Origin: Kutzneria sp. 744
GTDB lineage: Bacteria > Actinomycetota > Actinomycetes > Mycobacteriales > Pseudonocardiaceae
Reading direction: 5' to 3'
Length of the DNA stretch: 64,000 nucleotides
Assembly: GCF_000568255.1 (NCBI RefSeq)
Contig: NZ_KK037166.1
Span: 2,786,976 to 2,850,975 of the forward strand
The position numbers were made by a program, and so were the translations under genes. Below are positions 1 through 64,000 of the stretch, one piece after another (the stretch's first letter is position 1; each line of letters begins with the position of its first letter). The notes below the pieces were generated by a model that did not search any database, was not told where the DNA came from, and was given only the letters and a program-made list of their open reading frames with translations.

Positions 1-123
1 CAACCGACCACGAATGAGGCTCCGACCTGCGGATACCTGGGTACGTTGAGATCGACGGTGCGCCGGCCGCCCACGGTCACCCTGCCGCCGGATCTCCTGG
101 CCTTCGCCGACAGCGGCCAGTGA
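1..123 (+). CDS. 3' end of an unidentified protein (partial)
   Basis: An open frame enters from the left edge and ends at TGA 121-123, giving about 40 residues that finish ...LLAFADSGQ. The start lies outside the window. The piece is proline/arginine-rich and carries no motif I recognise. It is read as coding because it stays open to the edge and stops 64 bases before the next gene on the same strand. The function cannot be stated. Confidence 0.35.
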   Translation, partial: QPTTNEAPTCGYLGTLRSTVRRPPTVTLPPDLLAFADSGQ

Positions 124-187
124 CGAGACGGGTCGGTGGACGCTGTGAGCGCCGGCAACCTTTCACCGCGGCCGGACTGGCGGTGTC

Positions 188-892
188 GTGATCGAGAACC
201 ATCGGCAGCGGCTGCACGCGCTGCTCGCGGTCAACGGCGACCACAGCATCGGCGCGTTGACCCGGATCTGCTCGGTGGCGGTGCTGGAACTCCAGGTCGA
301 CGGGGCCGGCGTGACGCTGGTCAGCCGGGCCGGCACCGCGCAGGCCCAACAGCGCCTGGTGCATGCCAGCGACCCCGTCGCCGCTCGACTGGAAGACCTC
401 CAGTTGACCGTCGGCGAAGGCCCGGGGCTGACCGCGGTCACCTCCGGCGCCCCGGTGCTGGTGCCCGACCTGGCCGCGGCCCGCGCCCGCTGGCCGGCCT
501 TCTGCCCCGACGCCCAGCACATCGGCGCCGCCGCCCTGTTCGCGTTCCCACTGACCCTGGGGGCCATCGCCCTGGGCTCGCTGGACTGCCACCGCACCAC
601 GCCCGGCCCCCTCAGCCCCGACCACGTCGCCTGCGGGCTGCTGCTGGCCGAGATGGCATTCGAAGCGCTGCTGGCCGAGGTCGCCGGGCGCGCTCCCGAC
701 GACGTGGGCTGGATCTCCGACATCCACGCCGAGGTCCATCAGGCCACCGGTGTGGTCAGCTACCAGCTGGGCATCAGCGTGCAGGCGGCGCTGCTGCGGA
801 TCCGGGCCTATGCCTACGTCCACGAACTGGCCGTCGCGGTGGTGGCCCGGCGGATCGTCGACCGCAGCCTGCTACTGGACACCGAGAACTGA
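188..892 (+). CDS. GAF and ANTAR domain regulator, type A
   Basis: This is a 234-aa cytoplasmic regulator starting with GTG. Residues about 1-150 resemble a GAF sensor fold, with the family landmarks QLTVGEGPG and FAFPLTLGAIALG. Residues about 165-225 form an ANTAR-type three-helix module (EVHQATGVVSYQLG ... RIRAYAY). ANTAR domains of this family bind paired RNA hairpins and act as antiterminators, usually once a linked sensor or kinase signals; the ligand here is unknown. It belongs to the same subtype as the genes at 2415 and 14334 and differs from the 921/3178 subtype. The next ANTAR gene starts 28 bases downstream, so the two are probably co-transcribed. The family assignment is firm and the RNA target is unknown. 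Confidence 0.88.
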   Translation: MIENHRQRLHALLAVNGDHSIGALTRICSVAVLELQVDGAGVTLVSRAGTAQAQQRLVHASDPVAARLEDLQLTVGEGPGLTAVTSGAPVLVPDLAAARARWPAFCPDAQHIGAAALFAFPLTLGAIALGSLDCHRTTPGPLSPDHVACGLLLAEMAFEALLAEVAGRAPDDVGWISDIHAEVHQATGVVSYQLGISVQAALLRIRAYAYVHELAVAVVARRIVDRSLLLDTEN

Positions 893-920
893 ACAGCAAC
901 GCGATGCGAAGGGAGCACGG

Positions 921-1679
921 GTGAACGACCATCACGAACAGCGGCTGGCACGGGTGTTCGTCGAACTGGCGGACACCCTGGTCGATGACTTCGACATGCT
1001 GGAGTTCCTGAGCATGCTCGTCGAGCGGTGCGTCGAGTTGCTCGATGTCGCCGCGGCCGGCGTCGTGCTGTCCGATCACCGAGGGGCGCTGCGGATGGCC
1101 GCGGCCTCCTCCGAGCAGGCCAGGTTGGTCGAGCTGTTCGCAGTGCAGACCGACGATGGGCCGTGCCTGGACTGTGTCCGCACCGGTCTGCCCGTCTACA
1201 GCGCGAATCTGGCCGCCGACGAGGCTCGCTGGCCCCGGTTCGCCCCGGCCGCCGTCGCCGCGGGGTTCGTCGCGACGCACGCGGTGCCGATGCGGTTGCG
1301 CCGCAATGTGATCGGGGCGTTGAACCTGTTCAAGGCCGAGCCGAACGGCGTGGACCCGGCCAGCGTGCAGCTCGGTCAGGCCCTTGCTGACGTGGCCACG
1401 ATCGGCATGCTGCAACAACGGGCCATCGACGACAATACGGTCCTGGTCGAACAACTCCAGACCGCGCTGAACTCCCGCGTGGTCATCGAGCAGGCCAAGG
1501 GCGTGCTGTCCGCGCACGCCGGCGTGGACATGGACCACGCCTTCACCGCGCTCCGCGGTTACGCCCGCTCGCACAACCTTCGTCTGTCCGCGTTGGCCTT
1601 CACCGTGGCCAACGGAACCGCCGACCTCACCGCGATCATGGCAGGCGGTGAGCGCCCGGCCCGGCGAGCGCAGCGGTGA
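921..1679 (+). CDS. GAF and ANTAR domain regulator, type B
   Basis: This is a 252-aa protein. GTG 921 is chosen because GGGAG lies just upstream and the paralogue at 3178 begins at the equivalent residue (both then read FVELADTL). The GAF part spans residues about 10-165, with DDGPCLDCVRTG and a VIGALNLF strand. The C-terminal ANTAR, about 175-236, has the classical IEQAKGVL core and ALRGYAR helix. It is likely an RNA-binding antitermination regulator gated by the GAF domain. It is closely related to the gene at 3178 (shared EQLQTALNSR, AKG and LRGYARS blocks), pointing to duplication of a two-gene A+B unit. Cytoplasmic. Confidence 0.9.
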   Translation: MNDHHEQRLARVFVELADTLVDDFDMLEFLSMLVERCVELLDVAAAGVVLSDHRGALRMAAASSEQARLVELFAVQTDDGPCLDCVRTGLPVYSANLAADEARWPRFAPAAVAAGFVATHAVPMRLRRNVIGALNLFKAEPNGVDPASVQLGQALADVATIGMLQQRAIDDNTVLVEQLQTALNSRVVIEQAKGVLSAHAGVDMDHAFTALRGYARSHNLRLSALAFTVANGTADLTAIMAGGERPARRAQR

Positions 1680-1934
1680 CCGGCGCCGCGCCCGGCGCCG
1701 ACAGTCCCGAATGGACTTGTTGGCGCCGTGTCCCTTGCGGTCGACCTGAGCTGGTGAGGACCAGTCACTCGAACAGGGCGTCCTGCCAGATCCGTCGATC
1801 AGCGGTTGTGGACGGGTCGCCGTGGGAATAATGTTGGAGTTCGGTCGAGACCCTGCCACACGGGGCTCGGTCGTCGGCATTCGCCAACTACAGGGATGTT
1901 CCTCGTGTCGGCAGCGACAAGAGGAGCACCCGCC

Positions 1935-2327
1935 ATGTCCGTCGATCAGCTACTCCCCATCCCCGCCTGGGCACGGTCCGGCCTGCCCGCGATCATCGTC
2001 GATGTCGGACGCGTCGGTGACGTGTCGGTGGTGCGTGTCGCCGGTGCGGTGGACATGATGACCATCTCCCCGGTGAAGGTCGAACTGATGCGCGCGGTCA
2101 TGGGGGCCACGACCGCCGTGGTGGTCGACCTGAACGGCGTGAGTTTCTTCTCCTGTGGCGGGTTGCAGATGCTGGTGGAAGCGCGGGAGGTGGCCCGTGC
2201 CTGCCAGGTGCGCCTGTGCCTCGCCGTCCAGTGTCGTGCCGTCCTACGCCCGATGGAGCTCTCCGGCCTCCTCGACGTGTTCCACGTGCTGCCCTCGGTC
2301 AGCTGCGCCCTGGCCGACTGCCGCTGA
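1935..2327 (+). CDS. STAS-domain anti-sigma factor antagonist-like protein
   Basis: This is a 130-aa single-domain protein. ATG 1935 is preceded by GAGGAG at 1921-1926. The STAS fold shows as the hydrophobic strand VSVVRVAGAVDM, then VVVDLNGVSFFSCGGLQML. STAS antagonists release sigma factors by binding anti-sigma kinases, and are switched off by phosphorylation of a Ser in the D-S-S-G-L loop. Here that loop reads FFSCGGL, so the usual phospho-acceptor position is Gly and the preceding Ser is Cys. It may therefore be unregulated by phosphorylation, or regulated differently. It sits between the two A+B pairs of GAF-ANTAR genes, suggesting a shared stress-signalling role. Confidence 0.8.
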   Translation: MSVDQLLPIPAWARSGLPAIIVDVGRVGDVSVVRVAGAVDMMTISPVKVELMRAVMGATTAVVVDLNGVSFFSCGGLQMLVEAREVARACQVRLCLAVQCRAVLRPMELSGLLDVFHVLPSVSCALADCR

Positions 2328-2414
2328 CCGGAAGTGATGGCGATGAACCCCGGGCCTCGGGTGTCGACGGCTCAGGTGTGTCACCGCCACTGGTCCGAAA
2401 GCCAGGCGATTGCC

Positions 2415-3149
2415 ATGTCAGGCCACGGTGGTGCCAACCCGCTCGCGCGGGCGGGTTCGTGGGTCGCCGACCACGCGGCCGCTCTCGGGGAGCCGGTGTC
2501 GATCGGCCTGCTGTGTGAGACCGCCGTCGACAGGCTTGACGTCAGCGGGGCCACCCTGACGGTGGATCCTGGTTCCGGTTGGCCCGAAACACGGTATGCC
2601 ACCGACGCGTTGGGCGCGGGCCTGGCGGAGTTGCAGCTCACCGTCGGCGAGGGGCCGTGCGTGGACGCGGAACGCGGCGGCGGTCCGGTGCTCGTCACTG
2701 ATCTCGACGCCCCGGGCACGCAGCTCCGCTGGCCGTTGTTCACGCCGCTGGCGGTCGACGCCGGCGCCCACGCGCTGTTCGCGTTTCCGTTGTGTGTCGG
2801 TGCGATCCGGGCTGGAGTGCTGGCACTGCATCGAGCACAGGCCGGGTCGTTGGAGCCGGCGAAGCTGACCGACGCGCTGGCGTTGGCGGGACTCGCGCTG
2901 AGACTGCTGTTGGATGAGCAGGCCGACCGGCGTGCCGGCTCGGCCGATCGCGCCGACGGCCTGCCGCTGCACGATCCGCAGGTGCACCAGGCCACCGGGA
3001 TGATCTCCGGTCAGCTCGGCGTGGGGATGGAGGAGGCTTTCGCCCGGCTGCGGGCGCGGGCGTTCGCCGGTCAGCGGCCGCTGGCGGAGCTGGCCGCCGA
3101 CGTGGTCGCCCGCAGGCTGCGCTTCGAACCGACGGAAGACACGACGTGA
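2415..3149 (+). CDS. GAF and ANTAR domain regulator, type A
   Basis: A protein of about 244 aa, paralogous to the product at 188. The GAF-like region contains AELQLTVGEGPC and HALFAFPLCVGAIRAG. The C-terminal ANTAR module reads VHQATGMISGQLG ... RLRARAFAG ... DVVARRLRFEP. The frame is open further upstream, with ATG options at 2337 and 2343 and GGAAG near 2330. I prefer ATG 2415 because the family homology starts just after it and the intervening 24 residues look uncharacteristic, but the start is uncertain. The type B gene at 3178 follows after 28 bases, the same spacing as the 188/921 pair. Confidence 0.85.
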   Translation: MSGHGGANPLARAGSWVADHAAALGEPVSIGLLCETAVDRLDVSGATLTVDPGSGWPETRYATDALGAGLAELQLTVGEGPCVDAERGGGPVLVTDLDAPGTQLRWPLFTPLAVDAGAHALFAFPLCVGAIRAGVLALHRAQAGSLEPAKLTDALALAGLALRLLLDEQADRRAGSADRADGLPLHDPQVHQATGMISGQLGVGMEEAFARLRARAFAGQRPLAELAADVVARRLRFEPTEDTT

Positions 3150-3177
3150 CCACAACGGCACTACGCTGAGCGAACCG

Positions 3178-3939
3178 ATGGAGGTGAGACCGATAGACGA
3201 CGACCGTCTCCTGGAAACCTTCGTCGAACTCGCGGACACCCTGACCGACGACTTCGACGTGATCGACTTCATGCACCTGCTGGTGGACCGGTGCGTCGAA
3301 CTGCTGGACGTCGACGCGGCCGGGCTGCTGCTGGCCGACCAGAACGGCCGACTGCGGCTGATCGCCAACTCCGACGAACAGGTCCGGCTGCTGGAGCTGT
3401 TCCAGTTGCAGAGCGACCAAGGCCCGTGTCTGGACGCCTTCCGGACCGGCACCCGGGTCAGCCATCCGGACCTGGCCGTCGCGGGCGGGCGGTGGCCGCG
3501 GTTCGCCGCGGCGGCCGTCGACGGCGGGTTCGCCGCGGTGGACGCACTTCCGATGCGGCTGCGCGGCGAGGTCATCGGCGCGCTCAACCTGTTCCGCACC
3601 AACGCCGGTGAGTTGACCGACAAGGCTCTGCGAACGGCCACGGCGCTGGCCGACGTGGCCACTGTCGGGCTGCTACAGGAACGCGCGATCCGCAACCAGG
3701 AGATCGTCACCGAGCAACTGCAGACCGCCCTCAACAGTCGGATCGTCATCGAGCAGGCCAAGGGGCTGATCGCGGAACGCCTCGGCATCGACATGGGCGG
3801 CGCGTTCGCCGCACTGCGGGGCTATGCCCGCAGCCGCAACCTGAAGCTGAGCGAGGTCGCCCGCGCGGTCGTCGCCGGCACCACCGGAACCCACGACCTG
3901 CTCGGCACACCAGCCCTCACCAACCGGTCCAAGATGTAG
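3178..3939 (+). CDS. GAF and ANTAR domain regulator, type B
   Basis: This is a 253-aa paralogue of the 921 gene, with an ATG start. The GAF domain covers residues about 12-170 (DQGPCLDAFRTG, VIGALNLFRT). The ANTAR domain is about 178-238, with IEQAKGLIAERLGIDM and ALRGYARSRNLKLSEVA. It is a predicted GAF-gated RNA-binding antiterminator. It is the last gene of the four-gene ANTAR array. The convergent acetate kinase gene stops 82 bases beyond its end. Confidence 0.9.
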   Translation: MEVRPIDDDRLLETFVELADTLTDDFDVIDFMHLLVDRCVELLDVDAAGLLLADQNGRLRLIANSDEQVRLLELFQLQSDQGPCLDAFRTGTRVSHPDLAVAGGRWPRFAAAAVDGGFAAVDALPMRLRGEVIGALNLFRTNAGELTDKALRTATALADVATVGLLQERAIRNQEIVTEQLQTALNSRIVIEQAKGLIAERLGIDMGGAFAALRGYARSRNLKLSEVARAVVAGTTGTHDLLGTPALTNRSKM

Positions 3940-4020
3940 GCCGTTCGGTGGCGACGAACCAGACCTGGCCGGCGCCGCCGCCGACTTCATCGTCGTTCAC
4001 CCGTCGTGATCCCCGCTCGG

Positions 4021-5211
4021 TCAACACCAGAGCGACCGAGGCTCGTCCGACACGGCCGCGAGCAGCGCTCGGGTCTCACGGTCCATGACGGCGGCTTCGT
4101 CGGCTGGCACGACCATGACTCGCAGGCCGGTCGCCGCCAGCTCGCGCATACCGGCGCACGGCTCGGTTCCAGACGCCAGTCGTGGGCCAGCCAGGCGCAG
4201 GCCCGTCAGGCGGCGGCAGATGTCGCCGGACACGGCAGGGGCGTGTTCACCGATGCCACCGGTGAACACGAGGGTGTCCCAGCGGGGCACCGTGGCGGCC
4301 GCGGCGGCGATGGCCATGGCGACATCCCGGGTGAACACCCGCAGCGCGAGGTCGGCGACCGGATCATGGTCACGGGCGGCGAGCAGGTCACGCACGTCGT
4401 GCACGCCGTCCGCGAGACCGGCCAATCCGGAGTGGTGGTCGAGCAGATCGCGCACGGTGTCGGCGGTGGCGTCGGGCTGATCGAGCAGCAGCAGGGGGAT
4501 CTCGGGATCCAGGTCGCCGCTGCGGGTGCCTGACATGACGCCGCCCGTGGGGGTCAGCGACATGCTGTTGTGCGTCGACCGCCCGTCGTGGACCGCGGTC
4601 ACGGAGCAGCCACTGCCCAGGTGCGCCACCGTCGCGTCGCCGATGTCGGGCACGGCGTCGAGGATCGATTGCACGGAAAGGCCGTGGAATCCGTAGCGAC
4701 GCAGCCCGAGTTGATCGACCCATGTGGGCAGCGGCAGGCGGCGGGCCTCGTCGGGCTGGGTGTGGTGGAAGGCGGTGTCGAAGCAGGCGACGTGCACCAC
4801 GTCGGGCCACGCGGCGCGGGCGGCGTCGATGCTGGCAAGGTCACCGGGCAGATGCAACGGCGCCCACGCCACCAATCCGGAGAGCTCCTGGCGCACGGCG
4901 TCGGTGATGACCGTGGCGCGGTCGAACGACGGGCCGCCGTGCACGACCCGGTGCGCCACCGCATCGGGCCGGACGTCCCGGCGAGTCACCAGTTCGGCGA
5001 GTTGGGCGATCGCGGCGGGCAGGTCACCGGCGAACGGCATCGAGGTGGGCGCGTGGCCGGCGATCGACTCGGTCCAGCAGGCGCGGTCGGTACCCAGCCG
5101 CTCCACCTCGACGGTCACCGACGGAGCCGGGTCGCGCAGCACGGCCTTCAGGCTTGAGGAGCCCGGGTTGACCGTCAGCACCACCGCGGCGGCCGTATCG
5201 GTGTCGGTCAT
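4021..5211 (-). CDS. ackA: acetate kinase
   Basis: This is a 396-aa ASKHA-fold kinase that interconverts acetyl phosphate + ADP and acetate + ATP. Landmarks are NPGSSSLK (residues about 14-21, first phosphate loop), AHRVVHGG, FDTAFH, YGFHGLS, HLGSGCS, GDLDPEIP and FTGGIGEHAP. All correspond to the acetate/propionate kinase signatures, and the length is normal for the family. Its ATG overlaps the stop of the upstream phosphoketolase gene (ATGA arrangement at 5208-5211), so the two are translationally coupled. Together they form a bifid-type shunt: phosphoketolase releases acetyl phosphate and this enzyme recovers ATP from it, useful when oxygen or respiration is limiting. Confidence 0.96.
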   Translation of the reverse strand: MTDTDTAAAVVLTVNPGSSSLKAVLRDPAPSVTVEVERLGTDRACWTESIAGHAPTSMPFAGDLPAAIAQLAELVTRRDVRPDAVAHRVVHGGPSFDRATVITDAVRQELSGLVAWAPLHLPGDLASIDAARAAWPDVVHVACFDTAFHHTQPDEARRLPLPTWVDQLGLRRYGFHGLSVQSILDAVPDIGDATVAHLGSGCSVTAVHDGRSTHNSMSLTPTGGVMSGTRSGDLDPEIPLLLLDQPDATADTVRDLLDHHSGLAGLADGVHDVRDLLAARDHDPVADLALRVFTRDVAMAIAAAAATVPRWDTLVFTGGIGEHAPAVSGDICRRLTGLRLAGPRLASGTEPCAGMRELAATGLRVMVVPADEAAVMDRETRALLAAVSDEPRSLWC

Positions 5212-7625
5212 CGTGTCCAGATCCAGTCCTGGATTTCGGGCATGTCCTCGAAGTGCTCACGGATGTGGCTGTGGTGGCGCTCCAGCATGGTCAGGCAGTG
5301 CTCGGCGAGCTTCGAGCCGTTCTGCGGAACGCGACGGGTACGGCGCAGAGCCTCGATGACGAGGTGGTAGCGGCTCATCCGGTTGAGCACCACCATGTCG
5401 AAAGGTGTGGTGGTGGTGCCCTGCTCGGTGAAGCCCCGCACGTGGAACCGGCCCGGGTTGGTGCGGCCGTGCAACAGTTCGTGCACCGCGCGCGGGTAGC
5501 CGTGGAAGGCGAACACGACGTCGGTGTCGGTGGTGAACAGCTCGTCGAACTTCTCGTCGGTGAAACCGTGCGGATGGTCGTCCGGTGGCAGCAGGCCCAT
5601 CAGATCGACCACGTTGACCACTCGGACCCGCAGGTACGGCAGATGCTCGCGCAGCAGCCTGGCCGCGGCCAACGTCTCCAGGGTAGGCACGTCACCGGCG
5701 GCGGCCAGCACGATGTCGGGCTCGTCGCCGTCGTGGTCCGTGCCGGCCCAGTCCCACACCGAGGCGCCGGCGGCACAGTGCGCGTCGGCCTCCGCCATGG
5801 TCAGGTACTGCAGGTGCGGTTGCTTGTCGACCACGATCAGGTTGACGTGGTCGCGGCTGCGCAGGCAGTGCTCGGCGATCGAGATCGTGGTGTTGGCGTC
5901 CGGCGGCAGCCAGATCCGCACCACGCCGGGGGCCAGCGGAATCGCGGTGTCGATCAAACCCGGCCCCTGGTGGGAGAAGCCGTTGTGGTCGTTGCGCCAG
6001 CAGGTCGAGGTGAGCAGCACGTTGAGCGAAGCCACCGGCGCCCGCCACGACAGCTTGGCGGCGTGCTGAAGCCATTTGGTGTGCTGGATCAGCATGGACG
6101 CGGACACCATCGCGAACGCCTCGTAGGTGGCGAACAGGCCGTGTCGGCCGGAGAGCAGATAGCCCTCCAGCCAGCCCTGGCACAGGTGCTCGGAGAGCAC
6201 CTCCATCACCCGGCCCTCGGGTGAGAGGTGGTCGTCGGTGGGCAGGACGGGCGCCTGCAGGCAGCGGTCGGTGACCTCGAAGACGGCGGCCAGTCGGTTG
6301 CTGGCCGTCTCGTCGGGGCAGAACAGCCGGAAGTCACCGCCGCCGTCGGATTCCCGGATGGTGTTGCGGTAGATGTCGCGCAGCAGTTCGCCGAGCGGTC
6401 GGGTGTTCTCGTGTCGCTCGACGCCGGGCGTCGGCACGGTCAGCGCGTAGGCCGCCAGCGGGGGGATGTCCAGCGGTCGAAGCAGTCGGCCGCCGTTGGC
6501 ATAGGGGGTCGCCGACATGCGCTTGTCCCCGTCAGGCGCGAGCGCTGCCAGCTCCGGGACGAGGCGACCGGCGTCGTCGAACAGGGTGTGCGGTGCGTAG
6601 GAGCGCAGCCACTGCTCCAGCCTCCGCAGGTGCTCGGGGTTCTCCCGCACTCCGGACAGGGGGACCTGGTGGGCGCGGAAGGTGCCCTCGATCTGGACGC
6701 CGTCAACGACATCCGGACCGGTCCAGCCTTTCGGGGTACGCAGGATGATCGCCGGCCAGCGTGCAGGCGCAGGTGCTCTCGTGCCCGCGATACGGGCCTG
6801 GGACTGGATCTCACGGATCCGGGCGTGCGCCGCGACCAGTTGGTCGTGCAGGTCGGCGAACACGGCCGCCGGGTTGTCGCCGGCCACGACGACCGGGGCC
6901 CAGCCCTGTGCCTCGAGCAGGCCGATGACATCGGCGTCCGCGGCGCGGCCGAGCACGGTTGGCCCCGAGATCTTGTAGCCGTTGAGATGCAGGATCGGCA
7001 GCACCGCGCCGTCGCGGCGAGCGTTGAGGAACGCGGGGATCTTCCAGGATGCCGCCAGTGGCCCGGTTTCGGCCTCACCGTCGCCGACCACGCACGCCAC
7101 CAGCAGGTCGGGGTGGTCGAAGGCGGCGCCAGCGGCATGGGCGAGCGCGTAGCCGAGTTCGCCGCCCTCGTGGATGCTGCCCGGTGTCTGCACGCTCACG
7201 TGGCTGGGCACGCCGCCGGGCGTCGAGAACTGCCGTATCAGCGCGGTGAGTCCGTCCAGGCCGAGGGGGACGTCCGGATAGATCTCGCTGTAGGTGCCTT
7301 CGAGGTAGGCGTTGGCCAGCAGCGCGGGACCGCCATGGCCGGGGCCGGTGATGTAGACGCAGTCCGTCCCGGTGTCGCGGATGAGCCGGTTGAGCAAGGT
7401 GTAGATCATCGAAAGGCCAGGGCTGGTGCCCCAGTGCCCGAGCAGCCGTGGCTTGATGTCGTCGACAGAAAGCGGTTCGCGCAGCAGCGGATTGGCCTTC
7501 AGATAGATCTGAGCGACGGTCAGGTAGTTCGCCGCCGCCCACCACCGCAGGTCCAGTTCGAGGTCGCGTTCGGCGTAGGTGGGCGCGGAGGACGCCAGTG
7601 CACTCATCGTCGTCGTGCGGTCCAC
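5208..7625 (-). CDS. xfp: phosphoketolase (xylulose-5-P/fructose-6-P)
   Basis: This is an 805-aa thiamine-diphosphate enzyme that cleaves xylulose-5-phosphate and/or fructose-6-phosphate with phosphate to acetyl phosphate plus a triose or tetrose phosphate. Recognisable family segments are LGHWGTSPGL, ITGPGHGGPAL, VVGDGEAETGP (TPP/Mg binding), NGYKISGPTV, FCPDETASNRL, and the C-terminal EHFEDMPEI, where the family ends. GTG 7625 is chosen because AGGAAGG (complement of 7634-7640) lies 8 bases upstream; an in-frame ATG at 7607 is the alternative. The frame stays open upstream into a universal stress protein remnant. It is coupled to ackA. Confidence 0.95.
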   Translation of the reverse strand: MDRTTTMSALASSAPTYAERDLELDLRWWAAANYLTVAQIYLKANPLLREPLSVDDIKPRLLGHWGTSPGLSMIYTLLNRLIRDTGTDCVYITGPGHGGPALLANAYLEGTYSEIYPDVPLGLDGLTALIRQFSTPGGVPSHVSVQTPGSIHEGGELGYALAHAAGAAFDHPDLLVACVVGDGEAETGPLAASWKIPAFLNARRDGAVLPILHLNGYKISGPTVLGRAADADVIGLLEAQGWAPVVVAGDNPAAVFADLHDQLVAAHARIREIQSQARIAGTRAPAPARWPAIILRTPKGWTGPDVVDGVQIEGTFRAHQVPLSGVRENPEHLRRLEQWLRSYAPHTLFDDAGRLVPELAALAPDGDKRMSATPYANGGRLLRPLDIPPLAAYALTVPTPGVERHENTRPLGELLRDIYRNTIRESDGGGDFRLFCPDETASNRLAAVFEVTDRCLQAPVLPTDDHLSPEGRVMEVLSEHLCQGWLEGYLLSGRHGLFATYEAFAMVSASMLIQHTKWLQHAAKLSWRAPVASLNVLLTSTCWRNDHNGFSHQGPGLIDTAIPLAPGVVRIWLPPDANTTISIAEHCLRSRDHVNLIVVDKQPHLQYLTMAEADAHCAAGASVWDWAGTDHDGDEPDIVLAAAGDVPTLETLAAARLLREHLPYLRVRVVNVVDLMGLLPPDDHPHGFTDEKFDELFTTDTDVVFAFHGYPRAVHELLHGRTNPGRFHVRGFTEQGTTTTPFDMVVLNRMSRYHLVIEALRRTRRVPQNGSKLAEHCLTMLERHHSHIREHFEDMPEIQDWIWTR

Positions 7626-7721
7626 TGTCCAAGCCTTCCTGATCGGGGGTGGACGACCGTCCTTGCTCTGTCCAAATCGGACGGACCGCCAGCCGGTCGC
7701 GGATTCGACACGCCGGCGGCC

Positions 7722-7958
7722 CTGCTCAGCGGGCTGTCGGGACGGGATGATCACGACCGGGCACCGCGCGTGCCGCACGCAGTACGCGCTCACCGAACCG
7801 AGCAGTTTCTCCTCGTGCCACGAGTGCCCGTGCCGGCCGATGGCGAGCCGGTCGGCGTCCACCGACAGGTGGACCAGAGCCCTCGGCGGCCACTCGCCGA
7901 CCATGCGCCGATGCACTGTCACGTCGTAGGTTTCGCTCTCGACTTGCGCCGGCCTCAT
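7722..7958 (-). pseudogene. universal stress protein remnant (C-terminal half)
   Basis: About 79 codons from ATG 7958 encode the second half of a UspA domain: the LVHLSVDADRLAIGRHG strand/helix, the nucleotide-binding G-x-H-S turn, LLGSVSAYCVRHARCPVVII, and the terminal Pro. The N-terminal half (ATP-binding VGxDGS region) is missing, because upstream DNA lacks it in any frame I could read. No stop separates this piece from the phosphoketolase frame. It is either a decayed gene whose stop was lost or an unusual N-terminal extension; the good ribosome binding site at 7634 favours decay. Confidence 0.6.
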
Positions 7959-8126
7959 CCTGCCGAGCCTGCTGCTCCGCCAGCGCCGACTCCTCGGCCC
8001 GGCAAGGAGTGCCGGCCATCGGCGGTGGTCCCTCGATCGGTGGTGCGGACGGCGGCCCGGCTCGGACACCTCCCGGACCCTTCGGTCAGTCGGCTACCGG
8101 AGCCGGTGGCACCGTCATCGACATTC

Positions 8127-8264
8127 TTACGTGCCAACGTTTTCACCGCGGGCGAGGAACACGATGCCCTGCTCGTACTGCTGGACCATGCGCAGACTGG
8201 CGGCAACCAACAACAAGAGAATGACTACGACGACGAGGACGAGAAAGAGCATGGCTGGCCTCAT
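8127..8264 (-). pseudogene. slipin/SPFH (band 7) protein remnant, N-terminus only
   Basis: A 45-codon frame from ATG 8264 encodes a hydrophobic membrane segment (residues 5-23, LFLVLVVVVILLLLVAASL) followed by RMVQQYEQGIVFLARG. This matches the start of stomatin/slipin proteins, where the membrane anchor leads directly into the VQQYExGVVFxLG strand of the SPFH domain. It then ends abruptly, although intact slipins are about 250-400 aa. The universal stress protein remnant begins 170 bases further on the same strand, so one deletion may have removed the rest of this gene and the start of usp. Confidence 0.6.
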
Positions 8265-8752
8265 GTCCGGCACCGGTGTGCCAGCGAGAAGGGGAGACCG
8301 CCGTCGTGACCTCAGCATGGTCTGGGCCGTAGCGCGTGCGGGGCCGGGGTCGACACCGTGCGTCGAGCCCGGTGCCGTCGAACGAGGCGTGTTGGTGAGC
8401 CTACCACCGAGGCGTTGCTTCGGCGCGACAGGAGATTTCCGGCTCGAGCCGGGTTCAAAGCACGTAATCGAGTCTAGGCTGACAGATGTCCCGCCGGACT
8501 GAGCATGCCCACAGATGCCTGGTCCTGGCGGCTGGACACCGCTCGGGCCCCCGGCGGCGCGGACGTTCGCCACGCTGAGCCGGGAGGCATCACCGATACC
8601 CGTACCCCGTACGGCCGCACACGAGCGAGGGCGCTTGCGTCCTGGAGGACACTTCGCCACGCCGTCGATGCCGCCTACGCGCGCTGGAGCGTCCGCAGCG
8701 GCCGGCCCGTGTCACCACGGCGAAATCGAAATAGTGGAGTGAACCCGAAACG
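8265..8752. other. intergenic region upstream of the P-type ATPase
   Basis: About 490 bases separate the divergent slipin remnant from the mgtA-like gene. Open frames exist on both strands but are arginine/proline-rich shadows with no start-site support. I see no recognisable gene, RNA or repeat. Regulatory sequence for the ATPase gene presumably lies here. Confidence 0.4.
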
Positions 8753-11365
8753 ATGACGGCGTCCGCGGCGCAACAGCCGATCACCATCGCGACCGGGCTC
8801 GTGTCCGCGGCCTCGTGCTCCGCCGCGGACCTGTTGCGCGCTCACGGGGTGACCGCGGAATCGGGATTGTCAGAGACCGAGGTCGCGCGTCGGCAGGCGC
8901 GGTGGGGGCCGAACGCGGTGTCCTCGCACCGAGCTCGGCTGGCGCCGGTGCTCTGGCACCAACTGCGCTCTCCGTTGCTGGGACTGCTGCTCGCAGCGGC
9001 CGTCGCGTCCTACCTCGTCGGCGAGCGCAGCGACGCGATCATCATCGGCGTGATCGTCACGGTGTCGGTCGGCCTGGGTTTCGTCAACGAATATCGCGCC
9101 GAGAAGGCCGCCGAGGCACTGCACTCCCAGATCCGCCATCAAACACAGGCGATCCGGGATGGACGGTCGGCCACCGTGGATGTCACCGCGCTCGTGCCCG
9201 GCGATGTGATCGGACTGCGACTTGGTGACGTCGTGCCTGCCGACCTCCGCCTGATCGCGGTGACCGGTCTGCAGTGCGATGAGTCGATCCTGACCGGAGA
9301 ATCGTTGCCCGCGGACAAGAACACCGCAGCCGTGCCGCCGGGAACGCCGCTGGCGGAGCTGTCCGGATGCGCGCTGATGGGCACTGTGGTGCACGCCGGC
9401 GGCGCGCGCGGGCTCGTGGTGGCCACGGGGGCACACACCGAGTTCGGCAAGATCGCCGCCGGACTGAGCACCCACCAACTCGACACCACGTTCCAGGTTG
9501 GCCTGCGCCGGTTCTCGATGCTGTTGGTGTACGTCGCGGGCTCGCTCACCACATCGATCTTCATGATCAACGTGGTGCTGCACAAGCCGATCATCGACGC
9601 GCTGCTGTTCTCGCTGGCCATCGCGGTCGGCATCACCCCGCAGCTGTTGCCCGCCGTGGTGTCCACCAGTCTCGCGGCCGGGTCGCGCCGAATGAGCCGG
9701 CTCAAAGTGCTGGTCAAACGGTTGGTGTGCATCGAGGACCTCGGCGATGTGGATGTGCTGTTCACCGACAAGACCGGCACCCTCACCCAGGGCCGCATCG
9801 CCTACATGCGCGCCGTCCCCGTCAAGGACGATGCGGCTGACATGGTGCTGCGCTGGGGTCTGTTGTGCACCGAGAATGTCGTCGGCGGCAACCCGCTCGA
9901 TCAGGCGTTGTGGCAGTCCCCGGCCGCCGCGAGCGGACAGGCCGCGGTCGCCGACTACGCGCGGGTTGCCGTGTTGCCGTTCGATCACGAGCGCCGCATG
10001 GTCTCCACCCTGGTCCGCGACCCGGCCGGTGAGTTGACGTTGGTTACCAAGGGAGCACCGGAGAGCGTGCTGGACCGCTGCGTCGACGTCCCGGCGGCCA
10101 CACGTCACGCGCTGGCGGCGGAGTTCGCCGCGGGTAACCGCGTCGTCGCTGTTGCCATCCGTCCCGCCACCGGCACGCGTCCACCGGAACCGGCCGACGA
10201 ACGTGACTTGCACCTGGTGGGCCTACTGGTTTTCCTGGACCCTCCCAAACAGGACGCGGCCAAGGCGCTGCGCCGGCTGGCCGAGCTCGGCATCGCGGTG
10301 AAGGTCGTCACCGGAGACAATCCCGCCGTCGCGGTCAAGGTCGGCCGCGATCTGGGACTGATCGAGGGTGGTGCGCTGACCGGCGCCGACCTCGACGCTA
10401 TGGACGACTCCCACCTCGCCGCGGCCATCGCGGGCACGACGGTGTTCGCCCGAGTCAGCCCCGAGCACAAAGCCCGCATCGTGCGCGCCCAACGGGCCAG
10501 CGGAGGAGGCGTCGCGTTCCTCGGAGACGGCGTCAATGACGCCCTCGCCCTGCACGCCGCCGACGTCGGCATCTCGGTCGACTCGGCCACCGACGTCGCC
10601 AAGGACGCCGCCGACGTGATCCTGCTGGACAAGGACCTCGACGTCCTCGCCGACGGCGTCGTCGAAGGGCGACGGATCTTCGCCAACACCATCAAATACG
10701 TGCTGATGGGCACCTCCAGCAACTTCGGCAACATGTTCTCCGCCGCGGGCGCGTCGCTGTTCCTGTCCTTCCTGCCGATGCTGCCCTCCCAGATCCTGCT
10801 CAACAACCTGCTCTACGACACCAGCCAGCTCGCGATCCCCACCGACACCGTCGACCCCGAGCAGTTGCGTCGCCCGTCGCACTGGGACATCGGGTTCATC
10901 CGCCGCTTCATGATCTTTTTCGGGCCGTTGAGCTCGGTGTTCGACTTCGCCACCTTCGGCGTGATGCTGTGGGTGTTCCACTCCGGACCGGAGCAGTTCC
11001 GCTCCGGGTGGTTCGTCGAGTCGCTGGCCACCCAGACACTGGTGATCTTCGCGATCCGGACTCGCCGCATCCCGTTCTTCCGCAGCCATCCCAGCCTGCC
11101 GCTGACGCTCGCCGCACTGGGCGTGGTCGCCGTCGGCGCTGTCCTTCCCGCCACGCCGCTGGCCAACACACTGGGCTTCCAACCACTGCCCGGCGGGTTC
11201 TTCGCCGCGCTTGCCGGCATGGTCCTCGGCTACCTGGTGCTGATCGAGATCGGCAAACGGGTCTTCTACCGCGCTGCGGCGAAGACCCCGTCCGTGCGGC
11301 GGCCCTTCGGCATGTACCGCTGGATTGGACGCCGCGCCGCCTACTTCAGCACTGCGACACGGTAG
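8753..11365 (+). CDS. mgtA: magnesium-translocating P-type ATPase
   Basis: This is an 870-aa integral membrane pump of the P3B type (Mg2+ import driven by ATP). In order: an N-terminal cation-ATPase region (LLRAHGVTAESGL ... RWGPNAVSS), a first membrane pair with EYRAEKAAEAL, the actuator motif TGES (ILTGESLPADK), the phosphorylation site DKTGTLTQG, the nucleotide-binding KGAPESVLDRC, the hinge TGDN and GDGVNDALALHAADVGISV, then C-terminal helices containing NNLLYDTSQLAIPTD, a segment typical of MgtA rather than calcium or heavy-metal pumps. The length is normal for MgtA. It starts at ATG 8753; a weak GTGGAG lies about 13 bases upstream. It is probably part of the stress neighbourhood. Confidence 0.92.
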   Translation: MTASAAQQPITIATGLVSAASCSAADLLRAHGVTAESGLSETEVARRQARWGPNAVSSHRARLAPVLWHQLRSPLLGLLLAAAVASYLVGERSDAIIIGVIVTVSVGLGFVNEYRAEKAAEALHSQIRHQTQAIRDGRSATVDVTALVPGDVIGLRLGDVVPADLRLIAVTGLQCDESILTGESLPADKNTAAVPPGTPLAELSGCALMGTVVHAGGARGLVVATGAHTEFGKIAAGLSTHQLDTTFQVGLRRFSMLLVYVAGSLTTSIFMINVVLHKPIIDALLFSLAIAVGITPQLLPAVVSTSLAAGSRRMSRLKVLVKRLVCIEDLGDVDVLFTDKTGTLTQGRIAYMRAVPVKDDAADMVLRWGLLCTENVVGGNPLDQALWQSPAAASGQAAVADYARVAVLPFDHERRMVSTLVRDPAGELTLVTKGAPESVLDRCVDVPAATRHALAAEFAAGNRVVAVAIRPATGTRPPEPADERDLHLVGLLVFLDPPKQDAAKALRRLAELGIAVKVVTGDNPAVAVKVGRDLGLIEGGALTGADLDAMDDSHLAAAIAGTTVFARVSPEHKARIVRAQRASGGGVAFLGDGVNDALALHAADVGISVDSATDVAKDAADVILLDKDLDVLADGVVEGRRIFANTIKYVLMGTSSNFGNMFSAAGASLFLSFLPMLPSQILLNNLLYDTSQLAIPTDTVDPEQLRRPSHWDIGFIRRFMIFFGPLSSVFDFATFGVMLWVFHSGPEQFRSGWFVESLATQTLVIFAIRTRRIPFFRSHPSLPLTLAALGVVAVGAVLPATPLANTLGFQPLPGGFFAALAGMVLGYLVLIEIGKRVFYRAAAKTPSVRRPFGMYRWIGRRAAYFSTATR

Positions 11366-11929
11366 CCGTACCTGTCCTCCATCGCACGCCGGCCGGCGCT
11401 GCTCATCGACGGTGGCGACGCCATCGGCCTGCCGCGCGAACGCGTGATCAACCGACGGGAACCGCTGGTCACCCGAATGGAGAGCGGCGCCGTAGAACAA
11501 CGGGCCACCGCGGGTGAATACCGACAAACATCTCTGCGCCCATCCCCGCTCCCCCGCCGCATATGATCTTGCTCGCGATCGGGGATCCCTGTTGAGAAAG
11601 ACTCTCCGATCAGCGGGAACGGCACGAACAACCGCACGGAAAGAGCCCCCTCGACGCCTATCCGCATCGCCCAACCACTCACTGAACCGGAGCACTTTCA
11701 ACGTATTAGGCGAACACCGCTCGAGATGGGGCCATCTGGGGGCCTGGGGTACTCGCGACCGTCGAGACGCGGTAGGGTGCGTTTGACGCCCAAGACCTCG
11801 GTGGAGTCATGTATCCGCGACGATCGCGGGCATGGATGACGAGGCAAGAATTCTCGCTTTCACGCCGCGCTGTCCGCGCACTCTCGCGCCACGCGGATAC
11901 TCCTTTATATCCCAAGAAATGAAGGCGTC
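11366..11929. other. intergenic region between mgtA-like and beta-helix genes
   Basis: These 564 bases carry no convincing gene. Small open frames on both strands lack start signals and recognisable motifs. The last 60 bases before 11930 are AT-richer (ctttatatcccaagaaatga), as expected of a promoter and leader for the secreted protein gene. Confidence 0.35.
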
Positions 11930-12778
11930 ATGAGACGTATGCGCGTTATTGTCCGGGCCTTGTTCGGGGCCACCCTCGTGGCCGGCGGCATGGCCACCCT
12001 CGCCGCCACGGCTCAGGCGATCACCATCCCGGTGGCCTGCAGCGAAAACGCTCTCGTCGCGGCGGTCAATCTCGCCAACACCACCTCGGCCGCGGACACC
12101 CTCGTGCTGGCGGGCGGCTGCACCTACAATCTGACCTCCGCCCACGGCGGCCTCACCGACGGATTGCCGGTCATCACCACCCCCATCGAAATGATCGGCC
12201 CCGCCACCATCACCCGCACCTCACTGCTGCCCTTCCGCATCGCCGAGGTCAGCAGCACCGGCAGCCTCACCCTCACCACATCCGTCGCGCTCACCAACGG
12301 CAGCGCCGTCGGCGACGGCGGCGCGATCCTCAACCACGGCGCGGTCACCCTCACCAACAGCAGCCTGACCGGCAACACCGCCACCCTCAACGGCGGCGGT
12401 CTGGCCAACGCCGACACCCCCTCCGGCACCGCGCCCGCCGCCACGTTCACCCGAAGCCCGGTAGCCGACAACAGCGCACTGCTCAACGGCGGCGGAATCT
12501 ACAACGGCACGCGCGGCACACTGACCACCACCGGCGTCTCCGGCAGCCCGTTGTTCATCACCGGCAACACCAGCGCGCAGGGCGGCGGCATCGCCGCGGT
12601 CAACTCCACCGCGACCACCCTCACCCAAACCGCCATCAACACCAACCATGCGCTACTGACCGCCGGCGGCGTCTACCGCCAGGGCGGCACCATGACCACC
12701 ACGAACACCCCGATCACCGCCAACACCCCGAACAACTGCGTCGGCAGCGTCCCCGCGGTGCCCAACTGCACCGGCTGA
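11930..12778 (+). CDS. secreted parallel beta-helix protein
   Basis: This is a 282-aa protein with a Sec signal peptide (MRRMRV, then a hydrophobic run, cleavage likely after AQA near residue 30). The mature part starts with CSENALVAAVNLAN, like the CSLREAI-type start of actinobacterial right-handed beta-helix proteins. It continues with repeated short coils containing DGGAILN, NGGGLAN, NGGGIYN and QGGGIAA, the GG(A/G)I-N rungs of polymorphic-membrane-protein-like repeats. It is rich in Thr/Ser/Asn. A single Cys pair flanks the C-terminal end. No catalytic residues can be assigned; it is probably an exported surface or adhesive protein. Confidence 0.75.
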   Translation: MRRMRVIVRALFGATLVAGGMATLAATAQAITIPVACSENALVAAVNLANTTSAADTLVLAGGCTYNLTSAHGGLTDGLPVITTPIEMIGPATITRTSLLPFRIAEVSSTGSLTLTTSVALTNGSAVGDGGAILNHGAVTLTNSSLTGNTATLNGGGLANADTPSGTAPAATFTRSPVADNSALLNGGGIYNGTRGTLTTTGVSGSPLFITGNTSAQGGGIAAVNSTATTLTQTAINTNHALLTAGGVYRQGGTMTTTNTPITANTPNNCVGSVPAVPNCTG

Positions 12779-12843
12779 CCAACCGTTCATCGATTCCGCG
12801 AGGGTCCTTGACCAGCCAATCGTGTGAGACGGCCAGGCTTTGC

Positions 12844-12878
12844 GTGAATGCCCCACAGGGCACCTGTGGGGCATTCAC
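12844..12878. terminator. perfect 16-bp inverted repeat, bidirectional terminator
   Basis: The arms GTGAATGCCCCACAGG (12844-12859) and its exact complement (12863-12878) are separated by three bases. No T-tract follows, as is usual for actinobacterial hairpin terminators. It lies 65 bases after the beta-helix gene and about 200 bases before the stop of the convergent sigma factor gene, so it can end transcription from both sides. Confidence 0.75.
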
Positions 12879-13082
12879 CACGTGTTCCCGGGGAGCGAGC
12901 TGTCCGGAAACGTCAGAACAAGCGTAGGTGTCCTCATGTTCATCGCCCGGAGCCGTGGCGATCCGCAGTGGACTCACGTGACGGCAGGCCTGACCGGCCC
13001 CCGATTCATTGGTGGTCGACAAGTGCCGCAGGGTCGCCTGACCGGCGTCGCGGGTGCGCCACTCGCCGGCCCGCGCACGGCG

Positions 13083-13838
13083 TTACGGTTCCCGTGGCGT
13101 CGCAAGCTTGCGCAACCTGGCCAGCGCCCGGTGCTGGGCCACCCGGACCGCTCCCGGAGTGGATCCGACCGCATCGGCCGTCTGCTCCGACGACAGTCCG
13201 GCCACGACCCGCAACACCACGATCTCGCGTTGCTTGTCCGTCAGCGTCGCGAGCAGCCCGTCGAGGAGGACTTTCAGCTCTGCCTGCAGCACCTGCTGCT
13301 CAGGGCCGGCCGCGGTCTCCGGCCGGTCCGGCACCTCGGCCAGCGGCAGCGACCGGTCGTGGGCCGCCGCCCGGTGCGCGTCCGCGACCTTGTGCTTGGC
13401 GATGCCGTACACGAACGCCAGGAACGGCTGCCCCCGCTCCTGATATGCGGGCAGGGCCGAGACCAGCGAGAGGCACACCTCTTGAACCACATCGTCGGCC
13501 GATGCGAACGACCGATCGACCCGACCGAGTCGAGCTCGGCAGTACCGCAGCAGGAACGGTCGGACCGTCTCCAACACCCGTTGCGTCGCGACAGGATCGC
13601 GGTCGACGGCCGCGTTGACCAACTCGCTGAACCGTTCGTCCTGCGGACTGTACGGCGGCCTCGGCGTCCGTGGTCCGGCTGTGCGCACGCAGCGATGCCT
13701 GGCCGCCGCCTCGCCGACCAGCGCCAGAGCGGCCTTGACATCGAGCGGTTCCGAACAATCGAGGAGAGCGGCTGACGTCCGCTGCAGCCAGCTGTCGGGT
13801 TCGTTGCCAGGGCGGTTGACATGCGGGGATGCGGACAT
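13083..13838 (-). CDS. RNA polymerase sigma factor, ShbA/SigD-like ECF
   Basis: This is a 251-aa sigma-70 family protein. Region 2 includes FLLRYCRARLG, ADDVVQEVCLSLVSALPAY and the -10 recognition/melting helix PFLAFVYGIAKHKVADAHR. Region 4 has LTDKQREIVVLRVVAGLSSEQTA and the recognition helix STPGAVRVAQHRALARLR. These match the actinobacterial ShbA/SigD group, which in Streptomyces drives the principal sigma gene hrdB. An N-terminal extension of about 80 residues precedes region 2. ATG 13838 has GGAGG nine bases upstream; ATG 13859 is an alternative. No anti-sigma gene is adjacent. Confidence 0.85.
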   Translation of the reverse strand: MSASPHVNRPGNEPDSWLQRTSAALLDCSEPLDVKAALALVGEAAARHRCVRTAGPRTPRPPYSPQDERFSELVNAAVDRDPVATQRVLETVRPFLLRYCRARLGRVDRSFASADDVVQEVCLSLVSALPAYQERGQPFLAFVYGIAKHKVADAHRAAAHDRSLPLAEVPDRPETAAGPEQQVLQAELKVLLDGLLATLTDKQREIVVLRVVAGLSSEQTADAVGSTPGAVRVAQHRALARLRKLATPREP

Positions 13839-14333
13839 CGGCCTGAGCCTCCAGGGCATCGTGGAGCGCTACCTGCCGGCCGTGGCCCAGGTGTCGCCGG
13901 CCGAGACGACCGCAACCCCTGAGCGGGCTGTCTGTTCAGTGAGCCCCTGCGGCGGTGGTTGGATCCGCAGCCTGGCCGTCATGGTTGATGGACAAGGCTG
14001 CCGGGGGCCAGGGCAGAGTGGTGCGTCGAGCACCGGTGGCCGCTACTGCTCCCGCAGAGCCGGTCGGACCGGTCGCCGTCGACGACAACATAGCGAGCCT
14101 AGACCAGATGCCACGACGTGAACGGTCCCGTAGTCGAGAATGTTCGGGTTTTCCACACATTGGGGGAACACAGGACACCAGCGCGCACGCACTGGGTGTC
14201 AACCGTCGCCGTGCTCGATGGCGGCGCACAACGGCTCGACGGTCGATGGTCAGGGCGGTCATGGCGCCCCCAGAGCGCCGGCACCTCCGTGCGGGAGCGG
14301 CGTCGTCTTCGAGACCGTCGCCGAAATGAGTCT
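13839..14333. other. intergenic region upstream of the sigma gene
   Basis: About 495 bases lie between two minus-strand genes. They include the ribosome binding site of the sigma gene and otherwise only low-quality open frames. No RNA gene or repeat was recognised. Confidence 0.35.
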
Positions 14334-15092
14334 TCACGGATAGGTCTCGGGTCCGGCGTCGCCGGTGGGGTCCGGCACGAACCGCAGCTTGCGGTCGACC
14401 ACGTCATCGGCGACCGCCGACAGGCGACGACCTGTGCTGAAAGCATAGGCGCGCAGCCGCAGGAAGGCCGTGACGAGGTCGGTGTCCAGTTGCACCGAAA
14501 CCATGCCAGCGGCCTGGTGAACCCCGGCCCACCGCATCCCGAACTCGCTGGCGAACAGTTCGTGCTCCGCCCGGGTGGGGACGTCGTGCACTCGGTCGAG
14601 TATCAGGTGCATCGCCACGTCGGCGTACAGCAGCGCGTCGATGCGCTCGGCGGCCGACAATCCACCCGGGACAACCCGATGAATCTCCAGAGTGCCCACC
14701 GCGATCGCGCCCATTGCCAGCGGGTACGCGAACGTCGCGCGAATGCCCATGGACCACACCTGCGCTGCGAAGATCGGCCAGTCGCGTTGGGCCTGGCGGT
14801 TGGACAGATCGGGCGCCGCCACCGGATGAACGTCGGCAAGTGCCCGCACGGCAGGGCCTTCGCCCAGGGTGACCTGCAACTCGGCGACACGTTCGCTGAC
14901 CGGGTTGGTGGCGTGGACCGGTTCGCCCAGTCCGAGATCCCCGATCACGTACAGTGCGACACCGCTGGCGTGCAGCGCATTGGCACAGGCCTGGCACACG
15001 TGACGGACCGAGACCGGCGTTCCCTCGGCCCGAGCGAGGTCGTTGATGGCCGCCACCACCCGGTCGGCGCGGTCGCTGCTCACATTCGCCAT
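14334..15092 (-). CDS. GAF and ANTAR domain regulator, type A
   Basis: This is a 252-aa cytoplasmic regulator. The GAF region shows AELQVTLGEGPAVRAL and IRATFAYPLAMGAIAVGTLE. The C-terminal ANTAR module has VHQAAGMVSVQLDTDLVTAFLRLRAYAF and DDVVDRKLRFVPD. It is the fifth ANTAR protein of the window and a third member of the 188/2415 subtype, here alone without its type B partner. I start it at ATG 15092, since residues upstream of that are not family-like; no strong ribosome binding site is visible. Confidence 0.83.
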   Translation of the reverse strand: MANVSSDRADRVVAAINDLARAEGTPVSVRHVCQACANALHASGVALYVIGDLGLGEPVHATNPVSERVAELQVTLGEGPAVRALADVHPVAAPDLSNRQAQRDWPIFAAQVWSMGIRATFAYPLAMGAIAVGTLEIHRVVPGGLSAAERIDALLYADVAMHLILDRVHDVPTRAEHELFASEFGMRWAGVHQAAGMVSVQLDTDLVTAFLRLRAYAFSTGRRLSAVADDVVDRKLRFVPDPTGDAGPETYP

Positions 15093-15441
15093 CCCGCGGT
15101 CCGCTGTCGACGCGGACTGCTCGTCGCACCTCACGTTAGCCGGTGGCATTCCGAACCTGGCGTGCTCCATTGGCTCCAGGACTATTGCCCTCAGGGATCA
15201 GCCGGTCAGTCGTCACCGACCGGTGCGGACCATGCCGTGCCCGAGTGGCGGTAGATCGGGGTCCGGACGCGCCGTACGGTCCGTCGAGTACGCCGCTCTC
15301 AGCGTGCTTCATGCCGCGCCAGGACCCTGCGCGATTCCGGAGGCATCCCCGATCACGAACACACGGTGCTCGAATGCCTCCACGCGGCATGGCCGCGGGC
15401 GAACCACTCCTGCGACCCACGTCTGAGCAAAGGGAGCCAGG
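15093..15441. other. divergent intergenic region
   Basis: About 350 bases lie between the divergent GAF-ANTAR and phosphotransferase genes. I see no gene or repeat; it should hold promoters for both. Confidence 0.35.
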
Positions 15442-16347
15442 TTGAGCACTTATCCGGTGGACTCAGGGTCCGACCCGCGTGCGCCGTGGGCGGTGCTGAC
15501 CCAGGCGTGCCGGCAGGTCGGGTTGGACCCCGCCGGCGCCGCATTGGTCCGTCTGGTCAACAACGCGGTGTTCCGGCTGGTTAGACACCGGGTCATGGTC
15601 CGCGTCACGCTGATCGAAGGGCTGGCGCATAGAGCCCACACCGCCGTGTCCGCCGGACGGATGCTGGCCGCCCACGGAATACCGGCGGTAAGACCGTTGC
15701 TGGGCATATCGAACCCGGTGCACCTCGATCGGCATGCGGTGAGCTTCTGGAAGGAGGTCGTCGACACCGGCGCGACACCGACCGCCGTTCAGCTCGGCGA
15801 CCTGCTCACTCGCCTGCACAACCTTCGGACCGCCGGTCTCGGCCTCCCGAGCTGGAACCCGATCGCCGAGCTGCGCAGCAGGATCACCGCCACGCATGGG
15901 TGGGACCGGGGTGACGTCGACTTCCTGTGGCGGCGCTGCGAGGCGGTCGAATCCGCGCTGGCCGCGTTGGACTATCCGCTGCCGGCCGGGGTGATCCACG
16001 GCGACGCGCACCTGGGCAACATGATCACGACACCGGCCGGACCGGTGCTGTGCGACCTGGACACGGTGTGTGTCGGGCCCCGGGAATGGGACTTGGTGCC
16101 GCTCGCGGTCAGCCAGCTGCGCTTCGGACGCGCGGTGGACGTCCATCGTCAGCTTGTCGACGCGTACGGCGTCGACATCACCACGTGGCCGGGGTTCCCG
16201 GTCCTGCGCGAGCTTCGGGAACTCAAGCTCGCCGCGGTCGGGCTGCCCATCGCCTATCTGAATCCGGCGGTCGGCGCGGAGCTACGTCTACGGCTGCGAT
16301 CCCTTCGCGCAGCCCACACCACCGCCCGGTGGACCCCTTATCAGTAG
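15442..16347 (+). CDS. aminoglycoside-phosphotransferase-fold kinase
   Basis: This is a 301-aa protein of the APH/choline kinase fold. TTG 15442 is supported by AGGGAG at 15431-15436. The catalytic loop is VIHGDAHLGNMI (HGD-x-H-xx-N) and the metal-binding Asp follows in LCDLDTV, then GPREWDLVPLA, all typical of this fold. The N-lobe lysine region is short and divergent. Substrates of such enzymes range from antibiotics to small metabolites, and nothing nearby identifies this one. It is probably cytoplasmic and transcribed alone. Confidence 0.75.
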   Translation: MSTYPVDSGSDPRAPWAVLTQACRQVGLDPAGAALVRLVNNAVFRLVRHRVMVRVTLIEGLAHRAHTAVSAGRMLAAHGIPAVRPLLGISNPVHLDRHAVSFWKEVVDTGATPTAVQLGDLLTRLHNLRTAGLGLPSWNPIAELRSRITATHGWDRGDVDFLWRRCEAVESALAALDYPLPAGVIHGDAHLGNMITTPAGPVLCDLDTVCVGPREWDLVPLAVSQLRFGRAVDVHRQLVDAYGVDITTWPGFPVLRELRELKLAAVGLPIAYLNPAVGAELRLRLRSLRAAHTTARWTPYQ

Positions 16348-16448
16348 CCACGTTCAAGATCTGCGGCGGTCGTGACGTGACCCGGGGCGCGCGACGGGGC
16401 TGACCTGTGGATGATCACAGCCACCGCCGCACCACCGCCGGCGGCACG

Positions 16449-16988
16449 CTAGCTCCGCCGGCCAACGCGACCCCCGTCGCCCTCCCAGCGGTCCTCGGCA
16501 TCGTCGGCAGCCACACGAGGGTCAGGGATCGGATTGCCGGCCAGGACACCGGACGCGGCCAGGATCGTCGCCGGGCTATCGGCGTTGTCGCGTCGACCAG
16601 CGGCCATCACCGCGTCATGGCCGGCGGCCTCGGACGCCTCCGGCGGGATCACCAGCAGGCTGAGGCGCCGCCCGTCCAGCCCACGCACGTGCACAACGTC
16701 CTTGTCCTGGAAGTGGAATCCGTCCAACCGGACGCGCCGACCATCGACCTCGACACAACGCGGCGTCGGGCCCCAGGAGGTCATGGCGAACGCCATCCGA
16801 TGCACCGGTCCCAGCCGGACGTCCAGCGCCGCGGCCAGCGCGGGCAGTTCCGTGGCCAGATCCCGGGACCGGGGCCACCAGCCGCCGTCGACGTGGCCGG
16901 TGGTCGGCGCTTGGGGTTTGAGACTCAACCGAAGCGGCCGCGGCCGTACCGGCGCGGGGCTGACGTGAACGTGTGGGCCCGACAACAT
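16449..16988 (-). CDS. DUF5994 family protein
   Basis: This is a 179-aa actinobacterial protein of unknown function. The conserved core runs from RLSLKP through DGGWWPRSRDL, LPALAAAL, VHRMAFAMTSW, WG-type turns, VRLDGFHFQDKDVVHV and LSLLVIPPEA, as I recall for DUF5994. The C-terminal 40 residues are Asp/Arg-rich and variable. Members of this family often sit beside ANTAR, STAS or stress genes, as here. No catalytic motif or membrane segment is visible. Start ATG 16988. Confidence 0.75.
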   Translation of the reverse strand: MLSGPHVHVSPAPVRPRPLRLSLKPQAPTTGHVDGGWWPRSRDLATELPALAAALDVRLGPVHRMAFAMTSWGPTPRCVEVDGRRVRLDGFHFQDKDVVHVRGLDGRRLSLLVIPPEASEAAGHDAVMAAGRRDNADSPATILAASGVLAGNPIPDPRVAADDAEDRWEGDGGRVGRRS

Positions 16989-17081
16989 GTCGGTGCTCCT
17001 GTACTCGATCGCTTGGCGACCGTGGTGTGATGTCCCGAGGACGGCGCCGGCGTGACTGCCGACGCGCGAGGTGCTCTCGGT

Positions 17082-17115
17082 ACCACCTACACTACGCCAC
17101 CACCTACACTACGCC
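17082..17115. repeat. two exact tandem 17-bp repeats
   Basis: ACCACCTACACTACGCC occurs at 17082-17098 and again, directly abutting, at 17099-17115. It lies about 140 bases upstream of the small gene at 17254 and about 95 bases upstream of the divergent DUF5994 start, so it may be a protein-binding site or simple slippage. Confidence 0.6.
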
Positions 17116-17253
17116 GCCTTCCACCTCGCGCACTTCCACGCGTGGGTGTCGACGGGCGTAGCATCGCGGATGACGCCGTATCGACATCGAATAGTCCGGC
17201 CAGGAAGTCACCAGGCCAGGATCCGAGGGCGTGAGCAGTCCAGAGGAAGTCTC

Positions 17254-17400
17254 ATGAGCCAGACCTACGATCAACGGCGCACGACCGTGGAACAGGCCCT
17301 GCTGGCCGAGAAGGTCAACCCCGGCGAGGGAAAGATGCTCTCAGACCTGGCCGCCAAGGTGCTCGACGCGCTCGACCACATCAAGGAAGACGTGCGATAG
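17254..17400 (+). CDS. 48-aa small protein, unknown function
   Basis: ATG 17254 follows an excellent site, AGAGGAAG at 17242-17249. The 48 residues are charged and helical (QRRTTVEQALLAEK, LSDLAAKVLDALDHIKED). They resemble the small actinobacterial proteins annotated as DUF6307, recalled from memory and not verified. There is no signal peptide. The strong ribosome binding site and codon bias make it likely to be real. Confidence 0.6.
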   Translation: MSQTYDQRRTTVEQALLAEKVNPGEGKMLSDLAAKVLDALDHIKEDVR

Positions 17401-17690
17401 CCGGCGAGCCAAGGGTCACCTACCACGGTAGCGGAGCCAGATCGACACCTCCGCCCGGCTGATCTCGGCCTCGGTCGGGCACGGCGACGTGCGCATGATC
17501 CGGCCGCGGCCGGGTCCCGCGCCACGTCCGCCGGCCGAGTGTCACGTCCCGGTCGTCAAGGCGATTTCGCCGGCCGATTCCGAGGCCAAGGCCACCCGCC
17601 AGGCGTAGACTGTCAAGTATCCGGACACGACGACATCCCCCGTTTCGAGGTGCCAGCCCGCCCGGCCACACCCGGAACCGAGGTACCGTC

Positions 17691-18062
17691 ATGCTCTTCG
17701 CCCATCGTGATCGCACCGTTGCCGTAGCCGAGCAAGCGCCGGAATCTCACCTGCCCGCGCCGTCGGAGGACGTCTCTCATGGGGAAGTCGGACAGCCGAC
17801 CGGGAGGCGACCAGTGCCCCGCACTCGCACCGGAGCCGCCTGGGTGGGTGTCTGCGCCGCTGCCGTCATCGCGATAGCGCTGATCGTGTTCATGGTGCAG
17901 AACACCGGTGGTGTCGAGGTTTCCTTCCTGTGGATGTCCACAAGCACCTCCCTCGCTCTGATGCTGCTGATCGCCGCGGTCGGCGGGATCCTGCTCACGC
18001 TGGTGCTGGGCACCGCGCGTATCACCCAACTGCGCCATCTCGTCCGCGGACACCGCCGCTGA
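17691..18062 (+). CDS. LapA-domain (DUF1049-like) membrane protein
   Basis: This is a 123-aa protein with a hydrophilic N-terminus of about 45 residues, then two membrane helices (AWVGVCAAAVIAIALIVFMVQN and LALMLLIAAVGGILLTLVLG) separated by the family loop QNTGGVEVSFLW. A short basic tail (RITQLRHLVRGHRR) ends the protein. This hairpin arrangement is that of LapA/YrvD small membrane proteins. GAGG precedes ATG 17691; a GTG at about 17814 would give only the domain itself. Confidence 0.7.
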   Translation: MLFAHRDRTVAVAEQAPESHLPAPSEDVSHGEVGQPTGRRPVPRTRTGAAWVGVCAAAVIAIALIVFMVQNTGGVEVSFLWMSTSTSLALMLLIAAVGGILLTLVLGTARITQLRHLVRGHRR

Positions 18063-18284
18063 CATCCGACCGCGCTGAGCTGGACACCGTGCCGGCATCT
18101 CCGCTGTCGACTGCACGCACGCCTTGGTCCAGCTGGCCCAGCACAGCTCCGGCGCGATGGTGACCATGGGGCCGGTCGGTCCGAGCCGACGCGACGGCCG
18201 CCATCCCGCCGCCGTGAACGCTGGGTCAGCCGAGGGTTTGAGATCAAACTGCGCTGTTCGGCGCATCTTCCACGGACGGCGGAT

Positions 18285-19409
18285 TCAACTCACGTCGGCG
18301 AGCAGTTGCAGGGACACCGCTCGGCTGAGGTCGTCCCAGCTCGCCTCGAACTTGGCCATGCCCTCACGCTCAAGGGTTTCGGTGACGTCCTGGTAGCTGA
18401 CACCGAGGTGCCGCAACGTCTCGAAGTACTCCCTGGCGGCCTCGTAGGAGCCGTGCACGGTGTCCCCGGTGACGGCACCGTGCTCGGCGAAGGCGGACAA
18501 GGTGTTGCCGCTCATGGTGTTCACGGTTCCCTGCACCACAAGTTCCGTGACATACATGGTGTCGGGACAGGACGGGTCCGTGACGCCGGTGGACGCCCAC
18601 AGTGGCCGTTGCGGACGCGCACCCGCGGCGGCCAGCCGCTGCCAGCGTGAGCCCGCGAGGAAATCCTCGTGGATCTGGTGCGCCAGGCGAGCATTCGCCA
18701 CCGCCGCCTTTCCCTTCAGAGCAAAGGCGTCTTCGCCGCCGATCGCGTCCAGCCTGCGGTCGACCTCGGTGTCGACGCGGGAGACGAAGAACGACGCGAC
18801 CGAGTGGACAGCCGACAGGTCGCGCCCGGAGCGCCAGGCCTGTTCCAGGCCGGTGGCGAAGGCGTTGATCACCTGGCGGTAGCGCTCCAGCGAGAAGATC
18901 AGGGTGACGTTGACGCTGATGCCCTGGGCGGTCGTCGCCGTGATGGCCGGCAATCCCTCAGCGGTGGCCGGGATCTTCACCATCAGGTTCGGCTGCCCGA
19001 CCTCGTCCCACAGCGCGTGTGTCTGGTAGACGGTGGCGTCGGTGTCCCTGGCCAGGCGGGGATCGACCTCGATCGACACCCGACCGTCGACACCGTCGGT
19101 GCGGTCGTGGACCGGTCGGAGCACCTCGCAACCGGTTCGGGCATCCGTGGTGGTGATGGCGAAAACGGCCTCGTCGAGTTCAGTTCCCGACCGTGCCAGC
19201 CCGCGCAACTGCTCGTCGTACCGGCCCCCTTTGGACAGTGCCGAGGCGAAAACGGCGGGGTTCGTGGTGACGCCGACGACGTGGCGGTCGGCGACGAGCG
19301 ACGCCAACTCGCCGCCCGCGAGCAGCTCACGGGACAGGTCGTCGAGCCAGACCGAGACACCGGCCGCGGACAGCTCGGCGAGCGGGAAGTGCGGCCGTTC
19401 GGTGTTCAC
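18285..19409 (-). CDS. tal: transaldolase
   Basis: This is a 374-aa class I aldolase of the pentose-phosphate pathway, transferring dihydroxyacetone between sedoheptulose-7-P and glyceraldehyde-3-P. Evidence: GVTTNPAVF near the N-terminus, NLMVKIPATAEGL carrying the Schiff-base Lys, GISVNVTLIFSLERY, and SRVDTEVDRRLD. Length and sequence fit the actinobacterial tal subgroup. It starts at GTG 19409, 14 bases after the desaturase stop, so the two genes form an operon. Transaldolase would recycle the sugar phosphates made by the phosphoketolase route at 5.2-7.6 kb. Confidence 0.93.
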   Translation of the reverse strand: MNTERPHFPLAELSAAGVSVWLDDLSRELLAGGELASLVADRHVVGVTTNPAVFASALSKGGRYDEQLRGLARSGTELDEAVFAITTTDARTGCEVLRPVHDRTDGVDGRVSIEVDPRLARDTDATVYQTHALWDEVGQPNLMVKIPATAEGLPAITATTAQGISVNVTLIFSLERYRQVINAFATGLEQAWRSGRDLSAVHSVASFFVSRVDTEVDRRLDAIGGEDAFALKGKAAVANARLAHQIHEDFLAGSRWQRLAAAGARPQRPLWASTGVTDPSCPDTMYVTELVVQGTVNTMSGNTLSAFAEHGAVTGDTVHGSYEAAREYFETLRHLGVSYQDVTETLEREGMAKFEASWDDLSRAVSLQLLADVS

Positions 19410-19423
19410 GACGCCGCCGGATT

Positions 19424-20365
19424 TCAGGCGTGGCGCAGGTTGCGGGCGACGCGCTGCGGCCTGGGCCAGCGGACCTTGGTCGCCCAGCCGACCTTCTCGA
19501 AGACCCAGATGATCCGGGCCGAGATGTCGATCTGCCCGCGCCGCACGCCGTGACGCGCGCAGGTGGGGTCGGCGTGGTGGGAGTTGTGCCACGACTCGCC
19601 CATGGAGGCGATGGCCAGCGGCCAGAAGTTCGCCGAGCGGTCCCGCGCGGTGAACGGCCGGTCACCGATCATGTGGCAGATCGAGTTCACCGACCACGTG
19701 ACGTGATGCAGCACCGCGACACGCACCAGACCGGCCCAGAAGAACGCGGTCAGCGCGCCCCACCAGCTCATGGTGGCGAGCCCGCCGACAAGGGCGGGAA
19801 CGAGCAGTGTTCCCGCGGTGAGCACCGGGAACAAGCGATCGACGCGCCGGATGTCTCGGTCCGCGAGCAGATCCGGGGCGAAGCGGGCGGCATTGGTCAG
19901 GTCCCGTTCGAACAGCCATCCCATATGCGCGTGCCAGAATCCGCGCACCAGGGCGGTGGCGGAACTGCCGTACCGCCACGGCGAATGCGGATCCCCGTCG
20001 CGGTCGGCGTAGGCGTGGTGGCGGCGGTGGTCGGCGACCCAGGTGACAACGGGTCCCTGCATGGCCGCGCTGCCCGCGGCCGCCAACGCGATCCGCAGCA
20101 TCCGATTGGCCTTGAACGCGCCGTGGGTGAGGTACCGGTGGAACCCGATGGTCACACCCAGACAGGTCAGGCAGTAGAAGAAGGCGGCGAGGCCGATGTC
20201 GAGCCAGCTGAGGCCCCAGCCCCACACGGCGGGGACGGTAGCCGCCAGGGCCACCATCGGCACCGCCGTGAACACCCCCACCAACACCATCCTGGAAGTG
20301 GACTGCTCGCCGGCGAACATCGGTTCCGGCTCGACGACAGTGCGTGCACGGACAGGAACGTTCAC
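19424..20365 (-). CDS. membrane fatty acid (acyl-CoA) desaturase
   Basis: This is a 313-aa integral membrane di-iron enzyme of the delta-9 desaturase type. Its three histidine boxes are visible: HRYLTH, HRRHH (WVADHRRHHAYADRDGDPHSP) and NSHHADP. Four hydrophobic segments lie between them. GTG 20365 is chosen because GGAGG (complement of 20373-20377) is seven bases upstream; the ATG at 20395 has no such site. It would introduce a double bond into saturated acyl chains, adjusting membrane fluidity. First gene of the pair with transaldolase. Confidence 0.92.
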   Translation of the reverse strand: MNVPVRARTVVEPEPMFAGEQSTSRMVLVGVFTAVPMVALAATVPAVWGWGLSWLDIGLAAFFYCLTCLGVTIGFHRYLTHGAFKANRMLRIALAAAGSAAMQGPVVTWVADHRRHHAYADRDGDPHSPWRYGSSATALVRGFWHAHMGWLFERDLTNAARFAPDLLADRDIRRVDRLFPVLTAGTLLVPALVGGLATMSWWGALTAFFWAGLVRVAVLHHVTWSVNSICHMIGDRPFTARDRSANFWPLAIASMGESWHNSHHADPTCARHGVRRGQIDISARIIWVFEKVGWATKVRWPRPQRVARNLRHA

Positions 20366-20611
20366 GAGAAGACCTCCGGGGCCGGTTGGTGTCACGGCCG
20401 CCGGGTCCAGGGCGATCGCTGCGAACTCTCACTCCCAACCTACCCGCAAAAGGCGGGGGTAAACCGGCACGCGTCCCTGCGGGCAGCATTCGACAGGTTC
20501 CGTAGAGTGAGAACAGACACGTGACGATGGTCTTGGCGTCGACCCGGATCCGCTACACCAGGAATGACCGCGAGTAGTCGATATCGCGGAGGTGGCGCAT
20601 GCCAATCGTTC

Positions 20612-20847
20612 GGCTGCCGCGCAGCTTTGCGGTCGCGCGAGCGGGCGGGGTCGACAGTGACCTCGGAGCGGATGTGGCCGGGGTTGGCGCCGAGGACCAG
20701 GACGCGGTCGGCGGGCTGGACGGCCTCCTCGATGTTGTGGGTGACGATGCAGATTCCCTTGGTGGGTAATATCTCCTGGTGCCACAGGGACATCAGCTCG
20801 GTGCGGAGGTTCTCGGCGGTGAGGACGTCCAGCGCGGAGAACGGCTC
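20612..20847 (-). pseudogene. ABC transporter ATP-binding protein fragment
   Basis: About 78 codons resemble the C-terminal half of a nitrate/sulfonate-type ABC ATPase: D-loop EPFSALD, LMSLWHQEI, H-loop ICIVTHNIEEAV, ADRVLVLGANPGHI. The Walker A, signature motif and first Walker B residues are absent. The fragment is cut exactly where the integrase remnant begins (20847/20848), marking a recombination junction. Confidence 0.7.
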
Positions 20848-20953
20848 GTGCTGATCCGCTTCGCCTATCTCGCCGTCGCCCACGCCTTCGCCGTGCTGCG
20901 GCTACTGCCAATGAGCCACTGCGAGAAGGACGTCGAGATCCTCGCTCTACGCC
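20848..20953 (+). pseudogene. IS3/rve-type integrase remnant (N-terminus)
   Basis: GTG 20848 opens 35 codons, LIRFAYLAVAHAFAVLRLLP ... EKDVEILALR, which match the start of the remnant at 31864 in the same window and the N-terminus of a common actinobacterial integrase-core transposase. The frame is cut by the insertion sequence at 20954. The C-terminal part of the same family appears, inverted, at 22496-22690. Confidence 0.7.
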
Positions 20954-21045
20954 CTCGTGTTTCGCACTTTTTGATGATCTTGACTGGTGATCGCTCTGCG
21001 AGGAACACGCTGACGGTCGGGGTTGTGGATCTTTAGGGGTAACGG

Positions 21046-21102
21046 GGGAAGCATCGACGGTGTCTGCACCACCCTCGTGAGAGTGATCCGTCGATGCTTC
21101 CC
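21046..21102 (+). promoter_or_regulatory. hairpin sequestering the transposase start codon
   Basis: GGGAAGCATCGACGG (21046-21060) pairs perfectly with CCGTCGATGCTTCCC (21088-21102) across a 27-base loop. The transposase ATG (21094-21096) lies inside the right arm. Transcripts entering from outside the element would form this 15-bp stem and hide the start codon, a known self-limiting device in IS10/IS50-type elements. Confidence 0.6.
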
Positions 21103-22422
21103 GATGGCACCATACCGGGCTCGCTGGCCGATCTGCTGGCGGTCTTCCGGCCCTGTTTCACCGCACCAACATTCTCGACGTTCCAGGGCCTTGCCCTCGG
21201 GTTGATCGCCCAGACCCGCCGACGAACCGTCTGCGGGATGCTGCTGGGCGCCGGGCTGGAACGCCTCTGGCATCACAGTCGGGCGCACCGGTTCTTCGCC
21301 GCCGCCCGCTGGAGCACCGACCAGGTCGGGTTGGCCCTGGCCGATCTAATCGTGGCCCGGCTGCTGCCCGCGGGATCACCGATCACCATCGCGGTCGATG
21401 ACACCCTGTTCAAACGCTCGGGAATGAAGGTGTTCGGCGTGGCCTGGCACCACGACGGCGCCGCGAAAGGCCCCAAGCCGATCGGGTTCGGCAACTGCTG
21501 GGTCATCGCCGGAATCATCGTGCAACTCCCGTTCCTGTCCCGCCCGGTCTGCCTACCAGTGCTGGCCCGATTATGGCGGCCCCGCCGCACCGGAAAGCTC
21601 GCCTACGCACGGGAAATGGCCGAACTCATCGCCGCCCGCCACCCCGATCGCACCGTGCACGTGGTCGGCGACGCAGCCTACGTCGGTGAGCACCTGCGTG
21701 GCCTGGCCCCCCAGATCACCTGGACCTCCCGGTTGAAGGTGACCTCGGTGCTACACGAGCTGGCCCCGCCCCACAACGGCAAGATGGGACGGCCACGCAC
21801 CAAAGGTCCCCGGCTGGGAACCCCATCCGATCTCGCGGCTACCGCGACGTGGCGCACCACGCGAGTCCGCCGCTACGGGCGCACTGACACCGTGCACGTC
21901 GCCGAGGTGATCTGCCTGTGGTACGGGTCGTTTCACACTCGCACCGTGCGCGTTGTCCTGGTCCGCGACGACAAACCGCGCACCAGCGACCGTGACGAGC
22001 GCGGCTACGGACTTCCGTTGGTCACCACCGACCTGACATCAGCGGCCGAAGACCTGGTGGCCCGCTACGCATCCCGGTGGGGCATCGAGCAAGCCTTCGC
22101 CGACGCCCGCCAAGTCATCGGAGTCGGCCAGGCCCGCAACCGGCTCCGCCGCGCCGTCGAACGGACCGTGCCCTTCGGGCTGACCTGCCTGAGCGTGGTC
22201 ACCGTCTGGTACGCCCTGCACGGACATGCCCCTGAAGACACCGCTATTCATCGGTCCCGGGCTCGGTGGTACACGACGAAGACCGAACCGTCCTACGACG
22301 ACATGGTCATCAAGCTCCGTCGGGTGATCATCGCCGCGAGATTTCGTAACCCACGCCCTGACCTGGTCACCCCGCAAGAAACCCAGGCGGTCCTCGCAGC
22401 CTGGGCAGCAGCCGGAACATGA
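21094..22422 (+). CDS. DDE transposase (IS4/IS701-like superfamily)
   Basis: This is a 442-aa transposase. Candidate catalytic residues are the Asp of ITIAVDDTLFKRSG, the Asp of HVVGDAAYVG, and the Glu of YASRWGIEQAFADAR, which fits the Y-2-R-3-E signature of IS4-like enzymes with Arg in place of the final Lys. Other conserved stretches are GFGNCWVIAG and LSRPVCLPVLARLW. It is full length with no frame break, so the element may still be active. It fills nearly the whole element between the inverted repeats. Confidence 0.85.
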   Translation: MLPDGTIPGSLADLLAVFRPCFTAPTFSTFQGLALGLIAQTRRRTVCGMLLGAGLERLWHHSRAHRFFAAARWSTDQVGLALADLIVARLLPAGSPITIAVDDTLFKRSGMKVFGVAWHHDGAAKGPKPIGFGNCWVIAGIIVQLPFLSRPVCLPVLARLWRPRRTGKLAYAREMAELIAARHPDRTVHVVGDAAYVGEHLRGLAPQITWTSRLKVTSVLHELAPPHNGKMGRPRTKGPRLGTPSDLAATATWRTTRVRRYGRTDTVHVAEVICLWYGSFHTRTVRVVLVRDDKPRTSDRDERGYGLPLVTTDLTSAAEDLVARYASRWGIEQAFADARQVIGVGQARNRLRRAVERTVPFGLTCLSVVTVWYALHGHAPEDTAIHRSRARWYTTKTEPSYDDMVIKLRRVIIAARFRNPRPDLVTPQETQAVLAAWAAAGT

Positions 22423-22495
22423 CCACCCAGAACCGCGAAACACGAGTACGCCTGTGGGGTTCAAAAAGTGTGTCACCGGTGCTGACCAGATAGTT

Positions 22496-22690
22496 TTACG
22501 CGGCCCGTTCGTACTCGTTGATCAGGCCCCCGAGAAGCCGCTGCCGCTTGATCCGCTGGGAGTTGAGGTTCGCCACCGGGTGCATCGGTCGGGGCGGCCG
22601 ACGCCCGCGAGCCCGGTGCGGCCGTCGACCGTTGTGGTGCGGGGCGTATTCGCCGCTGCGAGTCGTCCTCGATGGACGCACCGCGTAGCA
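22496..22690 (-). pseudogene. IS3/rve-type integrase remnant (C-terminus)
   Basis: The minus strand encodes HNGRRPHRARGRRPPRP and then NLNSQRIKRQRLLGGLINEY, ending ERAA just before a stop at 22496. This is the C-terminal tail typical of the integrase-core transposases whose N-terminus is found at 20848 and 31864. The catalytic D,D,E core is absent. Orientation is opposite to the N-terminal piece, so rearrangement as well as deletion occurred. Confidence 0.6.
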
Positions 22691-22899
22691 CGTCATCGCT
22701 GGCCTCTCCTGGGAGCTGCCCCGGCTGTGCATCGCAGCCTGGCCGAACCCCGACTGGACAGCGACCTGGTCGACTGCGCCCGGCTTGACAACGACCGCCT
22801 GGTCGTCGTCGGCGGGCAGGCGGTCTACTGGTTCCACTGGCTGCCCTCCTGACCGTCCCGCCCTGCCACGAGATTCTGGATCCGGCTTACAGAGGATGG

Positions 22900-22916
22900 C
22901 GTCCTTGGTTCACACC
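22900..22916 (+). repeat. 17-bp direct repeat, left copy (candidate attL)
   Basis: CGTCCTTGGTTCACACC is identical to 31733-31749, on the other side of the Wadjet operon and 8.8 kb away. The right copy continues into a tRNA-Val-like 3' half, so the repeat is probably the core of a site-specific integration site. Confidence 0.6.
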
Positions 22917-22968
22917 TATGGGCTCTTCCAACCGAGCTCAACAGACCTCAACTGCACCAAACTGCAGG

Positions 22969-22983
22969 TCAACGGCCCTGAAC
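22969..22983 (+). repeat. TCAACGGCCCTGAAC motif, left copy
   Basis: This 15-mer is identical to 31646-31660 and nearly identical to 31666-31680. It sits 52 bases inside the left 17-bp repeat; the right copies sit inside the right repeat. Placement just inside both ends suggests recombinase arm-type sites. The stretch from here to 23245 shows no gene and should contain the promoter of the defence operon. Confidence 0.5.
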
Positions 22984-23245
22984 GGACCTGCGTGGCGGCT
23001 GCGGCTCAGGTGAGCACTTAGGACTTCTGCGAGGAGCCGAGTCGCCCGGGTTGAGTGCTCCGCAAACGCGCTCTTCTGCCGACGAGCGTGCGGTTTCATG
23101 GCTGAGGTGTACGGCCGGAGGCATACCGGGTAACAATGTGCAATCACCGCAGCTTCGGCGCGTGCTGCGACGCAGGTGGTGGTCACGACCATGTGGGTGT
23201 CACCCGGCCCGTAGCGCTCCATCACTCAGATGGAAAACTGGCCAG

Positions 23246-23563
23246 ATGAGCCGATCGAAACGGGCGACGATCGATGCCCTGATCGCCGAGGCGACCGTGG
23301 ACTGCTACAACGACAGTGAGTGCGTCACCGGCTTCTACACCATGCTGGAGGACAACCTCGCCGTGCCGTTCCGGACCGCGGTGCTGGGAGTGGACGTCAC
23401 CGTCACCGGCGTCGATCTGGGTGTGGACGACCAGATCACCGCCGTCTGCACACGCGACCGGGCGAAGCAGCGCGTCCCGGTCCTGGATCTGCCGCTGCCT
23501 ACACCTCCGCCGGACGGCGTGCAGTGGATCGACGCCTACCGACACTGGCTGCGGGGCATGTGA
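23246..23563 (+). CDS. 105-aa protein, calcium-binding-protein-like, upstream of Wadjet
   Basis: This is a 105-aa acidic cytoplasmic protein. The sequence (VDCYNDSECVTGFYTMLEDNL, VPFRTAVLGVDVTVTGVDL, VPVLDLPLPTPPPDG, WIDAYRHWLRG) fits the small bacterial family often labelled calcium-binding protein; that label is from memory and no EF-hand is visible. ATG 23246 leads into the frame. The next gene starts at the base after its stop, so the two are tightly coupled. Its position at the head of a co-directional block ending in jetABCD suggests an association with defence, but such genes also occur alone. Confidence 0.6.
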   Translation: MSRSKRATIDALIAEATVDCYNDSECVTGFYTMLEDNLAVPFRTAVLGVDVTVTGVDLGVDDQITAVCTRDRAKQRVPVLDLPLPTPPPDGVQWIDAYRHWLRGM

Positions 23564-24871
23564 ATGCCGGACCGCGACAAGACCCACGAGTGGCCCACCG
23601 AGCAGGAGGCGTTCGCCAACCTCCGCACCGTGCTCGAACTGTGCGCTGCCGGCCAGTTGAGGTGCAGCGAGAAAACCCAGCGCCCGTCGGCGGCGACCAT
23701 CCGCACCGTCACCACGCATCTCGCGCACGGCGACTTCTACCCCGACGAACCCATCGTCGCGTTCGCCTGGCCGCTGCTGCTCCAGGCCAGCGGACTCGGC
23801 AAGCTCGACGGCGCCCGCCTTCAGTTGACCCCGAAAGGCCGAGCCGCACTCGGCACACCACCGGCCGAGACCATCCGCGAGCTGTGGCAACGCTGGCTCA
23901 CCCATGCGGTGATCGACGAGTTCAGCCGGATAGACCAGATCAAGGGCCAGAGCATCCGCAACGTGCTCACCGCCGCCAAACCGCGCCGCCAGATGGTCGC
24001 CAAGGCATTGGCCGCCTGCCCACTCGACGAGTGGATCGAGATCGACACCCTGTTCACGACCATGCGGCGCGGCAACATGAGCCCCACCATCGTCCGCACC
24101 GATAGGGCCTTGTGGAAGCTCTACCTCCAAGACCCGCAGTACGGCAGCCTCGGCTATGACGGCTTCCACGACTGGACGCTCCTGGAAGGCCGGTACACCC
24201 TCGCCGTGCTGTTCGAGTACGCCGGCACCCTCGGTCTGATCGATCTCGACTTCGTCCACCCCGACGGCGCCCGCGACGACTTCCGCGACAACTGGGGCAG
24301 CGACGACCTGGACGCGCTCAGCCGCTATGACGGCCTGCAGGCGATCCGGCTCAACGCGCTGGGCGCCTACGCCCTCGGGCTGAGCGACACCTACCACCCC
24401 GCCGTCCCAGCCCCAGCCGGGCCATTGCCGCTGAAGGTGCTGCCTAATCTCGACGTGGTCGCTACCGGCGAACTGGCCGCGGCCGACCGGCTGGTGCTGT
24501 CCGCCTACGCCGAGCAGACCGCCGACCGGGTCTGGACCGTGTCCGCCACCACCCTGCTCACCGCCATCGGTGCCGGCCGCGTCCTCGCCGAGTTCACCGC
24601 TTTCCTGACCCAGCGGGCCGAACACGACCTGCCCAGCCCGCTGACCACCCTGGTCGCCGACGTCCGCCGTCGTGCCACGCAGCTCACCGACCTCGGTCAC
24701 CCGCGCGTGATCGAGTGCGCCGATCCGGCGCTGGCCGCACTCATCGCCCACGACCGCGGTCTCCGCCCGCTGTGTCGCCCGATCGGTGACCGGCACCTGG
24801 CCATCGCGGCCGGCCAGGAGCCGGAATTCCGCAAAGCCCTGCTCCGGCTCGGCTACGTGCTGCCGTCCTAG
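23564..24871 (+). CDS. helicase-associated (XPB/Ssl2-like) domain protein
   Basis: This is a 435-aa protein with no helicase motor. The N-terminal two thirds are alpha-helical and unrecognised (WPLLLQASGLGKLDGARLQLTPKGRAAL looks like a winged-helix segment). Residues about 290-430 (VLPNLDVVATGELAAADRLV, VWTVSATTLLTAIGAGRVLAEF, then LADVRRRA ... VIECADPALAALI) match the small helicase C_3/XPB-like accessory domain. It starts directly after the preceding stop and ends 59 bases before jetA, in the same direction. This suggests a five- or six-gene operon in which it may act as a DNA-end or regulatory accessory to Wadjet. The role is inferred from position only. Confidence 0.6.
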   Translation: MPDRDKTHEWPTEQEAFANLRTVLELCAAGQLRCSEKTQRPSAATIRTVTTHLAHGDFYPDEPIVAFAWPLLLQASGLGKLDGARLQLTPKGRAALGTPPAETIRELWQRWLTHAVIDEFSRIDQIKGQSIRNVLTAAKPRRQMVAKALAACPLDEWIEIDTLFTTMRRGNMSPTIVRTDRALWKLYLQDPQYGSLGYDGFHDWTLLEGRYTLAVLFEYAGTLGLIDLDFVHPDGARDDFRDNWGSDDLDALSRYDGLQAIRLNALGAYALGLSDTYHPAVPAPAGPLPLKVLPNLDVVATGELAAADRLVLSAYAEQTADRVWTVSATTLLTAIGAGRVLAEFTAFLTQRAEHDLPSPLTTLVADVRRRATQLTDLGHPRVIECADPALAALIAHDRGLRPLCRPIGDRHLAIAAGQEPEFRKALLRLGYVLPS

Positions 24872-24930
24872 ACTCGAACGACAGGCTCGACACGACCCGA
24901 CCCCACATCGACGGAAAGCCAGCGCCATTG

Positions 24931-26394
24931 ATGGATTTCGAGGGCCTCGACCAGCTTCGGCGCAATGACGCGGCGTGGCGGCTGTTGCGGGCCGACAACG
25001 CGCCGCTCGTGCTCGGGTTTCTCGGCAAGGTGTTCGTCGACGACAACGTCCGGTCGATCTCGGCCACCGAGCTGATCGGCCGGCTGGACGACGAGCTGTA
25101 CGCCCTCAACGAGCGGCTCGGAGACGGCACGTTCCCCAAGACAGCGAAGGCCTACCTCGACGACTGGGCGGCGCCGGCGAACGGCTGGCTGCGTAAGTAC
25201 TACCCGGCCGGCTCCGACGAGGTGCACTTCGACGCGACCGTGGCCGTGGAGAAGGCCCTGACCTGGGTGGATTCGCTCCGAGAACGATCGTTCGTCGGCA
25301 CCGAGTCGCGCCTGAACACGATCTTCGAGCTGCTGCGGCAGATGGCGTACGGGGCCGAGACCGACCCGGACACGCGACTGGCCGAACTGCGCCGGCGACG
25401 GTCCGAGATCGACGCGGAGATCAACCGGGTCGCGGGCGGCGATTTCGCCGTCCTCGACACCTCGGCCCAGCGGGATCGCTACCAGCAGTTCGCCGCGACC
25501 GCCCGCGAACTGCTGGCCGACTTCCGCGAGGTCGAGGCCAACTTCCGCGGCCTGGACCGGGCGCTTCGCGAGCGCATAGCCGGCTGGCAGGGCAGCAAGG
25601 GCCAGCTCCTCGACGAGGTGGTCGGCAACCGCACCACCATCGCCGACTCCGACCAGGGCCGCAGCTTCCAGGCGTTCTACGACTTCCTCCTCTCCCACGA
25701 GCGCCAGCTGGAGCTCGCCGAGCTGCTCGCGAAGGTGCAGTCTCTGGAGGCCGTGGGCGAGCCCGACCCCCGCATGCGCCATGTCCACCACGACTGGCTC
25801 GACGCGGCCGAACGCACCCAGGCGACGGTGCGGCTGCTGTCGGAACAACTGAGGCGATTCCTCGACGACCAGGTGTGGCTGGAGAACCGCCGGGTGATGG
25901 ACATTCTGCACAGCATCGAGTCCTCCGCGCTCAAACTGCGTGAACACCCGACGCCGACGATCACCTGCGACCTCGACGGCACGGCGCCGACCGTGGCGCT
26001 GCCCATGGAGCGGCCGCTCTACACGCCCAAGGTGAAGGTTCCCCTGAACAGCGCGGACATCACCGCGGCCGACGAGGACCTCGACGCCTCGCCGCTGTTC
26101 GAACAGGTCTACGTGGACCGTGAGCGCCTGTCCGGGATCGTGCGCGGCGAGCTGCGGGAACGTGCCCAGGTCGGGCTGGGCGAGGTGCTGGGGCGTCGGC
26201 CGCTGGAGCAGGGCATGGCCGAGCTGGTCGGTTACCTCTCGCTGGGTGACCCGGCGTTCCAGGTCGTCTTCGACGAGACCGCGCGCGAGCAGGTGGAATG
26301 GGTCGACGAGACCGGTGCGGCCCGGGTCGCCACCATCCCCCGGGTGACCTTCACGCGGGTCGCCGGCCGCGGTCTTGTCGGTGGGACTCCTTAA
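24931..26394 (+). CDS. jetA: Wadjet anti-plasmid system protein JetA (DUF3375)
   Basis: This is a 487-aa protein. The start of DUF3375 is clear ([20 protein letters not shown]), with [30 protein letters not shown] and a long helical region. JetA is the kleisin-like subunit that bridges the JetC ATPase heads, and with JetB forms the MukF/MukE-like part of the loop-extruding complex that recognises and linearises plasmids. GGAAAG lies about 12 bases before ATG 24931 (a TTG at 24928 is also in frame). The stop is separated from jetB by one base. Length is normal. Confidence 0.93.
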
Positions 26395-26395
26395 C

Positions 26396-27004
26396 ATGAG
26401 CGGCGTGACCACGTCGATACGCCGGGACGAACTCGACCTGCCGCTGGTCGTCACTCACCTGATGAAGGGGGTGGTCTACGCGGACAGCCACGAGAAGGTG
26501 TGGCGCCATCTGCTGCCGCTACAGGCCCAGGTGCGTGACTACGTCGGGGTCATGGGGCTGACTGTCGTGATCGACGAGGCCGAGGGCTACGCCTTCCTGC
26601 GGTCGAAGTTGGACAACGAGGAGGACGGGCCGCTGCCGCGGCTGATCCCACGACGTGCCCTGTCCTTCCACGTGAGCCTGGTGTTGGCGCTGCTGCGCAA
26701 GAAGCTGGCGGAGTTCGACGCCTCCGGCGCGGAGACGCGACTGGTCCTCACCCGGGAGCAGCTGGTCGAGATGGTGCGCATGTTCCTGCCCGAGAGCAGC
26801 AACGAGGCGCGGCTGGTCGATCAGATCGACACCCACCTCACCAAGATCGTCGAGCTCGGGTTCCTGCGGCGGATCATCGGGCAGGATGCCGCGTACGAGG
26901 TGCGCCGCATACTCAAGTCGTTCGTCGACGGCCAGTGGCTGTCCGAGTTCGACCAGCGGCTCGCCGACTACACCGCACTGCTCGACGGGGAGGGCGAGGA
27001 CTGA
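26396..27004 (+). CDS. jetB: Wadjet anti-plasmid system protein JetB (DUF4194)
   Basis: This is a 202-aa MukE/KITE-like winged-helix subunit. The DUF4194 core is seen as [68 protein letters not shown], and a C-terminal FLRRI ... [13 protein letters not shown]. It binds JetA near the SMC heads. ATG 26396 follows jetA by one base; in-frame upstream starts would overlap jetA. Its TGA overlaps the ATG of jetC (27002-27006), so expression is coupled. Confidence 0.92.
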
Positions 27005-30000
27005 TGGCGGGTCCGTCCACTGTGCCTGGTCTCGACGCCGAGGGGGCCGACCTCGCCGGCTATCGCCTGGACCGCTTGGAGGTGTACAACTGGGGCACCT
27101 TCGACCAGCGGGTGTGGACATTCCACCCCGAGGGCCGCAACAGCCTGCTGACGGGCGACATCGGCTCCGGCAAGTCCACCATCGTGGACGCGATCACCAC
27201 GCTGCTGCTGCCCGCCCACCGCATCTCCTACAACAAGGCGGCCGGCGCCGAGGCGAAGGAGCGACACCTGCGGTCCTACGTCCTGGGCTACTACAAGGCC
27301 GAGCGCAACGAGGCGACCGGCGCCTCCCGACCGGTCGGACTGCGGGACCGGCGTGCGTTCTCGGTTGTCCTTGGCGTCTTCGTCAATCGCGGCTACGACT
27401 CGACGGTGACACTGGCGCAGGTGTTCTGGTTCCGCGACGCCTCCGTCGGCCAGCCCGACCGCTTCTTCGTTACCGCGGAGCGCGGCCTCACCATCGCGGG
27501 CGACTTCACCGAGTTCGGCGGGGACATCGCGGCGCTCAAGCGCAGGCTTCGTAAGCAGGACGTCCGCGTCCACGATCATTTTCCCGCCTACAGCAAGGAC
27601 TTCTGCCGGCGGCTGGGCATCGACTCCGAGCAGGCCATGGAGCTGTTCCACCAGACGGTGTCGATGAAGTCGGTCGGCAACCTCAACGACTTCGTCCGCT
27701 CGCACATGCTGGAGCCGTTCGACGCCGCCGACTGGACCGACCGGCTGGTCCGCCACTTCGAGGACCTGACCCGAGCGCACGAGGCGGTGCTCAAGGCCCG
27801 TACCCAGCTCACCCAGCTCGAACCGCTGCTCGCCGACTGCGACGCATACGACGAGTTCGACCGGCGGATCGGGGCGGCCAAGGCCGAACGCGACGCACTG
27901 CGGTTCTACTGCGCCGACCGGAAGGCGACGTTGCTCGACGCCCGGGTCGCCGCGCTCACCATCGAGATCGGCGCACATCAGACCGAACTGGACTCGACGA
28001 AAGGCGAACTCGATCGGTTGCGCCGTAAGGAAACGGACCTCACCGTGCGACGCGCGGGCTCCGGTGGCGACCGCATCGCCCAACTCGAAGCCGACATCGC
28101 GACCGAGGAGCAGGAACGCGACCGCCGGCAGGCACGGCACGCCCGTTACCACGAGTTGCTGGCGTCGGCGGCGTTGCCCGCCGTGACCGAGCCCGCCCAG
28201 TTCACCGCCCGGCAGCGCGACATCGCGGAGCTGGCAGGCTCCCTGGACCAGGCGCAGGCCGAGCTCCAGAACCAGCTCACCGATCTCACGGTCGAGCAGC
28301 GGGAACTCGACGGTGAGGCCAGGGAGCTGAACGCGGAGCTGCTCAGCCTGCGCGAGCGGCGCAGCAACATCCCCAAACGCAGTCTGGACGTGCGGGACAC
28401 GCTGTGTGCGGAGCTGAACGTCGACCCGGCCGCGCTCCCGTTCACCGGCGAGCTCATCCAGGTGCGCGCCGACTGCGCGGAGTGGGAAGGCGCGGCCGAG
28501 CGGCTGCTGCACGGCTTCGGCCTGTCCATGTTGGTGGACAGCGAGCACTACGACGCGGTGTCCGACTGGATCAACGACCGCCACCTCGGCGTCAAACTCG
28601 TCTACTACCGGGTGCCCCGACGTCAGGGCCCGACCGCGCCCTCCCCGCTGACCGAGCGGTCCCTGCGCACCAAGCTGGAGATCAAGGAGTCGCCGTTCTC
28701 GGACTGGCTGGACCGCGAACTGGCCCACCGCGCCGACTACGAGTGCGTGGACACCATGCTCGAGTTCCGGCGCGCCCCGAAGGCGATCACCAAGGCCGGG
28801 CAGATCAAAGGCGCTCGCGGCCGACACGAGAAGGACGACGCCCGTCGCATCGACGACCGCCGTCACTACGTGCTCGGCTGGGACAACCAGGCCAAGATGG
28901 ACACGCTGCTCGACCAGGCCAACCGGCTGCAACTCCGGTTGCGTGAGCTGGCCGTGCTGGCGGCCGGGGTCGGCAAGGACCTCGAGGACCGGCGCCGGCT
29001 CGCCACCACGCTCACCTTGCTGGCCGAGTTCGGCTCCTTCACCGAGGTCGACTGGCAGTCCTCGGTGAACCGCATCGCCGAGCTCGACGGCGAGAAGTGC
29101 GGCCTCGAACAGCAGTCGGACGAGTTGAAACGGCTCACCCAGGAGCTGGCGGCCGTCGGCGCACAGATCAAGAAGGCGGAAACCGCCCAGAGTGCGGCGC
29201 AAACGCGGCTCGGGAAGCTCAGCGGCCAGTGCGAAGACGCCGAGAGGCAACTGCGCGACACACGGAGCACCTTGGACGAGCCCGCGTGCGAGTCCGCACG
29301 GGCGTTTTTTCCCATGGTGGACAAGCGAGTCGCAGCCAGAAGCCTGGCCACCCCGGAGGACTGCGACGCCTGCCGCGTCGACGTGAACGAGGACATCACC
29401 ACGGAGATCGATCGACTCACCGGACGGCAGAACAAGGTCGCGAACCGGGTGACCGGAAAGATGAGCGACTTCCGCAAGGCGTATCCGCTGGAGACCGAGG
29501 ACTTCGACAACTCCGTGCAGTCCGCGGGTGAGTACCGGGCCCTGCACGGCCGGATCGCCTTGGACGACCTGCCCCGGTTCGAATCCGAGTTCAAGACCTA
29601 CCTCAACACCAACACCATCCGCGACATCGCCGGGTTCCACTCCCAGCTGACGAAGCAGGCCGACCTGATCAAGCGGCGGATCGAGACCATCAACGACTCG
29701 CTGGTGGACATCGACTACAACCCGGGCCGGTTCATCCGGCTCGAACCGCATCCCACGGTCAGCGTCGAGATCCGCGACTTCCGCAGGGAACTGCGGGACT
29801 GCACCAGCGGGTCCCTGCACGGCGACGAGTCGGACCAGTACTCCGAGCAGAAGTTCCTCCAGGTCAAGGCGCTCATCGAGCGGTTTCGGGGGCGGGAGGG
29901 CCAGACCGAGCCCGACCGGCTGTGGACCCGCCGGGTCACCGACGTGCGCAACTGGTTCACCTTCGCCGCGTCCGAGCGGTGGCGGGCCGACGACACCGAG

Positions 30001-30396
30001 CACGAGAACTACACCGATTCCGGCGGCAAGTCGGGCGGCCAGAAGGAGAAGCTGGCCTATACGATCCTGGCCGCGTCGCTGGCCTACCAGTTCAAGCTCG
30101 ACTGGGGCGCGCCGAAGTCGAAGACGTTCCGGTTCGTGGTGATCGACGAGGCATTCGGCCGGGGCTCGGACGAGTCGACGCGGTTCGCGCTCGACCTGTT
30201 CCGGCGCCTCGGCCTGCAACTGCTCATCGTCACGCCGTTGCAGAAGATCCACGTCATCGAGCCCTATGTCGCGGCGGTCGGATTCGTGGACAACCAGACC
30301 GGTGACTGCTCACGGGTGCAGACCCTGACCATTGAGGAGTACCACCGCCGCCAGCTCGCGCACGCCCTCGGGTCCACGTCGGCACGGGGTGACTGA
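27004..30396 (+). CDS. jetC: Wadjet anti-plasmid system SMC-like ATPase JetC
   Basis: This is an 1130-aa MukB-like SMC protein. The Walker A loop GDIGSGKS is at residues about 51-58, soon after the family opening [12 protein letters not shown]. Two long charged coiled-coil stretches flank a central hinge region (about residues 460-640). The C-terminal head carries the ABC signature [12 protein letters not shown] (about 1006-1017) and Walker B VVIDEAFG (about 1045-1052). It should hydrolyse ATP to extrude DNA loops and deliver small circular DNA to JetD. All motor motifs are intact, and it overlaps jetB and jetD by one base each. Confidence 0.95.
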
Positions 30397-31592
30397 TGGC
30401 GGCAGCCTCCGCCTGGACCGTGCCCGGTGACGTCGTGAGCAGGCTGCGGCGACGTTGGGACCGGGGCGAGTTGCTGTCCCGGCTCGCGTCGGGTGCCCCG
30501 TGGGAGCCGCTGGCAGTCGGCCTGCGCGGGCCGAGCGCACAGGACACCGCCGCGCGCTTCGACGAGGCGCGAGCCTGGATCGACCAGTGGCGCAGGGCCC
30601 GGCATCTCCGGGTCGAGACGCGCACGGTCGGCGGCCGTGTCCTGGGCGCGAACGAGCTACCCGCTCGGGCCTGGGTCGACTCCTACGAGCAGTTGTGGGC
30701 CGCGCTTGGCGTCCACGCCGAGGTTCGAACCTTCATGGGCCTGCTGGACACGACCCGGCGACGGGCACCGGCGATCGCCGACTGGATGGTCGTCAAGCCG
30801 ATGGAGGTGCTCGGCCACCAGGGCGGCTGGACCCGACTGGTCAACACCGTGCTGTGGATCGACGCGCACGCCCGTCCCGACATGTATCTGCGGCAGGTCG
30901 ACGTGCCCGGCGTCGACACCAAGTTCATCGAGCGCCATCGCACGATCCTGGCCGCGTTGCTGGACCGGCAACTCCCGGAGCACCGGGTCGACCGCACCAG
31001 GCCACCGTCTGACTTCGCCGGGCGGTACCAGTTTCGCGCCAAACCCGCGTATGTCCGGTTCCGTCGGCTGTCGGACGGCGACGGCTTCAGCGAACTCGCC
31101 GTCAGAGTGCCCGAACTGGCCGACCGGCCGCCCACGGCGCGCACCGTGTTCGTCGTCGAGAACGAGGTCAGCTACCTGGCCTTCCCGCCCGTGGCGGACG
31201 CTGTCGTGATCTTCGGCGAGGGCTACGCCGCCTCCCGGCTGGAACCATTGCGGTGGCTGGCCGGCAAGAACCTCGTCTACTGGGGCGACATCGACACCCA
31301 CGGCTTCGCGATCCTCAACCGGGTGCGCCAGACTTTCGGCCACTGCCGGTCCATGCTCATGGACCGGGCCACGCTCCTCGCGCACGAAAGCCACTGGGTC
31401 GACGAGCCCAGCCCGGTCAGCGGCTACCTGGAGGCACTGCTGCCCAACGAAGCCGCGCTCTACAACGACTTGGTCGAAGACGCCCTCGGCCGTGCGGTGC
31501 GCCTCGAACAGGAACGCGTCTCCTACGCCGCCGTCGAACACGCCGCGGCAGCGCACGGCTCCACGATGCAGGACAGTCCCAAGCGGCCATAG
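30396..31592 (+). CDS. jetD: Wadjet anti-plasmid nuclease JetD (DUF3322/DUF2220)
   Basis: This is a 398-aa TOPRIM nuclease subunit related to topoisomerase VI A/Spo11. The N-terminal arm and CAP-like winged-helix region (about 1-240) are followed by the TOPRIM core, with the acidic FVVENEVSYLAF (about residues 252-263) and YWGDIDTHGF (295-304) providing Glu and D-x-D metal ligands. JetD cuts the DNA entrapped by JetABC, linearising plasmids. The motif set is complete, so the system should be active. The start overlaps the jetC stop. It is the last gene before a stem-loop and the right-hand repeats. Confidence 0.93.
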   Translation: MAAASAWTVPGDVVSRLRRRWDRGELLSRLASGAPWEPLAVGLRGPSAQDTAARFDEARAWIDQWRRARHLRVETRTVGGRVLGANELPARAWVDSYEQLWAALGVHAEVRTFMGLLDTTRRRAPAIADWMVVKPMEVLGHQGGWTRLVNTVLWIDAHARPDMYLRQVDVPGVDTKFIERHRTILAALLDRQLPEHRVDRTRPPSDFAGRYQFRAKPAYVRFRRLSDGDGFSELAVRVPELADRPPTARTVFVVENEVSYLAFPPVADAVVIFGEGYAASRLEPLRWLAGKNLVYWGDIDTHGFAILNRVRQTFGHCRSMLMDRATLLAHESHWVDEPSPVSGYLEALLPNEAALYNDLVEDALGRAVRLEQERVSYAAVEHAAAAHGSTMQDSPKRP

Positions 31593-31645
31593 TCGGCGCG
31601 TGAGAATCGCGGTCGGGGAGCAGCGCGGGGAGCAGACTGGCGCGC

Positions 31646-31680
31646 TCAACGGCCCTGAACCGCATTCAACGGCTCTGAAC
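31646..31680 (+). repeat. two copies of the TCAACGGCCCTGAAC motif, right end
   Basis: An exact copy of the left motif lies at 31646-31660 and a one-mismatch copy (TCAACGGCTCTGAAC) at 31666-31680, 20 bases apart. They lie 50-90 bases inside the right 17-bp repeat and are candidate recombinase arm sites. Confidence 0.5.
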
Positions 31681-31686
31681 AGACCC

Positions 31687-31725
31687 GCGCCGACCTGTAG
31701 AAATGACATTTCCGCAGGTCGGCGC
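31687..31725. terminator. 11-bp stem-loop after jetD
   Basis: GCGCCGACCTG (31687-31697) pairs with CAGGTCGGCGC (31715-31725). The 17-base loop itself contains a small AAATG/CATTT inverted repeat. It lies 94 bases after the jetD stop and is a plausible operon terminator, or part of the recombination site. Confidence 0.55.
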
Positions 31726-31732
31726 ACTATGT

Positions 31733-31749
31733 CGTCCTTGGTTCACACC
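31733..31749 (+). repeat. 17-bp direct repeat, right copy (candidate attR)
   Basis: CGTCCTTGGTTCACACC is identical to the left copy at 22900-22916. The last nine bases of the repeat merge into the anticodon region of a tRNA-Val-like 3' half, consistent with integration at a tRNA gene. Confidence 0.6.
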
Positions 31750-31782
31750 GAAGAGGTCACTGGTTCGATCCCAGTATCGCCC
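31741..31782 (+). tRNA. tRNA-Val(CAC)-like 3' half, remnant
   Basis: The sequence TTCACAC reads as an anticodon loop with CAC. It is followed by CCGAA (3' anticodon strand), a variable loop, a perfect T stem-loop (ACTGG-TTCGATC-CCAGT) and ATCGCCC, the 3' strand of a GGGCGAT acceptor stem. No 5' half (acceptor, D-arm) precedes it, and the 5' anticodon strand is imperfect. It is therefore a non-functional partial copy, most simply the trace of an element that used tRNA-Val as attachment site. It carries no encoded CCA end. Confidence 0.6.
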
Positions 31783-31863
31783 TGTGCGCGCCGAGAACTA
31801 CATCCGCGCAGGTGACCAGGCATCGGCCTGATGCCTGGTCACCGTCCAGCATGATCGCGGCTC

Positions 31864-32290
31864 GTGCTGATCCGCTTCGCCCACCTCACCGTCATCCAAG
31901 CCTTCGCCGTGCTACGACTGTCGCGCAAGACCGACTGCGAGAAGGGCATCGAGATCCTTGCGTTACGCCATCAACTCACGGTCTTGCACAGACAACTCGG
32001 CAATCGGCGCCTACAACTGCGCCCTGAGGACAGGGCATTGCTCGCTGCCCTGCTCGTGCCCCTGGCCCGCACAACGTTGCACCGACTCCGGCTGTTCGTC
32101 AGCCCGGACACAGTGCTGCGATGACATCGGGACCTGGTGAAACGCCGCCACGCCCGTGCAAGCAAGCACCGTAGGCCCGGGCGTCCGCGCACGGTCGCCT
32201 CGATCCGCCGCCTCGTCCTGCGCCTGGCAACCGAGAACCCCTCCAGGGGTTACCGGCGCAGGTCGGCGCGCACCGCGGCGACTGACGCGA
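31864..32290 (+). pseudogene. IS3/rve-type integrase remnant with nonsense mutation
   Basis: GTG 31864 opens LIRFAHLTVIQAFAVLRL ... EILALRHQLTVLHRQL and continues LVPLARTTLHRLRLFVSPDTVLR to an in-frame TGA at 32122-32124. The same frame then carries on as HRDLVKRRHARASKH ... GRPRTVASIRRLVLRLATENPSRGYRR, the next part of the family, so the TGA replaces a Trp codon. The gene is cut off before the catalytic core, about 32290. Its first bases match the remnant at 20848. Confidence 0.75.
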
Positions 32291-32304
32291 CGGCGGGGCG
32301 ATTT

Positions 32305-33390
32305 CTATTGCAGGGCATGGGTTGGATCGCTCAACCAACGGCGGAGTTCGGCGTACACGCGGGGATGGCGTAACAGGGCCGAGTGGCTGATGCCGCCGAA
32401 GGTGTGGCGGTCGGCCTCCTGGGTGGGATCGGTCGCGCTCGCCGGCGTGACGAGCAGATCGCCGAACAGTCGACCGCGCCAGCTGCCGGGATCCAGGGCG
32501 AGGGTGGCGGCGACGAACAGCTGGCGTCCGGACGGCGCCGGGTGCGAGTCGGCGGGAAGGCCGTGGCGCAGGTCCTTGATGCCGGTGCTGCGCAGGGTGA
32601 ACAGCGCCGCGAGTGGCGCGGACTCGGAGAACCAGCCCAGTGCGCGTCCGACGAGCTCGGCCGCGCGTTCGACGTCGGATCCCTGGTGCGGCGTGCCGAG
32701 GCAGACGACCTCGCCGAGAGCCGGCAGCCAGGCCAACCGTCCGGCAACTGCGTGGCGGACGGCGCTGCGGGCGACCAGGCCGCCCATCGAGTGACCGATC
32801 AGGGAGAGTCGTTCGACCGGGACCGGCCAGTCGGCGGTGACGTCGGCGAGCAGTGCCGCAAGTTCCTGTCCGTTCTCGGTGACCGACCGACCGCTGTTGT
32901 AGCGCACGTACAGCACGGACGCGCCGAGGTCTTCGGTGAGGCGCCGACCGAAGTCGGTCCGGTCGGCGGCGTCTCCGTGCTGCCACCATTCCTCGTTCTC
33001 CACCAAGCCATGGATCATCACGATGACGTGGCGTGACGGGTGGGGATAGCGATCGGCGAGGGCGGTCGTCGGCAGGTCCGCGCCCTGGTGGCGCAGCCGC
33101 ATCGGCGTCGCTAGTGCGGCGTATCGACCGGTGAGGCTGTCGCCGACGGCTCCGTTGAGCGCGGCGGCGGCGCGCCGGCCGACGACGGTGGCCTGTAGTG
33201 GGTGGTAGTGCCGGCCGACTCCGGTGGCAGTGAGCGCCAGATCGGCCACTGCGCCGGCGATAGTGACACCGGCGTCGACGCAGCCGTAGACGAAGCCCGA
33301 GATGGCCGGCAACACGGGCGCGGCGATAGCTCGATGAGTGCGGGAGACCAGGCCCACGACGCCGCTGGCCGCGTCGAACAGCAGCCGCAC
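32305..33390 (-). CDS. alpha/beta hydrolase, PGAP1/lipase-like
   Basis: This is a 361-aa hydrolase. The oxyanion region HVIVMIHGL (about residues 120-128), the nucleophile elbow LIGHSMGGLVAR with Ser near residue 198, and a later CLGTPHQGSDVE match esterases/lipases of the PGAP1-like group. The last His (DRHTFGGISHSALLRHP) completes a triad. The N-terminal 100 residues include a weakly hydrophobic helix (LPAISGFVYGCVDAGVTIAGAVADLALTA) that may touch membrane. GTG 33390 is the only in-frame start. The substrate is unknown, probably an acyl ester. Probably monocistronic. Confidence 0.8.
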   Translation of the reverse strand: MRLLFDAASGVVGLVSRTHRAIAAPVLPAISGFVYGCVDAGVTIAGAVADLALTATGVGRHYHPLQATVVGRRAAAALNGAVGDSLTGRYAALATPMRLRHQGADLPTTALADRYPHPSRHVIVMIHGLVENEEWWQHGDAADRTDFGRRLTEDLGASVLYVRYNSGRSVTENGQELAALLADVTADWPVPVERLSLIGHSMGGLVARSAVRHAVAGRLAWLPALGEVVCLGTPHQGSDVERAAELVGRALGWFSESAPLAALFTLRSTGIKDLRHGLPADSHPAPSGRQLFVAATLALDPGSWRGRLFGDLLVTPASATDPTQEADRHTFGGISHSALLRHPRVYAELRRWLSDPTHALQ

Positions 33391-34036
33391 GGCCGTCGTC
33401 AGCTCATCGATCGGCTCGTCGTCGGCGGCGATGGGCCCTCACCTCCGGCACCGGGGAGTCCCACAGTACCGGCCGACGCCCTCGCCGCCCAGACGCACTT
33501 AGGTGATCGACAATTCAAGCCTGGGCCAGGTGCTGACCGCGCGGCCGCACGTCCGTGGGATTCTCCAGCCACTCATCCGCGTCGATGGAGCGGGCGCTGA
33601 CCGACGTGGGGCGCCTAGGTGACTCAACCCGTGTCGTGAACGCATTCCCGGGTCCCACGAGCGATTTTCACTCAAACGTACGAAGAATGAAAGGTAAACC
33701 GCTTCCTTCACGGACGACCAGGTCGACTGTCACCGCCAGCGGGGTGGACTCGGAATGATCCGCTCGACCGGTTCGCCAAGCAGGTCCCACGCCTGGTACC
33801 CAACCGAGCATCTGTTGCACCGTGCCCTGCCGCTTCTTCAACGCATTCGCGTACGCCGTGCCCATCCGGCCGCCGCCATTGGCCACAACGAACCCGTCAG
33901 CGCTGTCGAGACGGCGCACGACACCCTCGCGCATCACGCTGACCTCGGCCGGATGGTTGATGGCACTTTCAGCACGGTCGCCGAACCGCCGCGACGGCGT
34001 CCGATGGCTATCCCCGAGTTGGCACATCACCTCGGG
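33391..34036. other. intergenic region with a possible 88-codon frame
   Basis: These 646 bases have no recognised gene. On the minus strand 33934-33668 reads MREGVVRRLDSADGFVVANG and on for 88 codons, with G/C-biased third positions in its first half only. It could be a small gene or the decayed end of one, and I could not identify it. Confidence 0.3.
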
Positions 34037-34690
34037 TCAGGCCCGGGCCAGGGTGAACGACGAGACGCCGGCCGCGTTCTCGACCGAGTACCGGTTGGCG
34101 GCGGTGCTCCAGCCCGGTGTGGTCAGCGCCGTGGAGCCCGCGATGCCGGTGTGTACCGCGCCGTCGATGGTGGCCTCTCCGGCGCCGCCGGCGAACAGCA
34201 CCCGCGCCTGGACCTGACTGGGCAGCCGGACCTCGAAGCTGGACGCGCCACCAGTCATCCGCACCGGCACGGTGCCCCGCGGCGGTGGCAGCACGGCGGT
34301 GATCCGGCCGGCTCCGGCGCCCAGGTCGAGTTCGGAGAGCCGGCCGCCGGACAGATCGACGTTCTCCTCGGTGGCTCCGCCGTCCAGCGCGATCCGCCAC
34401 GACACGGCGGAGTTCAAGTCGATGACCACGTTCCCCGGCCCGCCCGGCCGCACCGACACCCGCATCACGTCGCCCTGCACCTCGACCTGGGCCGGGTCCT
34501 GAGCCCGGTACAGCGCGGTCCCCAGGTCCGCCGAGCGCACGAGCACCGAGCTCGCGCCGCCGACCACGTCCAGTTCCGCGGCGTGCCGGCCTTCCACACC
34601 GACGGGTTGCGCTCCGATCGGACGCATCACCGTCTGGCTGGAGCAACCCGCGAGCAGTAGGCATACCGGAATGAGCAGAATTTTCCGCAC
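34037..34690 (-). CDS. lipoprotein with beta-rich repeat domain
   Basis: This is a 217-aa lipoprotein. GTG 34690 opens a short signal peptide, VRKILLIPVCLLLAGC, whose lipobox LLAGC is typical of lipidation at Cys 16. The mature protein is rich in Gly/Ala/Val, with repeated short strands (DVVGGASSVLV, RMTGGASSFEVRLP, NAAGVSSFTLARA) that resemble the toast-rack/DUF4097-type beta repeat of envelope-stress proteins. No enzyme motif is present. The open frame extends upstream to 34828, but the extension is not signal-like. Exported to the outer face of the membrane. Confidence 0.65.
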   Translation of the reverse strand: MRKILLIPVCLLLAGCSSQTVMRPIGAQPVGVEGRHAAELDVVGGASSVLVRSADLGTALYRAQDPAQVEVQGDVMRVSVRPGGPGNVVIDLNSAVSWRIALDGGATEENVDLSGGRLSELDLGAGAGRITAVLPPPRGTVPVRMTGGASSFEVRLPSQVQARVLFAGGAGEATIDGAVHTGIAGSTALTTPGWSTAANRYSVENAAGVSSFTLARA

Positions 34691-34831
34691 CTGCGGTGAT
34701 TTCCCACCGGCCGTCGTCGTCAAACCAGGCTCAGCCGTGACTGGAGGCCGCTCGTCGGCAGCTGGGCGTCGCGTGGTCGCGGGCCAGGTCACCGACCAAG
34801 CGGGCCATCGCCCCTGAGCACCTGACAACGC

Positions 34832-35083
34832 TCACATCGCGGCGGCCGTCGATGCCGCCAGATCGCGCTCGGTGGCGAGGCTGCCGGGCTGGGCCAGCCA
34901 GATCGAGGCGGTGCCGTCAGCGTCGATGACCTCGTCGGCGATCCCATCCAGGTGGTGGCGGGTCTGAGCATCGGCAGGCAAGGCGGCGAGGCGGTCGGAG
35001 GTCTGAGCGACACCGAGCCGCTTGTGCTTGCGCCAGATGGTGATCCGGGGCGTGGAGGGGCTCGCGCGGATCCGGTAGGACAG
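34832..35083 (-). pseudogene. ChrB-like protein remnant
   Basis: The minus strand encodes LSYRIRASPSTPRITIWRK, HKRLGVAQTSDRLAALPAD, and AQPGSLATERDLAAS before a stop at 34832. This resembles the N-terminal domain of ChrB-type chromate-resistance regulators (Y-R-x-P-S ... W-R-x-L-K-R-LG ... ALP). It lacks a start codon and the C-terminal domain, and abuts a plus-strand remnant at 35083. Confidence 0.5.
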
Positions 35084-35408
35084 TCAGCCTGGACGCCCAG
35101 TGCGGGTTGCTGTTCGTCGCGCACCTGGGCGCCAGCGAGGTCGTGGAGATCGACGTGCAGGAAAACAAGGCGCTGCGCACGATCTCGGATCTGTCGCAGG
35201 TGCCGGGCGTGCTCGTGGTGCCGGCGCTGCGCCGCGTACGCCCTCGCCACCGGTGCCAACCAGGTCGTCACGCTGAACGAGGACACCCGCGGGGTGATCA
35301 ACCACGCCCCAACTCGTGACTATCCCGATGGGCTGGCCTACGACCCGCGTCGCAACGCGGTGTGCCTCACGTGTCCACCCGTTCGCAACCTCTCCTGGCA
35401 GTACAGCT
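35083..35408 (+). pseudogene. YncE-like beta-propeller remnant, frameshifted
   Basis: The first frame gives VSLDAQCGLLFVAHLGASEV and VEIDVQENKALRTISDL. A break near 35236-35245 moves the match to another frame, ALATGANQVVTLNEDTRGVI, then DYPDGLAYDPRRNAVCLT. These are blades of a YncE/SMP-30-like quinoprotein-type propeller. Both ends are missing. Confidence 0.6.
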
Positions 35409-35790
35409 AGTCGGTGCGCACCGGGTCGCCGTTCGCGGACTCGGCCAACTCGTCGAGCACCCGCCAGAGCGAAGCCGCCTCCCGGGGGCGGCAGATCGCG
35501 AGGTCCGGCAGGACGGGATCGCGCTGGTTGTACCGCAGTGGAAGGTTGTGGATGCGACGGACACTCAGGCCGCTGGCCGCGGCGACCGCCACTGGCGCGG
35601 CGGAGTCCCACTCGTAGTGGCCGCCCGCGTGCACGTACGCCGTCGCCGCCCCGGTCAGCACGGCCGCAGTCTTCGCCTTGGCTGAACCTATCGGCAGGAC
35701 TGCGGCTGCCCATCGCGCCAAGAACGCGGGCAGGAGCGCCGGCGGGCGCGAACGGCTGACAACGACGGTGCGGGCAGGATCCGTGCCGAT
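35407..35790 (-). pseudogene. CysQ-like 3'(2'),5'-bisphosphate nucleotidase fragment
   Basis: The frame reads GSAKAKTAAVLTGAATAYVH, then AGGHYEWDSAAPVAVA, LRYNQ and DPVLPDLAICRP. This is the C-terminal third of an inositol-monophosphatase-fold CysQ, including the WD(S)AAP metal-binding motif. The N-terminal catalytic half (GxxDxT, DPIDGT) is absent. It is 1-2 bases from the end of the propeller remnant on the other strand. Confidence 0.7.
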
Positions 35791-35849
35791 CCACGGCAGC
35801 CGCCAGGTCGACAACACGGTGCCCAGCCCGCGCGAGGGCCATGGAGGCG

Positions 35850-36515
35850 TCCGGCAGCAGCGCGGTCAACCGGCTCGCCTCCCCGGACGGCGGCCAGCCA
35901 GCCCACCGTGACGTACGGGATCTCCAGCTCGTCGACGCCCAGGTCGAGGACGAGCCGGTCGATGTCGGCGAGGATGGCGTCGAACTGGTCGCCGGCCTGT
36001 CGCTCCAGGATGCCGTGTGACCGCCGCGCCGCCAGCCAGTCGTCGACCGCCACGCGGTGCAGCACCGGCTCCCGTAACACCTCGGGACGCTCGAACAGGC
36101 CGCTGGCCTCGATGACCGGCGCTTGGTCCTCCCGGCGCACGCCGTAGCCGTAGTCCGGGATCCTCCCTTGATCAGCTCTTCGACCCGCTGCTGCAACGGG
36201 TCGGTGAGGTCGCGGTGGTTCCACACGCAGGCGAACCAGCCCGGCCGGCGCAGGGATGCGGGCAGTCTCCCGCAGCGCGGCCGGTCGGTCGGTGGTGGCG
36301 AAGGACGAGCCGAAGGTGACCAGGTCGTAGCGGTCGGCCGGCAGGCCGGTGTCCTCGCCGACGCCGACGTGCCAGGTGAGTCGGTGTCGGCGGTGCGGCG
36401 GATGCGGATCTCGCGCATGGCCTCGTTCGGCTCGACGGCGTCGATGACGCATCCCCGGGCGACGAGGTCGACGGTCAGGTGGGCGTTGCCGGCGCCGATG
36501 TCGGCGACCCGGGGA
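35850..36515 (-). pseudogene. SAM-dependent methyltransferase remnant, multiple frameshifts
   Basis: In one frame PRVADIGAGNAHLTVDL and DAVEPNEAMRE give the SAM-binding loop. In a second frame TWHVGVGEDTGLPADRYDLV follows. WFACVWNHRDLTDPLQQRV reads back in the first frame, and the tail VDELEIPYVTVGWLAAV in the second. This is a class I methyltransferase with at least two frame changes and no N-terminus. It is fused upstream to the radical SAM fragment. Confidence 0.65.
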
Positions 36516-36750
36516 TGTGGCTTGCCCGCGAGCGCAGCACCTGGAGCTCGGTCACCAGGTCCAGGATGTCGCGGTGCACGTCCGGTCGGGACGTGCGCCG
36601 GAAGGCCGTGCTCTCGCCGTTGAGCCCGCAGAAGGCGCAGTGGTGTTTCTCGCCCCACCAGCACCCGCGGCTGATCTCGAACGCGAGCCGGGGTTCGATC
36701 TCGCCGTCAAGACCTGTCTCGGAGAGCCGCGCGAAGTACGAGTTCCGAAA
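36516..36750 (-). pseudogene. RiPP-type radical SAM protein fragment
   Basis: The frame NSYFARLSETGLDGEIEP, LAFEISRGCWWGEKHHCAFC, then GLNGESTAFRR matches the core of RiPP-maturation radical SAM C-methyltransferases, whose cluster motif is C-WWGxxHHC-xx-CGLNG. Only about 75 codons survive, with no start and no stop of their own. It indicates that a peptide-modification locus once lay here. Confidence 0.65.
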
Positions 36751-36783
36751 GCCACCAATTGGGGAGCGGAAACCCCGTGGCCG

Positions 36784-37014
36784 TCAGCCGGGGATCTCGG
36801 TCGGGCGTCCGCCGGCGCCGTTGTCGAACACGGCGGTGGTGGCGAGCTTGCCGTTGAGGTACAGGGTGACGGGGCTGCCGTCCTCCTTCAGCACCGGCAG
36901 GGCCACCACCACGCCGTCGGTCATCGCCTGCTGAACGGCCCGGTTCACCTCGGCGGCCTGGGCGTCCTCGACGCCCCACGACCGTCCGTCCACAGTCAAC
37001 TGCTTGTCGCTCAT
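36784..37014 (-). CDS. 76-aa protein encoded after the caspase gene
   Basis: This is a 76-aa soluble protein. ATG 37014 follows GGAAAGGGA at good spacing. The sequence MSDKQLTVDGRSWGVEDAQA has an Ala/Val-rich middle and ends GGRPTEIPG. It contains no Cys and no signal peptide. It is the last gene of the minus-strand protease locus, 62 bases downstream of the caspase gene, with the shared CGGTCCGTCAG motif (37059-37069) between them. It could be a partner or substrate of the peptidases; the function is unknown. Confidence 0.65.
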   Translation of the reverse strand: MSDKQLTVDGRSWGVEDAQAAEVNRAVQQAMTDGVVVALPVLKEDGSPVTLYLNGKLATTAVFDNGAGGRPTEIPG

Positions 37015-37058
37015 GCCACTGTCCCTTTCCGACGACGTGAAAGTCCGTTCGTAGTTCC

Positions 37059-37069
37059 CTGACGGACCG
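37059..37069 (-). promoter_or_regulatory. CGGTCCGTCAG motif, copy 1
   Basis: Read on the minus strand, CGGTCCGTCAG ends 44 bases before ATG 37014. The same 11-mer precedes the genes starting at 46697, 54305 and 59709. GTCCGT at 37043-37048 makes a loose inverted repeat with it. It is a candidate operator or sigma-factor -10 region (ECF-type factors favour CGTC). Confidence 0.5.
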
Positions 37070-37076
37070 CGATGCC

Positions 37077-39437
37077 TCACGCCTCGTCTATCAGGAGCCG
37101 GAAGGCGACGCCGCCGGCCTTGACCGCCGTCGAACGGCCTATGCCGAAGTCCTCGGAGTCCAGGAGAACGGACCGGAACAGGCCGACGGTGTCGTGGCAG
37201 ACGCGGGCGAGTTCCCGGCCCGCGCGGTCGATGGGCGCCGCGTCCGTGTGACCGGCGAGGAGGTCGGCGAGCGGAGGTTCGCCGCCGTCCCGCGAGAGCC
37301 ACACAGCGATGTCCAGCCGGTCCCGCACCTCGCCGGCGAACACAACCAGGTCGCTGCCGGGCGACGACAGACGTTCGGTGCGCGCGTGACCGACCTCGCC
37401 ACCGGTGACCGCCATCGTGTCCAGCCTGAAGCCGCCGCCGCGCCGATCGTGCCGCAGTGCCAGGTCGCACAGCCGAACCTGGACCTTCGCCGGTTCGGAC
37501 GACCGTGGCCGCAACAGAATCACACTGGCCGCGGGGCGATCGTCCACATGGAATCGTGCCGTCGAGGCGGGCGGCGGTGCGGTGGGAACCAGCTCGAATT
37601 CCAGTTGCTGCACGGAGAACCGAGACGGCCGCGTGATCGCGACGGGCGCCGCCTCCCGCCGGCCGGCCGCGGCGAGGTCGACCAGTCGGCGCTCCAGCGG
37701 GGACATCAGTTGCCTGGTGCTTCGAACGCCGTCCTGTTCCAACACCGTCACGTCGACCGGCTCCTCGCTGAGCAACACCACAATGGTCTCGGTACGCGGC
37801 CGTTTGCCGACCACGGCGGCCGGCCAGCTGAGCTCCATTCCCGGCAGCGTCCTGGTGTACTTGTCGGCGCCGAAGACATGGTTCGCCCCGCCCTCGATCA
37901 GGACGCCGCTCGGCGACGACGGGTCGAGCACCGTGGTCCGCGCGGACACCCCGATGTCGAGCAGGGAAACGTACACGTCGTCCGGCCCGGCGTTGCCGAC
38001 ATCGACACAGATCTTGTCGCCCGGGTACAGGACCGCGCCCGAACGCGGCAACGGCTGCCGCTGCCCGTCGACGACCCGGGCGAAGGCGATCGTGACGGGC
38101 GTCGTCAACCCCAGTCCGGGCAACTCGGTGAAGCGGCGGAGCTGATGCGCCTGGGCCATGCGCCTGAGGTCGGCCACGATGCTGGGCCCCTCGGTCGCAG
38201 CGGGCCGAGGCCGGCCCATTGGCCCGATGTCGTCCTCGATCGTGACACCGCCCTCGGCGTCGGCCACGACCTTGACCGGTGCGCCGTCGACGATCGTGAG
38301 CTGGGGTATGTCGTTGAGGGCCCGCACGATTCCCGTGAACCGCCCGTCGTTCACGTCGACATGGACGGGTAGCGGCGGCAGGGCGGTGCGCGTCAGGCAC
38401 GCCCGAGCGCCGAGCGGCAGCGCGGTCGTCCCTGAGCGGCTCGTCAACCGGCCCCAGGCCGACTCCGTGCCGACCTTGTCCACGAGCACCGTGCCCAACG
38501 CGGCGGCATCGGCCGGGCCGACCGAATCCAGCGGCACGACAAGCAGTTCGTCGTCGACACGGACCCCGAACAGCCGCGCGCCGCCGATCCGGACCCGATC
38601 ACTCTCGTCCGGGAACACCGGCAGCGTGCCCGCGGCATCGCTCTCGACGGTGGCGAAGACCAGTCGGCGCGCGGGTCCCTCGGCATCGGGACGCTGGCCG
38701 GGCTGGGCGTCGACGACCAACTGCCGAACCCGGTCGATCACCGTCGCCCACGACAGTTCCAGGCCGCTCCGGTGGAGTTCGACCAGGGTCCGTGTCAGCG
38801 CGTCGGTGAGCACACCCATCCGCACGCCGTCCGTGTTGTCCGCCTCGTAGGCCACCTGTTCCGGCGCGCAGGCGACGATCCGCACCGCGTCCGGATTGCT
38901 CGGCGCCTGCCACAGATCCAGCCGCAACCCGGTGCGTGCCAGCATCTCGACGTGCTCGCGGACGACCTCGTGGGCGACCGGCCTCGACATCGACCGCACC
39001 GACACTCCGGGATCACGGGACATGTGCCCGGCGTGGCAGCAGTCGAGCACCACGACCACATTGCGGGTCCGCAGGGTCAGCCGGGCCAGCAGCACCGAGA
39101 GCTCGGCGTCGATGACGGCGCGGAAATCCCCGTCCGAGCTCAGTTCGTAGTCGGTCGGGACGAGGAACTGGATGTCCCGCTCGGCCGGCCGGTCGTCAGG
39201 CCTGAGCGCGTAGCCGCCGTGTCCGCTGTAGTACAGGACGATCGCGTCGCCGGCGCCCGCCCCCGCGATCAGGCGTTCGTACGCGTCGAGAATGCCCGCC
39301 CGGCTGGCGTTCTCGCTCTCACACCGCACGGTGGCGAACCCCCAGAGGCCGAGCGCGGCCTCCATGGCGGTCACGTCGTTGCCGACACCGCCGAGCTCCC
39401 CGGTCTGCGAGCCGATGAGCAATGCCTTGCGCGCCAT
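37077..39437 (-). CDS. caspase-family (C14) peptidase with large C-terminal region
   Basis: This is a 786-aa protein. Residues 1-250 are a caspase-like peptidase: ALLIGSQTGELGGVGNDVTA, the catalytic His in LYYSGHGG (His 73), and the catalytic Cys in VVLDCCHAG (Cys 134), followed by RIVACAPEQVAYE. Residues about 250-786 are beta-rich and unrecognised, including a TPRLPRSG-like stretch and FRLLIDEA at the end; the C-terminus shows the DLxLRHDRRGGGF pattern of a TerD-like fold (weak). GGAGGGGG precedes ATG 39437. Metacaspase-type enzymes cleave after Arg/Lys and often execute regulated cell death. It is 111 bases from the LuxR gene upstream. Confidence 0.85.
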   Translation of the reverse strand: MARKALLIGSQTGELGGVGNDVTAMEAALGLWGFATVRCESENASRAGILDAYERLIAGAGAGDAIVLYYSGHGGYALRPDDRPAERDIQFLVPTDYELSSDGDFRAVIDAELSVLLARLTLRTRNVVVVLDCCHAGHMSRDPGVSVRSMSRPVAHEVVREHVEMLARTGLRLDLWQAPSNPDAVRIVACAPEQVAYEADNTDGVRMGVLTDALTRTLVELHRSGLELSWATVIDRVRQLVVDAQPGQRPDAEGPARRLVFATVESDAAGTLPVFPDESDRVRIGGARLFGVRVDDELLVVPLDSVGPADAAALGTVLVDKVGTESAWGRLTSRSGTTALPLGARACLTRTALPPLPVHVDVNDGRFTGIVRALNDIPQLTIVDGAPVKVVADAEGGVTIEDDIGPMGRPRPAATEGPSIVADLRRMAQAHQLRRFTELPGLGLTTPVTIAFARVVDGQRQPLPRSGAVLYPGDKICVDVGNAGPDDVYVSLLDIGVSARTTVLDPSSPSGVLIEGGANHVFGADKYTRTLPGMELSWPAAVVGKRPRTETIVVLLSEEPVDVTVLEQDGVRSTRQLMSPLERRLVDLAAAGRREAAPVAITRPSRFSVQQLEFELVPTAPPPASTARFHVDDRPAASVILLRPRSSEPAKVQVRLCDLALRHDRRGGGFRLDTMAVTGGEVGHARTERLSSPGSDLVVFAGEVRDRLDIAVWLSRDGGEPPLADLLAGHTDAAPIDRAGRELARVCHDTVGLFRSVLLDSEDFGIGRSTAVKAGGVAFRLLIDEA

Positions 39438-39548
39438 AGCCCCCTCCATCACCAGAGCAGTTCCGTTCGAGGCTAGGCCCGAGAATGTGAGGCTGTCACG
39501 GGGCTCTCCTTACGTACATGGACGTATTGCCGACACCGCGGGAGGCTG

Positions 39549-42446
39549 CTATTCCTGTTCCGGCAGGCCCATCTCACGGGCCTTGGCCGCCGCCTGCACG
39601 GCGCTGGTAACGCCGAGCTTGCGGTAAGCGTTGTGCAGGTGCACGTTCACCGTGGATTTCGCGATCACGAGCTCACGGGCGATGTCCTCCGCCCTCAGGC
39701 CCCTCGCGAGCCCAGCCAGCACGTTCCATTGCGCCGATGTCAGGCCGTGGGGGTGCTTCTCCTTGGGAGGGGACGACTTGCGCGGCAGACGAAGCCGTCC
39801 CGTCTCCCGAACGAGCAGAGCGCGCAGCGGCTCGGCGCCGAGCTCGACCACGATCGACTCGGCTGCGCCGGCCAGGGTCGCGGCACTGGCGCGATCTCCT
39901 TCCCGCGCTGTCGCCAAAGCCTGACGCACCAACGCATATGCCCGCGGGTGGGGCCGCTGCAGCGACTGCCAGGCCTTCTCGATCTCGCCCCAGGCCGCCG
40001 CGGTGTCGGCGCCGAGAGATCTCGCTTGCTCGCTCTCGCACAGCATGACGAGCACGTCCGTGACCTCGTCCTCGCCGGCTTCAACGGACCGCACAGGCGC
40101 CGCAAGGGCAACCGCCGCCGCGAACCAGTCGACGCCGTCCCGTGCACCGCTGGTGATCTGGTCCGCGACGATCCGCAGGCCGAGCGCGCACAACTGTGCC
40201 ATCTCCTGACGGTCTTCGCCCCGCGTCACGGCTTCGATGCCCGACCGAACCCTGGCCAACGCGTCGGCGGCGTCGCCCCGCGCGACGGCCAGCTCGGCGA
40301 GGCAGCGGTGCAGCGGCCCGACGAAACGCGGCTGGTTCTCGGGATAGTCGCGCAGGCCGGCGAGCAGCGTGGCCGCGTCGTCATGCCGGCCGTGGGCGAC
40401 GTCCAGCTCGGCCTTGGTGAGGCGCTGGAAGACTTCGTCCGACGAGGGCCGCCGCCCGGGAATGCCCTCCAGCAACGCGTCCGCCTCGTCCCACCGGCCG
40501 ACGGCGAACAGCAGCGCGGCGGCATTGTTGGCCAGCAGGGCGGCATTGCGGTTGTCGGCAAGGCCGAGCTCGTCGGCCTTGCCCAGTCCTTCAAGGAAGA
40601 CGTCGACCGCCTCGGTCAGGCGGTTCGCCCGTTCCAGGCCCACGCCCAGCGCCGCGTAGGTGCGCAGCATGTCCTCCAGATGATCCGCCTCCCGCGCGAT
40701 CGCGAGCGCGGCGCGCAGGCCCTCGACACCGGCGTCGTAGTCGCCGAGGTGGACCAGCGCCAGACCTTCGCTGTTGCGGGCACGCGCCAGCTCCGGCAGG
40801 GCGCCTGCCCGCTCCGCCTGCTCGATCGCCGTCCTCGCCAGGGGCAGGGCGTCGCTGTACCGGCCGCTCTTGATCTCCGCCGTGGCCAGCGCGGCGTAGA
40901 CCCGCGAGCCGACCGCTCCCGGCGGGCCGTCGCCGAGCATCCGCCGCGCCCGGCGGTACGACTCCACGGAGTCCACCATCGCGCCGGCCTCCCACTGATA
41001 GCTGCCAAGGCGTTCGTACAGCTCGCCGATCACCGCCGGCTCCGCTGCGCCAACCGCGTCGATGGCCTCCTCCGACCACGCCAACGCCTGCCGGACGTGT
41101 CCGGCCCACCGCGCAGCGTCGGCCGCCATCCGCAGCACGTCCACCCGGCGCGCCCCCGAGATCGCCTCGGCGTCGGGCAGCTGGTCCCACAGGTCCAGCG
41201 TCCGCCGGAACTGCGCGAGCGCCTCCCGGAACGCCCTCATCCGCACCGCGAGTTCGCCCGCGGCGATCGATGTGCGCAGCGCCTCGGGAAACCGCTCGGC
41301 GGCGTACCAGTGGTACGCCAATTCCGGCAACAGCCGGCGATTCGCGGCCACGCCCTCCTCCAGCACCGCGGCCAACGCGGCGTGCAGGTTCCGGCGGGCG
41401 CGCTTCGGCACGGTGCGGTAGGCGGTCTCGCGAAGCAGCGCGTGGTGGAACGTGTAGGTCTCCTCATCGGGATCCTCGACGAGAATTCGCTTCGCCAGAC
41501 ACTCCCCCAACGCGGCGTCCATCGCGGGTTCGTCAAGACCGACCACCCGCGACAACAGCGCGTCGCTGACCCGCCGCCCCACGACGGCGGCGATCCGCAC
41601 CACTTTGTCCGCGTCGGCACTCAGCTCCGCGAGCCGCGTCGACATCAGGTCGTCGATCGACCGTGGCACCGGCGGCGTCCGGCCGGTGTGGTTGTCCGCG
41701 AGCACCAACTGCTCGGTGAAGTACGGATTTCCCTCCGACAGGTCGAAGTAGCGATCCACCTCGGCCATACTGACGTCGCTGTCGGTCAGCGCGCACAGGA
41801 AGGACCGCAGCTCCTGCCGGTTGAAGGGGCGCAGGGTGAATCGGTGCACGCGCCGGACGAACTGCGGATCCGCCAGTCTCAGGCGCAGCGGGTGCCGCAG
41901 CTCCAGCCCGGAACGGTAGCTGCACAGCAACATCACCCGCTGATCGACCGTCTGCTGCACGAGGTGGGCGATCAGATCCAGCGTCGAGTCGTCCGCCCAG
42001 TGCACGTCCTCGAAGATCAGCACGAACGGCTGCTGTTCGCCGATGTGGCTCAGGAGTCGCGACACCGCGCCGAAAACCCGCAGCTGGCTGCCCTCGGCCA
42101 TGGCCGGCTGCGCGCCGACGGTGAAGTCCGCGATGAGCCCGGCGAGCTCCGTCCACGCGGGACCGGCCAGTTGGCGGGCGCCGGCCGATCCCTTCTCCCG
42201 GACCAGTTGGCGCAGCGCCTCGACCAACGGGCCGTAGGGAATCGCCCCACCGATCAGCTCGATACAGCTGCCCATCAGCACGAATGCGCCGCTGTCCCTG
42301 GCGATCCGCGCGAACTCGCGCACCACTGCCGTCTTGCCCAGTCCGGCGTCGCCGTCGAGCATGACGGCGGCCGGCGTGCGGTCCGCGGTTCGGGCGAGAA
42401 GATCGGTGAGGGCTCGGATCTGTTCCCCACGACCGATAATGGCCAT
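39549..42446 (-). CDS. large LuxR-family ATP-binding regulator (LAL type)
   Basis: This is a 965-aa STAND regulator. The N-terminal ATPase has Walker A GDAGLGKT (residues 32-39) and Walker B LIFEDVHWAD. The middle, about 370-850, is TPR-like helical repeats (GDYDAGVEGLRAALAIAREA, FPEALRTSIAAGELA). The C-terminus (about 900-960) is a LuxR helix-turn-helix, LTSAQWNVLAGLARGLRAED and KSTVNVHLHNAYRKLGV. Such proteins activate transcription when ligand or partner binds the repeats. It lies between the helical-repeat/CHAT genes and the caspase gene, so it is the likely local regulator. Confidence 0.9.
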   Translation of the reverse strand: MAIIGRGEQIRALTDLLARTADRTPAAVMLDGDAGLGKTAVVREFARIARDSGAFVLMGSCIELIGGAIPYGPLVEALRQLVREKGSAGARQLAGPAWTELAGLIADFTVGAQPAMAEGSQLRVFGAVSRLLSHIGEQQPFVLIFEDVHWADDSTLDLIAHLVQQTVDQRVMLLCSYRSGLELRHPLRLRLADPQFVRRVHRFTLRPFNRQELRSFLCALTDSDVSMAEVDRYFDLSEGNPYFTEQLVLADNHTGRTPPVPRSIDDLMSTRLAELSADADKVVRIAAVVGRRVSDALLSRVVGLDEPAMDAALGECLAKRILVEDPDEETYTFHHALLRETAYRTVPKRARRNLHAALAAVLEEGVAANRRLLPELAYHWYAAERFPEALRTSIAAGELAVRMRAFREALAQFRRTLDLWDQLPDAEAISGARRVDVLRMAADAARWAGHVRQALAWSEEAIDAVGAAEPAVIGELYERLGSYQWEAGAMVDSVESYRRARRMLGDGPPGAVGSRVYAALATAEIKSGRYSDALPLARTAIEQAERAGALPELARARNSEGLALVHLGDYDAGVEGLRAALAIAREADHLEDMLRTYAALGVGLERANRLTEAVDVFLEGLGKADELGLADNRNAALLANNAAALLFAVGRWDEADALLEGIPGRRPSSDEVFQRLTKAELDVAHGRHDDAATLLAGLRDYPENQPRFVGPLHRCLAELAVARGDAADALARVRSGIEAVTRGEDRQEMAQLCALGLRIVADQITSGARDGVDWFAAAVALAAPVRSVEAGEDEVTDVLVMLCESEQARSLGADTAAAWGEIEKAWQSLQRPHPRAYALVRQALATAREGDRASAATLAGAAESIVVELGAEPLRALLVRETGRLRLPRKSSPPKEKHPHGLTSAQWNVLAGLARGLRAEDIARELVIAKSTVNVHLHNAYRKLGVTSAVQAAAKAREMGLPEQE

Positions 42447-42501
42447 GCCCCCATCATCGACCCCGGGCCGCCCGCCGTTAGGGGACAGCGGCGCGAATCC
42501 C

Positions 42502-43959
42502 TCATTCGGACCTGTGTCCGGCGCGGACAGCGGGCAGCCAAGGGATTTCCGCCGGCGCGGCGTCGACGGCGCGGGCCAGCTCGGCCATCGACCACGCCGC
42601 GCGGCACAGGCACCGGAGCAGGTGCAAACCTTCTCGTGTCAAGGGATCCCCGTCCGCCAGATGCAACGCGAGCACGGCGTCGATCCGGCCGGCGAACCCC
42701 GCGGCGACGTCGCCCTCCAGGCCACCGAGCGGCTGCTCCGGGTCGAGGAATGCGCCCAGGGTGGACATGATCGTGGACGCGGCCGCGTGATCGGGCGGCA
42801 CCGTACGCGCCGCCGTCAGCAACATGTCCAGCGCCTCGCGCAGGTCGACCGGATCCTCGGCGAGGGTGCCTCGTAGACGCAGTGCGACCGCGAGCAGGAG
42901 GCCGTCGACGGCGGCGTCGGCCGGCTCCGATCCGTCGAGTTCGACCAGCGTGCTGGCCATCGCCACCAGATTGTCGACCGTATCGCCCGGGAGTTCGTCC
43001 TCGCCGTGGGCCAGCAGCGCCGCCGCATTCTCCCAGACCGGCGCGCCGGGCAGGGTGAGCGGCAGTGCCGCGTGCAGGTCCGCACGAAGGCCGGCGGCGG
43101 TGGGCTGTTCCGGAGCGATCTCGATCCGGCGTTGCGGCACCACTTCCGGCTCAACGACCACGTCGGTCTGCTCGACCACGGCGACCGGACGATCGATCTG
43201 GGCCGCCCGCGCGATCCCGCCCGGATCGCTGAAGTCGAACAGGTCGCTGAGCCAGTTCATGCCGTACCCCGGCCTCATCTGTGTGCTCAGTTTCTCCTGC
43301 AGCGCCTGGATCCTGCCGATCCCCGCCATCATGTTCGACATGTTCATCCGGCTCGCGCCGGTGCCCAGCATCGTGCGCAGGGCCTCGCTCAGCTCCAACG
43401 CCACGGCGGCGGCCTGGGCGATGTCGTCGTTCATGGACGGTCCGGTCGTCACCTCGCGCAGCAGCACCACGCCGCGCTCGATGTCGCTGTCGTCGATGGC
43501 CGCTGCCGCGCCGTGCACGAAGCGCGACGCGAGGACCGCCGGATCCCGCAGTGCCATCAACGTCTTCATCACGTACAGAAAGCCCAGCATCACCTTGCCC
43601 ATGGGCACAGCCGTCCTGGGCAGGATCGGTGAGGCCAGGCCCTCCTCGAATCGGGTGACCGCGATGACCCGATCGCGTTCCTCGCCGAGCAGCGTGAACC
43701 GCCAGTTCACCAACAGGCCGGCCAGGAAGGAGAGGTAGCCGCGCGAGGCGTCGTCCTCCGGGAGCCACCGGTGCGACTCCGTGATCGCGTCGATCGCACC
43801 GCCGAGGTCGGCCAGCCCGGTGGGCGCGGCCGGCCCGTCGCGCATGAACTTCTGGGCCAGCGCCGATCCGAGCCTGCTGAGCGGCGCCGCCCGCGCCGGC
43901 CCTTCCAGGTCGGCCAGCTCGGCCCGGGCCTGCGCGATTACTTCGTCGAACGTGGACAC
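42502..43959 (-). CDS. helical repeat protein of the CHAT locus, unknown function
   Basis: This is a 485-aa soluble protein. GTG 43959 is chosen for AAGGAAGG five bases upstream; an in-frame start at 44007 is poorer. It is Ala/Leu-rich and helical throughout, with TPR-like segments (LPEDDASRGYLSFLAGLLVN, FEEGLASPILPRTAVPMGK) and a low-complexity linker near residues 265-300. Its first part resembles the N-terminal portion of the CHAT-partner protein at 46697, so both may descend from one TPR-CHAT architecture. No catalytic motif is present. The gene ends 55 bases before the LuxR gene. Confidence 0.6.
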   Translation of the reverse strand: MSTFDEVIAQARAELADLEGPARAAPLSRLGSALAQKFMRDGPAAPTGLADLGGAIDAITESHRWLPEDDASRGYLSFLAGLLVNWRFTLLGEERDRVIAVTRFEEGLASPILPRTAVPMGKVMLGFLYVMKTLMALRDPAVLASRFVHGAAAAIDDSDIERGVVLLREVTTGPSMNDDIAQAAAVALELSEALRTMLGTGASRMNMSNMMAGIGRIQALQEKLSTQMRPGYGMNWLSDLFDFSDPGGIARAAQIDRPVAVVEQTDVVVEPEVVPQRRIEIAPEQPTAAGLRADLHAALPLTLPGAPVWENAAALLAHGEDELPGDTVDNLVAMASTLVELDGSEPADAAVDGLLLAVALRLRGTLAEDPVDLREALDMLLTAARTVPPDHAAASTIMSTLGAFLDPEQPLGGLEGDVAAGFAGRIDAVLALHLADGDPLTREGLHLLRCLCRAAWSMAELARAVDAAPAEIPWLPAVRAGHRSE

Positions 43960-43987
43960 TTGCCTTCCTTTCACGCCCCGGTCGGGC

Positions 43988-44962
43988 TCACTGTCCATAG
44001 TGGACAAACCCCGCCCATGACAAGACCTGGGCGTTGCGCTCGTCCGCCGACTGGGCCCTGAGTTCCTCGGGCATGCACTCGGGGTGCCGCCGATTCGGGT
44101 CGAGCATCCACATCTGCGCCTCGCGCAGGGCCTCGCGCGGCCGCATTCCCCGTTCCCGCAGGAAGTAGTGGAACAGGAACATCAGCGAGGACGTCGCCGA
44201 GTCGGGGACGGCCCACTGCGTCGACAGCACCGACCGCGCGCCGCCGGCCAGGAACGCCGTGCCCAGGCTGTAAGCTTCGTCGTAGCCGTGGATCGAGCGG
44301 TTCGTGTGGCACGCGGCCATGACCACCAGGCCGATGCGGCGCTGCGGGGCGTCGGACATCAGCGCGATGATCTCGTCGGCGGCCAGTGCGCCGGAATCGG
44401 CGGCTCCCGGTTCGTTCGGCGCCAGCAGCAGTTCGGCGCGAACGTTCTTGTCCTTGTCGTCGAACACGCCGTGGCACGCGAGGTGCAGCATGGTCCCGGC
44501 GAACGAGCTCGGGTCGGTCAGCCACGCGCGCACCTGCGCGGCCGTGCCCCGACCGGAGTGGCTGGGTTTCCCGTCCAGCCGCCGGCCGACATAGCGCGCC
44601 GGTCGGTAGAACGTCCGGCGGATCGCGTGCGCCTCGGCCCGGGCCGCCGGCAGTGATGCCGCGGCCCCTTCGGTGTCGGGGTCGCCGACAACCAGTCCCG
44701 TCGACGACAGGGCCACCGGCGACTTGGCCGCGTTCTCGCAGAACAGCCGGGCCGACACGGCATGGCTGAACGACGCGAGCTGCACCGCGTACGTGCCGTC
44801 ACCGCGCCGGGCGGCCTGCCACGGGACCCGCGCGAGGTCGCCCATCGGAACGAGGACGATGCGCCGAAACCCGGCCTCCCCGCCCCCCTCGTTCGGGCGA
44901 AGTAGCTCTCCATCCAGGGGGCCGATCGCCGCGCGCCCGGCCCAGTCGCACAGGCTGTTCAC
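43988..44962 (-). CDS. CHAT-domain peptidase (separate reading frame)
   Basis: These 324 residues form most of a CHAT (caspase HetF-associated TPR) peptidase domain: RRIVLVPMGDLARVPWQAAR, LVVGDPDTEGAAASLPAARA, the catalytic His in MLHLACHGVFD (His 164), and Cys in VVMAACHTNRS (Cys 218), then AFLAGGARSVLSTQW. GTG 44962 overlaps the stop of the upstream frame in a GTGA arrangement, so it could be a coupled gene. However, the beginning of the CHAT fold lies in the preceding frame, so one polypeptide divided by frameshift is equally likely. CHAT peptidases execute cleavage in conflict systems such as TPR-CHAT with type III-E CRISPR. Confidence 0.82.
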   Translation of the reverse strand: MNSLCDWAGRAAIGPLDGELLRPNEGGGEAGFRRIVLVPMGDLARVPWQAARRGDGTYAVQLASFSHAVSARLFCENAAKSPVALSSTGLVVGDPDTEGAAASLPAARAEAHAIRRTFYRPARYVGRRLDGKPSHSGRGTAAQVRAWLTDPSSFAGTMLHLACHGVFDDKDKNVRAELLLAPNEPGAADSGALAADEIIALMSDAPQRRIGLVVMAACHTNRSIHGYDEAYSLGTAFLAGGARSVLSTQWAVPDSATSSLMFLFHYFLRERGMRPREALREAQMWMLDPNRRHPECMPEELRAQSADERNAQVLSWAGFVHYGQ

Positions 44963-46697
44963 CGGTCGGCGAACGCGGACCCCGCGACCGGCGCGGTCTC
45001 ACGGGTCGGCGCAGACGACGTCGAGCGGATCTCGCTGGACCGCCCGGACAGGGCCGTAAGGTAGCCGTCGACCTCCTCGCTGTCGACGGTGAGCGCCGGC
45101 AGGGCCATGAAGGCGGGATTGCCGCTGGCCGGTGCGATGACGGCCAACCGGGTCGCAGTTCGCCCGCGGGGACGAGATACACCAGCGCGTCCGCGTCGAC
45201 CTCGCGGAGCGCGGCTCGGATCTCGACGAAGCTCGGCGGATCCAGCATCAGCCCGGCCGCCGAGCCGCTCACGGCGAGGGCGGCGAGCGCCTCCCGACGG
45301 AGCATGGTCGACTGGTTGTCCTCCGCAGTCCACCGCTCGGCGAGGTCCTGACGGCCGATGGCCGTCAGCTGTCCGGGGATGTCGCGGATTCCCATCTGTG
45401 CGAACAACAACAGCCCGCGGCAGGTGTCCAGGGCCCGTACGACGTTGGCCAGGTCGGTCGCCATCGCGTACTTGCGGGCCACGTCGATCGCGCCCTCCGC
45501 GGCCTCCTCCAACGCCGTCCTGACATCGGCGGCGTCGTGCGACAGCAGAGCCTGCCAGGCGAAACCCCGTTGCGCGGCCATGCCGACCTCGCCCGACTCC
45601 GCGAGTTTCCCCCGGCGGCGCTGAAGGTCGGAGAGCACGTCATGGGTGAACTGCCAGTGCGGATGTCCCGGATCGCCCATGACGGCGACGGCCCGGTCGA
45701 GCGCCTTCTCCGCCTCGTCCAGTCCGCTGTTGTCGCCCGCCACCTCCGCCCGGCGCAGCAGGCACACCGCCAGCGAGGTCAGCGCGAAGGCGTATGCCTC
45801 GTCGTCCTCCCCCAGCTCGATCGCCTCACGGCACTGCTGGATCGCGGTGTCGATCTTGCCGAGGTCGGTCTCCTGGCCACCGCGCATGAGCGAGGCGGAA
45901 GCGAGCAGATGCGGTAGGACATCGCCGGACGGGCCGGGCGGCGCCGGCACGGTCATCGGGTGCTCGGCACCGACATCGGTTCCGTACGCGGCCATGAGCT
46001 GGGTCACGCCTTGCCGCCACTCGCGGATGGCCTCGGTGAGGTTCGAGTACTGCGGTGGAAGGTGGCGGCTACGTTCTTCCAGCTTGTCCAGCTTGTCCAG
46101 AAAGCCTGGATCATCCAACGAGCCGGACGTGATCGCCGACATGTCCGACAGCAGTGCGACCATCTCCTCGACGCCCGGCACGTGCCTCATCGACGCGAGC
46201 GACACCTTGAAGCGCTCGATGGCCTGACCCCGGTCGGCGCCGTGCTCGCTGCGCACCCCGACGAGCATCTCCAGCATGCTTGTGGCCATTTCCAGGACCT
46301 GCTGCATCTCCGGCACGTCCCGGAGCTCATGCCGCAGGGCCTCCAACTCCCGAGCCCCGGCCGTCTGCTTGGCCAGCGAGTTGGACGTGCTGGCCGCCAT
46401 GGCGCCGAGAAACCGCCCCACCGTGCGCGCCTTCGGCCAGTCCCCCATGAACGGCGGGTTCTCGCCGGCGAGCGGCAGCAGGTCGGACAGACGGCCGAGC
46501 ACGGTGGGCGACAACGTTGTGCCGGTGACCGTCATCCCGTGCACCATCGTGGCCGCGAGTCCGGCACGCTGCGGGTCGTCAGGGTCCATCGCGGTGACGT
46601 CGACGACGAACCGATCCATCTCGGCATCGTCGATGTGGCCTTCCCTGGCCCGCTGGATCCCGGCGTGGCATCGCCTGACCACCTCGTCGTCCGCCAT
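44959..46697 (-). CDS. TPR-like protein leading into CHAT domain, frameshifted
   Basis: ATG 46697 with GAGGGGA upstream opens about 500 helical, TPR-like residues (IDTAIQQCREAIELGEDDEAYA, GLDEAEKALDRAVAVM). The frame ends the match at LVYLVPAGELRPG near 45155. The family sequence resumes after a one-base shift as LAVIAPASGNPAFMALP and DGYLTALSGR, to TGA 44959. Read with that shift corrected, this is the repeat arm and first strands of a TPR-CHAT protease whose catalytic part follows at 44962. Either a real mutation or a missing base near 45143-45155 explains the break. Confidence 0.65.
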
Positions 46698-46730
46698 CGG
46701 TGTCCCCTCGTTCCGCCGACCCCTGCACCT

Positions 46731-46757
46731 GTCTCTGACGGACCGTCCGTCAGAGAC
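46731..46757. promoter_or_regulatory. 27-bp perfect palindrome containing the CGGTCCGTCAG motif
   Basis: GTCTCTGACGGAC (46731-46743) and its complement (46745-46757) flank a single C. The minus strand carries CGGTCCGTCAG at 46745-46735, 37 bases before ATG 46697. The preceding gene stops at 46778. It could be an operator for a dimeric regulator, or a terminator for the gene before it; the motif shared with three other sites favours regulation. Confidence 0.55.
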
Positions 46758-46777
46758 CTGCTGTGCGGACTAGCAAC

Positions 46778-47748
46778 TCACTCGCCGTGCCCGCCGGGGG
46801 CGACGATGTCGAGCACGGCGGCGGTCAGGCGGTCGATCTCCGCGCTGTCGGCGAGACAGGCGGCGACCCGGTCGTCGACGCCGGGCGCGGTGGCGATCGG
46901 CCGGTCGAAGACCGTCCGAACGACGTCGACGACGACCGACCGCGGGTCCTCTCCGGCGGCCACCCGCCGCTCGATGGCGTCCACTGCCAGGGCGGCCAGC
47001 TCCACCAAAGGTCATCGTCCGCGCTGGTCGGGGACGCCGGATCGTCCTCGGTGGACTCGGAGGTCAGGGCGACGACCGGCGGCTGCTTGCCGGCCAGCGG
47101 TCGCTCCACATAGGACTCGTGCCACCGGGGTCGGGTGCGCATGGCGGCGAGCACCGTCTCGATGTCGTGGGAGATGTCGCCGTGGTGGTCGGCGCCGAGC
47201 ATCGCCGTGCGGCGCTGGGCCCACGCGTCGACCGGCCACGTGCCGGGCACGGCCGGAATGTCGTTGCCCACGAAGTCGAGCACCGCGACCGCCAGCGTGA
47301 GCAGCCAGGCGTCGCGGCCGAGCGCGGCGGCGAGCCAGCCCGGCACGCGGGGCCGCTGGAGCGCGCCACGCTGACCACGCCGACGCCGGTAGCCCTCGAT
47401 GGTGGCCACCGGCACGCGCCGGCTCACCCAGCCCTCCAGGTTGTGGATCGGCACCTTGGCGTTGCGGAAGATGTCGTCGAGCACGGCGTCCATGTCGTCG
47501 TGGAACCGATCCAGGCAGCGCGGCTCCAGCCGGCGCAGGGAGGTCGCGCACCAGGTGTGCCCTCGCTTCAGTTCTCTCTTCCGGGTGAACTGACAGAACA
47601 CGATCGGGTGAATGATCTCGTAGGCCTCCGCCCGCAGCCGCCGCCGCTCGTCGTCGCCGACCGCACGCACGTGATCCGCGAGCACCCCCTGAACTGCCAG
47701 TTCCCGTACTCCGGCCGCCTTTCCGCGACGGATGTCTCCCTCGGCCAT
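46778..47748 (-). CDS. sigma-region-2-like protein of unknown function, frameshifted
   Basis: ATG 47748 is preceded by GGGAG. About 245 residues (EAYEIIHPIVFCQFTRKREL, GHTWCATSLRRLEPRCLDRF, LDDIFRNAKVPIHNLEGWVS, VATIEGYRRRRGQRGALQRPR) read in one frame to ADDDL. The natural continuation VELAALAVDAIERRVAAGED ... APGGHGE lies one base out of frame, entering at about 47004-47011 in a TTT run. The complete product would be about 323 aa. The helical LEGWVSRR and YRRRRG segments suggest a sigma-70 region 2-like fold, but this is tentative. It precedes the CHAT genes on the same strand. Confidence 0.55.
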
Positions 47749-47954
47749 GGTGGCGCTCCCGCGTTACTCGAAAATCCGTTCGGCGTCGTCCGACCCCACA
47801 CACCCGGACCCTACGTCGCAGATCGGGGCCGGAATATTAGCTGAATCAAAAATAACGATTTCTGATTACCTACAGCGGCCGAGCGCCGCCCATAACGCGC
47901 GCCTAAATTGGCCGGTAGGACCACGTAAAGCGCGCATCGACCGCGAGGGGCGCC

Positions 47955-48431
47955 ATGCACACCAACCCGTTCGGAGCAGCCGGCGAGGTGCTCGACCGAC
48001 TGCCCGCGGCCGACGTGCGAGCCACCGTCGACCGGCTGATGGCGGTGTGCGCCGGCGACCCCGTGCTGCTGTGCGCCCTCGCGTTCACCGCGGCCGGCCT
48101 CGACACCGACACCCGCGACCGGCTACTGCGCGACGTGGCCCGCGACCGGCCCACCGGGCCGCCGGACGGCGCCGGACCGGTGCTCACCGACCGGCAGCGC
48201 GAGGTGTTGGGCCTGCTCGGCGCCGGTCTCACCGCCCGGGCCATCGCCCACCGGCTGGATCTGTCGCCGCGCACCGTGGGCAAACACCTCGAACGGGTCT
48301 ACCGTCGTCTCGGGACTTCCGACCGACTGACCGCGGTGATCAGGGCACGCCACTGCGGCCTGCTCCCGGACGCGCCGGCCCGGCACGCCGTCCGCCGCAG
48401 CGAAGGGGACGACCGTGACGCCGAACGCTGA
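47955..48431 (+). CDS. LuxR-family transcriptional regulator, short
   Basis: This is a 158-aa protein. ATG 47955 has GAGGGG upstream. The N-terminal 70 residues are helical (VLDRLPAADVRATVDRLMAV) without a receiver motif. Residues about 75-135 are a LuxR helix-turn-helix: LTDRQREVLGLLGAGLTARA and LSPRTVGKHLERVYRRLG. It is divergent from the 47748 gene, so it may control the protease locus. It overlaps the following small gene by 17 bases. Confidence 0.82.
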   Translation: MHTNPFGAAGEVLDRLPAADVRATVDRLMAVCAGDPVLLCALAFTAAGLDTDTRDRLLRDVARDRPTGPPDGAGPVLTDRQREVLGLLGAGLTARAIAHRLDLSPRTVGKHLERVYRRLGTSDRLTAVIRARHCGLLPDAPARHAVRRSEGDDRDAER

Positions 48432-48621
48432 GCACACGTCGGACGACGAGCCGACCACCGCGGCCGGCGGCGACCGTCGCGGCCGGTTGTTCCGGCTGCT
48501 GCACGACGAGCTTTCCCGTCAGCGGGAGACCGCCAAGAACTGCGGGACGACGGCGACCGATTTCGACAATTCGGTGCGTGCCGCAATCGATGAGCTGCGC
48601 GACGATTCGGGCGATTCCTGA
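48415..48621 (+). CDS. 68-aa small acidic protein overlapping luxR-type gene
   Basis: GTG 48415 (GAAGGGGAC upstream) opens 68 codons overlapping the regulator by 17 bases. The product is acidic with a helical middle (GRLFRLLHDELSRQRETAKN) and one Cys, ending DELRDDSGDS. No signal peptide or known domain is present. It is convergent with the radical SAM gene 33 bases away. It could be a peptide substrate for that enzyme or a small partner of the regulator; neither is shown. Confidence 0.5.
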   Translation: MTPNAEHTSDDEPTTAAGGDRRGRLFRLLHDELSRQRETAKNCGTTATDFDNSVRAAIDELRDDSGDS

Positions 48622-48654
48622 ACCGTTTCGGCAGGCCACGGCGGGTTCGGCCGA

Positions 48655-49314
48655 TCAAGGCCGCCAGGTCGTGTCGACGATCCGAAATCCACGATCCCGG
48701 AGCCCGCGTTCGAATTCGCCGAGCGAACCCGCTCTCGGCACGCCGATGACCCGAAACCGCTCACCCTCGGCCAGCAACTGCATCGGCGGCCGTTCGGGAG
48801 TGTGGTCGACGTAGTCGGCGTAGCGGCGGCGGCCGAGCTCGGACAGCGGCAGCAGCCGCTGGTTGGCCGAGCCGCGCCAGATGAGCGACGTCGGCCGGCT
48901 CACGTCGAACCGGCCGACCACCAGCACGTCGCAGTGCGCCACGGCCCGGAGCCGGGCATCGTCCAGCTCCGCCTCGGTGTATCCGGTGTAGACCATGACG
49001 TCGAAGTCGTGGTCCGCGGCCTTGCGCGCCTCGTCCACACCGACCAGCAGCGCGCCCAGCGGCTCCGGCTGTTGCAGCGGTTCCCCGCCGCTCACCGTCA
49101 GGCCGTCGGCCCCCTGCGCCATGGCGTCGCGGCAGAGCTCGACCAGGTCCTCGACGGCGAAAGCCTCACCGCCGGCCGGATCCCATGTGTCCCTTGACAT
49201 GCAGCCCTTGCACGCCAGCGGGCACCCCTGTGTCCAGATGCCCAGCCGGCGGCCCGGGCCCAACGCCGTGACGGGATAGAGCGCCCGGGCGATCCGCAGT
49301 GTCTCGCCGCTCAC
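48655..49314 (-). CDS. radical SAM protein, NrdG/activase-like
   Basis: This is a 219-aa single-domain radical SAM enzyme. The cluster motif is CPLACKGC (Cys 31, 35, 38; C-x3-C-x2-C) preceded by LGIWTQG. GLTVSGGEPL is the SAM-binding GGE motif. Such short enzymes resemble the glycyl-radical activases NrdG and PflA, but no glycyl-radical partner gene is present. They also recur in actinobacterial multi-gene conflict and signalling loci. It starts where the membrane-protein gene stops (4-base overlap), so it belongs to that operon. The substrate is unknown. Confidence 0.85.
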   Translation of the reverse strand: MSGETLRIARALYPVTALGPGRRLGIWTQGCPLACKGCMSRDTWDPAGGEAFAVEDLVELCRDAMAQGADGLTVSGGEPLQQPEPLGALLVGVDEARKAADHDFDVMVYTGYTEAELDDARLRAVAHCDVLVVGRFDVSRPTSLIWRGSANQRLLPLSELGRRRYADYVDHTPERPPMQLLAEGERFRVIGVPRAGSLGEFERGLRDRGFRIVDTTWRP

Positions 49315-50480
49315 GACTGGGCTCCCGCAGCCGGCCGGCGCAGGCCACGCCGGTGCTGCACCGCCTCCGTGAACGAGGGATCGGCGACCGCGCTGATCAG
49401 GGCCGCGAAGTACGCCTCCTCGGCGGCGGCGTAACTGGCGCGCACCGCCCGCACGTGCGCCTCCATCGCCACCGCGCCGTCCTCGCGCGGCTCGGCGTGC
49501 TCAGGACTGATGCGGTCGAGCATCTCCTGCCTCAGCGCCTCGGCATCGTCCCGCCGCTGCCGCTGCCGGGCGTAGGCCTCCTGGAACGGGTGCCGGCGGG
49601 CGAGCCCGAGCATGAAAGCCATCACCCCCACCACGACCAGCAGCCCGACGAACATCAGCACGACCGTCGTCGACGTCAGGTGCAGCTGTTGCAGACTCCG
49701 GTCGTCCAGCACCGCACCGCACACGAAGGCCAGGATCGCTACCAGCACCAGCCACGCCACGGCGAGCGCGAGCGCGGCCGCGGCGAGCCGACGCTCGGTG
49801 CCGGTGGCCTGGCGGGCACGCAGTAACAGGGCCGCCAGGTGCGGGGCGGTGACCAGGATCGCGGCGGCGGCCACGCTGACCGCCAGGACAAGCACCTCGC
49901 TGGTCCGCCCCGCGAGCAGACCGGACATCGCGTAGTGGATCAGGAAGACCGCAACCACGAACAGGCCGGCGAGCACGAGCAGCCGCCAGCGCAGCGCCAG
50001 AGTGGTGGTTTCGCCTTCCCACACCGGGTCTTCGTCGTCCACCTCGTCGGGCTGGGCCGGCTCCGCTTCGCCGTCGAGCGGCTCGCGGCCCTCGTGCGCG
50101 CGCACCGCGAGCCGGTTCATCATCGACCTCGCGGCCGTCATGAATCCGCTCGCCTCGGCGCTCACCCGACGCAGGTGCTCGGTCCGCGACTCCGTCATCT
50201 CGTGCCGTTCGATCACCGAGTCGACCGCAGCCTCGCAACGCCAGCGCAGCCCCACGACGTAGCTCGGGTCGAACCGCTCGGACACCTCGTCCGCCGGGCC
50301 GCCGAAGGACCAACTGTCCCGCTCGTGGCGGCGCCCGTCCGCAGCCCCGCGGGCCTCCGCCTCGGCGATGAGCACCGTCGCCGGCGTGCGCGGATCGACC
50401 AGCGACGCCGGCAGTCCGGTGGCGTCACGCGGCTGCGTGCGCGCCCGGCGGCGGAAGAAGTTTTCGTCAGGAATGCTCAC
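49311..50480 (-). CDS. four-helix membrane protein of the kinase/FHA operon
   Basis: This is a 389-aa protein: a hydrophilic N-terminus of about 165 residues (RFDPSYVVGLRWRCEAAVDS, an acidic linker PDEVDDEDPVWEGE), then four membrane helices (WRLLVLAGLFVVAVFLIHYA; EVLVLAVSVAAAAILVTAPH; LALAVAWLVLVAILAFVCGA; VVLMFVGLLVVVGVMAFML) and a cytoplasmic helical tail. No known domain is recognised. It sits 12 bases after the FHA gene and overlaps the radical SAM gene. It is a likely membrane anchor or sensor. Confidence 0.7.
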   Translation of the reverse strand: MSIPDENFFRRRARTQPRDATGLPASLVDPRTPATVLIAEAEARGAADGRRHERDSWSFGGPADEVSERFDPSYVVGLRWRCEAAVDSVIERHEMTESRTEHLRRVSAEASGFMTAARSMMNRLAVRAHEGREPLDGEAEPAQPDEVDDEDPVWEGETTTLALRWRLLVLAGLFVVAVFLIHYAMSGLLAGRTSEVLVLAVSVAAAAILVTAPHLAALLLRARQATGTERRLAAAALALAVAWLVLVAILAFVCGAVLDDRSLQQLHLTSTTVVLMFVGLLVVVGVMAFMLGLARRHPFQEAYARQRQRRDDAEALRQEMLDRISPEHAEPREDGAVAMEAHVRAVRASYAAAEEAYFAALISAVADPSFTEAVQHRRGLRRPAAGAQS

Positions 50481-50492
50481 ACCGAGGTCCCA

Positions 50493-51052
50493 TCAGGAGC
50501 GGGGCTGGAGGGCGTACAGCGCGACCTCGCCCTCGACGTCGGACCCGAACCGCAGGCGGTCGCCGTCGCGGAGCGGCCGGTGGGATTCGGCGGCCATCTC
50601 GTCGCCGTTCACGAACGTGCCGTTCGGCGTGGGCAGGGCCTGCACGGTGACCCTGCCGTCGTTGACGACCACAACGGCGTGGCGGCGCGACACCGTGCCG
50701 CGGCTGACGAAGACGCGGCTGTGGGGGCCGAGCCGGCCGAGTTCGGTCCGATCGTCACGGTCGAGTGCCACCTCGCCGTCGGCGAAGCGGATGTGCACCG
50801 CGGGCGCCGTCAACGACCGTCCACACGAGACATTGGCGCAGTTCGTGGCGCCCGTGCCCGGCGAGGATGTGCCGCACCGCCAGCAAACGTCGGTGCCCCA
50901 CGGCCGACGCTCGACGGCCTCTCCGCCGCTCGACGCCGGCGTTTCCCTTGGCGCGCCGGACGGGGCCGCCAACTCAAACGTCGGACACAGGTCCTCATCG
51001 CAGAACAGCACGTCATCGCCGACGAGCTCACCGCCCAGCTGGCACTGCCGAG

Positions 51053-51056
<4 letters not shown>
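50493..51056 (-). CDS. zinc-ribbon and FHA domain protein
   Basis: This is a 187-aa protein. The N-terminus has paired cysteines (VTRQCQLGG ... FCDEDLC, then CWRCGTSS ... CANVSCG), a likely zinc ribbon. The C-terminal FHA domain, about 95-180, has SRGTVSRRHAVVVVNDGR and LPTPNGTFVNGDEM, the SRxH and NGTxxN motifs that bind phosphothreonine. GTG 51056 overlaps the AAA+ stop (GTGA), so it is translationally coupled. It probably reads phosphorylation by the operon's own Ser/Thr kinase. Confidence 0.87.
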
Positions 51057-53006
<1,950 letters not shown>

Positions 53007-53014
<8 letters not shown>

Positions 53015-54305
53015 CGCGGCTCCTCGTCCGCCTCTTCGTGGTGCCCGACCGCACGTGGTTCGGCAGGTTGTCGGGCACCGCAGCGGGTTCGATCCGCGTC
53101 TCCACCCTCACCGTGCCGCCGATCTTGCCGGCCGCCCGCTTGACGTCTTCGACGATGTGCTCGCAACGACGCAGCTCATGGTGCCGGGCCTCGTCGTTGT
53201 CCACCCGGACCGCCCGGACCAACTGCGTCCTGACCGTGTCGCCGTCCACCCACACGTCGGCGGTGTGCTCCTTGTTCCACTCCTCACGGCTGACCCGCAT
53301 CCCGATGCGCTGGCCGGCCGGGTAGGTCTCCTCGACCGTGTAGCCGAGGTCGACGAGCTGCTGCCGCGCCACGTCGCGGTACATGAGCTGCTCGGCGTGC
53401 CGACTGGCCCGCGTGCATAGCGCGGTGGTCTCCTTCCGCAGCTCATCCGTCACGTCCGCGTTGCCCCGCACCACCTCGCGTAGCCGGGCGAGGGTGCCGG
53501 CCAGCGGTCCGGGCGGTTCGACGCCGGCCACGACCTCGGCGACCGGCGGGCTCTCCAGCATCTCCAGCTGGGTCGCGGCCCATCGACGGCCGCGCACCCG
53601 CGGGTTGATCTTCACGAAGACCTTGTCGCGGAGCTCGCCCAGGTACATCGTCCGCTCCTGCGGGTTGGCCAGCGCGGCGGACGCCGTCGCGAGCACCAGG
53701 TCCCGCTCCCGAAGGGAGGCGTCGGCGTCGAGCTCGGCGACGATACGGGCGATCTCGTCCGGGGTGATCGGGGACGATGGGGCGACGACCTTGGTGTGGC
53801 GGCCGAGCAGCGCCTCGCGAATGGCCGCGCTGGATGCCGCCGAGCTGGCGGTCTCGACCTTGACGGTCAACTCCGGCAACCCTACCCGCGAGTCGAGAAG
53901 GTCCTGCGCCACAACCAGTTCGGCCTGCACGCGCCGGGCTTCGTCGAGCAGCTGGGGCAGGGTCACACAGGACCCGAGCCGGACCGGGCTGGGCACGGCC
54001 AGCTGCACGCCCGCGGCGGCCGCCTGCTCCCGCACCATGCGGATGCGACCGTTGAGGCCGACGACATCGGCGGCGGCGTACTCCCACCGAATGGCGGCCT
54101 GCGCCTGCTCGTCCAGCCGCTGCACCTCGCGTTCCAGCCTGTCGCCGTAGTCGCCGACCGCGCGGACACCGCTTTCCACGGCCGCGTTCGCCGCCTTGAG
54201 CGCCAACACCGCGCCGGCGGCCGCGGCCGTGGCGACCACAACGACCGCGCCCACCACGACCACTCCCACGGCGGGCGCGATAAGAACAACTCCTCCGGAA
54301 CTCAT
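53007..54305 (-). CDS. membrane-anchored coiled-coil protein, unknown function
   Basis: This is a 432-aa protein. ATG 54305 follows GAGGAGG at five bases. Residues about 5-36 form a strong membrane or export helix (VVLIAPAVGVVVVGAVVVVA). The rest is charged and helical, with coiled-coil stretches (YGDRLEREVQRLDEQAQAAI) and a mixed C-terminal domain ending in basic residues. No domain is recognised. It overlaps the AAA+ gene by 8 bases and starts a transcription unit marked by the CGGTCCGTCAG motif. Confidence 0.65.
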
Positions 54306-54325
54306 CCGCACCTCCTCGCCGATAC

Positions 54326-54338
54326 CTGACGGACCGCG

Positions 54339-54342
<4 letters not shown>
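54326..54342 (-). promoter_or_regulatory. CGGTCCGTCAG motif, copy 3, at kinase stop
   Basis: CTGACG (54326-54331) and CGTCAG (54337-54342) form an inverted repeat overlapping the kinase stop codon. The minus-strand 11-mer CGGTCCGTCAG ends 20 bases before ATG 54305 and just before the GAGGAGG site. It is shared with the sites at 37059, 46735 and 59733. Confidence 0.5.
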
Positions 54343-56543
<2,201 letters not shown>

Positions 56544-56556
56544 GCGTGTGCCCCCG

Positions 56557-57744
56557 TCAGCCCGAGCACGAGGTTTCTACGACCACGGACCGGTTCGCGG
56601 TCGCCTTCACCGGATCCAGCGAGCCGTTGGCAGTTCGGTCGGCGGCATGGTACTTGCCGGTGCTCCCGTCCCCCTCGGCCGTGATGCGACCGTCCGGCAC
56701 GCCGAGGCGCACCAGGACGGCCTTCACGGCCTGGGCCCGTTGCTGGGACAGCGCGACCCGATCCGGCTCCGAGGTCCCGGCGCTGGAGGTGTTGCCGATC
56801 AGCTTCATCGTCACCGGCTGGCCGGACACCTTGTCCACCAACTGCTTCAGCGTGCGCTGCGCCGCGTCGGGGTCGCGGAACGTCGCCTGGTCCGCGACGA
56901 AGCCGACCGCGCTGCTGTCGTCGTACACCGTGGTGCCACAGGGATTGACCGGCGGATCGGACGGCAGGTCGACGGTGGTCACCGGCACAGTGGTGTCGAA
57001 CCGATCCCGGTGCGTCTGGCCGGGAACGACGGCGGTGCAGGCGGCGTCGGCCCTGGCCGCGACGGCCTGCCAGATCGCGGCGATGTGCTCCTGCTGGGCG
57101 TGATCCAGCTCGGCCTGCGGTTCGGCCGTCTTGCCCGGTGCGACCAGCACCACGGACATCTTGCTCAGCTTGGGCAGCTGGTGCTGCGCGAAGAGGCTGT
57201 CGGCGACGTCCTTCGGGTCCGCGCCGAACATCGCCTTGGCGCGGAAGGTCAGCTGCCCCGCCGTCGCGATGCCGGAGTCCACCACGACGACGGTCCCGCC
57301 CTCGTCGGTGACGCCGCCGGCCTCGGTCAGCGCGCCGAGCACGTCCGCCTCGGGGGCCTTGGGCTGGAGCGTGGCGACCGCCTCGAAGAACCGCTTCTCG
57401 GCGATCTTCAGGTCGTTCTCCCGTTTGGCCGTGTTCGTGGCGGTCAGCGACGGCTGCGCGGTGGTCACCACGCTCGGCTCGCCGTCGAGCCGGATCAGCT
57501 GCACCTTCTGCCCCGCCGCCATGGCCTGCTCGATCATCGCGGGGATCGGATCGGGCAACTGCGGCCGCTGGCTGCCCATGCGGGCCCCGACGACGAGCGT
57601 CACGGGCTTGCCCGCGGCGGCCGGGCAGCCGTCGGGCTTCGGCGTCCACGTCGACGCCGCTGGCTGCGCCGACGTGGACGAGCAGGCCGCCAGCAGACCG
57701 GCGGCGAGCAGGACCGCCGCGAGCGGCGCAAGAGTGCGTGCCAT
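56557..57744 (-). CDS. lipoprotein with OmpA-like domain
   Basis: This is a 395-aa exported protein. The signal peptide MARTLAPLAAVLLAAGLLAAC ends in a lipobox with lipidated Cys 21. Residues about 270-390 form an OmpA/MotB-type domain (VYDDSSAVGFVADQATFRD, LIGNTSSAGTSEPDRVALSQ, QRAQAVKAVLVRLGV) that usually binds peptidoglycan. The middle region is unassigned. GGAGGGG precedes ATG 57744, whose first base is shared with the upstream gene's stop (ATGA). It may sense or anchor to the cell wall for the kinase operon. Confidence 0.85.
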   Translation of the reverse strand: MARTLAPLAAVLLAAGLLAACSSTSAQPAASTWTPKPDGCPAAAGKPVTLVVGARMGSQRPQLPDPIPAMIEQAMAAGQKVQLIRLDGEPSVVTTAQPSLTATNTAKRENDLKIAEKRFFEAVATLQPKAPEADVLGALTEAGGVTDEGGTVVVVDSGIATAGQLTFRAKAMFGADPKDVADSLFAQHQLPKLSKMSVVLVAPGKTAEPQAELDHAQQEHIAAIWQAVAARADAACTAVVPGQTHRDRFDTTVPVTTVDLPSDPPVNPCGTTVYDDSSAVGFVADQATFRDPDAAQRTLKQLVDKVSGQPVTMKLIGNTSSAGTSEPDRVALSQQRAQAVKAVLVRLGVPDGRITAEGDGSTGKYHAADRTANGSLDPVKATANRSVVVETSCSG

Positions 57745-58535
57745 CAGGATTCCCCTCCGGAATCGGGTTGTGTCGGGTCGATGCCCAGTGGCCCGTGGTC
57801 GCGCGGACGCGCGTCGAACTCGTCCTTGAGGCGGTTGCTCAGCTGGATGGTCGCCTGCGCCATGGACTGCCAGTCGGCCTCGTGCCCCCGGCGGCTCTCC
57901 TCGACGGTGCGGGCCAGCGCGTCGGCCGCGGTCGACGCCTCGGCCAGCTCCACCCGCACCTCGTTGGCCTTGTCCAGCTTCCGCCGGGCCCGGAGGTACT
58001 GTCCGACGGCCGCGCTCGGCTTGTTGTAGCCGGCGACCGCCGACACCACGCCGGTGCCGACGAACAGCGCGACGAACAGCAGGGCCGTGTAGTGCCCCTC
58101 GTCGACCGAGGGGTCGGCCGGCAGCACGTCGCCGCTGGGGCCGGTGAGCGGGCCCGCGTCGGCGGTGAAGTTCCATCGGAACAGAAACGACATCGCGCCC
58201 AGCGCCACCCAGCCGGCCAGGGCCGAGCACGCGATGATCCTGGAACCGGGGGCGTGCCGCGATCGCACGCTCCGGTGGCCGAACTGCCCGACCATGTGCG
58301 ACAGCAGGATGGCGATGAGGGTGAAGCCGCCGACGATCGTCCACAGGATCCACTCGTCCTGGTCGATCGCCAGTTCGATGGCCTGGTGGAAGGTCATGAG
58401 GTCGGTCACGCCGGCCCCGACCAGGATCGCGTAAGAGACCAGCGCCACCCAGAACGACCGGCCGGCGATGAGCGCCAGGTTCCCGACGATCGTGCGGCGT
58501 CGGCTCTCGAACTCGCGCGTCGGCGCAGTGGTCAC
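57744..58535 (-). CDS. four-helix membrane protein
   Basis: This is a 263-aa protein with four membrane helices (FWVALVSYAILVGAGVTDLM; EWILWTIVGGFTLIAILLSH; IIACSALAGWVALGAMSFLF; YTALLFVALFVGTGVVSAVA), then a helical C-terminal arm. It overlaps the OmpA-lipoprotein gene and the preceding small gene by 1-4 bases. No known domain is recognised; it resembles in layout the 49311 membrane protein of the same locus. Confidence 0.7.
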   Translation of the reverse strand: MTTAPTREFESRRRTIVGNLALIAGRSFWVALVSYAILVGAGVTDLMTFHQAIELAIDQDEWILWTIVGGFTLIAILLSHMVGQFGHRSVRSRHAPGSRIIACSALAGWVALGAMSFLFRWNFTADAGPLTGPSGDVLPADPSVDEGHYTALLFVALFVGTGVVSAVAGYNKPSAAVGQYLRARRKLDKANEVRVELAEASTAADALARTVEESRRGHEADWQSMAQATIQLSNRLKDEFDARPRDHGPLGIDPTQPDSGGES

Positions 58536-58939
58536 GGGCGGCCTCCGTCCATGCGTCTGGTCCTGGGCTCGAAGAAGGGACTGTCCGGATCACTGATCCG
58601 GTCCCAGGCATGGGCCACCGCGGCCTTCAGATCGCTCACCACGTCCTCCTGGTGGTCAAGGCGGATCCCGAAGCCGGTCCGGATCTCCTCGACGTGGGCG
58701 GCCAGCAGCCGCAGGTCCACGCCGACGGTGTCGTGCTTCCGCTTGGCCGCGGCCAACCAGTCGACGACGAACGTGTCCACGTACTCGTCCGTGACCCGGC
58801 CGCGCACGCGCTTGATGTGCTTGATGTTCTTGCGGGCCTCGCTCGCGTCGACCGTCGGCGACCACTGCAGGTCGCGCAGCTTCCGCTCCAGCTCACGGAC
58901 CTTCGCCCGCTGGCGGTCGCGCCACCAGAGGACCCTCAC
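58532..58939 (-). CDS. 135-aa basic helical protein
   Basis: This is a 135-aa cytoplasmic protein from GTG 58939, which overlaps the upstream stop (GTGA). It is basic and helical: VRELERKLRDLQWSPTVDAS, KNIKHIKRVRGRVTDEYVDT, GFGIRLDHQEDVVSDLKAAV. No known domain is recognised. Its overlap on both sides indicates co-translation with its neighbours. Confidence 0.65.
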   Translation of the reverse strand: MRVLWWRDRQRAKVRELERKLRDLQWSPTVDASEARKNIKHIKRVRGRVTDEYVDTFVVDWLAAAKRKHDTVGVDLRLLAAHVEEIRTGFGIRLDHQEDVVSDLKAAVAHAWDRISDPDSPFFEPRTRRMDGGRP

Positions 58940-59709
58940 GATTCGTCCACCCGGGCCAGCCGTCGCACGATCCCGCGCGGCACGAACAGGTCCGGCGCCA
59001 GGCCGGCCGGCTCGTGCACCGGTGGGGCTGTCACCCAGTCGGGCATCAGCTGGGAGGTGAAACGCAGGATAGGCGCCAGATGCGGGCCTTCCGGATGGAC
59101 GTGCACGACGTTCTCCCAATAGGTCTCGACGCGAGCGGCGTAGCGGGCGCCGGCCTGGCGCGCGGCGGTCTGCGCCAGCACGAACTCGCCGCTCATCTCC
59201 GCCTTCACGGCGGCGATCTCGCTGTCCAGCTGTTGCAGCGTGGTGAATCCGGCGGCCTCGTTCATCCGAGCCGTGGCGATGCGCTGTGCGCGCATGTCCT
59301 CCCGGCGGCCACGGATCACGCCGGCTTCCAGCACGGTGAGCTCGATGGGGTTGCGCGGCATCAGCTCTTCGACGGTGATCGCCGCGCCGGCCGCCACCAC
59401 GGCCGCGGCCAGCCGCGTCTGCGCGCTGTTCGCGGACGCGCGGTTCTGCTCCAATGCCGCGAGCCGGCGCAGGCGGTCGGCGATCCGCGCCACCCACGCG
59501 CGGTATTCCCCCTCCACCTCGTGGAGCTGCTGCTCCAGCAGGTGATTCGGGTGCTGCGCCGTCGCCGCGCGCCCCTGCTCGTGCAGACCCACGACGTCGT
59601 TGAACATCGGCTGCCGGCGCCGGCCGTCACGCCGTCCCTTCCAGCGGTCGACCCGCCGCTGCGACCGTATCGAGCTGTCGGCGCCGGTCACCCCGGCACC
59701 GGCTCCCAT
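58936..59709 (-). CDS. 257-aa coiled-coil protein, first gene of the kinase/AAA+ operon
   Basis: ATG 59709 is preceded by GGGAGG at five bases; an in-frame GTG at 59724 would include that site. The protein has a basic, disordered start and then helical heptad-like regions (LLEQQLHEVEGEYRAWVARI, ADRLRRLAALEQNRASANSA). A C-terminal part with PPVHEPAGLAPDLFVPRG follows. There is no known domain. The motif CGGTCCGTCAG lies 23 bases upstream, marking a transcription start for the whole run of overlapping genes. Confidence 0.65.
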   Translation of the reverse strand: MGAGAGVTGADSSIRSQRRVDRWKGRRDGRRRQPMFNDVVGLHEQGRAATAQHPNHLLEQQLHEVEGEYRAWVARIADRLRRLAALEQNRASANSAQTRLAAAVVAAGAAITVEELMPRNPIELTVLEAGVIRGRREDMRAQRIATARMNEAAGFTTLQQLDSEIAAVKAEMSGEFVLAQTAARQAGARYAARVETYWENVVHVHPEGPHLAPILRFTSQLMPDWVTAPPVHEPAGLAPDLFVPRGIVRRLARVDES

Positions 59710-59732
59710 TCGTCCTCCCGCCACATCTCCAT

Positions 59733-59743
59733 CTGACGGACCG
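59733..59743 (-). promoter_or_regulatory. CGGTCCGTCAG motif, copy 4
   Basis: The minus-strand 11-mer ends 23 bases before ATG 59709, in the 50-base gap after the zinc-finger gene. TGAAC lies about 20 bases further upstream, a possible -35 if the motif contains an ECF-type -10 (CGTC). Confidence 0.5.
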
Positions 59744-59759
59744 CACCTCGGCGCAGCGT

Positions 59760-60767
59760 TCAGTCGATGTAGCGGTGGGTCACATCACGCCCGCTGGGGA
59801 GCACCGTGGTGAGGTCGACGGGGATGCGGGTGGGCAACACTTCGGTGCCGGTGCCGAACGTGAACGGCATCGTCGGCCTGGCCCCGACTGCGTGTTCGCG
59901 GTGGCGGCGTTTGAGCGCGCTCTCGCCGATGACGACTTCAGCATGGGTCGCGGCGAGGACCTGGACGACGCGCGCTCCGGCACGTAGGTGGGCGCGCACA
60001 CGCCGGTCGTCACCATGCCCGAACTTGTGCCAGTGACGGTATCGGACGAGGTAGAGCAGGTGAGGGTCGTTCGCACGGGCGCGGTGCGTGCGAGAATCCG
60101 ACTCGGGCGGGCACGTGGGGCACTCGGTTCGGCCTCTGTTGAGCTTGGCGACCGTTCCGCAGGCGTCGTGCCGGCCCCAGGTGCCATGTGACGCGGAGCC
60201 GAGCGGGGTGCCCATCCACGGGAGGCCGTGCACATCACCGGCGAGCACGGTCCAGCCCGGGCGCCTGTAGCTGTCCAGGGTCGCTTCGAGTGCGGTGGCG
60301 GCCAGGAACTCCGCGACCCCCGGCAACGGCGTGGGCTCGCCGGTTCTCAGACCCAGGAATTGGCGCACCAGGTCGATCTGCCGGTTGGCTCGGAACGTGG
60401 CCAGGGCATCCCGAGCTTGCCGCATCGCGGGAAGGTCCTGCGCGCTGCGCCGATCGAGGCAGATATGACATCGAGTGCGCCAGCCCGGACGGCACGCCCG
60501 TTCGGTGCCGCAGTGCCGGCAACGGAGGAGCTGGAGTCGCAGGCCACCGGGCCGGTCTTCGAGCAGTTCCATGCCCTCGGTGGCCACCTGCGCACGGGGC
60601 CAGCAGTGCACGAACCACGCCACGTCGGGCCCCCGTCCCGCACCGCCCGCGCGGCCGGTGACTTCGTCATCGCAGTTTCGGCACCGGAGAGCCTCCTGTC
60701 CCCCTTCATGATCGAACTTGGTACCGGCTCGGCAATGGACGATCAAGAGGGAGTCGGCCGAGCGCAC
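59760..60767 (-). CDS. zinc-ribbon protein, possible GIY-YIG-like C-terminus
   Basis: This is a 335-aa protein from GTG 60767. Three Cys pairs (LRCRNCDDE, LLRCRHCGTE, RCHICLDR) and a later ECPTCPP suggest several zinc ribbons. Near residues 240-300, LLYLVRYRHWHKFGHGDDRR, ARVVQVLAATHAEVVIGESA and KRRHRE resemble a T5orf172/GIY-YIG-like nuclease core with KxG and a final Glu; this is a weak assignment. It follows the ATP-grasp gene by 24 bases in the same direction and precedes the kinase operon. It could belong to either. Confidence 0.6.
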   Translation of the reverse strand: MRSADSLLIVHCRAGTKFDHEGGQEALRCRNCDDEVTGRAGGAGRGPDVAWFVHCWPRAQVATEGMELLEDRPGGLRLQLLRCRHCGTERACRPGWRTRCHICLDRRSAQDLPAMRQARDALATFRANRQIDLVRQFLGLRTGEPTPLPGVAEFLAATALEATLDSYRRPGWTVLAGDVHGLPWMGTPLGSASHGTWGRHDACGTVAKLNRGRTECPTCPPESDSRTHRARANDPHLLYLVRYRHWHKFGHGDDRRVRAHLRAGARVVQVLAATHAEVVIGESALKRRHREHAVGARPTMPFTFGTGTEVLPTRIPVDLTTVLPSGRDVTHRYID

Positions 60768-60791
60768 GCTGCCCGCGCCACGCCGAAGGGG

Positions 60792-62147
60792 TCAGTCGGG
60801 GTGGCTGAAGGCCGCGGTGAGCTGGGGCAGGGCGTCCCAGCCGACGACGGCGCTGGTGGCGGATTCGGAGAGGGCACGGATGTAGGTGCCGGCGTAGCCC
60901 TCGTCGGTGAGATAGACGCCCCAGGTGGCGAACCAGTCGCGAAGGTGGCCGGTGGCGGGGTCGGCGACGGGCTCGGGCTGGGCGGGGGCGCGGCGCTGGA
61001 CGAGGGTGCGGGGGCGGTCGCAGGAGGTGAGGGCCTGGTGCCAGTCCTGGTCGGTGGACTCCCAGCCGGCGACGATGCCGCCGCCGCGGGCGTCGTTGTT
61101 GGGCTTGAGGATGAGGTCGGCGCGGTGGGCGCGGCAGTAGTCGACGAGGTCGACGGGGTGGCCGTCCACGTCGACCTTGGGGTCGGCCATGGAGCGGGTC
61201 CACGGGAGGATGCCGTCGACGAGGGAGAGCTCGGAAGCCGTGAGGGCGGCCCGGAAGCGGGAGTCGTGGAGCATGGGCAGGATGCCCTTGTTGCCGTGCA
61301 GGTCGGTGCAGATGGGGGTCAACTGCACGGTCCGACCCTCCTCGTGGGCCCGGAACACGGGCTCCATGCCGGCGGCGACGTCGGGGTCGGCGAGGATCTG
61401 GTCGACGGAGACGTAACGCAGGATGACGTCAACGGGGGTGCCGTCGAGGTGGACCTTGCCGGCCCTGGCGCCAAGCTGGCCGACCTCGGCCAGGCGGAGG
61501 TCGATTCCCTTGCCCCGCATGAACTCCTGGAAGGGCAGCATGTACTTCTGGTACTTGGCCATGCGGCCGTTGCTCTCCAGCATCACGACGACGGGCGCGC
61601 CGGCGGCGGACACGGATTCCGCGCAGCGGGTGAGCATGCGGGCGATGCTGGCGCCGATGTCCGGATAGGACAGTCGGTGGGCCTCGGCGAACTCACGGAA
61701 CCGGGGCACGTCCATCAGCGCACGGGGGATGTCGCCGGTGCGCTCCATGCCGCCGAGGTCGGCGCCGATGTTGAACTCCAGCAGCTGCCAGGAGTCGCCG
61801 TCGCGGTGCAGGTCGGCCCGCCCGTACGGGACGGGCGGCACGAGACCGTTGCGGCACAGGATGTCCACCGACCGACGGTCGAGCCCGAGCGCCTCCCCGT
61901 AGGCGAGGACGTCGCCGTCGAACAGCCGGCCGGGCAGGGAGACGACGAGGTGGTGGAACCGCATGAGCCGGTCGGCGACGTCCCGGATCTGGCTGTCCTC
62001 GACGAAAAGCGGGCGGCCGAGCACCCGGCCGTCGAAGGCGGCGGTGAAGTGCGGCGGGAACCGCAGGTGGTCGACGACCCCGCGCAGTCCGTCGCGCCCC
62101 CCGGCGGCACATTCGTCCACATAGGACTGAGTGACAGTGCGGCTCAT
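60792..62147 (-). CDS. ATP-grasp-like enzyme of a biosynthetic pair
   Basis: This is a 451-aa protein. Features like LLEFNIGADLGGMER, VVVMLESNG, ILRYVSVDQILADPDV, GNKGILPMLHDS, ADLILKPNNDARGGGIVAGW and ATWGVYLTDEGYAGTYIRAL fit circularly permuted ATP-grasp/glutathionylspermidine-synthase-like ligases. These form amide or peptide bonds via an acyl phosphate. ATG 62147 overlaps the stop of the adenylating enzyme (ATGA). Together they could activate and couple an acid to an amine in a small-molecule pathway. Confidence 0.75.
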   Translation of the reverse strand: MSRTVTQSYVDECAAGGRDGLRGVVDHLRFPPHFTAAFDGRVLGRPLFVEDSQIRDVADRLMRFHHLVVSLPGRLFDGDVLAYGEALGLDRRSVDILCRNGLVPPVPYGRADLHRDGDSWQLLEFNIGADLGGMERTGDIPRALMDVPRFREFAEAHRLSYPDIGASIARMLTRCAESVSAAGAPVVVMLESNGRMAKYQKYMLPFQEFMRGKGIDLRLAEVGQLGARAGKVHLDGTPVDVILRYVSVDQILADPDVAAGMEPVFRAHEEGRTVQLTPICTDLHGNKGILPMLHDSRFRAALTASELSLVDGILPWTRSMADPKVDVDGHPVDLVDYCRAHRADLILKPNNDARGGGIVAGWESTDQDWHQALTSCDRPRTLVQRRAPAQPEPVADPATGHLRDWFATWGVYLTDEGYAGTYIRALSESATSAVVGWDALPQLTAAFSHPD

Positions 62148-63457
62148 GCGGTCACCAGCTTCTGGTAAAGGGTGGGCACCTTGCCCCGCTCGGTGCGAAC
62201 GAACTCGTGCGGCTCGACGTGCTCCACGGTGAACCCGAGGCAGCGCGGCCCGGTGACGATCTGGTTGAGCTCCACGGTGTCGGAGAAGGCGGCGACCACG
62301 GCGTCCACGGTGACGTCCCGGGGCGTGCTCGGCGACAGGAGCAACCGCACGCGATAGCGGTTGACGTCCCACAACACCTGGAACTGGCAGTCGGCGGGGT
62401 CGGTGATGCCGACCAGGGCGAGCCGCGACATCAGCTGGTCGGCGGAGACGGTCTCGGAGTCCACGTTCAGCGACTGCCGGGCCCGGCCCAGCAGCGTCAG
62501 CACGGCGGCCTGGCTGCCACAGCGGCACGGCTGCCGGCTCAGGCGGCCCCGATCGCCGATGGCGTAACGAAAAAGGGCCATGCCGGTGTCGCTCAGCGGC
62601 GTGACCAGCAGCTCACCCTCCTCGCCGTCGGCCACGGCGAGCCCGGTCTCCTCGTCCACGACCTCCACCACCACGGCGTCCTCGTGCACGTGGTGGTCGG
62701 TGCCCGTCTGCCACCGGCACTGGTAGCCGATGGGCCCGCTCTCGGTGGTGGAGTAGGCCAGCGAGCGCACGGTCAGCTCGGGCAGGGCGTCGGTGAGCGC
62801 CTTGACGCGGCTCAGGCCGAGGCTTTCCCCGATATACAGGAAGGTTCGCAGCGGGGCGAGCTGCTCCGGGGGCGTGCCGGTGATCAGGTCGACGCCGTAG
62901 CCGGGCGGCGCGGCCAGGGTGTCGATGGAGTGCTCGGCGATCATCTTCGCGGTGTCGGCGACGCTGGTGACGTTGCCCAGCGGGTACACCCGCGCACCGA
63001 GCAGCCGGGTGATCTCCTGGGTGAACAGGAAGGAGCCGTTGAGGTCGGCGCCGTAGAGGCAGTTCGCGAGCCGGTGCGGCGGCTCGGGCAAGGCGGCGCG
63101 TAGCCCGCGGGCGCCGAGCGCGGACACCTGCTCGTTGAATTCCCAGGAGTGGTACATCATCTTGACCTTGCTGGAGGTTCCGCTCGACCGCAGCACCATG
63201 CCGGGCCGGTCGCCGTCGAGCAGGAACTCGTCCGAGCGCGGCGGGCAGCCGTCGGCCAGCGCGCCCGGGGTCAACACGGGCAACGACGGCAGGTCCTCGA
63301 CCCGGTGCACGGAGTCCAGCCCGGGCCAGCGGCGCAGCACGGCGGGGGTGCGACGGGCCGCGGTCACCAGCTGCGTGAAGTTGTGGTCCCGCAGCCGCTG
63401 GATCTCCTCCCGGCCGGTCGTGTCCAGGTCGGCGGCGAGCCGAATGCCGGTGTTCAT
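62144..63457 (-). CDS. adenylate-forming enzyme, phenylacetate-CoA ligase-like
   Basis: This is a 437-aa PaaK-like member of the ANL superfamily. The phosphate loop is in MVLRSSGTSSKVKMMYHSWE, followed by YSTTESGPIGYQCRW (A5-type) and YAIGDRGRLSRQPCRCGS (GD motif). It activates a carboxylic acid, probably aromatic, as acyl-AMP. GGAGG lies six bases before ATG 63457. The next gene overlaps its stop. It sits beside a DAHP synthase, suggesting a shikimate-derived aromatic substrate. Confidence 0.85.
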   Translation of the reverse strand: MNTGIRLAADLDTTGREEIQRLRDHNFTQLVTAARRTPAVLRRWPGLDSVHRVEDLPSLPVLTPGALADGCPPRSDEFLLDGDRPGMVLRSSGTSSKVKMMYHSWEFNEQVSALGARGLRAALPEPPHRLANCLYGADLNGSFLFTQEITRLLGARVYPLGNVTSVADTAKMIAEHSIDTLAAPPGYGVDLITGTPPEQLAPLRTFLYIGESLGLSRVKALTDALPELTVRSLAYSTTESGPIGYQCRWQTGTDHHVHEDAVVVEVVDEETGLAVADGEEGELLVTPLSDTGMALFRYAIGDRGRLSRQPCRCGSQAAVLTLLGRARQSLNVDSETVSADQLMSRLALVGITDPADCQFQVLWDVNRYRVRLLLSPSTPRDVTVDAVVAAFSDTVELNQIVTGPRCLGFTVEHVEPHEFVRTERGKVPTLYQKLVTA

Positions 63458-63486
63458 CGGGAACCTCCGTGGTGTGCTGATCTCGA

Positions 63487-64000
63487 TCACCGAGCCTGGC
63501 CCGCCGGCTCGGCCTGACGCGAAGGATCCTGATGCGAAGGATCCTGGCGCAGCACGTCCGGGCTCAGGCGGCCGGCCAGGGTGGCCCAGTCCCGCATCGC
63601 CTCGGCCAGCCCGTCCAGCGCCGCCTCGTCCAGGGCCTGTTTGGCGTCGCACAAGGCTTTCTCGGGCTCGGGGTGCACGTCGAGCATGACGCCGTCGGCG
63701 CCGACCGCGACGGCGGCCCGGGCCAGTGGCAGCACGAGTTCTCGCAGGCCGCTGGCGTGCGAGGGGTCCACGATCACCGGCAGGTGGGACAGTCCCTGGG
63801 CGACGAGCACCGCCGAGAGGTCCAGTGTGTTCCGAGTGGACGGTTCGAAGGTGCGGATGCCCCGCTCGCACAACACGATGTTGTTGTTGCCCCGCACGGC
63901 GACGTACTCGGCGGCCAGCAGCCACTCCTGGACGGTGGCGCTCATGCCGCGCTTGAGCAGGATCGGCCGGCCGCTGTCGGCGGCGGCCTCCAGCAGCCCG
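63487..64000 (-). CDS. 3-deoxy-7-phosphoheptulonate synthase, partial
   Basis: The C-terminal 170 residues of a DAHP synthase; the start lies beyond the window edge. Recognisable are [55 protein letters not shown] and [20 protein letters not shown], characteristic of the AroF/AroG-like KDO8P-type subgroup. It condenses phosphoenolpyruvate and erythrose-4-phosphate. The tail contains two near-repeats ([11 protein letters not shown]). It is co-directional with the adenylating enzyme (29-base gap), so it likely supplies aromatic precursor to the pathway; a primary-metabolism copy is expected elsewhere. Confidence 0.88.

Follow-up and report, generated by a model that had tools for sequence, protein, structure and literature searches.

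How can a defence operon without a recombinase of its own come to lie between exact repeats at the edge of a tRNA sequence? The question is raised by an 8.8-kb block, here called W (22908-31749), that carries a Wadjet type I system. It lies in the window, by which we mean the whole 64,000-nucleotide stretch analysed (positions 2786976-2850975 of a single 11.65-Mb contig); coordinates refer to the window unless given as genome positions. The original prediction had read the block as an integrated element with attL/attR-type repeats and arm sites, carrying the defence genes and no recombinase.

The Wadjet operon itself was borne out by PADLOC. The genes jetA (24931-26394, plus strand; JetA1, E 8e-213, model positions 1-478 of 480; DUF3375), jetB (26396-27004, plus; JetB1, E 2.5e-94; DUF4194), jetC (27004-30396, plus; JetC1, 1532 bits, model positions 13-1118 of 1123) and jetD (30396-31592, plus; JetD1, E 3.1e-136; DUF3322) overlap or almost abut in a single operon, in order, and each is near full length against its best model, as in Wadjet type I. 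The ATPase motifs of JetC (AAA_29, SbcC_Walker_B) and the C-terminal domain of JetD (JetD_C) are present. The four families and their order are those of known type I systems; different here is that a CcbP-like gene (23246-23563, plus; PF11535, E 1.3e-4, just over the cut-off and on a longer frame, 23051-23560) and a gene with the helicase-associated domain Helicase_C_3 (23564-24871, plus; PF13625, E 2.1e-9) stand before jetA. Gene starts outside the annotated records, including that of the CcbP-like gene, come from our own codon-usage gene caller. We infer that this Wadjet system would act here against plasmids. As claimed, W has no recombinase: the genome has 21 PF00589 matches, and all of them lie outside W. 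Nor did Pfam find transfer-like genes among its six called plus-strand genes, which the scan covered; one small further frame was called on the minus strand (22938-23225).

The 17-mer CGTCCTTGGTTCACACC indeed brackets the block exactly, at 22900-22916 and 31733-31749. The 15-mer TCAACGGCCCTGAAC lies inside both ends and is exact at 22969 and 31646, while the copy claimed at 31666 carries one mismatch. Every 17-mer copy consists of a 9-bp core, GTTCACACC, from the anticodon arm of tRNA-Val(CAC), and the 8 bp preceding it, which form the end of an 'end arm'. The core is common to the tRNA gene and to the junctions described below. On the left it occupies 22908-22916 (plus) and is followed by the start arm of W (TATGGGCTCTTCC...; 22917-23041, plus), which contains the 15-mer at 22969. 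On the right, the end arm of W (31614-31740, plus), with two copies of the 15-mer and a hairpin at 31687-31725 (inverted repeat I4), leads into the second core (31741-31749, plus). With this core begins a tRNA-Val(CAC) 3' part (31741-31782, plus), identical in 42 of 42 nt to the intact gene from genome position 2614893 onward, after which the next base differs; the right repeat therefore does run into a tRNA 3' half. ARAGORN found no whole tRNA in the window and Rfam gave no match up to E 1, as expected where only a tRNA 3' part is present.

The left end is different. There, 12 nt (ATGGCGTCCTTG; 22896-22907, plus) are left over from the end arm of the preceding unit, as judged from an alignment of 16 end-side sequences in which this row diverges further left. 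Because this is the sole end-arm remnant left of W, the left repeat is a junction between two units and only the right one touches the tRNA. The att-type reading held for the repeats, for the arms at both ends, for the tRNA-Val(CAC) anchor and for the lack of a recombinase; the refinement is that the left repeat is no tRNA junction. The gene that flanks W on this side encodes a DDE transposase (21094-22422, plus; PF13546, DDE_5), 95.7% identical to a copy that cuts an integrase gene in unit B (see below), and probably contributed to the erosion of the neighbour's end arm.

Taken alone, the pair of 17-mers is only moderately unusual, because simulations and shuffles in this GC-rich window yield such repeats. 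The window contains 18 exactly repeated 17-mers, many of them overlapping; order-1 Markov simulations of 64 kb gave a mean of 1.2, with at least one in 19 of 30 runs, and a repeated 17-mer was present in 16 of 300 simulated 10.6-kb stretches. With up to three mismatches, CGTCCTTGGTTCACACC is found twice, a count reached by 2 of 100 shuffles. The 15-mer, with up to two mismatches, has three matches against 0.15 expected, and 0 of 100 shuffles reached three. What lifts the repeat above chance is the genome: five exact copies cluster on the same strand, the reversed control pattern has 0, and the flanking arms are conserved. All five copies lie on the plus strand inside 113 kb, at genome positions 2706253, 2726023, 2744080, 2809875 (window 22900) and 2818708 (window 31733).

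Do these copies mark the boundaries of further units? The intact tRNA-Val(CAC) gene, which the original prediction had proposed to look for, lies at genome 2614864-2614936, 195 kb upstream of W. Its 3' part occurs at three genome sites (2614894, 2744089 and 2818717), and its 5' half has one exact match, at 2614864; a second match to the 5' half, with two mismatches on the minus strand, lies inside a tRNA-Val(GAC) gene. The core has one of two neighbours on each side: on the left the tRNA 5' half or an end arm, and on the right the tRNA 3' half (GAAGAGGTCAC...) or a start arm, which we call a TATG start. In all the junctions aligned, the 9-bp core is the exact point where a tRNA 3' part and a TATG start replace each other. 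Apparently, five tandem units thus extend over ~204 kb from the tRNA to window position 31782, in the order tRNA, A (91.4 kb), E2 (19.8 kb), E3 (18.1 kb), B (65.8 kb), W (8.8 kb) and tRNA 3' part, so that W reads as the distal member of this array, not as a lone insertion. W does not begin with a tRNA-restoring start, as its core is followed by TATGGGCTC and not by GAAGAGGTCAC. Unit B is ambiguous: it is bounded by two near-identical transposases in opposite orientation, and it may be partly chromosomal, because several of its genes have homologs to the right of the tRNA in the related genome G223.

An integrase that could serve these ends was also expected elsewhere in the genome. Five of the PF00589 matches lie within the array: one in unit A (genome 2615152), one in unit B (2744346) and three in a repeated gene inside A (2637979, 2641217 and 2644912). 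The first is the likely candidate. Its gene (genome 2615053-2616396) encodes a tyrosine integrase of 447 aa that looks intact and ends ~120 bp from the tRNA, and it contains the stretches TGLRWGE, HDLRHT and LGHKRKDVDDIYSH, which we take to be the R, HxxR and Y boxes of tyrosine recombinases. The copy in B is truncated: what remains is a C-terminal portion that shares 96.6% identity over 206 aa with that of A, and it abuts the copy of the transposase gene mentioned above. Relatives of the A integrase were found at 17 loci in a scan of named genomes; the tRNA-Val(CAC) 3' part is present at 17 of 17 and the intact tRNA at 14, several kilobases off at two of them (L032 and L039) and otherwise near the integrase. 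A record titled as a Melainabacteria metagenome bin is among the 17.

Two other possibilities were considered and dropped. E3 encodes a split relative of the A integrase, with identities of 44.8% (299 aa) and 38.6% (88 aa) to it, the larger piece of which matched no Pfam family at 1e-4. At E up to 1e-40, 145 of 390 family genomes have relatives of this E3-type integrase, and five of the 30 loci listed carry a tRNA-Ala. As the integrase of the cassettes it was set aside, since 0 of the 30 loci gave a blast match to the W or E2 arms, a result that is only suggestive because the flanks measured 1.5 kb and one of the 30 is the locus of E3 itself, whose start arm lies outside it. A phage or plasmid origin was likewise abandoned: relatives of the A integrase were not matched in viral contigs with the patterns used, the six viral contigs that contain the 16-mer had no arms, and plasmids (3 records) and phages (9 records) matched only the core-plus-tRNA part of the right end of W.

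To compare the arms, we aligned 16 end-side sequences (the eroded left row of W included) and ten TATG starts from G000, G221, G224, G226 and G178. End-side rows were included by the pattern YCCTT[GC] left of the core; outside the set are intact tRNAs, second tRNA 3' parts that have a different left flank (G222, G221 C35 and G224 at 5566167), G178 C39 at reversed position 34899, and a G224 end arm with a changed core (position 62759 of its stretch). Most arms are conserved over ~130 nt, and then similarity stops. The start arm of W is 92.5% identical to that of E2 over 134 nt and 82.0% to that of E3 over 167 nt, and it matches all ten TATG junctions, one of them over 44 nt only. Its end arm is 85.0% identical to that of unit A over 127 nt, 84.3% to that of E3 and 78.7% to that of E2; the end arms of G221 C35 and the second of G178 C35 match it over 87 and 73 nt only.

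Arms of this type flank units with other cargo in G221, G224 and G178, and the end arm is found in G226. The start junction occurs in four of 390 family genomes, three of one genus (g1) and one of another (g12), at ten places in total, including two in G224, two in G221 and three in G178. The terminal arms of W recur, then, in other Kutzneria and in one other genus, and its interior does not: at 1e-4, blastn matched it nowhere in the arrays fetched, and it had a single match of 63 nt (3.5e-4) among the 17 named integrase loci. W as a whole was not encountered at an att site of any other genome fetched. That these arms also enclose unrelated cargo suggests that such units form a separate class. 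In the fetched stretches, an end arm precedes ten of ten TATG starts (a remnant in the case of W) and the tRNA 5' half none, which is why TATG units may need a tRNA-restoring neighbour for docking and for its integrase. Some bias remains in this count, for stretches were picked by six end-arm bases with three mismatches allowed, a pattern loose enough to let through, narrowly, a junction with tRNA on its left if its start were otherwise perfect, though not if its start had changed. A TATG unit inserted directly at the tRNA would split it.

Relatives lacking the block had been expected to show a single copy of the repeat. A site exactly like that of W but without W was not found in the fetched relatives; indirectly, however, G226 and G224 have sites without W at which an end arm, the core and the tRNA 3' half adjoin. 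Repeats without a boundary, which would have spoken against an insertion, were not seen in the stretches fetched from relatives, where the junctions separate units of differing contents. To the left of the tRNA, homologs of genes g8-g10 stand beside it in G221, G222, G223, G224 and G226, and of g11 in the first four. The right side is not syntenic: in G222, what follows the tRNA on that side lacks any substantial match in the genome of the window, with only scattered matches further right, and DNA right of the tRNA part of W matches nothing in any fetched relative. Because the right-hand DNA is unmatched and the relatives differ there, the putative outer (right) boundary of W is set by arm and tRNA sequence only. 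In G226, 168 kb separate the tRNA from such an end-arm, core and tRNA-3'-half site, opening with A-like genes (integrase 87%, g22 96%), and the DNA past the last such site shares 74% identity over 459 nt with that right of the intact tRNA in G222 and 73% with that in G221. This suggests that an array entered a site that had been empty, although the flank may itself belong to an element, because G221 and G222 have another tRNA 3' part downstream. G221 and G178 also have short units, of 3.2 and 3.5 kb, in which a tRNA 3' half, an integrase and an end arm are combined.

The cargo of the other units varies. In unit A, PADLOC identified DrmD, DrmA and DrmB, with g58, presumably a methyltransferase by its NPPF motif, between the first two, a DISARM-type set. 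A type I methyltransferase, an Orf5/mREase-like gene and an RHS-repeat protein are also encoded there. Unit A, which may be an ICE, further has integrase and transfer-type matches (Phage_integrase, the coupling-protein-like TrwB_AAD_bind, Replic_Relax and NLPC_P60/SLT). E2 encodes NACHT, NB-ARC, CATRA/GT4-conflict, CHAT, UbiA and methyltransferase proteins, and E3 NNH7-NACHT and NB-ARC/TPR proteins; their label as defence units rests on these domains, because PADLOC gave a single weak TPR match on ten E2 and E3 proteins. The family scans covered genes lying within 20-kb stretches and so left out those crossing a border, among them g22, g58, g73, g89 and g102. A TATG unit of G178 carries pPIWI-RE with DinG and PD-(D/E)XK. 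Cargo is not defence alone, because TATG units of the relatives also carry ALF and trypsin/LGFP (G178), an FAD hydroxylase, AAA and MFS proteins (G224) and a molybdopterin dehydrogenase (G221).

Together, these observations make it likely that W is a mobile cassette without an integrase, distal in its array, that carries a complete Wadjet I system and whose ends are substrates of the tyrosine integrase of unit A. How W might move can be proposed from the arrangement of the junctions. A tRNA-restoring unit with an integrase would first take tRNA-Val(CAC), and integrase-less TATG units would recombine at the resulting site, where an end arm, the core and the tRNA 3' half meet; W would have docked at one such site. 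Because TATG units would leave the same kind of site behind, the array could both grow and shrink. The integrase of unit A might excise and integrate W in trans, or move several units jointly in cis, and to pass from cell to cell W would rely on a conjugative unit, for which A is an example. A broader proposal, which we put forward tentatively and hold to be rather less probable than not, is that TATG units are a dedicated class of cassettes without an integrase, able to dock only where a tRNA-restoring helper precedes them and supplies landing site and integrase, an integron-like platform anchored at the tRNA by which genera of the Pseudonocardiaceae would exchange defence systems (Wadjet, pPIWI-RE, NLR-like) and other cargo.

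Alternatively, W could be a fossil: what is left of an earlier integrative element whose integrase and transfer genes have gone and which is now fixed in place, its arms lingering because the loss was recent and not because they serve any use. Signs of decay do surround it: a transposase sequence to its left and a transposase fragment to its right, the broken integrases of B and E3, and the left neighbour's end arm worn down to 12 nt. We nevertheless regard this as unlikely, given that both arms of W are conserved, that W is compact, with six genes and full-length JetABCD, and that integrase-less units with like ends and other cargo exist in three other genomes, which repeated independent decay fits less well. 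Far less probable still is that homologous recombination between att/arm repeats or insertion sequences placed the Wadjet genes: common arms of more than 100 nt could recombine, and near-identical opposite transposases bound B, but the switch exactly at the 9-bp core in all aligned junctions is what site-specific recombination predicts, and an integrase lies beside the tRNA. That the repeat arose by chance and bounds no island was considered seriously and dropped as next to impossible, for although exact 17-mer repeats arise at this base composition and the arms are missing from the viral contigs that contain the 16-mer, chance does not fit the one-strand clustering of genome copies, the aligned arms with matches down to E 4e-51 or the 42-nt tRNA identity.

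A mobile cassette of this kind would give a recombinase-less Wadjet operon a concrete route to move, by conserved terminal arms and a neighbour's integrase. DISARM-type, Wadjet and NLR-like genes would be separate units behind one tRNA, and two classes of unit, tRNA-restoring with an integrase and non-restoring with cargo, could explain how cargo builds up without breaking the tRNA. The arms also offer a sequence handle by which more cassettes can be found.

A literature search on a Pseudonocardiaceae tRNA-Val integrase returned nothing. Several known systems are built on the same principle as the array. Streptomyces AICE accretion is similar in that several actinobacterial elements share one tRNA, with defective ones possibly mobilised by helpers; those AICEs have traB and other AICE signatures, whereas W has none by gene content (PMC9513070). 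The Dehalococcoides ssrA arrays also place tandem islands behind one RNA gene with conserved sequence beside each repeat, and include 15 islands without an integration module, but differ in their serine recombinase, tmRNA gene and reductive dehalogenase cargo (PMC3146451). PAISt of Streptomyces turgidiscabies, an actinobacterial island with a tyrosine recombinase and modules between internal att copies, has an 8-bp core, modular excision and capture of att plasmids (PMC4057263). Its two modules lie at the bacA 3' end, whereas here five junction-defined units with two kinds of start, known from sequence alone, lie at the tRNA-Val(CAC) anticodon arm (PMC4057263).

A parallel can also be drawn with cis-mobilizable elements (CIMEs), described as decayed elements that have kept attL and attR (PMC5704250). 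As with CIMEs beside ICEs and IMEs, W has attachment sites at both ends (the core and its own arm at each, the left neighbour's arm being eroded), has no integration or transfer genes, and stands in tandem with an integrase-bearing element of the same site, unit A, which shares its core, with the ambiguous B in between (PMC5704250). We saw no decay remnants of integrase or transfer genes in W. The difference is that units of unrelated cargo in two genera here have the same two terminal arms, and that the TATG start is not tRNA-restoring (PMC5704250). W would thus work like a CIME, in what may be a new form of tandem accretion.

Two transposase genes, 95.7% identical and in opposite orientations, bound unit B of the array. 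One copy (genome 2744894-2746222) cuts B's integrase gene and the other (window 21094-22422) lies left of W, the Wadjet unit. A second pair of repeats, at window 20842-20956 and 31858-31972, places one member on each side of the W region; the two match at 81% over 115 nt and look like copies of the start of one transposase gene.

In unit A, a two-gene block encoding proteins of 377 and 545 aa is present in three near-identical tandem copies (genome 2637436-2647342; L014:10461 to L015:367 in the fetched stretches), with a fourth copy at genome 9138832. The first gene of the block matches PF00589, the Phage_integrase family. The same unit holds a DISARM-type gene set, DrmD, DrmA and DrmB by PADLOC, at genome 2681054-2693959 (L016-L017). 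In a relative, a unit with a TATG start (L095:2137-15721, on G178:C35) has as its cargo a pPIWI-RE system consisting of pPIWI, DinG and PD-(D/E)XK genes.

Variant tRNA-Val junctions were also seen in relatives. The K. viridogrisea genome has, on a different contig, an END arm and core that run into a tRNA-Val 3' part which is broken (L099:10083; G226:C1:1274083). In two further genomes, G222 (L069-L071) and G221 (L079-L082), the intact tRNA is followed at a distance of 28-38 kb by a second tRNA-Val 3' part. The left flank of this second part in both is CCGGTNNC, which replaces the END arm, and these copies perhaps belong to a different type of element that shares the same core.

Within W, a CcbP-like gene and a Helicase_C_3 gene (window 23246-24871) lie upstream of jetA. 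Relatives of the helicase gene were found in 14 plasmid records, and eight stretches were inspected. The CcbP partner accompanies the helicase relative in two, both from Rhodococcus and with no annotated Jet gene close by. Jet-like genes lie downstream in three, all from Cupriavidus, being annotated in one and weak tblastn matches in the other two.
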